Source: Candidatus Kurthia equi (lineage in GTDB: Bacteria; Bacillota; Bacilli; Bacillales_A; Planococcaceae). Taken from it: a stretch of 32,979 nt of DNA. Below are positions 1-32,979 of the stretch, piece after piece (positions within the stretch are counted from its first letter, which is position 1; each line of letters begins with the position of its first letter). The stretch is taken from NCBI GenBank assembly GCA_018065935.1, contig JAGHSJ010000407.1, forward strand, positions 1 to 32,979. Direction: 5' to 3'. Both the position numbers and the translations under genes were made by a program. The notes under the pieces were generated by a model. That model made no database searches. It was not told where the DNA came from and saw nothing but the letters and a program-made list of their open reading frames with translations.

Positions 1-2
1 AT

Positions 3-54
3 TATAATACAATACATTATAACAAATCAGTAATATAACAGATTGCATAGGAGG
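3..54 (+). promoter_or_regulatory. candidate -10 box and RBS for yhfH
   Basis: A TATAAT hexamer at 3-8 lies about 55 bases upstream of yhfH, and a strong AGGAGG ribosome binding site occupies 49-54, eight bases before the ATG. Any -35 box would lie outside the window, so the promoter call is tentative. The ribosome binding site is clear. Confidence 0.4.
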
Positions 55-62
55 CGAAGAGA

Positions 63-188
63 ATGTTAGAAAACGTTGTAGAATTTTTCAAAAATTTACC
101 GGACAAACATTGTGCTACTTGTGGTGAAAAGATTGAGGAACAAAGCGAGTGCTATTCAAATACTTGCGAAACATGCGATTCACACTAA
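63..188 (+). CDS. yhfH: YhfH family small zinc-ribbon-like protein
   Basis: This 41-residue ORF is too short for the supplied track. It has an AGGAGG ribosome binding site at ideal spacing. The protein starts MLENVVEFFKNLP and then carries a CxxC pair (C17, C20), a lone C30 and a second CxxC (C35, C38), which suggests a small zinc-binding fold. Length, the N-terminal 'FFKNLP' and the cysteine spacing match the YhfH family of Bacillus as I remember it. The position beside yhgE also agrees with B. subtilis, where yhfH lies a few genes beyond yhgE. Its function is unknown; zinc binding is inferred from the cysteines only. Confidence 0.8.
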   Translation: MLENVVEFFKNLPDKHCATCGEKIEEQSECYSNTCETCDSH

Positions 189-263
189 GCTATACTTTTT
201 AACGCATCTGTGTCATACAAAAGAACTTGCGGAACGCGAGGGATTGCTCAGTCAAAATGAGAA

Positions 264-290
264 GATACTGCTCACTTCGTGAACAGTATC
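264..290. repeat. intergenic hairpin
   Basis: GATACTG and CAGTATC form a perfect 7-bp stem around a 13-base loop that itself contains CAC-TTC-GTG. There is no T-run, so it is not a typical terminator. It lies in the 392-bp gap between yhfH and yhgE, which otherwise holds the hairpins at 360-390, 427-467 and 527-573 and no convincing ORF. Confidence 0.5.
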
Positions 291-359
291 AGTTCATCCT
301 ACATATGTGGTTTCGTTTTAAAGAATTTCCCAAAATATTCTTAACATCCACAATGTAAC

Positions 360-390
360 TTCATATTTCATCTGAACCATGAGATATGAA
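360..390. repeat. intergenic imperfect palindrome
   Basis: TTCATATTTCAT (360-371) and ATGAGATATGAA (379-390) pair over 12 bases with one mismatch around a 7-base spacer. It could be a regulator site or an RNA hairpin. No adjacent promoter is obvious. Confidence 0.4.
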
Positions 391-426
391 CTTATATTAA
401 GTCGCTTAATAAGATACACATATATG

Positions 427-467
427 AAAAATGCTTAGAGATTCTGAACCAATCTCTAAGCATTTTT
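427..467 (+). terminator. Rho-independent terminator, probably for yhfH transcript
   Basis: AAAAATGCTTAGAGATT and its exact reverse complement form a 17-bp stem around a 7-base loop. On the plus strand a T-rich tail (TTTTTCTTTTT) follows. The stem is symmetrical enough to work in both directions. It is about 240 bases past the yhfH stop, which leaves room for a structured 3' region. Confidence 0.75.
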
Positions 468-526
468 CTTTTTGCAGTGGAAATTCACATCGTTTAGTAT
501 ATGTACGCTCAATATAACAGCAAAGC

Positions 527-573
527 AAAAAAACTCCAATCGTCGAATAATCTCGACTGATTGGAGTTTTTTA
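527..573 (-). terminator. terminator downstream of yhgE
   Basis: AAAACTCCAATC and GATTGGAGTTTT pair around an inner GTCGA/TCGAC stem with one bulged base. Read on the minus strand it ends in a run of seven T residues. It starts within ten bases of the yhgE stop codon. Confidence 0.85.
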
Positions 574-580
574 TTGATTC

Positions 581-3070
581 TTACGCTTCTGCTTCTACTT
601 TAGCCTCTGTTGCTTCACCTGAAAAACGTTTTTTAAATAATAATTGGAAGTAACCGAATGTAATAATTGAACAGCCCGCAATAATACATAGTAAAATACC
701 AATATTTTGCCAGAAGAAATGCATATCTCCTGTTGAAATAGCTGCTTTGAATCCTTGAATTGAATATTTCATTGGCATAAAGTCATTGATTGCTTGTAAT
801 GGTTTTGGAATTAATTCTAATGGGAATGTTCCTGCACTTGATGTTAATTGCAATACCATTAAGATCAAGACAATAAAGCGACCTACATCATTAAATATTG
901 TAACAAACATTTGCACTAAAGCAATAAATGTATAGCTAGCTACGAGTGCTAAGAGGAATACAGCCGCTAGATTTTCGACTTGCAAACCTAATAGTAGTTT
1001 GACTAACGCGACGATAATTATTGCCTGTAACAATCCTACTACCGCTAATACCGTTGTTTTACTCAAGTACCATGCTGCACCATTTTTAGGACGAATTGCT
1101 GGATGCACCACTGAATAAACAACTGTGACAACTAATCCGCCAATCAATAAGCCCATTGATAAGAAGTAAGGAGCAAAACCTGTCCCATAATTTTCTACAG
1201 GGCTTTTCGCTTTCGTATCTACTTTAACTGGGTTAGCTACCATACTATAAGTAGCTGGTTTTGCATGTACTTTATCCGCTTCTGTAGAGGCATCTGCAAG
1301 TTTTCCTTGCAGGCTCTTCGTACCATCTTTCAATTTTTCCGTACCATCTGCTAATTTAATCGTACCATTTTCTAATTTCAATGCGCCCGATACAAGTGTA
1401 CCTGTACCATCTGCTAATGAAGATAAACCATTAGTTAAATCATTTGAGCCTGTTTGGAGTTGGCCCATACCATTTTTCAATTCTGATGCCCCATTATTTA
1501 AACTACCTAAGCCATTTACAAGTTGTGAAGAACCACCTTGTAGTTGTGAAAGTCCAGAGTCTAATGAGCTAATCCCATTATTTAATGAAGCTGCACCATT
1601 GTCTAATTGTTTGGCTCCTTCTACTGAAGCACCCCAATTATTTTCTAGTTTTTCTGTACCAGCTGCTAATTGTTGTGTGCCCGGTTGTAATTCGTTTGCT
1701 ACTTTATCATTCATTGTAGCTGCACCAGATGCAACTTGAGCCGCACCTGCTTTTAATGTCGATAAATCATTTGTAGCTGGTAATTCAACTGCAGCCACTT
1801 TGTTATTTAACTCACTAGTACCCACACTTAAATCAGCTGCACCTGATTGTGTACTTTCTGCACCTGCATTTACTTGCTGAACTGTTGCTAATAATGTTGC
1901 TTTTTGTTCTTCTGGAATATCTAATACTTCAATTTGTTGTTGTAATGAAGCCGTACCTTGCGCTACCTGCTGTGTACCTGTTGCTAATTTGGCAGCACCA
2001 TCATTTACTTGTGCGACACCTGTTTTCAATTCGCCTACCATTGCTGGCATCGAACCGAGTCCATCTACTAATTGAGCTACACCATCTGATACTTGCTGTG
2101 AGCCAGTTGCTAATGAACCTAAGCCTGTACTCAAAGAGTCGACACCTGTATTAATAGATTGTGCACCTGCATTTAAAGCTTGAATATTACTCGTATTTCC
2201 TTCTAATCCAGAAACAAGTGAAGCTGTTCCATCTTTTAATTGAGATGAGCCCGATTGCAATTCTGAGGCACCAGATTTAGCTGAACCTATGCCTTCATTT
2301 AATTGACTTGCACCTGATTGTGCTGAGTTAGCACCATCCGCTAATTGGCTTGCACCGTCTGCTGCACTTGCTACACCATCTGCTAAGTTAGCAGAACCTT
2401 GCTGTGCTGAAGTTGCCCCTTCATTTAATTGTTTGGCACCATCTGCCGCACTCGCCACACCACCATTTAATTCAGTGGCACCATCTGCTAATTTAGTCGC
2501 CCCATTTTTCAATTTACCTGCGCCATCTGCCGCATCTCCGTAGCCATCGCCCATTTTCGCGATATTTTCAAAAAGTTGTTCGGCATATGTTTCAGAAACC
2601 TCTGTATTTACAGATTGATGAATTTTTTCAATAGCACTTTTACCAATTTGTCCACCAAGATAGTTGATTCCTTCATTTGGTGTGAATTTAATTTTCATTT
2701 TTTCAGGGTCATCTTCTAATAATGTTCCTGCATTTTTGGTGAAATCTTTTGGAATCGTAATCTGCATATAATATTTTCGATCATCCATTCCTTTTTCAGC
2801 TTTTTCAGCTGATACTAAATGAAAATCTAAAGACTTATTATTTTCTAGCTGCTCGGCTAATTCCTTACCGAGTTGCTTTTCTTCTCCATCTATTTTTGCA
2901 CCAGCATCTTGATTGACTAGTGCTACTGGTAGTTTATCTAAGTGACCATATGGATCCCAGAAAGACCATAAAAATAATCCAGCATAAATAATTGGCACAA
3001 ATAAGATGGCACATAAAGAAATCATTAACATTTTATTTTTAAATATACTGGACCACTCTGCTTTAATCAT
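581..3070 (-). CDS. yhgE: YhgE/Pip family membrane protein
   Basis: An 829-residue membrane protein of the YhgE/Pip (phage infection protein) family, related to EsaA of type VII secretion and sharing a C-terminal ABC-2-like membrane block. One transmembrane helix lies at about residues 13-35. An extracellular alpha/beta segment follows to about 175. A long stretch (about 180-600) is built of short degenerate repeats of the type GAxxLxxG, expected to form an extended helical coiled region. About five membrane helices lie between 640 and 815. The start is fixed by AAGGAGGA upstream. It lies just downstream of the TetR gene yhgD, as in B. subtilis, and has the same operator in front. The transported substrate is unknown. 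In lactococci the family acts as a phage receptor, but that role should not be assumed here. Confidence 0.85.
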   Translation of the reverse strand: MIKAEWSSIFKNKMLMISLCAILFVPIIYAGLFLWSFWDPYGHLDKLPVALVNQDAGAKIDGEEKQLGKELAEQLENNKSLDFHLVSAEKAEKGMDDRKYYMQITIPKDFTKNAGTLLEDDPEKMKIKFTPNEGINYLGGQIGKSAIEKIHQSVNTEVSETYAEQLFENIAKMGDGYGDAADGAGKLKNGATKLADGATELNGGVASAADGAKQLNEGATSAQQGSANLADGVASAADGASQLADGANSAQSGASQLNEGIGSAKSGASELQSGSSQLKDGTASLVSGLEGNTSNIQALNAGAQSINTGVDSLSTGLGSLATGSQQVSDGVAQLVDGLGSMPAMVGELKTGVAQVNDGAAKLATGTQQVAQGTASLQQQIEVLDIPEEQKATLLATVQQVNAGAESTQSGAADLSVGTSELNNKVAAVELPATNDLSTLKAGAAQVASGAATMNDKVANELQPGTQQLAAGTEKLENNWGASVEGAKQLDNGAASLNNGISSLDSGLSQLQGGSSQLVNGLGSLNNGASELKNGMGQLQTGSNDLTNGLSSLADGTGTLVSGALKLENGTIKLADGTEKLKDGTKSLQGKLADASTEADKVHAKPATYSMVANPVKVDTKAKSPVENYGTGFAPYFLSMGLLIGGLVVTVVYSVVHPAIRPKNGAAWYLSKTTVLAVVGLLQAIIIVALVKLLLGLQVENLAAVFLLALVASYTFIALVQMFVTIFNDVGRFIVLILMVLQLTSSAGTFPLELIPKPLQAINDFMPMKYSIQGFKAAISTGDMHFFWQNIGILLCIIAGCSIITFGYFQLLFKKRFSGEATEAKVEAEA

Positions 3071-3097
3071 TGTGTATTTCCTCCTTACAAAACCGAC

Positions 3098-3120
3098 TGA
3101 CCAAAATCATTTTTTAGTCA
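3098..3120. promoter_or_regulatory. candidate YhgD operator in front of yhgE
   Basis: A 23-bp inverted repeat begins TGACCAAAAT and ends TTTTTAGTCA. It has the same length and arms as the site upstream of yhgD. On the minus strand a TAAAAT hexamer directly abuts it, though no good -35 was found. Binding by YhgD is inferred from the pairing of sites with the neighbouring TetR gene. Confidence 0.65.
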
Positions 3121-3140
3121 TTTTACTGTTAAAAAATACT

Positions 3141-3710
3141 CTATGGTGTTAAGCCACCAAAGAGCGTATTTTTAAACAGATTAACGATTGTGGTTTCATC
3201 TAATTCTGTCTGATGTGTTTCTGGCCATTCTACTACAAAAGCTAAATAGGCTTTAAATAGTAAAAAGGCTACCTGCTGTGGATTACATGTTTTGATTTCG
3301 CCCTTGTCAATTGCAATTTGAATTTTACTTGCTAAATAACTGACAACAGCACTTTCGACTTTCACCAACATATTTTCTACTTGAGGTGTTCGAATTGCAT
3401 GTCCTTCTTCAACAAGCTTGGCATACAATTTATGCATTTCTCTAAATTGTAAAAGGCTCATTAAAATATTATGTGCATTATCTAAAAAAGGTGCCTTAGT
3501 ATCAATTGCTTTTTCAGTTTGTGTCTTCATTTCTTCAATCATAGAAATCACAATTTCTTGAAATAAGACATCTTTATTCGCAAAAAAAGTATAAATCGTA
3601 CCTTTTCCTACATTTGCCATACGGGCTACTTGATCCATTGTGGTAGCTTTGTAGCCGAATAGTGTAAAGGATTGATTTGCCGCTACTAATATTTCATGTC
3701 GACGATCCAT
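3141..3710 (-). CDS. yhgD: TetR/AcrR family transcriptional regulator YhgD
   Basis: A 189-residue TetR-family repressor. The N-terminal helix-turn-helix is clear: 'FTLFGYKATTMDQVA' followed by 'VGKGTIYTFFANKD' at about residues 16-47. The remaining helical domain is the ligand and dimer part, with no recognisable ligand motif. It lies 70 bases upstream of yhgE on the same strand, the arrangement seen in B. subtilis. A 23-bp inverted repeat occurs before each of the two genes, so the simplest model is autorepression plus repression of yhgE. The inducer is unknown. Confidence 0.85.
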   Translation of the reverse strand: MDRRHEILVAANQSFTLFGYKATTMDQVARMANVGKGTIYTFFANKDVLFQEIVISMIEEMKTQTEKAIDTKAPFLDNAHNILMSLLQFREMHKLYAKLVEEGHAIRTPQVENMLVKVESAVVSYLASKIQIAIDKGEIKTCNPQQVAFLLFKAYLAFVVEWPETHQTELDETTIVNLFKNTLFGGLTP

Positions 3711-3747
3711 CTTCTCACCTCTTTATTTTCCTGATGTAACAAAAAAG

Positions 3748-3770
3748 TGACCAAAAACCATTTCTGGTCA
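3748..3770. promoter_or_regulatory. candidate YhgD autoregulatory operator
   Basis: The inverted repeat TGACCA-n11-TGGTCA (23 bp overall) has additional symmetric AAA/TTT positions. It is nested in a wider AAGTGAC...GTCACTT repeat (3745-3781). It begins roughly at the expected transcription start of yhgD, so bound repressor would block initiation. The copy at 3098-3120 has the same architecture. Confidence 0.7.
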
Positions 3771-3781
3771 TCTAGTCACTT

Positions 3782-3810
3782 ATTTTATACTTTTCATAGA
3801 CAAATAGCAA
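3782..3810 (-). promoter_or_regulatory. predicted sigma-A promoter of yhgD
   Basis: On the minus strand TTGCTA and TAAAAT are separated by exactly 17 bases. The operator at 3748-3770 follows a few bases downstream. Confidence 0.6.
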
Positions 3811-3819
3811 GAACTAAAT

Positions 3820-4257
3820 TCATTTCTCAGTCTGTACTTTATTCAAATCTGGTTGCCCTATTATAAACTTCTGTTTGGGCATAACATGCAATCCACGTGC
3901 CTCTGTATGCGCATAGGCATAGTAGACACTATCAGCCTTTACTTTTGCAGTTGCTTCATAAATACCATTCTCTACATATTTAGCATCAACAAGCTGTGCA
4001 TTTGTTTTGCGTTCTCCAGATGGCCAAATTTCAAATTGAACAGATGTCGCATCTTCAATCTTTTCTTTGCCCTGTGTTACTTCAACCTGCAATAATAATT
4101 CGGTTTGATTACTATTTTTTTCGGGTGTTAAAAACTTCACTTTTACTTCCGTCAAAGTAGATGGTGTCTTATCCGCAGTTGCTTTGTCATCTTCACTACT
4201 ACAACCAGATAAAAGAATTGATACAGCAAATAAACTAATCATCCATTTTCTCATCAT
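3820..4257 (-). CDS. YtkA/FixH-like domain lipoprotein
   Basis: A 145-residue exported lipoprotein. The signal peptide MMRKWMISLFAVSILLSGC ends in a lipobox (LLSGC) with Cys at residue 19. A beta-sandwich-type domain follows (about 35-135) whose pattern 'VQFEIWPSGE ... GIYEATAKVKADSVYYAYAH' fits YtkA/FixH-like domains. Its ATG overlaps the kinase stop codon (ATGA), so it is translationally coupled as the last gene of the four-gene unit. A second ATG one codon in has better spacing from GGAG and may be the real start. It probably acts on the outer face of the membrane, either as a partner of the sensor or as a target of the system. The ligand is unknown. Confidence 0.7.
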   Translation of the reverse strand: MMRKWMISLFAVSILLSGCSSEDDKATADKTPSTLTEVKVKFLTPEKNSNQTELLLQVEVTQGKEKIEDATSVQFEIWPSGERKTNAQLVDAKYVENGIYEATAKVKADSVYYAYAHTEARGLHVMPKQKFIIGQPDLNKVQTEK

Positions 4258-5648
4258 TCAATCTCCTCCGCAATTGGAAAGGTTAATGTGATTACCGTTC
4301 CCTTGTTTACCTCACTTGTAATATTTAAATTCCCAAGCTGCGCCTTCACTAGTTGCTCTACAATAGAAAGCCCCAGACCACTGCCACCATCTGCACGACT
4401 TCTCGCTTTATTCACGCGATAAAATCGCTCTGTGACATGGGCTATATCCTCTTTAGGAATACCTATTCCCTGGTCTTCAATCTCAATTATTACTTGATTA
4501 TTTTTTATGTAGCAACGGATATTGATTTCAGTTTTAGCTTCAGAATAGCGCAAGGCATTCTCGATTAAATTGATGAAGATTTGTTTGAGTCTTAACTCAT
4601 CTGCCACAATAATCACATCATCATCAAGTGTTAGGACAAAACTGATTTCTGCTTCTTGTGCTCTCTGTTCCATCATGCTGGCTACTTCACGAATTGTCTC
4701 AGCTAATGGGAGTGGATATGCTTGCAAGGCTAATTGTTGCTCTTCAGTTCTTGAAAGTTGTAACAACTCATTCGTTAATTTTTCCATTCGAGCGGCTTCA
4801 CGAACAATTAATTGTAATTTTTCTGATTGGTCCTCTGCTTTAATTGTCCCTGATAAAATAGCTTCTCCATACCCTTTCACATAACTAATAGGGGTTCTTA
4901 ATTCATGGGAGACGTTTTCTAAAAACTGACGCTGTCTTTGATCTTCACGCTCAATTGATTGTGCCATTTCATTAAATGTGGCGGCGAGCTTACCAATCTC
5001 ATCTTTTGAATTTGTTTCCACTCTTGTTGAATAATCGCCTTTAGATAACTTCTTGGCAGCTAGCTGTAGCTGACGAAGTGGCTTCATTATGAGTCTAATC
5101 CCCTTGAACAAAACAAATCCCATAATGATTAAAAAGATGAAGGCTGCCAAAATCAATAGCACCACTTCTTTAGACGCGAGTTCTGTAATTTTTTCTAGCG
5201 GAAAATAAAGATATAAAATACCCTCTAATCGTTGATTTTCCACTAATGGGATGACGACAGAAATGACCTGACGATCAAACCGCTTCTCATACCCTTGTTT
5301 AGAGATGATATTCCCTTTTAAAAGTTCCTGTCGCTCATCTGCTCCAATCAATGTATCGTAATCAATATCAAAAGGGACACATGCACTTAATTCACGTGGA
5401 TTCCTTACAGCAAATACATTAATATTGGCATAGCTATTATACCGATCGACATCTGCGACTAATTCATCCGTTACTTTTCCACCCTCATACATCGTGGCTA
5501 ATTTATTGCCAACTTCAATCATCGAATTTTCCGCATCTTGAACATATAGTCTTTCATACAAATAATTGGTCAAACTATACATAATCATGACGGTCACAGC
5601 GATGGAAGCTAGGACAAATAGCCAGATTTTTGTTGAGATTTTTTTCAT
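4254..5648 (-). CDS. two-component sensor histidine kinase
   Basis: A 464-residue membrane sensor kinase. Transmembrane helices lie at about 9-29 and 162-182 and enclose a sensor domain of about 130 residues outside the cell. HAMP (about 183-235) and HisKA follow, with the phosphorylated His at 248 in 'NVSHELRTP'. The ATPase domain has an N box (NLIENALRYS), G1 (DQGIGI) and G2 (GGSGLGLSI). It overlaps the regulator by ATGA at 5645-5648 and the downstream lipoprotein by ATGA, showing tight co-translation. The sensor domain is not one I recognise, so the signal is unknown. The two lipoproteins in the operon point to an envelope or extracytoplasmic cue. Confidence 0.88.
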   Translation of the reverse strand: MKKISTKIWLFVLASIAVTVMIMYSLTNYLYERLYVQDAENSMIEVGNKLATMYEGGKVTDELVADVDRYNSYANINVFAVRNPRELSACVPFDIDYDTLIGADERQELLKGNIISKQGYEKRFDRQVISVVIPLVENQRLEGILYLYFPLEKITELASKEVVLLILAAFIFLIIMGFVLFKGIRLIMKPLRQLQLAAKKLSKGDYSTRVETNSKDEIGKLAATFNEMAQSIEREDQRQRQFLENVSHELRTPISYVKGYGEAILSGTIKAEDQSEKLQLIVREAARMEKLTNELLQLSRTEEQQLALQAYPLPLAETIREVASMMEQRAQEAEISFVLTLDDDVIIVADELRLKQIFINLIENALRYSEAKTEINIRCYIKNNQVIIEIEDQGIGIPKEDIAHVTERFYRVNKARSRADGGSGLGLSIVEQLVKAQLGNLNITSEVNKGTVITLTFPIAEEIE

Positions 5649-6325
5649 TGTCGTTCCTCAAAACGATAGCCAATTCCCCAAACGGTTTGAATAATTTTAC
5701 TATATTCTTTGCCTAGCTTTAGACGCAAAGTTTTAATATGTGTATCAACCGTTCGAGTACCTCCTGCATAACCTAATGACCAGATTTTTTCGAGTAATTG
5801 TTCACGTGTATATACGATATTTGGTTGTTTCATAAAAAGATGTAACAAATCAAATTCCTTCAGTGTCAAAGGAACTTCCCTGTCTTCCACTGTTACACGA
5901 CGCGCAATTTCATCTAATACAATGTCACCACTTATAATTATATGTTGCTTAGCTGGATTAAGTTGTGGCTCATAACGACGCATAACGGCTTGTATACGAG
6001 CGACTAATTCGGTTGCACTGAATGGTTTAACAATATAATCATCACCGCCAAGTGTTAGCCCTCTAACTTTATCTTCATTTGCATCTTTGGCTGTTAAGAA
6101 AATAACCGGAACATTGGACTGTCTACGAATACTCGCACAAACTTGAAAGCCATTCTCATCAGGCATCATGACATCTAGAAGCACTAAATCAATCTTTTCT
6201 TGAGCTAATTTTTGATAGGCCGCCCGTCCATTCTCCGCTTGAAATGTGTTCATATTTTCTTGGCTTAGCATTAATGAAATCAAGTCACGCATATCGCGCT
6301 CATCATCCACAATTAAAATATTCAT
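5645..6325 (-). CDS. OmpR/PhoB-family response regulator
   Basis: A 226-residue response regulator. The receiver domain has the acidic pair D7-D8, phosphoacceptor D51 (LLDVMMPD), switch Thr78 and Lys100. A C-terminal winged helix follows (about 130-224) with 'LTLKEFDLLHLFM', 'TREQLLEKIW' and 'RTVDTHIKTLRLKL', typical of OmpR/PhoB. It starts directly after the TAA of the upstream lipoprotein gene, with GAGGTGA serving as ribosome binding site inside that gene's end. It is presumably phosphorylated by the adjoining kinase. Candidate targets include its own operon and perhaps the neighbouring heme or yhgDE genes; this is speculative. Confidence 0.9.
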   Translation of the reverse strand: MNILIVDDERDMRDLISLMLSQENMNTFQAENGRAAYQKLAQEKIDLVLLDVMMPDENGFQVCASIRRQSNVPVIFLTAKDANEDKVRGLTLGGDDYIVKPFSATELVARIQAVMRRYEPQLNPAKQHIIISGDIVLDEIARRVTVEDREVPLTLKEFDLLHLFMKQPNIVYTREQLLEKIWSLGYAGGTRTVDTHIKTLRLKLGKEYSKIIQTVWGIGYRFEERQ

Positions 6326-7276
6326 TTATTTCACCTCACGCACTAGTAGTTGAAAAGGACCTTTTCCTACTTTTACTTTTTTCGTCACTTGATGATTTTC
6401 CACCCAATAAAGCGTTTTATCATCATACCCAGCTACAATTATGGCTTGCTGGAAACTTGTAAGAGCAAAAGGATTTGAGCCAATTTCTTTTTGCCAAATA
6501 ACTCGTCGCTCATTATCTAACTCATATAATTTACTTTCACCGTGACTAAGAACAAATTCATCATCGCCTAATTTTGCAAATGCAATCGGCATAATAGGTA
6601 ATTCAATCTCACCTACTAGTTCGCCAGTTGTAGGATTAATTCGCTGTACTTTAGAGTTTGGTTTTTCTCCAGCTCCATGTCCACCAATCCATAATTCATT
6701 TCCTATAAAATCAATCCCATGCGAAGATTTAGGAATTGTAATTTTTTTCGCCAGTTTCAAATTATCTGCGTGTAGTACGGACATGAATGTATCCTTAAAA
6801 TTAATCACGTATACAAAGTTCGTATCGGATGCCATTGCCATCGGATAAAGACCCGTTTTTACTTCTTCTACTTGTTTTCCTTGTTCCGTATAAGAAGTAA
6901 CAGTATTATATTCACCATTTGCTATATAAAATTGTTTTGTTTTCGTATTGTAATAAGTATTTGTTGTTCCTTTTTTAAGCTTAATTTTTTTCTTGAGATT
7001 TCCAGAGCTTAATTGATATAAATCAGCATGTTGAAGTTGATTGCCATAAAGTAAAATGGCATCCTCACCTACTAATGTAGCACCCGTATAGGCTTCTTCT
7101 AATTGCCAAGAAGCAAGTGGCTCAGCAGAATCATTAAAAAAATCAACTGATGGTTGCAAAATATTTACTGAAGCAATGAAGTTTTGTTCCTTCGGTATCC
7201 CATCGTAACTCTTTTCTCCACAAGCTGTTAATACGACGAAGAGGACAACAAAATAAAGAATATATATTTTTTTCAT
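6326..7276 (-). CDS. beta-propeller lipoprotein of the two-component cassette
   Basis: The ORF track starts at a TTG (7294), but the AGGAGG box at 7283-7288 lies inside that extension, so the ATG at 7276 is used, giving 316 residues. The protein has a signal peptide with lipobox LTAC (Cys at about 19). Repeated strands such as 'FYIANGEYNTVTSYTEQGK', 'FVYVINFKDTFMSVL' and 'LWIGGHGAGEK' resemble YncE/cytochrome-d1-type beta-propellers. No catalytic residues are evident. It is the first gene of the operon, so this lipoprotein may present a ligand to the kinase or report envelope state. The family assignment is by repeat pattern only. Confidence 0.65.
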   Translation of the reverse strand: MKKIYILYFVVLFVVLTACGEKSYDGIPKEQNFIASVNILQPSVDFFNDSAEPLASWQLEEAYTGATLVGEDAILLYGNQLQHADLYQLSSGNLKKKIKLKKGTTNTYYNTKTKQFYIANGEYNTVTSYTEQGKQVEEVKTGLYPMAMASDTNFVYVINFKDTFMSVLHADNLKLAKKITIPKSSHGIDFIGNELWIGGHGAGEKPNSKVQRINPTTGELVGEIELPIMPIAFAKLGDDEFVLSHGESKLYELDNERRVIWQKEIGSNPFALTSFQQAIIVAGYDDKTLYWVENHQVTKKVKVGKGPFQLLVREVK

Positions 7277-7298
7277 ACGCTGCCTCCTTTTCAACTTA

Positions 7299-7326
7299 AT
7301 TGTAATGGATATTTGTGAAAAAACAA
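7299..7326 (-). promoter_or_regulatory. predicted promoter of the two-component cassette
   Basis: On the minus strand TTGTTT and TACAAT are separated by 16 bases, ending 22 bases before the ATG of the beta-propeller lipoprotein gene. No internal promoter was noticed in the tightly packed genes downstream. Confidence 0.5.
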
Positions 7327-7356
7327 TGAAATACCTAAATTTACCTTTTTAGACAT

Positions 7357-7398
7357 AAAAGAGCTATTTTAGAGAATTCCCTCTAAAATAGCTCTTTT
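7357..7398 (-). terminator. terminator overlapping the 3' end of hemY
   Basis: AAAAGAGCTATTTTAGAG and its exact complement form an 18-bp stem with a 6-base loop. The 5' half of the RNA hairpin contains the last codons and the TAG of hemY (7383-7385). On the minus strand the T-tract is short (TTTT), but the stem is long. It separates the heme operon from the two-component cassette. Confidence 0.75.
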
Positions 7399-8780
7399 AA
7401 TAGACTATCCATATTTGATGTAGCCTGTGAAATACATTTTGGTAGACTTATCCCATCATAGGAATTTCCCCCTACGCGAACCATCGGATACGTACTCTTC
7501 AATTTTTCTTTCACAATTTGCACACGATCGGCATGCCCAATTGTATATTGTGGCATCGCATTTTTAAAACGCGAAACAATTACTTTTTCTGGCGCACCTG
7601 TAATACCTATCAAACGATGTAAATCCTGCAAAATCACTTTCTCTATTTCCTTATCAGAAAGTTCTACAATTGCTTCGTCACCTAGTCGTCCGATATATGC
7701 TTTAATCATTTCTTTTCCTTTTGGTGCAATATTTTCCCATTTACGATTCATAAAAGTCGCTGATGTTACTGAAAAATCGCTATTTCTAGAAATAACTACA
7801 TCAGTACCTTTAAAACTCTTGGAAATTTGTTTTTCATCAAACATTAAAGATACAGTAGCAATCGTATTTAGTGGCATATCTTTTAGCTCTACAAAAATGT
7901 TTTTGTCCTCCAGCAACGACTGCGCTACTGTGTGCGGTGCGGCAATGAATACGGCATCGGCCTTGATGGTTGACGTATTATTGAGTGAAAGCGTTAGTTG
8001 GTTGTTCGCTAATTGTTTAATGGACAACACACGCTCGCTTTTTTTGACCTTTACATCTGTTAGTTGATTTTCTAATTCATCAATCAAGGTACTCAATCCC
8101 CCTATGAACGAGAAGCTTGTTTGATGATCAATCAAAAACTCTGGTGCTTGTGTATAGGCCTTTACGCCATTTATCAAACTACTTGTGGAGTTGCTATATT
8201 GCGCTAAAAAAGGCAATACAGCATCTACACTTAGCTGATCTATATCTCCACTATATATTCCGGAAAGTAAGGGCTCTGTAATATTTTCTACTACTTCATT
8301 CCCCAAACGACTACGCAATAAATTGCCGAGTGATTGATCATTTGAAAGTTTGTTTTGTGGTCGTAAAAAATCGAATGTAGCTCGTGCTTTACCACTCCAT
8401 GACACCAAGTCTGATGCCATAAAGGGTTTCATCTTAGTTGGTATACCAAATTGTACGCCTTCTGGAACAGCATACAACTCTTCATTAACTGCTACGAATT
8501 TTTTGTCTTTCATACTATTTATTAATTTATCGGTTAATCCAAGAGAAGCCGCTAACTTTGCAACGGTTCCTCTATGATCGGTAAAAGAAGCAGGTCCTTT
8601 CTCGATTTGATAACCCTCTTCTAATACTGTATGAATTTTACCACCTAAGCGGTGTGTCGATTCTATAAGCACTATTTCTACTGGTAATTGTTGCTCTCGC
8701 ACTTTTTCCTGTAAATAATAGGCTGCTGTTAATCCTGTAATTCCGCCTCCGATGATTGCAACCCTGCGCTTTTCATTCAT
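7383..8780 (-). CDS. hemY: coproporphyrinogen III oxidase (HemY/CgoX)
   Basis: An FAD-dependent, oxygen-using enzyme that oxidises coproporphyrinogen III to coproporphyrin III in the coproporphyrin-dependent heme route of Firmicutes. It was formerly called protoporphyrinogen oxidase. The FAD-binding loop 'VAIIGGGITGLTAAYYL' sits at residues 7-23, with typical HemY blocks 'ENITEPLLSGIYSGDID' and 'VRVGGNSYDGISLPKCI' near the C-terminus. The track's GTG start (8795) adds five residues. The ATG at 8780 gives 465 residues, matches the short N-terminus of B. subtilis HemY and has a GTGAT sequence upstream, but the start remains uncertain. It is the last gene of hemE-hemH-hemY. Confidence 0.93.
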   Translation of the reverse strand: MNEKRRVAIIGGGITGLTAAYYLQEKVREQQLPVEIVLIESTHRLGGKIHTVLEEGYQIEKGPASFTDHRGTVAKLAASLGLTDKLINSMKDKKFVAVNEELYAVPEGVQFGIPTKMKPFMASDLVSWSGKARATFDFLRPQNKLSNDQSLGNLLRSRLGNEVVENITEPLLSGIYSGDIDQLSVDAVLPFLAQYSNSTSSLINGVKAYTQAPEFLIDHQTSFSFIGGLSTLIDELENQLTDVKVKKSERVLSIKQLANNQLTLSLNNTSTIKADAVFIAAPHTVAQSLLEDKNIFVELKDMPLNTIATVSLMFDEKQISKSFKGTDVVISRNSDFSVTSATFMNRKWENIAPKGKEMIKAYIGRLGDEAIVELSDKEIEKVILQDLHRLIGITGAPEKVIVSRFKNAMPQYTIGHADRVQIVKEKLKSTYPMVRVGGNSYDGISLPKCISQATSNMDSLLKELF

Positions 8781-8809
8781 CACATCAATCATCACTTTCT
8801 ATATCAACA

Positions 8810-9745
8810 TTAGTTATTCGTTAAGGCTCTTGTTACTACATCTGCTAATCCATCAATAAATAAAGGATTGGCATTTGGCATTTTAGGTCGGCGGTAGTTT
8901 GCACCTAATTCATCACATACTGTTTTACATTCATAATCATTATCGTAAAGTACTTCTAAATGCTCTGCTACGAAACCAACTGGTGTGTAAACAAATGAAC
9001 GGTAGCCTTTTTCATTATATAAATCACGTGTTAGGTCTTGAACATCTGGTGCTAACCATGGATCTTTCGTTTGACCAGCAGACTGCCAACCAAATTCAAC
9101 ATTTTTCACACCTGTACGCTGTTGTAAAAGATCTTTTGTTTCAAATAATTGATCGCGGTATGGGTCGCCCATCGCAATAATTTTCTCTGGTAGAGAATGT
9201 GCACAGACGATTAAGCAAGCTGTTTCACGTTCTTCTTCAGACATATCTGCAAAAGCATCATTAATTTTTTCAGTCCAGTATTGCAGGTATTTTTCTTCTT
9301 TATACCAACTATCCACTGTATGAATTTTCATATCACTGCCTAATTGCTGCGCTTTTTCAATCGCACGTGTATGATATGCCTTTGTTGAGAATGAAGAGAA
9401 ATGCGGCGCTAAAACAATAGATACTGCTTCTTCAATACCGTCATTGACCATATTTTCAACAGCATCTTCGATAAATGGAGCAATATGTTTTAAACCAATA
9501 TAGAGTTTATATTCAACTTCATCTTGAATTTCATTTAAGCGAGCTTCAAGCGCTTCACCTTGTTCAACTGTTGTTTTCGCAAGTGGCGAAATACCTCCAA
9601 TTGATTGATAGCGACCACGTAAATCTTCAATTTGTTCGTCTGTTGGACGATGTCCGTGACGAATATGTGTGTAATAAGGAATTAAATCTGCTTCTGATTG
9701 TGGTGTGCCATATGCCATCACTAGTAATCCAATTTGTTTTTTCAT
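8810..9745 (-). CDS. hemH: coproporphyrin/protoporphyrin ferrochelatase (HemH/CpfC)
   Basis: A 311-residue ferrochelatase that inserts Fe2+ into coproporphyrin III in Gram-positive bacteria; soluble. Conserved blocks are 'GLLVMAYGTP', 'YYTHIRHG', 'IGLKHIAPFIEDAV', 'IVLAPHFSSFS', 'CAHSLPEKI', 'GWQSAGQTKDPWLAPDVQD' and 'PVGFVAEHLEVLYDND'. The His of 'LAPHFS' and the Glu of 'EHLEVLYD' are the metal-side active-site residues of the family. The ORF track's GTG start is replaced by the ATG at 9745, preceded by GAGGTGAG. It lies 21 bases after hemE and 29 before hemY. Confidence 0.95.
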   Translation of the reverse strand: MKKQIGLLVMAYGTPQSEADLIPYYTHIRHGHRPTDEQIEDLRGRYQSIGGISPLAKTTVEQGEALEARLNEIQDEVEYKLYIGLKHIAPFIEDAVENMVNDGIEEAVSIVLAPHFSSFSTKAYHTRAIEKAQQLGSDMKIHTVDSWYKEEKYLQYWTEKINDAFADMSEEERETACLIVCAHSLPEKIIAMGDPYRDQLFETKDLLQQRTGVKNVEFGWQSAGQTKDPWLAPDVQDLTRDLYNEKGYRSFVYTPVGFVAEHLEVLYDNDYECKTVCDELGANYRRPKMPNANPLFIDGLADVVTRALTNN

Positions 9746-9766
9746 GATTCTCACCTCTACGTATTT

Positions 9767-10816
9767 TTAAGAACGGCTACCGATTTTCATAGCACTATAC
9801 TCATGAACAAATGCTGTCAAACGCTTCAGTACATCTGGATCTACTGAAGGGAAAACACCATGTCCTAAATTGAAAATATGACCTGGAATCTCTAGTCCTT
9901 GGTCGATAATATCCTTCGTTCTTGCTTCAATAACTGTCCAATCTGCCAATAGTAAAGTTGGATCTAAATTCCCTTGAACAGGTTTAGTAACGCCTAGTTG
10001 ACGCGCTTGTTTAATTGGTAAACGCCAATCTAAACCGACAACATCTACAGGTAATTCATGCCAATCCATTACTAAATGACTTGCACCTACACCAAAAATA
10101 ATAGATGGCACATTTTCTCCTTTTAATTCTGAGAAAATACGTGTCATCACAGGTTTAATAAAGATTTGGTAATCTTCGTGGCTTAATGCGCCAACCCATG
10201 AATCAAAAATTTGGAAGGCTTTTGCGCCAGCTTTAATTTGCGCTTTTAAATCAAGGATAATCATATCCGCTAATTTATCCATTAATAAGAACCAAGCTTG
10301 TGGCTCTGAAACCATAAATGATTTTGTTTTTGCGTAATTTTTTGAAGGGCCCCCCTCAATCATATAACTAGCAAGTGTAAATGGAGCACCTGCAAAACCA
10401 ATTAGTGGTACATCAAGCTGTTCTGTAGTTAATAACTTAATTGTATCAAGCACAAACGGCACATGTTCTTGTGGATTAAATTCACGTAATGCTTCTACAT
10501 CTTTGATTGAACGAATTGGGTTTGAAATCACTGGACCAACGCCAGCTTTTATTTTCACATCCACGCCCATACCTGGTAGCGGTGTTACGATATCTTTATA
10601 TAAAATTGCTGCATCCACACCATAGTTATCTACAGGTAACTTTGTTACATACGCACAAAGCTCTGGTTGGTGCGTAATTTCTTCAAGAGAATATTTCTCT
10701 TTGATTTTACGATATTCGGGCTGTGAGCGACCTGCCTGTCTCATAAACCATAATGGCGTATGTTCCGTGCGCTCACCTTTTGCCGCGCGTAAAAGCGAAT
10801 CATTAAATTTCGTCAA
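9767..10816 (-). CDS. hemE: uroporphyrinogen III decarboxylase
   Basis: A 349-residue HemE that decarboxylates the four acetate side chains of uroporphyrinogen III to give coproporphyrinogen III. The signature '[16 protein letters not shown]' lies near residue 22, with '[19 protein letters not shown]' and 'GNLDPTLLL' further on. The start is a TTG at 10816 with AAGGTAGG eight bases upstream; no in-frame ATG is near, so the TTG is accepted. It is the first gene of hemE-hemH-hemY, divergent from the hmoB-like gene. Confidence 0.95.
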
Positions 10817-11191
10817 TTGATTTACCTACCTTCCATCAATGCATCATCTTCTGTTGTTTGTAGTATGCCTTATAGGCTCTATACCACACTGTGTATACAG
10901 TCATATCCATTTTTACTATAGACTTTTAACGAAATAAAGTATAGTTTATAAGCCTATTTCTAGAAAAAAATCCACAATTCTTGTCCGATTTTTGACAACA
11001 AGGACATCGTGTAAATAGGAATCTTCAAAAATGAATTGACGTTAATCTTTTTTTAGTTCATTAATGCAAGTTATTCTTTAAACGACTATACTTAATAGAA
11101 ACCAATTAATGAGTAGTTCTACTCTCAACTATTTGTTCTACTTATTTTAACAAATTTTCTACTATTAAATAACCTTAAGGAGGCGTATAAA
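10817..11191. other. hemE / hmoB divergent intergenic region
   Basis: This 375-bp AT-rich gap must hold the outward promoters of both transcripts. Weak candidates are TATACT on the minus strand (10938-10943), TTGACG (11036-11041) on the plus strand and TATACT (11087-11092) on the plus strand; none has a fully convincing partner box. No Fur-type palindrome or ORF was recognised. Confidence 0.4.
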
Positions 11192-11728
11192 ATGTATGTT
11201 TACTTAGCAACAGGTACTTCAGATTTTATGGAAATCCTACAAAAGAAATATAAAAAAGAAACGATGACTGTACTTTATGGCGGACAGCAATCATTACTTA
11301 TGCATGTCACAGAGGGTAAAACTAAGTTTGCTACACCGCAATCATTCGAAGTAGTCAAATCATTAAACGAATTTGAGCCAAACGGTTTTTACACCATTAC
11401 GTATATTGATATCTTCGTGGATAGTCTAACTTCTTTTGAAGGGCGTATGCAGGCAAAAAATTTCCAGTTTATCAATGAACCAGGTTTTATCGCTTACAAG
11501 TTATTAAAACCAACTAAGTCTTCTGTTTTTGCTATTATCCAACAATGGACAGGTGCTAATTCATATGAAGCATGGAAAATGTCAGCTAGCTACAAAACAG
11601 ATTTTGACTTCATGGATGAACACGCACCAATTGATCGTCACACAACAATTTCTGCCGTTGCACCTTATACAAAAATGTATAGCACTGCACCTGTAGAAGA
11701 AGAAATTGAAGAAGACGACCACCTATAA
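11192..11728 (+). CDS. hmoB: HmoB/TRAP-family ABM-domain protein
   Basis: A 178-residue protein matching B. subtilis HmoB (YhgC) in length, position beside hemE, N-terminus (YxxxGTxDF) and the C-terminal antibiotic-biosynthesis-monooxygenase domain (about 90-150: 'NEPGFIAYKLLKP', then 'IQQWTGANSYEAWKMSASYK'). HmoB degrades heme to release iron. IsdG-type enzymes have an 'FKxAH' motif carrying the proximal heme His; here the matching stretch reads 'YKTDFDF', so that His is missing. Staphylococcal TRAP also lacks the exact motif. Fold and orthology are likely; heme oxygenase activity is doubtful. The C-terminus is acidic (EEEIEEDD). AAGGAGG sets the start. Confidence 0.75.
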   Translation: MYVYLATGTSDFMEILQKKYKKETMTVLYGGQQSLLMHVTEGKTKFATPQSFEVVKSLNEFEPNGFYTITYIDIFVDSLTSFEGRMQAKNFQFINEPGFIAYKLLKPTKSSVFAIIQQWTGANSYEAWKMSASYKTDFDFMDEHAPIDRHTTISAVAPYTKMYSTAPVEEEIEEDDHL

Positions 11729-11738
11729 TTAATAAATC

Positions 11739-11795
11739 AATAAACTGCCTATACGTAAACCCTTCACTTGAATGGTTTCGTGTCGGCAGTTTATT
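11739..11795 (+). terminator. long hairpin between hmoB and the amidohydrolase gene
   Basis: AATAAACTGCC (11739-11749) pairs with GGCAGTTTATT (11785-11795). A second stem, AAACC with TTCA/TGAA and GGTTT, fills the interior. No proper T-run follows and the next start codon is about 23 bases away. It may be a weak terminator or an attenuating structure, and partial read-through into the amidohydrolase gene is plausible. Confidence 0.5.
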
Positions 11796-11817
11796 CAACA
11801 TGAAAGGTTGCTATCAA

Positions 11818-13020
11818 ATGAAAATTCAAAACATTCAAACTTTAATTGAACAGCGTTTTACTGAAATGCAGGAAATTAGACGCTTCTTACATATGCACCC
11901 CGAGCTTTCTTATGAAGAATTTGAGACAGCCAATTATATTTGTGCCTATTATGACCGTTTAGGTATTCCGTATGAAAGGAATGTTGGTGGTAACGGTATT
12001 GTTGCTCGTATTGAAGGTGCACTTCCTGGTCGTACAGTTGCGCTTCGTGCAGATTTTGATGCATTGCCTATCCAAGAAGAAACGGGTGTCTCGTACCAAT
12101 CAACCGTTCCAAATGTGAGTCATGCATGTGGGCATGATGGGCATACAGCTACTTTATTAATAGTCGCAAAAACTCTTTTTGAAAATCGCGAGCAACTGGC
12201 CGGTACTTATATTATGCTTCACCAACATGCTGAGGAAATTACACCCGGTGGGGCAAAAGCGATGGTTGCTGCTGGTTGTCTTGAAGGTGTTGATGCCGTA
12301 TTTGGTACTCATTTATGGTCTCAATTTGAAAGTGGATCTGTCCAAACCTGCCCAGGGCCAATGATGGCTGGCGCTGATCGTTTTGTTTTAAAAGTTACTG
12401 GAGCGGGTGGACACGGTGCTATGCCACATACAACTATCGATGCCATTGCACTTACTGCGCAAATCGTTTCTACCTTACAACAGATTGTCGCACGCCGAAT
12501 TAATCCAACAAGTCCTGCTGTACTAACAGTTGGTTCATTCCATTCAGGTGATGCCTTCAATATTATCGCTGGGACTGCTGAAATAACTGGTACGGTTCGT
12601 ACATTCAGCACAGAAGTACGCGAAAACATTGTTTTTGAGATGGAGAGAATTATTAAGGGCCTCTGTGATGCTGCAGGTGCAAGCTTTGACTTTGAATACA
12701 CGCGCGGACACCCACCTGTTATTAATCATCCTGAAATGGCGAAGCAGGTTTTAACGACTGCTTCGACTATTCCGGGTGTTTCTAGTGTGCAAGTAATGGA
12801 AGCAAATATGGTTGGTGAAGATTTCTCCTACTATTTAAATGAAAAACCAGGCTCATTCTTTTTTACTGGTGCAAAACCAACGGATGGTCCAGCTTACCCT
12901 CATCATCATCCGAAATTTAATTTTGATGAAAAAGCGATGGTTATTGCTGGCAAAACATTAGCTACATTAGCTACCAACTTTGCTAGTGAAAGTGTCGTAG
13001 CTAATGACTTCCATATTTAA
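11818..13020 (+). CDS. M20 family metallo-amidohydrolase (YhaA-like)
   Basis: A 400-residue M20D-type amidohydrolase of the N-acyl-amino-acid/hippurate hydrolase group, cytoplasmic. Motifs: 'HMHPELSYEEFET' near the N-terminus, 'RADFDALPIQEETG', 'HACGHDGHTA' (metal ligands), 'HQHAEEITPGGAK' (catalytic and metal Glu pair), the dimerisation-domain 'GGHGAMPH', and C-terminal 'GEDFSYY'. The track's ATG at 11800 lacks a ribosome binding site and lies at the end of a hairpin; the ATG at 11818 follows GAAAGG and is preferred. B. subtilis has yhaA at the corresponding place next to the ecs genes. The substrate is unknown. Confidence 0.85.
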   Translation: MKIQNIQTLIEQRFTEMQEIRRFLHMHPELSYEEFETANYICAYYDRLGIPYERNVGGNGIVARIEGALPGRTVALRADFDALPIQEETGVSYQSTVPNVSHACGHDGHTATLLIVAKTLFENREQLAGTYIMLHQHAEEITPGGAKAMVAAGCLEGVDAVFGTHLWSQFESGSVQTCPGPMMAGADRFVLKVTGAGGHGAMPHTTIDAIALTAQIVSTLQQIVARRINPTSPAVLTVGSFHSGDAFNIIAGTAEITGTVRTFSTEVRENIVFEMERIIKGLCDAAGASFDFEYTRGHPPVINHPEMAKQVLTTASTIPGVSSVQVMEANMVGEDFSYYLNEKPGSFFFTGAKPTDGPAYPHHHPKFNFDEKAMVIAGKTLATLATNFASESVVANDFHI

Positions 13021-13076
13021 ACGTCATGTGATGAGGCTATTTCAACATTCTTTTATCGCTCTCTAAACGACAAAAC

Positions 13077-13115
13077 AAAAGGTTGAAATCGTGATTATGC
13101 GATTTCCACCTTTTC
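13077..13115 (+). terminator. terminator after the amidohydrolase gene
   Basis: AAAAGGTTGAAATCG pairs with CGATTTCCACCTTTT with one internal mismatch around an 8-base loop. The T-tract is short but A/T-rich on both sides, so it may serve both convergent transcripts. Confidence 0.7.
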
Positions 13116-13177
13116 ATATGAAGACAATTGAGTAGATTATCTCTTTATTTTTTCACTAGTCTTACTTTGCCACTGGT

Positions 13178-14176
13178 TTACTGTTGCAAAGATTTCATTG
13201 CAGACATCAAAATTTTATATGAGCGTTGACGTTGCTCGGCATCATAAATATGTGAAGTAAACATGATTTCATCCGCTTCCGTCATATGAATGAATGCTTC
13301 TAATTGGGCTTTTACTTTTTCTTCATCTCCGATAAATGTATAGCGTAGTGAAGCTAAAACAGTGCTGCGTTGATCCATCGTCCAAATTTCCTTCATAGAA
13401 TCAACTGGTGGTTGGAGTTTCTTCGGTGCACCACCTACAATACCTAAGAAATATTGGTATAGGCTTGTGACCATTTTTTGCGCTTCTTCCGTTGTATTTG
13501 CTGCCATACCATTTACACAGGCAATCGTATAAGGCTCGGCCAAATAGTCAGAAGGCATAAAGTTTTTACGATAGATTTGGAATGCTTGCTCTAAATAATT
13601 TGGTGCAAAATGACTTGCAAATGCATATGGAAGTCCCAACTTAGCTGCTAGCTCTGCACTGTACAAACTTGAACCAAGTATGTAGACAGGAATATTCGTA
13701 TTTTCACCTGGGTATGCATGAATTTGAGCGCCTTTGTTGTCTCCTAGATACATTAATAATTCATCAATATCATCTGGGAAAGCGTTCGGTGCACTATATG
13801 GGTTTCTTCCCAACGCTTGTGCTGTCGCATAATCCGTTCCTGGTGCGCGCCCAAGTCCTAAATCAATACGGTCTGGGTACATTGTTTCCAATGTACCAAA
13901 TTGTTCTGCAATAATTAAAGGCTTATGGTTTGGTAGCATAATTCCACCTGAACCGACACGAATTGTTTTTGTATTTTCAGCAATTTTACCAATCAATAAT
14001 GAAGTAGCTGAACTAGCAATACTTGCACTATTATGATGTTCTGCAAACCAATAACGTTCATAGCCCAGCTCCTCAGCTTTTTGAGCTAATTCCACACTAT
14101 TATGAATGGCTTCGCCAGCTGTCATTCCTTCGCCAACAGCTACTAAGTCCAATACAGATAATTTCACATTTTTCAT
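13178..14176 (-). CDS. luciferase-like (LLM class) flavin-dependent oxidoreductase
   Basis: A 332-residue soluble TIM-barrel flavin monooxygenase-like protein of the bacterial luciferase family, close to the MsnO8/YceB-type subgroup. Typical motifs are '[16 protein letters not shown]' (about 34-49), '[15 protein letters not shown]', '[16 protein letters not shown]' and '[26 protein letters not shown]'. GAGGG precedes the ATG by about ten bases. It lies between the amidohydrolase and ecsB and has its own intergenic space, so it is probably monocistronic. Substrate unknown. In B. subtilis ecsC would follow ecsB; no ecsC is present here. Confidence 0.85.
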
Positions 14177-14228
14177 ATTTAGCTAACCCTCTTTCTCTTT
14201 GTGTATTTAAGACTACCAAATTCTATAG

Positions 14229-14264
14229 AAAAAAGCTGTGGAGACGATTTGCTCCACAGCTTTT
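14229..14264 (-). terminator. terminator of ecsAB
   Basis: AAAAGCTGTGGAG and CTCCACAGCTTTT form a perfect 13-bp stem with an 8-base loop. On the minus strand six T residues follow. It starts right after the ecsB stop codon. Confidence 0.9.
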
Positions 14265-14266
14265 AC

Positions 14267-15448
14267 TTATTTTGAAAGGCGCAATGTCACTTCGCCGACA
14301 ATTAAAATTAGAATTCCTTGAACATAAAAGTAAGGTGTACCAATACCAGCTAAAATAACAATCACTGCTTGTAAAATTAATGTGTAGCGTGCAATTTTTA
14401 TCGCTGATTTTTCACGTTCACCCTCTTTTAGTGGATAAAGCATACTCATCGTGAAGTCCACTGGTTTGCCCAATGCTTGTTTTAATTGAATGGCTGTTGC
14501 AAACGCAAGTGCCATCACAACTATTCCAATAACAATTGGCATATCAGCGAAAGCTGCAACCAATGCTGAAATCGCTGTTAAACGGACCCACAAATAAAAA
14601 TTATCATCGGTACGAATAAAGCTACGTAGTAAATAGTAATCAAAGGTCGTTTTCTTCGTTTTTGGTACGATGTTTAAAATAAAGTCTAGATAGCGACGAC
14701 GTTTAATACTGCCACTTACTGCAGGAACATCTGTGAAATAATTAGCAAAACGATAGATGCCCATCATACGATTTTCTTCTAATTTTACAAAAGGTTCGTA
14801 CGGGAAAGGTTTCTCCAACGTTTGTTTTTTGCACAATACTGGATAAATTGCTAATAGTACCAATACGATAAGTGCCAACATGCTTTGGTGATTCAATAGA
14901 CAAAACATGAATGTCCCTGATAATATCATACGCATAATACGATCAATCCAAACGAAACGTCCATCCATTGCCCAACGGAACATGAACTCTACATGAATAT
15001 TCCACCATTTCAAAAGAATCGTAAAAGCAAAGCCAATTGCTAGGCCACTAACAGGTATTTCCCCGATTTGACGCAACATCGGCCACATGACAAAGTAAAG
15101 AACAACTGCAATAGGTGTTTGTACCATTAATGTTAAATTCAAAGCCTTATTGAAATAAATATTCATTTTTGATTCAAGTGGTAATAAATACACTTCATCT
15201 GGTTTTTTAATTAAAGTTGTTGGCTTACTAAGTGCTAGCACAACCCCCATCACAATTGAAGCAACCCAAATAGTCGGAAAATCATGAGAAGCTACTTTTA
15301 ACCAATTACTATATTTATAACCTCCTGCTCCAAGAAGGAATACGATAACTAACCCCATATGCCCAGTGAAAATATAACGCATATATTTTTGAATTTCATT
15401 CACATAGTGATTAAACCTTCTACGCCAAACATCACTCAAATTATTCAT
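14267..15448 (-). CDS. ecsB: ABC transporter membrane subunit EcsB
   Basis: A 393-residue polytopic membrane protein, the permease of the EcsAB ABC exporter. There are several hydrophobic segments (for example 'MGLVIVFLLGAGGY', 'LALIVLVLLAIYPVL' and two pairs near the C-terminus). The N-terminus 'NNLSDVWRRRF' is cytosolic and basic. EcsAB in B. subtilis is needed for normal RasP site-2 protease function, secretion and competence. The ATG at 15448 fits the AAGGA box better than the ATG at 15454 used in the track. It overlaps the end of ecsA by eight bases, so the two are co-translated. Confidence 0.88.
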   Translation of the reverse strand: MNNLSDVWRRRFNHYVNEIQKYMRYIFTGHMGLVIVFLLGAGGYKYSNWLKVASHDFPTIWVASIVMGVVLALSKPTTLIKKPDEVYLLPLESKMNIYFNKALNLTLMVQTPIAVVLYFVMWPMLRQIGEIPVSGLAIGFAFTILLKWWNIHVEFMFRWAMDGRFVWIDRIMRMILSGTFMFCLLNHQSMLALIVLVLLAIYPVLCKKQTLEKPFPYEPFVKLEENRMMGIYRFANYFTDVPAVSGSIKRRRYLDFILNIVPKTKKTTFDYYLLRSFIRTDDNFYLWVRLTAISALVAAFADMPIVIGIVVMALAFATAIQLKQALGKPVDFTMSMLYPLKEGEREKSAIKIARYTLILQAVIVILAGIGTPYFYVQGILILIVGEVTLRLSK

Positions 15449-16181
15449 AATCATTTTCCTTTGTCATAGCAATATATAAATCATCTAAAGTCGCATCAGG
15501 CATACTGAAAGATTGGCGTAAATCATCCATCGTACCAAATGCACGTACATGTCCGTTATGAAGAAGTAATATTTTATCGCAATGTTTTTCAGCAGTTGCT
15601 AAAACATGCGTGGACATTAAAATAGCTGCCCCTTCATGTTTCTTTTCATCCATTTGTTGTAGTAATAACGAAATGGCTAATGGATCTAACCCTAGAAATG
15701 GTTCATCAATTATATAAAGTGAAGGCTCCACTAAGAATGCACACATAATCATAACCTTTTGGCGCATCCCTTTTGAAAAATGAGCTGGGAACCAATTTAG
15801 GCGTTTTTCCATACGAAACTCTTTTAGTAATGGCGCTGTACGACGACGCATCTCTGGTAACTCAATACCATATGCCATTGCAGTCAGCTCAAGATGTTCC
15901 TTCAATGTTAGTTCATCATATAAAACAGGTGTTTCTGGAATATATGAAAAAGAAGAACGATAGCTATCCATATTTTCTTTCATTGTTTTTCCATTAATTT
16001 TGATTTCACCCTTTTGAGGTTGCATCATGCCAATTATATGTTTAATGGCTGTACTTTTACCTGCACCATTTAAACCAACTAAACCAACTAATTCGCCTGC
16101 CTCTAATTTAAAGTTCAAGTCATGGATTACAGGCTTTCTCGTATATCCACCTGTAACGCCGGTTAATTCTAATACTGACAT
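15441..16181 (-). CDS. ecsA: ABC transporter ATP-binding protein EcsA
   Basis: A 246-residue ABC ATPase. Walker A is 'GLNGAGKST' (36-44), the Q-loop region 'FSYIPETPVLYDELT', signature 'FSKGMRQKV', Walker B 'LYIIDEPFLGLDP' and switch His in 'MSTHVLATAE'. The sequence is very close to B. subtilis EcsA, including 'KRLNWFPAHFSKGM'. The ORF track starts at a GTG (16190); the ATG at 16181, preceded by GGAGTGAGG, matches the family start. It forms an operon with ecsB and is divergent from hit, as in B. subtilis. Confidence 0.95.
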   Translation of the reverse strand: MSVLELTGVTGGYTRKPVIHDLNFKLEAGELVGLVGLNGAGKSTAIKHIIGMMQPQKGEIKINGKTMKENMDSYRSSFSYIPETPVLYDELTLKEHLELTAMAYGIELPEMRRRTAPLLKEFRMEKRLNWFPAHFSKGMRQKVMIMCAFLVEPSLYIIDEPFLGLDPLAISLLLQQMDEKKHEGAAILMSTHVLATAEKHCDKILLLHNGHVRAFGTMDDLRQSFSMPDATLDDLYIAMTKENDYE

Positions 16182-16323
16182 TATCCTCACTCCATTCTCA
16201 GACCATGCGTCTGAACTATCCTACTGCTACTTATTAATATATATAGTTTAACAAATATGCGATTTTATAACAGTTATCATATTGTAAAATAATAGCAAAA
16301 CTACGAAAGGTGTGTGAAATAGA

Positions 16324-16749
16324 ATGGCTGATTGCTTATTCTGTAAAATTATCGACGGTACAATTCCTAGTAAAAAAGTATATGAGGACGAATTTGTTTT
16401 CGCCTTTATGGATGTTAGTCCGCTTTCAAAAGGACATACTTTATTAGTACCAAAGGAACATGTTGCGAATGTATTTGACATGTCTTCAGAAACAGCTGCA
16501 AAACTATTTTCAGTAGCTCCTCAAATTGCAAATGCCATTAAAGACGCTTTCGAACCAGCTGGGATGAATTTATTAAACAATAACGGCGCAGTTGCAAATC
16601 AAAGTGTATTTCATTTCCATTTACACTTCATTCCTCGTTACGATGAGAATGATGGCTATCGTCCAATTTGGAATACAAAAGAATCTGAGTTCACCTCAGA
16701 AGTTCTTGATGAACTATCTGCGAAAATTATTGCAAATTTAAATAAATAA
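16324..16749 (+). CDS. hit: HIT family protein Hit
   Basis: A 141-residue histidine-triad protein (Hint/Fhit-like nucleotide hydrolase or transferase), cytoplasmic. 'CLFCKIIDGTIPSKKVYEDE' begins the fold and 'SVFHFHLHFIPRY' contains the catalytic HxHxH triad. The Cys pair near the N-terminus is typical of Gram-positive Hit proteins with a zinc site. It lies divergent from ecsA as in B. subtilis. AAAGGTG upstream is the likely ribosome binding site. The physiological substrate is unknown. Confidence 0.93.
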   Translation: MADCLFCKIIDGTIPSKKVYEDEFVFAFMDVSPLSKGHTLLVPKEHVANVFDMSSETAAKLFSVAPQIANAIKDAFEPAGMNLLNNNGAVANQSVFHFHLHFIPRYDENDGYRPIWNTKESEFTSEVLDELSAKIIANLNK

Positions 16750-16782
16750 TCTGAAAATTTAACGAATATTGAGTAAATAGCC

Positions 16783-16811
16783 TTGCTTTAAATAGGTTGA
16801 AAGGCTAAAAT
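16783..16811 (+). promoter_or_regulatory. predicted sigma-A promoter of trpP
   Basis: TTGCTT and TAAAAT are separated by exactly 17 bases. Transcription would start near 16818, giving a leader of about 70 nucleotides before the trpP ATG. Confidence 0.6.
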
Positions 16812-16825
16812 TACGATAAGTTTCG

Positions 16826-16883
16826 CTAACGCTCATGAGGAGACGTTAGGAAGCAAAAAACAGTTGAGCTTAGGAGAGATGAG
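16826..16883 (+). promoter_or_regulatory. candidate TRAP-binding leader of trpP
   Basis: In the leader, GAG-ct-TAG-ga-GAG-at-GAG (16866-16883) gives four (G/U)AG triplets spaced exactly two bases apart, preceded in phase by CAG at 16861. They overlap the Shine-Dalgarno region just before the ATG. Upstream, GAG, GAG and TAG lie in a small hairpin (CTAACG/CGTTAG, 16826-16849). TRAP in B. subtilis binds such triplets in trpP to block translation when tryptophan is plentiful. That this organism has TRAP is not shown here. Confidence 0.5.
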
Positions 16884-16886
16884 AAA

Positions 16887-17414
16887 ATGAAAACAAAAAA
16901 CTTAGTATTGATGGCACTACTTGTCGCAGTGGGTGCTGCATTGTATTTAGTCATCCCAGGAATTAATGGGGGGATGAAACCCGATTTCATGCTTACCATG
17001 ATGTTTATCGGTATTTTATTATTCCCGAATTCACGTGATGTATTCTTACTAGCAGTAACTACAGGGATTTTATCAGGATTATTTTCAACATTCCCTGGTG
17101 GATTTGTTCCAAATATCATTGATAAATTTATTACAGCTTTCGTTGTATTAATTATTATTAAATTATTAAAATCTCATGCGACTAAAATTATTCCTGCTGC
17201 AATCGTAGTAGGTATTGGGACAATTATTTCTGGTAGTGTATTTTTAAGCACAGCGATCCTTTTAGTAGGAGCAAAAATTCCGTTTGCCTTTTTATTCTCA
17301 ACGGTCGTATTGCCTGCTGTTGCAATCAATATCGTAGCGTTCGTCATAATCTTCCCAATTATTATGACACTCGTGAAACGTTCGAAGTTTGACACTTCAT
17401 TGTCACATGCATAG
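16887..17414 (+). CDS. trpP: tryptophan transporter TrpP
   Basis: A 175-residue membrane protein with about five hydrophobic helices. It matches B. subtilis TrpP (YhaG, about 172 residues) in its N-terminus ('MKTKNLVLMALLVAVGAAL', 'GGMKPDFMLTMMFIGILLFP') and in 'PNIIDK' and the C-terminal 'FPIIMTLVKRS'. It imports tryptophan in B. subtilis, and its place next to hit agrees. The Shine-Dalgarno sequence TAGGAGAG is embedded in a run of (G/U)AG triplets, suggesting translational control. Confidence 0.9.
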   Translation: MKTKNLVLMALLVAVGAALYLVIPGINGGMKPDFMLTMMFIGILLFPNSRDVFLLAVTTGILSGLFSTFPGGFVPNIIDKFITAFVVLIIIKLLKSHATKIIPAAIVVGIGTIISGSVFLSTAILLVGAKIPFAFLFSTVVLPAVAINIVAFVIIFPIIMTLVKRSKFDTSLSHA

Positions 17415-17455
17415 AAAATAAAAGACCTCCTTTAAAGGCAGGTCTTTTATTTTTC
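17415..17455 (+). terminator. terminator of trpP
   Basis: AAATAAAAGACCT and AGGTCTTTTATTT form a 13-bp stem with a short loop containing CCTTTAAAGG, followed by TTTTT. It lies directly after the TAG. Confidence 0.9.
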
Positions 17456-17519
17456 TCACATCATGTTTTATTATAATAAAAAAAGGAAATATTAAATTAT
17501 AGGAAGGAGTTCAACCCTA

Positions 17520-17888
17520 ATGAACGTAAAAAAATTATTATTTGGACTTGGTACTGGAATTGTCGCTGGAGCTGCAACTGTATTATTCACAACCCCTCAA
17601 TCAGGTAATGAACTTCGCTTGTCTATAAAAGAGCGTAAAGATACTAGCCTCGATGTTAAAAATGAATTTCAACAACGTTTCCAAACAATCAAAGATTCAA
17701 TTGACACGATTAAATCTGAAATCAAGGAAACTGTTCCTAGTGTAGTAGAGGATTTAAAAGAATCTGTAGAAGATTTCCAACAACAAACTGCTTCAAATCA
17801 AGAAAAAATCCAAGAGCATGTAGCTGGTTTACAACAAATCGCAACTGATATTACAACTGAAATCGAAACATTACAAAAAAGTAAATAA
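17520..17888 (+). CDS. yhaH: YtxH-domain protein YhaH
   Basis: A 122-residue protein with a short glycine-rich hydrophobic N-terminus ('KKLLFGLGTGIVAGAATVLFTTPQSG', about 4-29), the hallmark of YtxH-domain proteins. A long charged, glutamine-rich helix, probably coiled coil, follows to the C-terminus. Length and context (between trpP/hit and hpr) agree with B. subtilis YhaH. AGGAAGGAG gives the start. Its molecular function is unknown; YtxH relatives are often general-stress proteins. No terminator was seen between it and hpr. Confidence 0.8.
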   Translation: MNVKKLLFGLGTGIVAGAATVLFTTPQSGNELRLSIKERKDTSLDVKNEFQQRFQTIKDSIDTIKSEIKETVPSVVEDLKESVEDFQQQTASNQEKIQEHVAGLQQIATDITTEIETLQKSK

Positions 17889-17960
17889 CCTTAAATTATT
17901 TAGTTTTGTAGCATAGCAGTATAAAAATTTTAAAAATTCATTCATTTCATTTATTTGTCA

Positions 17961-17990
17961 TTGTATATTTTTGGGAAATAATGATATAAT
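17961..17990 (+). promoter_or_regulatory. predicted promoter of hpr
   Basis: TTGTAT and a consensus TATAAT with an extended -10 (TGATATAAT) are separated by 18 bases. The -10 ends 27 bases before the hpr ATG. Confidence 0.65.
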
Positions 17991-18017
17991 GAAAAAAAAT
18001 GCGAAAGTGGTGGTAGC

Positions 18018-18539
18018 ATGTCTGAAGATTTATATTCGGTGAAAGAAGCCATGATTTATTCACAGCGAATTGCCCATTTATCCAAAGCGCTTTGGAAAGC
18101 CGTTGAAAAAGACTGGCAGGCCTGGATTAAACCATATGACTTAAACATCAATGAGCATCACGTACTTTGCATTGCTACAAATTTAGAGGGCGCTTCTATT
18201 TCAGATATTGCTAAATTTGGTGTAATGCATGTTTCAACAGCTTTTAACTTTTCGAAAAATTTAGAAGAACGTGGATTACTGTCTTTCTCTAAACGTAATG
18301 ATGACAAACGTAATACATACGTGGAGATTACTGAAAAAGGTCAAGAACTATTAAAGGACCTTAATGACAACTATGATAAAACTAATCACACGGTGGTCGA
18401 TGGCTCTCTTCCCCTTCGAGAAATGTATGGTAAATTTCCACAGTATCTAGAATTACTAGCCGTTATCCGTAATATTTATGGAGATGATTTTATGGATATT
18501 TTTGAAAAATCATTCTCTAACATGGAAAAACAACTTTAA
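18018..18539 (+). CDS. hpr: MarR-type transition-state regulator Hpr/ScoC
   Basis: A 173-residue winged-helix regulator of the MarR family. In B. subtilis ScoC represses extracellular protease genes and influences sporulation and peptide uptake. Strongly conserved with B. subtilis Hpr: '[28 protein letters not shown]', the recognition region '[28 protein letters not shown]' and the wing '[17 protein letters not shown]'. The protein is about 30 residues shorter than B. subtilis Hpr because the charged C-terminal tail is absent. The ribosome binding site is AAGTGGTGG. A strong terminator follows. Confidence 0.93.
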
Positions 18540-18600
18540 TTCTTCATTCTATCCAATTTAAAAGAAGTTCGTATACACGCTACTTCCTTTTGAATTCGGA

Positions 18601-18642
18601 AAAAGAGGACAAATCGTGATTTAAAGCGATTTGTCCTCTTTT
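18601..18642 (+). terminator. terminator of hpr
   Basis: AAAAGAGGACAAATCG and CGATTTGTCCTCTTTT form a perfect 16-bp stem with a 10-base loop, about 60 bases past the stop codon. Confidence 0.9.
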
Positions 18643-18805
18643 ATAATGCTCATTTTTAGGATAGGCACACATGTAGAGAATCGTCTTTTTTTCATTTGAA
18701 AGCAACCTTATAAAAAATCATTGGTCGAACCCCTTGCTTTTATTATTAAAAAGACTTATGTTATGTATCGATTGATTTTATTATGAATGATTGGAGATGC
18801 TCGCT

Positions 18806-19369
18806 TTGCATTGCTGGAAAACGATTAATGTACAAAAAAAATATGGTCATGAACGTATTTTTTTATTCTCAATGATTTTTGTTTTTGCCGTATTTTCTTG
18901 TTTTTACATTTCAATCAACGTATTCCGTCATGGTCCTATTTCAGATAGATTATTCCCATTATTTGTTTTTGCACTCGTGTTGACGTATCCGCTGCATAAG
19001 CTGCTACATTTCATCCCAATTGCAAGACATAGACAAAGATTACGCTTTTCGATTGTAAAACAATTTGGATTTATTCCAACTTTAAATATGAAAATTCATG
19101 AGCCTATCATGAAATCCCGTTATATCGTATCGTTAGTTATACCTTTTATTGTGATCAATAGTTTGCTTATTATTGGTGCTATGCTATTCCCTAGTTTTAG
19201 ACATTACTTTGCCATACTGCTTTCTTACCACAGTGGCTTATGTTTAATTGATTTACTTTATGTACGCCATTTAGTAAAAACACCTAAAAAAGCTTTGATT
19301 GAAGAAACTGATAAAGGTTTTGAAATTTTAATTCCTCATACAAAAACTCGCACAGACTTGTCAGCATAA
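18806..19369 (+). CDS. DUF3267-like membrane protein with degenerate zincin motif
   Basis: A 187-residue membrane protein with about four hydrophobic segments (near residues 19-38, 48-62, 106-128 and 133-152). The start is reassigned to a TTG at 18806 because GGAG (18793-18796) lies nine bases before it; neither ATG nor TTG further upstream has a ribosome binding site. The overall layout, beginning 'HCWKTIN', suggests DUF3267, a family of putative membrane zincins. Where such proteins have HExxH, this one reads 'PLHKLLH', so the catalytic Glu is replaced by Lys and protease activity is doubtful. It lies between hpr and prsA, with another TTG-started small gene after it. Confidence 0.55.
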   Translation: MHCWKTINVQKKYGHERIFLFSMIFVFAVFSCFYISINVFRHGPISDRLFPLFVFALVLTYPLHKLLHFIPIARHRQRLRFSIVKQFGFIPTLNMKIHEPIMKSRYIVSLVIPFIVINSLLIIGAMLFPSFRHYFAILLSYHSGLCLIDLLYVRHLVKTPKKALIEETDKGFEILIPHTKTRTDLSA

Positions 19370-19416
19370 GGGCTCATTTGATATGCTAGAGTGAATGATA
19401 GGAAGGAGGAACAGAC

Positions 19417-19602
19417 TTGATTATTGCAGTAGTCATCCTATTCGCGGTATTTTATTTATTCCAAATAAATCGCATGACATATGCTCTATGCACACGCAAG
19501 GAAATTCCAGAAGAGAAACAACCGAAGATTTTTCGTACAATTAATGTACTAATTACTATTTTATTAGTATCACTTTACGTAAAAACGCTTTATTCAATCT
19601 AA
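19417..19602 (+). CDS. small two-helix membrane protein of unknown function
   Basis: A 61-residue protein starting at TTG, with a very strong AGGAAGGAGG box seven to eight bases upstream, so translation is likely. A hydrophobic helix at 1-15 and another at about 44-57 flank a polar loop ('NRMTYALCTRKEIPEEKQPK'). I do not recognise the family. It is 47 bases behind the DUF3267-like gene and probably co-transcribed with it; both have TTG starts. Confidence 0.6.
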   Translation: MIIAVVILFAVFYLFQINRMTYALCTRKEIPEEKQPKIFRTINVLITILLVSLYVKTLYSI

Positions 19603-19672
19603 CCTTATTTCTATCCGCGTAGCTGTGGCAAGATTTCCACATGAATCATGTGAAACTAAAAATATTATTTAC

Positions 19673-19708
19673 AAAAAAACTGCCTATTACTAAAAAGGCG
19701 GTTTTTTT
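19673..19708 (+). terminator. terminator upstream of prsA
   Basis: AAAAAAACTGCC pairs with GGCGGTTTTTTT, including one G-T pair, followed by seven T residues. It ends the transcript of the two small membrane-protein genes before prsA. Confidence 0.9.
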
Positions 19709-19868
19709 CTATTTCTCAATTAATCACACATTTTATTTCAAAAAAAATACAGCTTTCCATTACTATTTCCATGCAACCTTTTTATTTTTTGTTCGTTCTA
19801 TGGTATAGTTACAAATGAAATATACACAATACTTAGATTTATAGATTCAGTTGGGAGAGAATTTAAAA

Positions 19869-20765
19869 ATGAAAAAAACTGTACTTTCACTTACGTTAGC
19901 AGCTTCAGTATTGGCACTTGCAGCTTGTGGTAATTCTGGTGACGAAAAAGTTGTTACTTCTAAAGTGGGCGATATTACGCAAGACGAATTATATAAAGAA
20001 TTAAAAGCTACTGCAGGTGATTCTGCACTTCAACTTATGATGATTGAGAAAGTACTTGAAGATAAGTACACTGTCTCTAAAAAAGAAGTTTCAGCTAAAT
20101 ATGACGAACAAAAAGCTCAAATTGAAGCTCAAGGACAAGATTTCGCAACATACCTTTCTTCTCAAGGTATGAGTGATGATACGTTCAAACGTTATATGAA
20201 GTTAAACCTTTTACAAGAGAAAGCTCAAGTTGATGGCGTGAAAATCTCAGATGCAGATGCTAAGAAATATTATGAACGCACAAAAACTGAAGTAAAAGCT
20301 AGTCATATTTTAGTTGCAGATGAAGCTGCTGCTAAAAAAATCGAAAAACAACTTAAAGAAGATCCTAAAAAATTCGCTTCTTTAGCTAAAAAGAACTCAA
20401 CTGATACTGCTTCTGCAGAAAAAGGTGGAGAACTTGGTTGGTTCGGTCCAGATGATATGGTTCAAGAATTCACTGACGCTGTTTATGAAATGAAAAAAGG
20501 TGAAATTTCTGCTCCCGTTAAATCTAGTTATGGCTACCATATTATTAAATTAGAAGATACTCGTTCTAAAGAAGTTAAGAAATCTTTTGAAGATGAAAAA
20601 GAGTCAATCAAATACGATTTAGCTGTTAAGAAAGCTAAAGCTGATGATCCAAACTCAACTAAACTTCAAGCTAAAATTTCTAAACTTATGAAAGCTGCTG
20701 ACATCAAAATCAAAGATGATGATTTAAAAGATGCACTTGCTAGCTTCACAGGCGAAGATAAATAA
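19869..20765 (+). CDS. prsA: extracytoplasmic foldase lipoprotein PrsA
   Basis: A 298-residue lipoprotein peptidyl-prolyl isomerase that folds exported proteins on the outer face of the membrane. The signal peptide ends in the lipobox LAAC (Cys20). The N-terminal chaperone part follows. The parvulin domain (about 131-225) starts 'VKASHILVADE' and includes 'GGELGWFGPDDMVQEF' and 'SSYGYHIIKLED'. The tail is lysine/aspartate rich. The ORF track begins six codons early at a TTG; GGGAGAGA before the ATG at 19869 decides the start. It is monocistronic between two terminators. A TATAGT (19804-19809) may be its -10. Confidence 0.95.
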   Translation: MKKTVLSLTLAASVLALAACGNSGDEKVVTSKVGDITQDELYKELKATAGDSALQLMMIEKVLEDKYTVSKKEVSAKYDEQKAQIEAQGQDFATYLSSQGMSDDTFKRYMKLNLLQEKAQVDGVKISDADAKKYYERTKTEVKASHILVADEAAAKKIEKQLKEDPKKFASLAKKNSTDTASAEKGGELGWFGPDDMVQEFTDAVYEMKKGEISAPVKSSYGYHIIKLEDTRSKEVKKSFEDEKESIKYDLAVKKAKADDPNSTKLQAKISKLMKAADIKIKDDDLKDALASFTGEDK

Positions 20766-20808
20766 AATTTGAATGGGCTAATTCCCTTTTCATTTCTTAT
20801 ATGGGTAT

Positions 20809-20852
20809 AAAAAATCCCGCATTGCGTGTTTCATGCAATGCGGGATTTTTTT
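20809..20852 (+). terminator. terminator of prsA
   Basis: A perfect stem AAAAATCCCGCATTGC / GCAATGCGGGATTTTT has a 9-base loop and seven T residues. It is a strong intrinsic terminator, usable in both directions. Confidence 0.95.
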
Positions 20853-20878
20853 ATGATTTCATACTTTTCTTTAAGTTA

Positions 20879-21089
20879 GATAAGCCTATTACGCGACGTC
20901 CTATCGCTTGGCTTATCCAATCGGCGTCCTGCCGCCAGGCGTGTAACGAGCGTTTTTATATTTTGCTTTGATGTCTAAAAAAATCGACTACACACTTTGC
21001 GATACTTCAGCGCCTCGATTGAAAATGGTGGTGCATTTACTTTCAACTCGGCGCTTCCAGTACGCACGTATGTGAAAGAGTCGATTTTT
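20879..21089. repeat. nested inverted repeats between prsA and yhaM
   Basis: The gap of 331 bp after prsA contains no ORF but several inverted repeats. GATAAGCC (20879-20886) pairs with GGCTTATC (20910-20917). CGGC-gtcct-GCCG lies at 20922-20934. A large outer pair, AAAAATCGACT (20979-20989) and AGTCGATTTTT (21079-21089), encloses AGCGCC/GGCGCT (21009-21014, 21050-21055) and TTGAAA/TTTCAA (21019-21024, 21041-21046). Read on the minus strand, the outer repeat ends in seven T residues right after yhaM and could be its terminator with an unusually large, folded loop. Confidence 0.6.
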
Positions 21090-21096
21090 CTTTTCT

Positions 21097-22035
21097 TTAT
21101 TTAATTGTTGGTTTGTAGAATGCGCGGTTGTCTAATGCGAATAGGCGTTCAGTGAATTCGCCTGGTTCTGTTTTAGATAATGCGCGTTTTAATGTGTTCA
21201 TTTTCGCATCAATATTATCAATATAGTGTAAGATTTCCGCTTCTTGAATCATTGGTTTTTTAGGGCTTCCCCATTCTTCTTTCCCGTGATGCGATAAAAC
21301 CATATGTTGTAATAGCATGACTTCTTCACTGTCTATTTCAAGCTCCTGTGCTGCTAATTCGATTTCAGATACCATAATCGAAATGTGACCTAGTAAATTT
21401 CCTTTAACAGTATAGCTTGTTGAAACGGGACCTGATAATTCAATAACTTTCCCAATATCATGTAAAATAATACCAGCATAAAGTAAATCACTATTTAGTG
21501 TAGGGTACAAAGTGGCAATTGATTTACCCAAACGGAGCATTGATGTTACGTGATCAATTAATCCTGAAGCATATTCATGGTGATTTTTAGTTGCTGCTGG
21601 GAACGTGATAAATGCTTGTTCGTGTTTTTTCACTAAATGACGTGTTATTCGATTAATGTCTGGGTTTGTAATATCGAATAAATACGTTTGTAATTCTTCA
21701 AATAATTGTTCTTTTGGTGTTTCAGATGATTGTACTAAATCAGAAACTTGAATAGGTTCTTCTGGACGTACTGTGCGAATTTGTTTAATGCGTAATTGCA
21801 TTTTCCCACGATAATCTTGAATTTCTCCACCAATAAATACGATGGCTCCTGCGGGGTACATTAGTAACTGCTCTTCACCTGCATCCCATAATTTCGCCTC
21901 AATACTACCGCTCTTATCTTGTAAAATCAACGTCATAAATGGCTTGCCCATTGTTGTAACGCCTTTAGTTGACTGTTTGATTAATAAATATTGTTCGACT
22001 GGTTCTCCAACCTTTAATGTTGCAATTCCTTCCAT
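21097..22035 (-). CDS. yhaM: 3'-5' exoribonuclease YhaM
   Basis: A 312-residue 3'-to-5' exoribonuclease of the YhaM/CBF1 family. An N-terminal OB-fold (about 12-90: '[22 protein letters not shown]', '[11 protein letters not shown]') binds nucleic acid. The HD domain carries the metal ligands, with '[10 protein letters not shown]' and '[11 protein letters not shown]' (H192-D193), plus '[16 protein letters not shown]'. Length and order yhaO-yhaN-yhaM match B. subtilis. It starts eight bases after the yhaN stop, and its GGAG box can pair with CTCC just before the ATG, so translation may be partly sequestered or coupled to yhaN. Confidence 0.93.
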
Positions 22036-22054
22036 TTGGAGGTCAATCTCCTTT
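22036..22054 (-). promoter_or_regulatory. RBS of yhaM inside a small hairpin
   Basis: On the minus strand AAAGGAG is followed by ATTGAC and CTCC before the ATG. GGAG can therefore pair with CTCC over four G-C-rich bases across a 6-base loop. The yhaN stop codon lies inside this element, so ribosomes finishing yhaN would open it. Confidence 0.4.
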
Positions 22055-24697
22055 CGTTTGAAGTGCGCGCACTTCTATTATATTTTGCTCATTGAAATCA
22101 GTCTTCATTCTTTCCTGACAGGTGAAAAATAGAATTTGATGATCACTTTGTAGCTTCCTCAATAATTGTACCACTTTGGCAGTTCGTAAAGTATCAAAAT
22201 GAACAAAAGGGTCATCCATTAACAATGGAAACGGTGCTGTTTGAAATTTTTCTTTAGCTAATGCAAAGCGTAGTGCTAAGTAAGCCTGTTCCTTTGTGGC
22301 TTGGGATAGCTCACTAATTGTATAATGATCGTCTTCCTTATTGACTGCAACAAAATTTGTATCTACAAAAATTAATTTTTTATAGCGATCTGCTGTTAAA
22401 TAGGCAAAGAAATCAGATGCATTTTCTAATACATTTGGCAATTTACGTTCTTTCATTTCTTCTAATATGTCTTGAATGGCTTGTTCAATTATTTTTATGC
22501 GTACCCATTTCTTCATATTATCTTGTAATTCGCCTTTACGCTCCTCCTGATGTTGCAGTTGCACACTGTAATGTTCGTCCTTCACAAGATGCTGCACCTC
22601 TGCAGAAAGCGTTGCATGCTGTTTAAGCGTTTCAGCATACTGTTGTTTATTCCATTCGTATTGTGCCTGTAATTCATCTAATTGACTGATTGTGTACGGT
22701 TTGATAGTTGGGATTGCACTTAACTGTTGCTCCAGTTGTTCAACCTGTTGCTGCAGCTGTTGTTTTGTTTCAACATACTGAGCCGCTTTGTAATAGCCCT
22801 CATCATCTGCCACATTTGCAAATGTAAAGAGTTCTTGTTGCTGCTGTTGTAAATGCTCTAGCTGTTGACTGATGCTGACAAGCTGTTGCTCCACTTCTTT
22901 TAGCTGTTGCTGTGTATAGCTTAGTGCTTTTAACTCTAATTCCTGTTTTTGAATCGTTTGCTGAACGACCGATGATAACTCGGCTTCTGGCACTTTTTCA
23001 TTTAGAAGCTGACAGCCTGTTTCATAATGTGCAGTTATTTGCTGTTGAACTAAATCCAATTGAGCATCTAGCTGTTGCTGCTCGATTGTCTGTTCTTGTA
23101 AGGTACGGAGATTTTGAAATAATGTACGATAGATTTCCGAATCCACTACGCCATTTAAACCTACTTTTTGAAAATAAGCTTGTAATTGATTATTTAGCTG
23201 TTGCTGCTTCTGACTAACCTTTTCATAGCTATGCTGAAAATCAGCAATTTTCTTTTTTAATTGTGGCAAATTAGACGTCGCTAAGTCCGTTGCCTTTTTA
23301 TCTCTTGAGATGAAATAAACAATAGCTGAAACAACTATCCCTCCGAGCAGTATTCCCCATTGTTGAAAAATAATAGCACAAATAAGCGATACAATTAAAA
23401 TACATGCGCTAATTAAACCAGGATTTTTCAGTTGCTGTGGCTTCGTAGATTTATTTTTTCTGCGCTGTGCATGCTGCTGCTCTGCTCTTTCAAGATTTTG
23501 CAGCTCATTTTCACTCTCTTGGATGGCTTGCTTATAATAATTCAGTTGCTGTTTTATTTCATCCAATTCTGCCAATTGCTTTGTAAACTTCACTTCATTT
23601 GCTAATGAACTATCTACTTTTAGCACGGCTCGATCTATACCGAGAAGTTGTTTTTTCATTTCTATTTGTGTTTCTAACTTTTGCAGTTGTGAAAGTAATT
23701 GATCTCTTTGCATTCTCCATTGACGCCACTGTTCATCATTACGCAACCATGTATGCATTTTTTGAAGTTGTTGTTCATCTGCCACTTCATGTAATTCACG
23801 TTTTAATTCTTGAGAACGTCGCTCAAGAAGTATTAATTCTTGTTGTATTTGCTGCATTCGAGCTTCATTTTGCTCAAATCGCTGGATGCCATTTGTCGGA
23901 AATCTACTCTCAATAAGTGGTTCAAGCGCTTCCTCCGCCTGATGCTTTTGAAGAACTAATGGTTCATATTGCAAATATAATTGAGCCTCTTGAATTTGCT
24001 TATTCAATTTTGCTTGCTCATTTTCAAGAAATTGGAGTTGGTTTTTCAATTCAAGCTGTTGGTCATGCTTTGGCTTATATTGTTCGATACGCTGACGCTC
24101 TTCTTTTAATTCTTGGTCAGCTTGTTGAATTTCCTTCACTTGACGATTAATAAGTGGGTTTTGCCCTGATTTTTTAAATAAAGCCTGTGATTCTTTATTC
24201 AATTGTTTTTCAAGCTTCGTCACCTGTTCAATCCCAGTTGTCCCAGATGCTAAAAGTGTTCGGTTTAATTCATCCTGTGTCATTTTGTCTAAATGCTGCA
24301 ACTCATGCATTGAGAATGCAAAAATTGCTTCCATATCCGCTCGACTATAGCCTCTTAATAATTGCGCTAGTAAACTTTCATCTCCAACCTCTCCATTTTC
24401 AAGTTGAACCTTTACAATCCCCTTCGCCTTCCCTGCTAATCGTTCAACCACACAGTGACCGTATTGTTCATCCTCAATTATTAATTTCCCTCCAAATGTA
24501 CCACCACGTTTAGGCTCATAACTTTTAATTAAATGATTTTTTTGAGGAAATCCAAATAGAATTTGTAAAATGAATTCATAAATCGTAGTCTTTCCTGCTT
24601 CATTCAGACCATATAGTAATGTGAATTGACGATTCAATTCAATTACCTCATCGCTATGCTGGCCAAATCCATACATATGTAATTTCGTAATACGCAT
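22043..24697 (-). CDS. yhaN: SbcC-like AAA ATPase YhaN with central membrane hairpin
   Basis: An 884-residue SMC/SbcC/Rad50-like ATPase, slightly shorter than B. subtilis YhaN. Walker A 'GLNEAGKTT' is at 30-38. The signature-like '[22 protein letters not shown]' and Walker B '[13 protein letters not shown]' are near the C-terminus. Between them run two long glutamine-rich coiled coils (about 155-425 and 470-760). The midpoint carries no CxxC zinc hook but two hydrophobic helices (about 428-464: '[17 protein letters not shown]', '[15 protein letters not shown]') flanked by lysines, which would anchor the coil tip in the membrane. It follows yhaO directly (TAA then ATG), suggesting an SbcCD-like complex at the membrane. 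The substrate is not known. Confidence 0.9.
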
Positions 24698-25915
24698 TTA
24701 GTTATTTCCCTCCAGCAATAAATATTGTTTTAAATTCGTTGTGGCTTCTTGCTGAAGTTGCTGCCATTCACTATCAGAAAAACGCTCCATATGCTTAGCG
24801 AACTTCGGCTGGTTCAATAAATCAGCGGTTATCTCAGCTAACTTTTGCGGTGTATAGTCTGCTATCTTTTCAAAAAGTTGCTTTGTTAATTCACTTTCCT
24901 CAAAATTTTGCTGTGGTAACTCGGCTTCCATACTATGTAGCCAAATAAAAGGCTGTTGCTCTGCTTGTTGTTCTCGTATAGTTTGTAGCCACTCTTCTTC
25001 ACCTGCTTCAAGATATACCTTTGCAAAATCCTGTGAAATCCGCTCAAGTTTTAACTCCAACATAATCGCACCGTATTTTCGACGTAGGTTTTCACACGCA
25101 TGTTCAACTAATTGTAGTAAATCTACCGCATGCTCTACTTCATGGCAATCTATTTTATACTCCATATAGCGAATCTGGGTTGTTTCTACAAATGAATAGC
25201 TCACTTCATCTGCTTGTATTTGTACGTCATAAAATCCTTTAGCATCACGTTCTTTTCGGTGACGTCCTTGGATATTCCCTGGATAAATAATAGGCGGTTC
25301 TTGATTCAATAGCTGGCGTTTATGAATATGCCCTAAAGCCCAATAGTCATAGTTTTTTTCGATGAGCTGTGGAATCGTAAACGGGGCATACACAGCATGT
25401 TCTGTATCTGTATCTACACTTCCATGTAGCATCCCAATATGAATGGCACTATCCTGTTTGCCTGGGTAATCCTCAATCATTGGTTTTTCAATATGTCTTT
25501 GCTCATAGCTGAAGCCATGAATAACTACTTCTTGGCCCCTAATAATCAATCGATGTGCCGTCACGTCTTTTGAAAATTCATAGACATTACTTGGTAGCTG
25601 CAACCTCGTCCAGCTCCCACTCAAGTGATCATGATTCCCATAGCTTATAATGACAGGAATTTCAGCTTTATTTAAACGTTCTAATTGTTGCTGAAAATTG
25701 TATTGAGCAGATAGTGAGCGGTTTTCGCCATCGTAGACATCCCCAACAATCAGTATAAAGTCTGGTCTTTGCTCAATTGCATGCTGAATAAGCACTGTAA
25801 AGGCTTGAAATGTGCTTTGGCGTAACTCGTCTGAAATGTATTTGGGCATTTGATAACTCCCTTTAAAAGGGCTTTCTAAATGCAAATCTGCTGTATGAAA
25901 AAATCGTATGGCCAT
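24698..25915 (-). CDS. yhaO: SbcD-like metallophosphoesterase YhaO
   Basis: A 405-residue calcineurin-like phosphoesterase of the SbcD/Mre11 type. Motif I 'FFHTADLHLESP', motif II 'FILIVGDVYDGENRS', motif III 'VIISYGNHDHLSG', and later 'IGMLHGS' and 'YWALGHIHKRQ' supply the two-metal site. The C-terminal helical part (from about 300) would contact YhaN. The track's start is 19 codons too early; AGAGGAGAG lies before the ATG at 25915. It is the first gene of yhaO-yhaN-yhaM, with no gap to yhaN. Confidence 0.92.
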   Translation of the reverse strand: MAIRFFHTADLHLESPFKGSYQMPKYISDELRQSTFQAFTVLIQHAIEQRPDFILIVGDVYDGENRSLSAQYNFQQQLERLNKAEIPVIISYGNHDHLSGSWTRLQLPSNVYEFSKDVTAHRLIIRGQEVVIHGFSYEQRHIEKPMIEDYPGKQDSAIHIGMLHGSVDTDTEHAVYAPFTIPQLIEKNYDYWALGHIHKRQLLNQEPPIIYPGNIQGRHRKERDAKGFYDVQIQADEVSYSFVETTQIRYMEYKIDCHEVEHAVDLLQLVEHACENLRRKYGAIMLELKLERISQDFAKVYLEAGEEEWLQTIREQQAEQQPFIWLHSMEAELPQQNFEESELTKQLFEKIADYTPQKLAEITADLLNQPKFAKHMERFSDSEWQQLQQEATTNLKQYLLLEGNN

Positions 25916-26052
25916 AACGTCTCTCCTCTTACGAATATTTGTTCTTATTTTAACATATTTATCCAAATGCAAACAGTTATTTCTATGAAATACTAGTGCT
26001 TCTATATTATAATGAATGGAGATTCATTGTTACTTTAAAAGGGGGATTTTTA

Positions 26053-26238
26053 ATGGCACTCTACAGATTTACCGCATTTAAACCAACGGGTGAGGTTATT
26101 AAAGATGAAGACTGGAATTTTGAAAATGATACCGATGCAAAAAGTGAAGGTAAAAACAAAGTCGAAGAACTGGAGTTAGAAGAAGCAACACATCGTCTTG
26201 TAAATGCACAAGGAAAATTAATTTTATTCCATTCATAA
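26053..26238 (+). CDS. yhzD: YhzD-like small conserved protein
   Basis: A 61-residue protein with GGGGGA before the ATG at 26053. The track's upstream extension has no ribosome binding site in front. The sequence pattern 'FTAFKPTGEVIKDEDWNFENDTDAK' and the end 'THRLVNAQGKLILFHS' match B. subtilis YhzD, which is also 61 residues and lies beside yhaO. It is probably a soluble alpha/beta protein of unknown function. It is divergent from yhaO and followed by a terminator shared with the convergent enoyl-CoA hydratase gene. Confidence 0.8.
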   Translation: MALYRFTAFKPTGEVIKDEDWNFENDTDAKSEGKNKVEELELEEATHRLVNAQGKLILFHS

Positions 26239-26279
26239 ATACATCTGTAAAGTAAGAGCCTGTTCAAAAACGTCCAAAC

Positions 26280-26315
26280 AAAAAGACTCAACCATTTTAA
26301 GGTTCAGTCTTTTTT
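26280..26315. terminator. terminator between yhzD and the enoyl-CoA hydratase gene
   Basis: AAAAAGACTCAACC pairs with GGTTCAGTCTTTTT, with one C-C mismatch and a 7-base loop, and has six T residues on the plus strand. The symmetry makes it suitable for both convergent genes. Confidence 0.85.
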
Positions 26316-26363
26316 GTATATCTAAAAAAATAAACGAATTACGTTTACCTCTATACAATTTTA

Positions 26364-27140
26364 TTATTTCCCTGTAAATTTAGGCTGACGTTTTTCTACA
26401 AAGGCTTGAATTCCTTCTAAATGATCTGTTGTTTTCCGCATCATCGGCTGTGTTTTTGTTTCTTGTTTAAGGGCATCATTTAGTTCATTTATTTTTGAGC
26501 CATTTATAATTTCCTTTGTAGCAATCATTGCAGCAATTGGTGAATTTAGAAGTGCTTGCTTAAATTTCTCTACCTCTTCATCAAGCAATCCTTCTGCAAC
26601 CAGTTCATCGACTAAACCAATTTTTTGTGCTTTTGTTCCAGGCATTACTTCACCTTTCCAAATCGCTTGTTTCGCTTTCACTGCACCTAATCTCTCTTGC
26701 ATAAAGAAATGACCACCACCATCAGGTACAAGCCCAATTCCAATAAAGTTCATGGCAATTTTTGAGGTCTCTTCTGCAATAACAAAATCACAAGCTAATG
26801 CCGTACTTAACCCTAAGCCCGCTGCTGCTCCATGAACTTGTGCAATCGTAATCATCGGCAACGTATAAAGTGAACGGATATAATTTGATACTAAAACCAT
26901 TGCTTTTTCAATATCCAATCCACCAGTAAGCATGCCTTTAATATCCCCACCAGATGAAAATGCTCTTCCTTCCCCTTTTAAAATAACAATTTGAATTTCT
27001 TTATCTTTATGAAGTTCCTCAAATACTTGCCCCAGTTCCTCCATCATAACTAAATCTAAAGCATTCATCGCTTGTGGTCGATTGAATGAAATCGTTGCAA
27101 CACGTTCCTCTTTTTCAAATAAAATTGTTTGATATGTCAT
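26364..27140 (-). CDS. enoyl-CoA hydratase/isomerase family protein (YhaR-like)
   Basis: A 258-residue crotonase-fold protein, probably in fatty-acid or other acyl-CoA breakdown. 'ATISFNRPQAMNALD' opens the fold. The oxyanion-hole segments are 'RAFSSGGDIKGM' (about 63-74) and 'VHGAAAGLGLSTALACDFVIAEE' (about 104-126). The position of the second catalytic Glu of true hydratases reads 'LVPDGGGHFFMQE', with Asp instead, as in many isomerase or other crotonase subtypes, so the exact reaction is uncertain. AGGGGTG precedes the ATG at 27140; the track's extension is dropped. B. subtilis yhaR lies in the same neighbourhood. A FadR-like operator overlaps its promoter region. Confidence 0.85.
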   Translation of the reverse strand: MTYQTILFEKEERVATISFNRPQAMNALDLVMMEELGQVFEELHKDKEIQIVILKGEGRAFSSGGDIKGMLTGGLDIEKAMVLVSNYIRSLYTLPMITIAQVHGAAAGLGLSTALACDFVIAEETSKIAMNFIGIGLVPDGGGHFFMQERLGAVKAKQAIWKGEVMPGTKAQKIGLVDELVAEGLLDEEVEKFKQALLNSPIAAMIATKEIINGSKINELNDALKQETKTQPMMRKTTDHLEGIQAFVEKRQPKFTGK

Positions 27141-27155
27141 TTTTACACCCCTTTT

Positions 27156-27183
27156 CAAATGAATAACCATTCACCTAATTATA
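27156..27183 (-). promoter_or_regulatory. -10 box and FadR-like operator of the enoyl-CoA hydratase gene
   Basis: On the minus strand a TATAAT (27178-27183) is followed by TGAATGGTTATTCATTTG (27156-27173). This agrees at 13 of 16 defined positions with the B. subtilis FadR consensus TGAATGAnTAnTCATTCA as I recall it. The site lies between the -10 and the ribosome binding site, a repressing position. No good -35 was seen. Confidence 0.5.
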
Positions 27184-27482
27184 TTCGATAGAGATATGAA
27201 AAGTCCTCCAAAACCATTTTACGAACATTTTACATTTTCTATTTTTAAAATCAGATAAATCCATCCAATTTATATGCTTATATCTTCTTTCCCATGAATA
27301 CGCTTACTGTCTACAGTATCAATCAACTATATTTTTTCTTTTAAAGTAAAAAGAGTTAAAAACATTATTATTGTATCACTCAAAAAGACATACATTACTT
27401 GAAATTAAACAACTAATAATTCGTTTTTAGGCAAAATAACTTCGTTAAAAAAGCTTTTTATATAATTTTTTTTCGAAATATG
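27184..27482. other. AT-rich intergenic spacer
   Basis: About 300 bases between the enoyl-CoA hydratase promoter and the T-box promoter. It is very AT-rich, has no ORF with a ribosome binding site and no clear inverted repeat. Confidence 0.5.
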
Positions 27483-27511
27483 TTGACTTTTCTGAACATT
27501 CGCTTTAATAT
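27483..27511 (+). promoter_or_regulatory. sigma-A promoter of the T-box/serine operon
   Basis: TTGACT and TAATAT are separated by exactly 17 bases, about 35 bases before the first paired parts of the T-box leader. Confidence 0.75.
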
Positions 27512-27540
27512 TGATTTAAATTCAAATGACGCACAAATAT

Positions 27541-27818
27541 GATGATGAAGACATACTTATGATTTATGAAAATCTCACAGCGAGCTGATGGTTGGTGGAA
27601 ATCAGTGATTTCATACATAGGTTCCACTTCTGAATAGGTATTCTGAACATTCCAAAGTAGGTTTACCCGGCACATGCACGTTAAGCATATTGATAAGACT
27701 GTCCGTATTAGGTGGACAGTGAATTAGGGTGGTACCACGTTACACTAAATGTATTCATTTAGCTTTTCGTCCCTTACAGTCTATAACTGTGAGGATTCGG
27801 AAGGCTTTTTATTTTTTT
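27541..27818 (+). ncRNA. T-box riboswitch, serine (UCC specifier)
   Basis: The leader contains the diagnostic AGGGTGGTACCACG (27726-27739). A stem I apex CTGAT/ATCAG is at 27585-27605. The specifier region reads GGT-TCC-ACTTCTGAAT, placing a UCC Ser codon at 27623-27625 followed by the expected A. A stem III-like hairpin ACTGTCC/GGACAGT lies at 27698-27720, and CTAAATG/CATTTAG follows the T-box. CGTCCC (27768-27773) can pair with AGGG as antiterminator or enter the terminator AGCTTTTCGTCC / GGATTCGGAAGGCT (27761-27806), which is followed by a T-rich tail. Uncharged tRNA-Ser(GGA) should allow read-through into the serine genes. Confidence 0.93.
27761..27818 (+). terminator. T-box regulated terminator
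   Basis: AGCTTTTCG-TCC pairs with GGA-TT-CGGAAGGCT (with G-T pairs and a TT bulge), capped by ACAGT/ACTGT. TTTTT-A-TTTTTTT follows. It is mutually exclusive with antiterminator pairing to the T-box. Confidence 0.85.
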
Positions 27819-27842
27819 AAAAACGAGAGGGGTAAATTAACC

Positions 27843-29018
27843 ATGTTAACAGATTATCAATTATTACGTATTCCAGGACCAACACCAATTCCACCGAGCG
27901 TAGAGCGTGCTATGACAAAGCCTATGATTGGGCACCGTGGTAGCGAAACTAGTCAGATGATTCAAAATATTAAACCGAAACTAAAAAAAGTTTTCGGTAC
28001 TAAGCAAGATATTATGATGATTACTGGTAGTGGTACATCTGGTTTAGAAGCTGCCATTATCAATGTTGTTCACCCGGGTGACAAAGTTTTAGTCGTAGCT
28101 ACTGGCGTATTTGGCAATCGTTTCACAAAAATTTGCGAAGCTTATCATATCGATGCAGAAGAATTCCATGTGGAATGGGGCACTGCATTAGATCCTGAGG
28201 CTGTTAAAGCACATGTTCAAGCAAATCCAGATATCAAAGCTGTATTCTCTACATACTGCGAAACTTCTACAGGCGTTCTTAACCCTGTTGGCAAATTAGC
28301 ACAAGCGGTTCATGAAGTGTCTGAAGCGTTAGTTATTATTGACGGTGTTTCATGCATGGGTGGCGTAGAAACTAAAATGGATGAATGGGGGCTTGATGTA
28401 GTTGTTACAGGTTCTCAAAAAGCTTTAATGCTTCCTGCTGGTCTTAACTTCATCGCTGCAAGCGAACGTGCGTGGAAAGTTATCGAAGCCAATCCACAAA
28501 AAGGATTTTATCTTGATTTAACAAAATACCGCGACAATATCGCAAAAGATACAACACCATTCACACCTGCATTATCATTATTATTTGGGCTTGAACAAGT
28601 ATTAGAAAACTTTGAACAAGAAGGTCTTGAAAATGTTTACGCTCGTCACCAACTAATGCGTGATATGACACGTGCTGCATTTAAAGCACTTGACCTTCCA
28701 CTATTCACAACAGATGAAGATGGTTCTCCTACTGTTACTTCTGTTAAACCAACAGATTTCGATGCTGAAGCATTCCGCAAAGAAATTAAAGGCAGCTTCA
28801 ACTTATCAGTCGCAGGTGGTCAAGCTGAAATGAAGGGCAAAATTTTCCGCGTTGGACATATGGGCTATTGCGCACCAACAGACGTACTTCAATATTTAGC
28901 AGCAATGGAAATTGCTTTAGTAAAAGTTGGCAAGAAAATCACACTTGGTGCTGGCGTAGCAGCTGCACAACAAATCTACCTTGATGCAACTACACCAATT
29001 TTAGAAGGAGCGAAATAA
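27843..29018 (+). CDS. class V aminotransferase of the serine operon
   Basis: A 391-residue pyridoxal-phosphate enzyme of the alanine-glyoxylate / serine-pyruvate / PucG-type class V group. 'RIPGPTPIPPSVERAM' and 'GHRG' form the N-terminal substrate region. 'ITGSGTSGLEAA' binds phosphate, 'VIIDGVSCMGG' holds the cofactor Asp (D167), and 'GSQKALMLPAG' contains the Schiff-base Lys (K194). The track's ORF begins inside the T-box; the ATG at 27843 with AGAGGGG upstream is used. It lies two bases before serA under a serine T-box, so it most likely supplies the transamination step of serine synthesis from 3-phosphohydroxypyruvate (role of SerC), or makes serine or glycine from a keto acid. This function is inferred from context. 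Confidence 0.85.
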   Translation: MLTDYQLLRIPGPTPIPPSVERAMTKPMIGHRGSETSQMIQNIKPKLKKVFGTKQDIMMITGSGTSGLEAAIINVVHPGDKVLVVATGVFGNRFTKICEAYHIDAEEFHVEWGTALDPEAVKAHVQANPDIKAVFSTYCETSTGVLNPVGKLAQAVHEVSEALVIIDGVSCMGGVETKMDEWGLDVVVTGSQKALMLPAGLNFIAASERAWKVIEANPQKGFYLDLTKYRDNIAKDTTPFTPALSLLFGLEQVLENFEQEGLENVYARHQLMRDMTRAAFKALDLPLFTTDEDGSPTVTSVKPTDFDAEAFRKEIKGSFNLSVAGGQAEMKGKIFRVGHMGYCAPTDVLQYLAAMEIALVKVGKKITLGAGVAAAQQIYLDATTPILEGAK

Positions 29019-29020
29019 TC

Positions 29021-30607
29021 ATGGCAATTAATATTTTAATTAGTGATCCACTTAGCGAGGACGGTATTTATCCTCTTCGTCAAGAAAAAGAATTAGATTT
29101 AAATATCGTGAGCAACACAGGTCTATCTCCAGAAGAACTAAAAGCCATTATTAAAGATTATGAAGTATTACTTGTTCGTAGCCAAACAAAGGTAACACGC
29201 GAAATTATTGAAGCTGCCGATAATTTGAAATTAATCGGACGCGCTGGTGTTGGCGTAGATAATATCGACCTTGATGCAGCAACTGAAAAAGGAATCATTG
29301 TTGTCAACGCACCAGATGGCAATACAAACTCTGCTGCTGAACATACAACTGCTATGATTATGGCACTTGCTCGACATATCCCTCACGCGCATATGTCTTT
29401 ACAAGAAGGCCGTTGGGATCGTAAAAAATTCACAGGTGTGGAACTTAAAAATAAAACAATTGGTGTCGTTGGCTTTGGTCGTATTGGTCAAGAAGTCGCT
29501 CATCGTGCAAAAGGTAATCGCATGAATGTTATCGCTTATGACCCATTCCTAACTGCTGAAAAAGCTGAAAAAGCCGGCGTTGCATATGGTTCTGTAGAAG
29601 ATGTTGCTAAAGTGGCTGACTTCATTACTGTCCACACACCCTTATTAGATTCTACTCGTCATATGATTAATGCAGATATCTTCCAACTTATGAAAGATGG
29701 CGTACGTATTATTAACTGTGCTCGTGGCGGAATTATTGATGAAGATGCTCTATACGATGCGATTCAATCAGGTAAAGTTGTTGGCGCTGCATTAGATGTT
29801 ATGGAAGAAGAGCCATTCGTAGGTAATCGTTTACTAGAACTTCCTCAAGTGATTGCGACACCTCACTTAGGGGCTTCTACAATTGAAGCACAAGAATCCG
29901 TGGCGGTAGATGTAAGTAATGATATTTTAAGCTACTTCAAATTCGGCTCAGTTATTAACCCAGTAAACATGCCTTCAGTGCCAAAAGATATGGTTGCTAA
30001 AGTAGAACCATTCTTCGAACTAGGTGCGAAAATCGGTAAATTTGTTTCTCGTCTTTCTGATGACGCCATTAATGAAGTGAATATTTATTATTCAGGTGAT
30101 TTAGCTAACTTTGACGTTCGCCCATTAACAAACAACACAATCAAAGGGATTCTGATGCGTAATCTTGGGAACCATGTAAACAATGTAAATGCTCGTTATC
30201 TTGCTGAACGTAATGACATTAAAATTAATGAACATAAATCAACTCGCGCAAAAGCTTTCTTAAACTCTATGACAGTTGAAGTAGTTACTGCTACTAGCAC
30301 ACATAAAGTAAAAGGAACATTACTTGCTGGACTTGGTGCTCGTATCGTACAAGTCGATGATTATGTAGTCGATGTAAACCCAGAAGGTCATATCATCTTT
30401 ATCAAGCATACAGATAAACCTGGCGCTATTGGACGTGTAGGTACACTACTAGCTCAGCAAAACGTCAACATTGCAGCCATGCAGGTTGGGCGTGCACAAG
30501 AAGGTGGAAATGCCATCATGGTACTATCAGTTGATAATACAGTTGAAACGATTGATTTCCTAAAACAACAAGAAAATATCTTTGATGTGAAAACAATTGA
30601 TTTATAA
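29021..30607 (+). CDS. serA: D-3-phosphoglycerate dehydrogenase
   Basis: A 528-residue long-form SerA that oxidises 3-phosphoglycerate to 3-phosphohydroxypyruvate with NAD+, the first step of serine synthesis. The substrate domain begins '[12 protein letters not shown]'. The Rossmann motif '[11 protein letters not shown]' is near 148-158. The catalytic residues are Arg235 ('NCARGGI'), the Glu of 'EEEP' and His283 ('TPHLGAST'). An intervening ASB domain and a C-terminal ACT domain (about 455-528: '[29 protein letters not shown]') follow. It lies two bases after the aminotransferase gene, with AGGAG inside that gene's end, so the two are one operon under the T-box. Confidence 0.97.
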
Positions 30608-30621
30608 AATTCAGTAAAAAT

Positions 30622-30672
30622 AAAAGAGGTGCAAATCGCATTTGAATCGCGATTTGCACCTCTTTCTCTTTT
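30622..30672. terminator. terminator of serA, shared with the convergent SH3 gene remnant
   Basis: AAAGAGGTGCAAATCGC and GCGATTTGCACCTCTTT form a perfect 17-bp stem with a 9-base loop. T-rich tails exist on both strands. It lies between the serA stop and the stop of the minus-strand SH3 fragment. Confidence 0.92.
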
Positions 30673-30861
30673 ACATAATGATAAACTCTCTATTAACATA
30701 ACCTATATATTTTTTACCTTTTTCAACATAAGTTACTCTAACCCAATCATTTGTAAAAGTAGATTCCTTATAGCCGCTATCTTGATTAATTACCATAATA
30801 GTTCCTCTTGGAATTTTAGCTATTCTTTTAGATTTAATTGAAGCCGATTTTCTTAAATTTA
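30671..30861 (-). pseudogene. 3' fragment of an SH3-domain protein gene split by the IS element
   Basis: This piece encodes the last 60 residues of the interrupted protein plus the duplicated target bases. 'LNLRKSASIKSKRIAKIPRG' is the start of a bacterial SH3 (SH3b) domain and 'WVRVTYVEKGKKYIGYVNREFI' its end. The ORF in the track (30671-30934) begins inside the IS terminal repeat and has no independent ribosome binding site, so it is not a gene of its own. Joining 30853 to 32572 restores the frame exactly. Confidence 0.85.
30854..30861. repeat. target site duplication, left copy
   Basis: TAAATTTA directly abuts the left end of the IS element. The identical 8-mer is at 32572-32579 on the other side. 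Eight bases is the duplication length known for IS1595-family elements. The site is itself palindromic. Confidence 0.88.
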
Positions 30862-30884
30862 GGCTGTTTTCGTAAAGTTTGTTG
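30862..30884 (+). repeat. left terminal inverted repeat of the IS element
   Basis: It begins GGCTGTTTTCG and ends TTTGTTG. It differs from the complement of the right end at four of 23 positions. Confidence 0.85.
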
Positions 30885-30904
30885 TTTTTAAAATATGCTA
30901 TAAT
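30877..30904 (+). promoter_or_regulatory. extended -10 promoter of the passenger gene
   Basis: TGCTATAAT (30896-30904) is a consensus extended -10 just inside the left IS end, 52 bases before the passenger ATG. A weak GTTTGT lies 16 bases upstream as a possible -35, inside the terminal repeat. Confidence 0.6.
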
Positions 30905-30956
30905 AAACATGAAACATTTTCCAATTATAACCATCTAATATATAGGAGGAGATATT

Positions 30957-31391
30957 ATGAAAAAAATTAAATACCTTATTTCCCTTTTTGGTATAGTCTC
31001 AATATTTTTAGTAGGATGTTCAAACGTAATAGAAAATGAAGAACAATATATAAAAGTTCAACATCGTATTGGTGATGAAAATAAATATGAGGATTTCAAA
31101 GAAATTACTGATAATGAACAGGTTCAAAAAGTGAAAGATATTTTAAATGAGATTGATTGGGAAAATGCAAAAGTAAGTATGGCTCACCCACCTGATTACA
31201 GGTTCATATTTCAATACAAAAATCCTAAAATTGAAGCAAAAGCGGTGACATATGAACTTTGGATAAGTCCGAACAAAGATAAAGTGGAACTTGTTATAGA
31301 CGCTGAAAGTAAATATATTCAATTAGATACGGGGAATTCAGCAGAACTCTTTGAAATCCTTGTTGGCGAAGAATTATCAGACCAAAAATAA
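30957..31391 (+). CDS. IS-borne passenger lipoprotein of unknown function
   Basis: A 144-residue predicted lipoprotein. The signal peptide 'MKKIKYLISLFGIVSIFLVGC' has a lipobox (LVGC, Cys21). The mature part is acidic, about 120 residues, with 'FKEITDNEQVQKVKDILNEIDWENAK', a 'PPDYRF' motif and 'YELWISPNKDKVELVID', suggesting a small alpha/beta domain. AGGAGG lies seven bases before the ATG, an extended -10 promoter is upstream and a small terminator downstream. It lies inside the IS element, convergent with the transposase. I do not recognise a named family. An immunity- or envelope-type role is possible but unproven. Confidence 0.8.
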   Translation: MKKIKYLISLFGIVSIFLVGCSNVIENEEQYIKVQHRIGDENKYEDFKEITDNEQVQKVKDILNEIDWENAKVSMAHPPDYRFIFQYKNPKIEAKAVTYELWISPNKDKVELVIDAESKYIQLDTGNSAELFEILVGEELSDQK

Positions 31392-31397
31392 TAATTT

Positions 31398-31421
31398 GAC
31401 CTCGATTTTAGAGGTCTTTTT
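31398..31421 (+). terminator. terminator of the passenger gene
   Basis: GACCTC-gatttta-GAGGTC is followed by TTTTTC, six bases after the stop codon. It keeps passenger transcription from running antisense into the transposase gene. Confidence 0.8.
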
Positions 31422-31479
31422 CTGTGTAAATAATTTATTTTCATGCTATGGTTGGGAGCGAAAAGCTCATGAATGTTTA

Positions 31480-32490
31480 TTATGCACTTTTAAACAATTC
31501 AACAGTTTTATAATTGGATTTTTGGCAGGCTGAAATAAGCATTTGCTCAATCCGCTTGTCAAATGCTAAATGTTTCCCTATCTCAAGCCAGCGGAACCAG
31601 TAAAGATAATTGTCTAAATAACGAGTCCCTACACCTTTAAAGCGTTCCATCCAACCTTTCAAACGATTATGGAAATTGTTTACGTGTTGGATGTGGAAAA
31701 TCCCCTTTTTTACACGTTGTTTTAGTCTCTCATTTACCGTTTCGTGTTGTAACCCCTTAATTCTTGCAAACTTCTTATAGTTAGTGGCAGTATCCGTACA
31801 TAGTAAAGCAGAAGGGTGGATATACCCTCCTATTACCTTATCAATTTCCTCTGCTTTTACACGACCAGTACCTGCTTTTCGAGCGATGATATTACCATTA
31901 CGGTCTTGTGCCACTACAACAGCAATTTTAAGATTGGAAATCCCTCTTTTTTCATCTTTTTCTCCACGCTTTTTAGGTTTTCTATGATTTATTTGACGAT
32001 GACCTTTTAACGATTCGCGAAAGAAAGTTTCATCGCTCTCAACAATACCTTGTAATTGATTAAATCCTTGACTCCCTAATGCGTACAAGATTTTATGTCG
32101 CCAATAAAATGCGGTAGAAATGTGGATTTGAAGTTTATCAGCAATTTTAGGCAGCGTATATCCCTCGACCATAAGTTCAATGTATTTAACCCATTTTTCA
32201 GGATAATGTGATCCTGAGAATGGTGTATTCGTCATATCATTAAATGACTTTCCGCAATCTTTGCATAGATAACGTTGGCGACTGCGATATTTGCCGTTTC
32301 GTTTAACGTCTGTGCTACCACAATGAACACAACCTAAGCCCGAAGAAAATCTTGCTTCACGAATACTTTTTAGAAGTTTATTGATTTTATCTGGTTCTTC
32401 TGGGAATAAATCTTGCTTCATCGCTTCAAATAGTGCCAACTGCTCCGATTTACTTAATTCGCTAAAATCCTCATAAACGTCTAACCACAT
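31480..32490 (-). CDS. IS1595-family (ISXO2-like) transposase
   Basis: A 336-residue transposase that looks complete. A zinc ribbon is formed by C54-x2-C57 and C76-x2-C79 ('CVHCGS...CKDCGKSF'). A helix-turn-helix lies at about 111-135 ('YTLPKIADKLQIHISTAFYW'). The ISXO2-like catalytic domain has Asp153 in 'VESDETFF', Asp233 in 'LCTDTATNY', and a C-terminal 'HVNNFHNRLKGWMERFKGV' where the third active-site residue falls. In this family that residue is often Asn, His or Glu. AGGAGG precedes the ATG. No frameshift or internal stop is seen, so the element may still move. Confidence 0.9.
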   Translation of the reverse strand: MWLDVYEDFSELSKSEQLALFEAMKQDLFPEEPDKINKLLKSIREARFSSGLGCVHCGSTDVKRNGKYRSRQRYLCKDCGKSFNDMTNTPFSGSHYPEKWVKYIELMVEGYTLPKIADKLQIHISTAFYWRHKILYALGSQGFNQLQGIVESDETFFRESLKGHRQINHRKPKKRGEKDEKRGISNLKIAVVVAQDRNGNIIARKAGTGRVKAEEIDKVIGGYIHPSALLCTDTATNYKKFARIKGLQHETVNERLKQRVKKGIFHIQHVNNFHNRLKGWMERFKGVGTRYLDNYLYWFRWLEIGKHLAFDKRIEQMLISACQKSNYKTVELFKSA

Positions 32491-32548
32491 AATCTATGCC
32501 TCCTAAAAGCCAATAATGTCTTACTCTATATACATATACCCAAGAAAG

Positions 32549-32571
32549 CAACAATTTATGCGAAAACAGCC
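32549..32571 (-). repeat. right terminal inverted repeat of the IS element
   Basis: Read on the minus strand it begins GGCTGTTTTCG and ends ATTGTTG, matching the left end at 19 of 23 positions. The end of the truncated SH3 ORF runs into it. Confidence 0.85.
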
Positions 32572-32579
32572 TAAATTTA
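32572..32579. repeat. target site duplication, right copy
   Basis: TAAATTTA, identical to 30854-30861, lies immediately outside the right IS end and within the SH3 gene. Confidence 0.88.
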
Positions 32580-32970
32580 AAATAGGTGCATTCGAAACAA
32601 CATAATCTACTGAATATAAACTAGCTCTCAGATGATTTGTTTTGATATAGCCAGTTCTATTTTTTTTGCCATCATATTTATTCGTAAATTTAACTTTCAC
32701 CCAATATTCATTAACGAATTTAATAATTTTTACTCTATTAGGAGATACATCTCCACCAATAATCAATTCTTGAGGTACTATAGAAGCTTTAATTACTCCT
32801 TTTTTCTTTCCATTTACTTTATCGTAGTAAGGTGAATTCTTAACTAGATACAATTCGTAACCTGTTTGAGGACTATTTTTTAACTTTGCAGAAACAGCAG
32901 GTGAGTAGCAAAATAAACTAGCGACAAATAATAATAGAATTACTACGATACAATATTTCTTAATGTTCAT
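32572..32970 (-). pseudogene. 5' fragment of a secreted SH3-domain protein gene split by the IS element
   Basis: These 133 codons encode a signal peptide ('KKYCIVVILLLFVASLFCYSP', ending near AVSA) and a first SH3-like segment ('YYDKVNGKKKGVIKAS...VNEYWVKVKF...TGYIKTNHLRAS', about 40-116). The second SH3b domain then begins ('VVSNAPILNL') and the IS interrupts it. In the track the ORF continues for 16 IS-encoded residues to a stop at 32521, so a 149-residue truncated product could still be made and exported. The ancestral protein would be 193 residues, probably binding the cell wall. The ribosome binding site lies at or past the window edge. Confidence 0.82.
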
Positions 32971-32979
32971 CTTTATAAC

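Follow-up and report, generated by a model that had tools for sequence, protein, structure and literature searches.

Does the row of GAG and UAG triplets that runs over the ribosome-binding site of trpP form a target for TRAP, and what is the role of the 5'-terminal hairpin in the same leader? To approach this question we analysed a 33-kb stretch of DNA (the window), which belongs to contig C156 of a 3.58-Mb draft genome. The gene for the tryptophan transporter TrpP (175 aa) is located on the forward strand at positions 16887–17414, and its product scored 154.1 bits against PF17099 (E = 3.8e-45), above the gathering cut-off of 27.2. Since the nearest TrpP relatives are those of Kurthia zopfii and Kurthia gibsonii (83% identity), the host belongs to Kurthia and not to Lysinibacillus, the genus named in the original prediction.

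The predicted trpP promoter (16783–16811, forward strand) consists of a weak -35 box, TTGCTT (16783–16788), in which three of six positions fit, and a -10 box, TAAAAT (16806–16811), which agrees with the consensus at five of six positions. A generic promoter scan of the window did not return this promoter; it was identified from the sequence and from the conserved distance between the -10 box and the leader hairpin, which begins 6 nt further on in Kurthia and lies 6–7 nt away in 74 of 81 trpP leaders. The boxes are 17 nt apart, as had been read before, and the predicted transcript start near 16818 gives a leader of about 69 nt, in agreement with the 70 nt or so claimed earlier. Downstream of the gene, inspection of the sequence revealed a probable intrinsic terminator (17420–17455, forward strand) of the form AAAAGACCT...AGGTCTTTT followed by a T-rich tail, which was not among the results of a pattern scan. 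With this probable terminator behind it, trpP would be a single-gene unit.

Triplets over the trpP ribosome-binding site

The predicted TRAP site (16861–16883, forward strand) contains five in-phase NAG triplets, CAG at 16861, GAG at 16866, UAG at 16871, GAG at 16876 and GAG at 16881, with all spacers being 2 nt long. The Shine-Dalgarno sequence AGGAG (16872–16876, forward strand) lies within this array, which ends 3 nt short of the trpP ATG at 16887. The leader thus presents multiple (G/U)AG triplets that overlap the ribosome-binding site, within the 2–3 nt spacing of TRAP-regulated translation-initiation sites of the trpP/trpG type. The pattern of four KAG triplets with 2-nt spacers (KAGNNKAGNNKAGNNKAG) matched the window once, at 16866–16883, compared with 0.01 matches expected from shuffled sequences. 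The four triplets and the in-phase CAG described over the Shine-Dalgarno sequence are real.

Any AGGAG ribosome site includes a GAG, and two or three triplets at the 3' end of the array do overlap the Shine-Dalgarno sequence, as they would if the row were an accident of a purine-rich region with no TRAP function. However, none of the 244 gene starts taken as controls, which have Shine-Dalgarno sequences, attained the array score of the window (8.3, compared with a control maximum of 6.0). The score of the trpP leader array, a simple chain score, was matched by 7 of 5000 dinucleotide shuffles. The trpP leaders were above the 99% quantile of the same 244 control starts in 80 cases out of 81, and 289 of 306 array spacers were 2 nt long. 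The test that we rate as the strongest one concerned the register in which KAG triplets occur upstream of the Shine-Dalgarno block in 53 non-redundant trpP leaders. The triplets were found at a gap of 2 nt in 39, 7 nt in 27 and 12 nt in 10 of these leaders, with a minor peak at 9 nt (14 cases), which corresponds to a 4-nt spacer in some leaders, and 0–6 cases at each of the remaining gaps. Ribosome binding offers no explanation for a 5-nt period, and the register reaches as far as 12 nt beyond the 5' side of the Shine-Dalgarno block; we consider an accidental origin of the triplets very improbable. The array is conserved in both close and distant relatives with its register kept, and the original prediction, which had been staked beforehand on conserved triplet spacing, stands on this point.

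When the triplets in the hairpin and those at other spacings are included, nine NAG triplets can be counted between the hairpin loop and the start codon. The Kurthia site has just five in ideal phase, one of them a CAG. TRAP sites are usually given as 9–11 repeats, according to a published account (PMC4347634). The proposal that so few triplets mean weaker or divergent control has little footing, since the trpP leaders of the B. subtilis type likewise carry five in-phase triplets ahead of the start codon.

A conserved 5'-terminal hairpin in the trpP leader

The 5'-terminal hairpin of the leader (16820–16854, forward strand) was recognized by its fold, by covariation in 51 relatives and by its presence in other families of Bacilli. 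It is built of a lower stem, GUUUC/GAAGC, a bulged G16825, a CUAACG/CGUUAG stem, a bulged A16843 and a CUC/GAG upper stem, and is closed by the loop AUGAG (16835–16839). The predicted folding energy is -17 kcal/mol (z = -2.85). Triplets in a 5' hairpin had been noticed originally, and a GAG is indeed contained in the loop; what had not been foreseen was the conservation of the hairpin. In the 51 relatives, standard pairs filled 95.5% of the hairpin pair cells and compensatory changes were detected at 12 of the 14 pairs, with 123 double-change cells. The covariation score was equalled in none of 500 shuffles, and sliding the partners abolished the signal. The unpaired positions were conserved as well: the loop follows ANGAG, with the A present in 50 and the AG in all 51 relatives, and the bulged A is found in 51 of 51. 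The trpP leader therefore has a 5'-end hairpin with conserved unpaired loop bases, as expected of a TRAP-binding 5' stem-loop like that of the B. subtilis trp leader. An A-rich linker, whose length varies among relatives, joins the hairpin to the array.

No Rfam family matched the Kurthia trpP leader at the gathering score, and the weaker hits included none of relevance. A covariance model made from trpP leaders (R1) found a single strong copy in the Kurthia genome (78 bits, with the runner-up at 18) and matched 137 of 150 genomes of the order, all of which fall in Kurthia's own family, at E 0.01 or better, in most cases with a strong match that abuts trpP. Ten of the 13 genomes with no match were covered by our TrpP survey, and all ten were found to lack TrpP. 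In the wider set of 201 Bacilli genomes, TrpP was present in 26 and a match of the model abutted trpP in 23 of them, while a local search added the hairpin in two genomes of the B. subtilis type (46.7 and 43.2 bits), bringing the count to 25 of 26. The trpP leaders of the B. subtilis type have the same hairpin fold. Eleven of the 26 genomes are outside Kurthia's family and spread over six families, and the hairpin covariation recurred in the matches from outside the family, in an alignment fitted to the model. The trpP leader of genome G286 contains the triplet array with no evident 5' hairpin, the sole such case among the 26.

We favour a TRAP contact as the role of the hairpin for two reasons: its unpaired positions are conserved, and in B. 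subtilis the trp leader has a 5' stem-loop, reportedly described by McGraw and colleagues, that binds TRAP. The trpP hairpin is probably an auxiliary contact of this kind. It is conceivable, at somewhat less than even odds, that TRAP uses the triplets and that the hairpin is unrelated to TRAP, serving either to stabilise the 5' end of the mRNA against RNase or as a spacer through which the array stays single-stranded. The location at the extreme 5' end, 6–7 nt past the -10 box, is where stabilising hairpins act, and the variable length of the linker would suit such a role too, but a plain stabiliser needs neither a loop conserved in sequence nor the bulged A that is found in every relative. 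That the hairpin is the site of another RNA-binding protein, for instance CsrA, which binds GGA in hairpin loops, seems improbable to us. Some of the loops read ACAGGAU or UAGGAG and resemble the CsrA/RsmE consensus as quoted in PMC4347634; in most leaders, however, the GA of the GGA takes part in base pairing in the upper stem, and binding of CsrA would leave the 5-nt register of the triplets unexplained.

TRAP and the other tryptophan genes

The Kurthia genome contains mtrB, the gene for TRAP, adjoining folE (L001:1495–1713), and its product is a full-length MtrB by NCBIfam equivalog. At the position that we take to be Glu60 in B. subtilis residue numbering, Kurthia TRAP has a lysine, which is only suggestive since the best PDB match has a lysine there too. 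In PMC7430163, this position is tied to TRAP-induced termination, and roles in triplet contact are given for K37, K56 and R58, the equivalents of which are kept in the aligned Kurthia protein. The check for mtrB that the original prediction had called for thus ended with the gene found and its RNA-contact residues intact, and the presence of mtrB together with the conserved triplet register supports the TRAP-type layout proposed for trpP after the example of B. subtilis. Anti-TRAP (rtpA; PF15777) was not found in the Kurthia draft genome. We detected mtrB in 147 of the 201 Bacilli genomes and in all 26 that carry trpP, a co-occurrence to which no probability is attached, as these genomes are related. 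The gene was present in 151 of 151 sampled genomes of the family, and such universal occurrence makes its gain or loss unusable for testing the arrays.

The search for trp triplets elsewhere in the genome, also called for earlier, did reveal an array over trpE, in an arrangement with a T-box that had not been anticipated. The Kurthia trpE leader (contig C192, reverse strand) is a T-box, RF00230, with a score of 132.8 bits. Directly after the T-box terminator, the triplets AAG, GAG, GAG, GAG and GAG follow each other at intervals of 2 nt and extend over the Shine-Dalgarno sequence of trpE. When 24 trpE leaders from the family were scored, with the start codons assigned by hand, 22 surpassed the 99% quantile of the controls and 15 surpassed their maximum; most of the 24 contained a T-box by Rfam, and the T-box motif was found in 22. 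The trp leader family RF02370 was not matched on the Kurthia trpE leader or on those of its family, where the T-box RF00230 was found, and occurred in Bacillus genomes only. Of ten trpE leaders from other families, nine had array scores of 2 to 4.3, and these comprised three from Bacillus with RF02370, three in which long triplet arrays occur in the absence of a T-box, and three with tandem T-boxes. The tenth, from genome G296, combines a T-box with an array. The trpE leader of genome G004 contains nine triplets in a perfect 2-nt register, right before the start codon and after the T-box.

Within the family, 17 of 20 secondary matches of the trpP model were located at the starts of trpE, trpD or trpB, with six of the genes confirmed by a family model, and a T-box was present just upstream in six of the seven trpE and trpD loci tested. 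Two of the 20 matches, at an asd-type gene, look like chance, and one is ambiguous. One match of the same model in Bacillus is pabA (trpG), a known TRAP target; the start of Kurthia pabA showed no convincing array, and the Kurthia trp operon carries its own trpG. The sole match to a strict five-triplet pattern in the Kurthia genome, at C398:48408–48430, consists of five KAG triplets, in register with 2-nt spacers, that precede a gene for an ECF-transporter ATPase (ecfA type) by about 29 nt. We set this site aside as being about what chance provides, the expected number of matches being estimated at roughly 0.4 to near one. Its location is noteworthy in that TrpP itself may be an ECF S-component.

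A model of trpP control and its relation to known systems

We propose, with a probability of roughly nine in ten, that TRAP represses translation of trpP at the predicted array and that the hairpin is most likely an extra contact. The trpP mRNA would start near 16818 with the small hairpin and continue through the A-rich linker into the row of GAG and UAG triplets that overlies the ribosome-binding site. At high tryptophan, Trp-loaded TRAP, a ring of 11 subunits, would wrap the triplets and block the binding of the 30S subunit, and the importer would not be produced. At low tryptophan, TRAP would be inactive and TrpP would be translated. The hairpin, which has an ANGAG loop and a bulged A, would most likely offer TRAP an additional contact that aids its binding to a short array. 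The sequence itself establishes which genes are present, TRAP among them, as well as the array and the hairpin with their conservation and covariation; TRAP binding, repression and the role of the hairpin in Kurthia are what we infer from it.

TRAP control of trpP is already known. B. subtilis trpP (yhaG) is likewise an orthologous single gene with triplets over its Shine-Dalgarno sequence in a genome that encodes TRAP, and repression of its translation by TRAP was reportedly described by Sarsero in 2000 and Yakhnin in 2004. The leaders of this type share both the hairpin fold and the number of in-phase triplets with Kurthia, the difference being that the first in-phase triplet in Kurthia is a CAG. 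At the TRAP sites of B. subtilis trpG (pabA) and ycbK, the triplet array directly blocks the ribosome site, as is predicted for Kurthia trpP; we know of no 5' hairpin at these sites. The trp leader of Bacillus, RF02370, resembles the Kurthia trpP leader in having a 5'-terminal hairpin followed by a triplet array, and in one Bacillus genome the apex of this stem-loop reads AAGAG, comparable to the Kurthia trpP loop. However, RF02370 has a longer array (11 triplets in B. subtilis), works by transcription termination and is absent at Kurthia trpE. The T-box RF00230 is found on trpE of Kurthia and across its family; in Kurthia it is followed by the TRAP-like array over the Shine-Dalgarno sequence, whereas no such array is present in three other Bacilli genomes whose trp leaders are tandem T-boxes. 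The blocking of ribosome binding by TRAP at trpP is known experimentally in B. subtilis, according to two published accounts (PMC4347634; PMC11255114).

Our search of the open literature returned no account of the hairpin family, nor of leaders that combine a T-box with a TRAP-type array; the novelty of both is provisional. A broader proposal, for which we put the chances at even, is that the trpP hairpin is a dedicated TRAP-recognition element for short arrays across Bacilli, and that TRAP in Kurthia's family has no attenuator role and represses the translation of several tryptophan genes from a position behind a T-box, with trpE reading tRNA charging at the level of transcription and free tryptophan at the level of translation in one leader and with no anti-TRAP. 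In B. subtilis a protein intermediary, anti-TRAP, connects the signal of free tryptophan with that of tRNA charging. If our reading is true, an entire neighbouring family joins the same two signals inside one mRNA leader, and its example would show in what way TRAP can persist as a translational repressor in the absence of the attenuator. The conserved hairpin of the trpP leader would also add a defined element, and one that is easy to test, to the means by which TRAP locates short sites.
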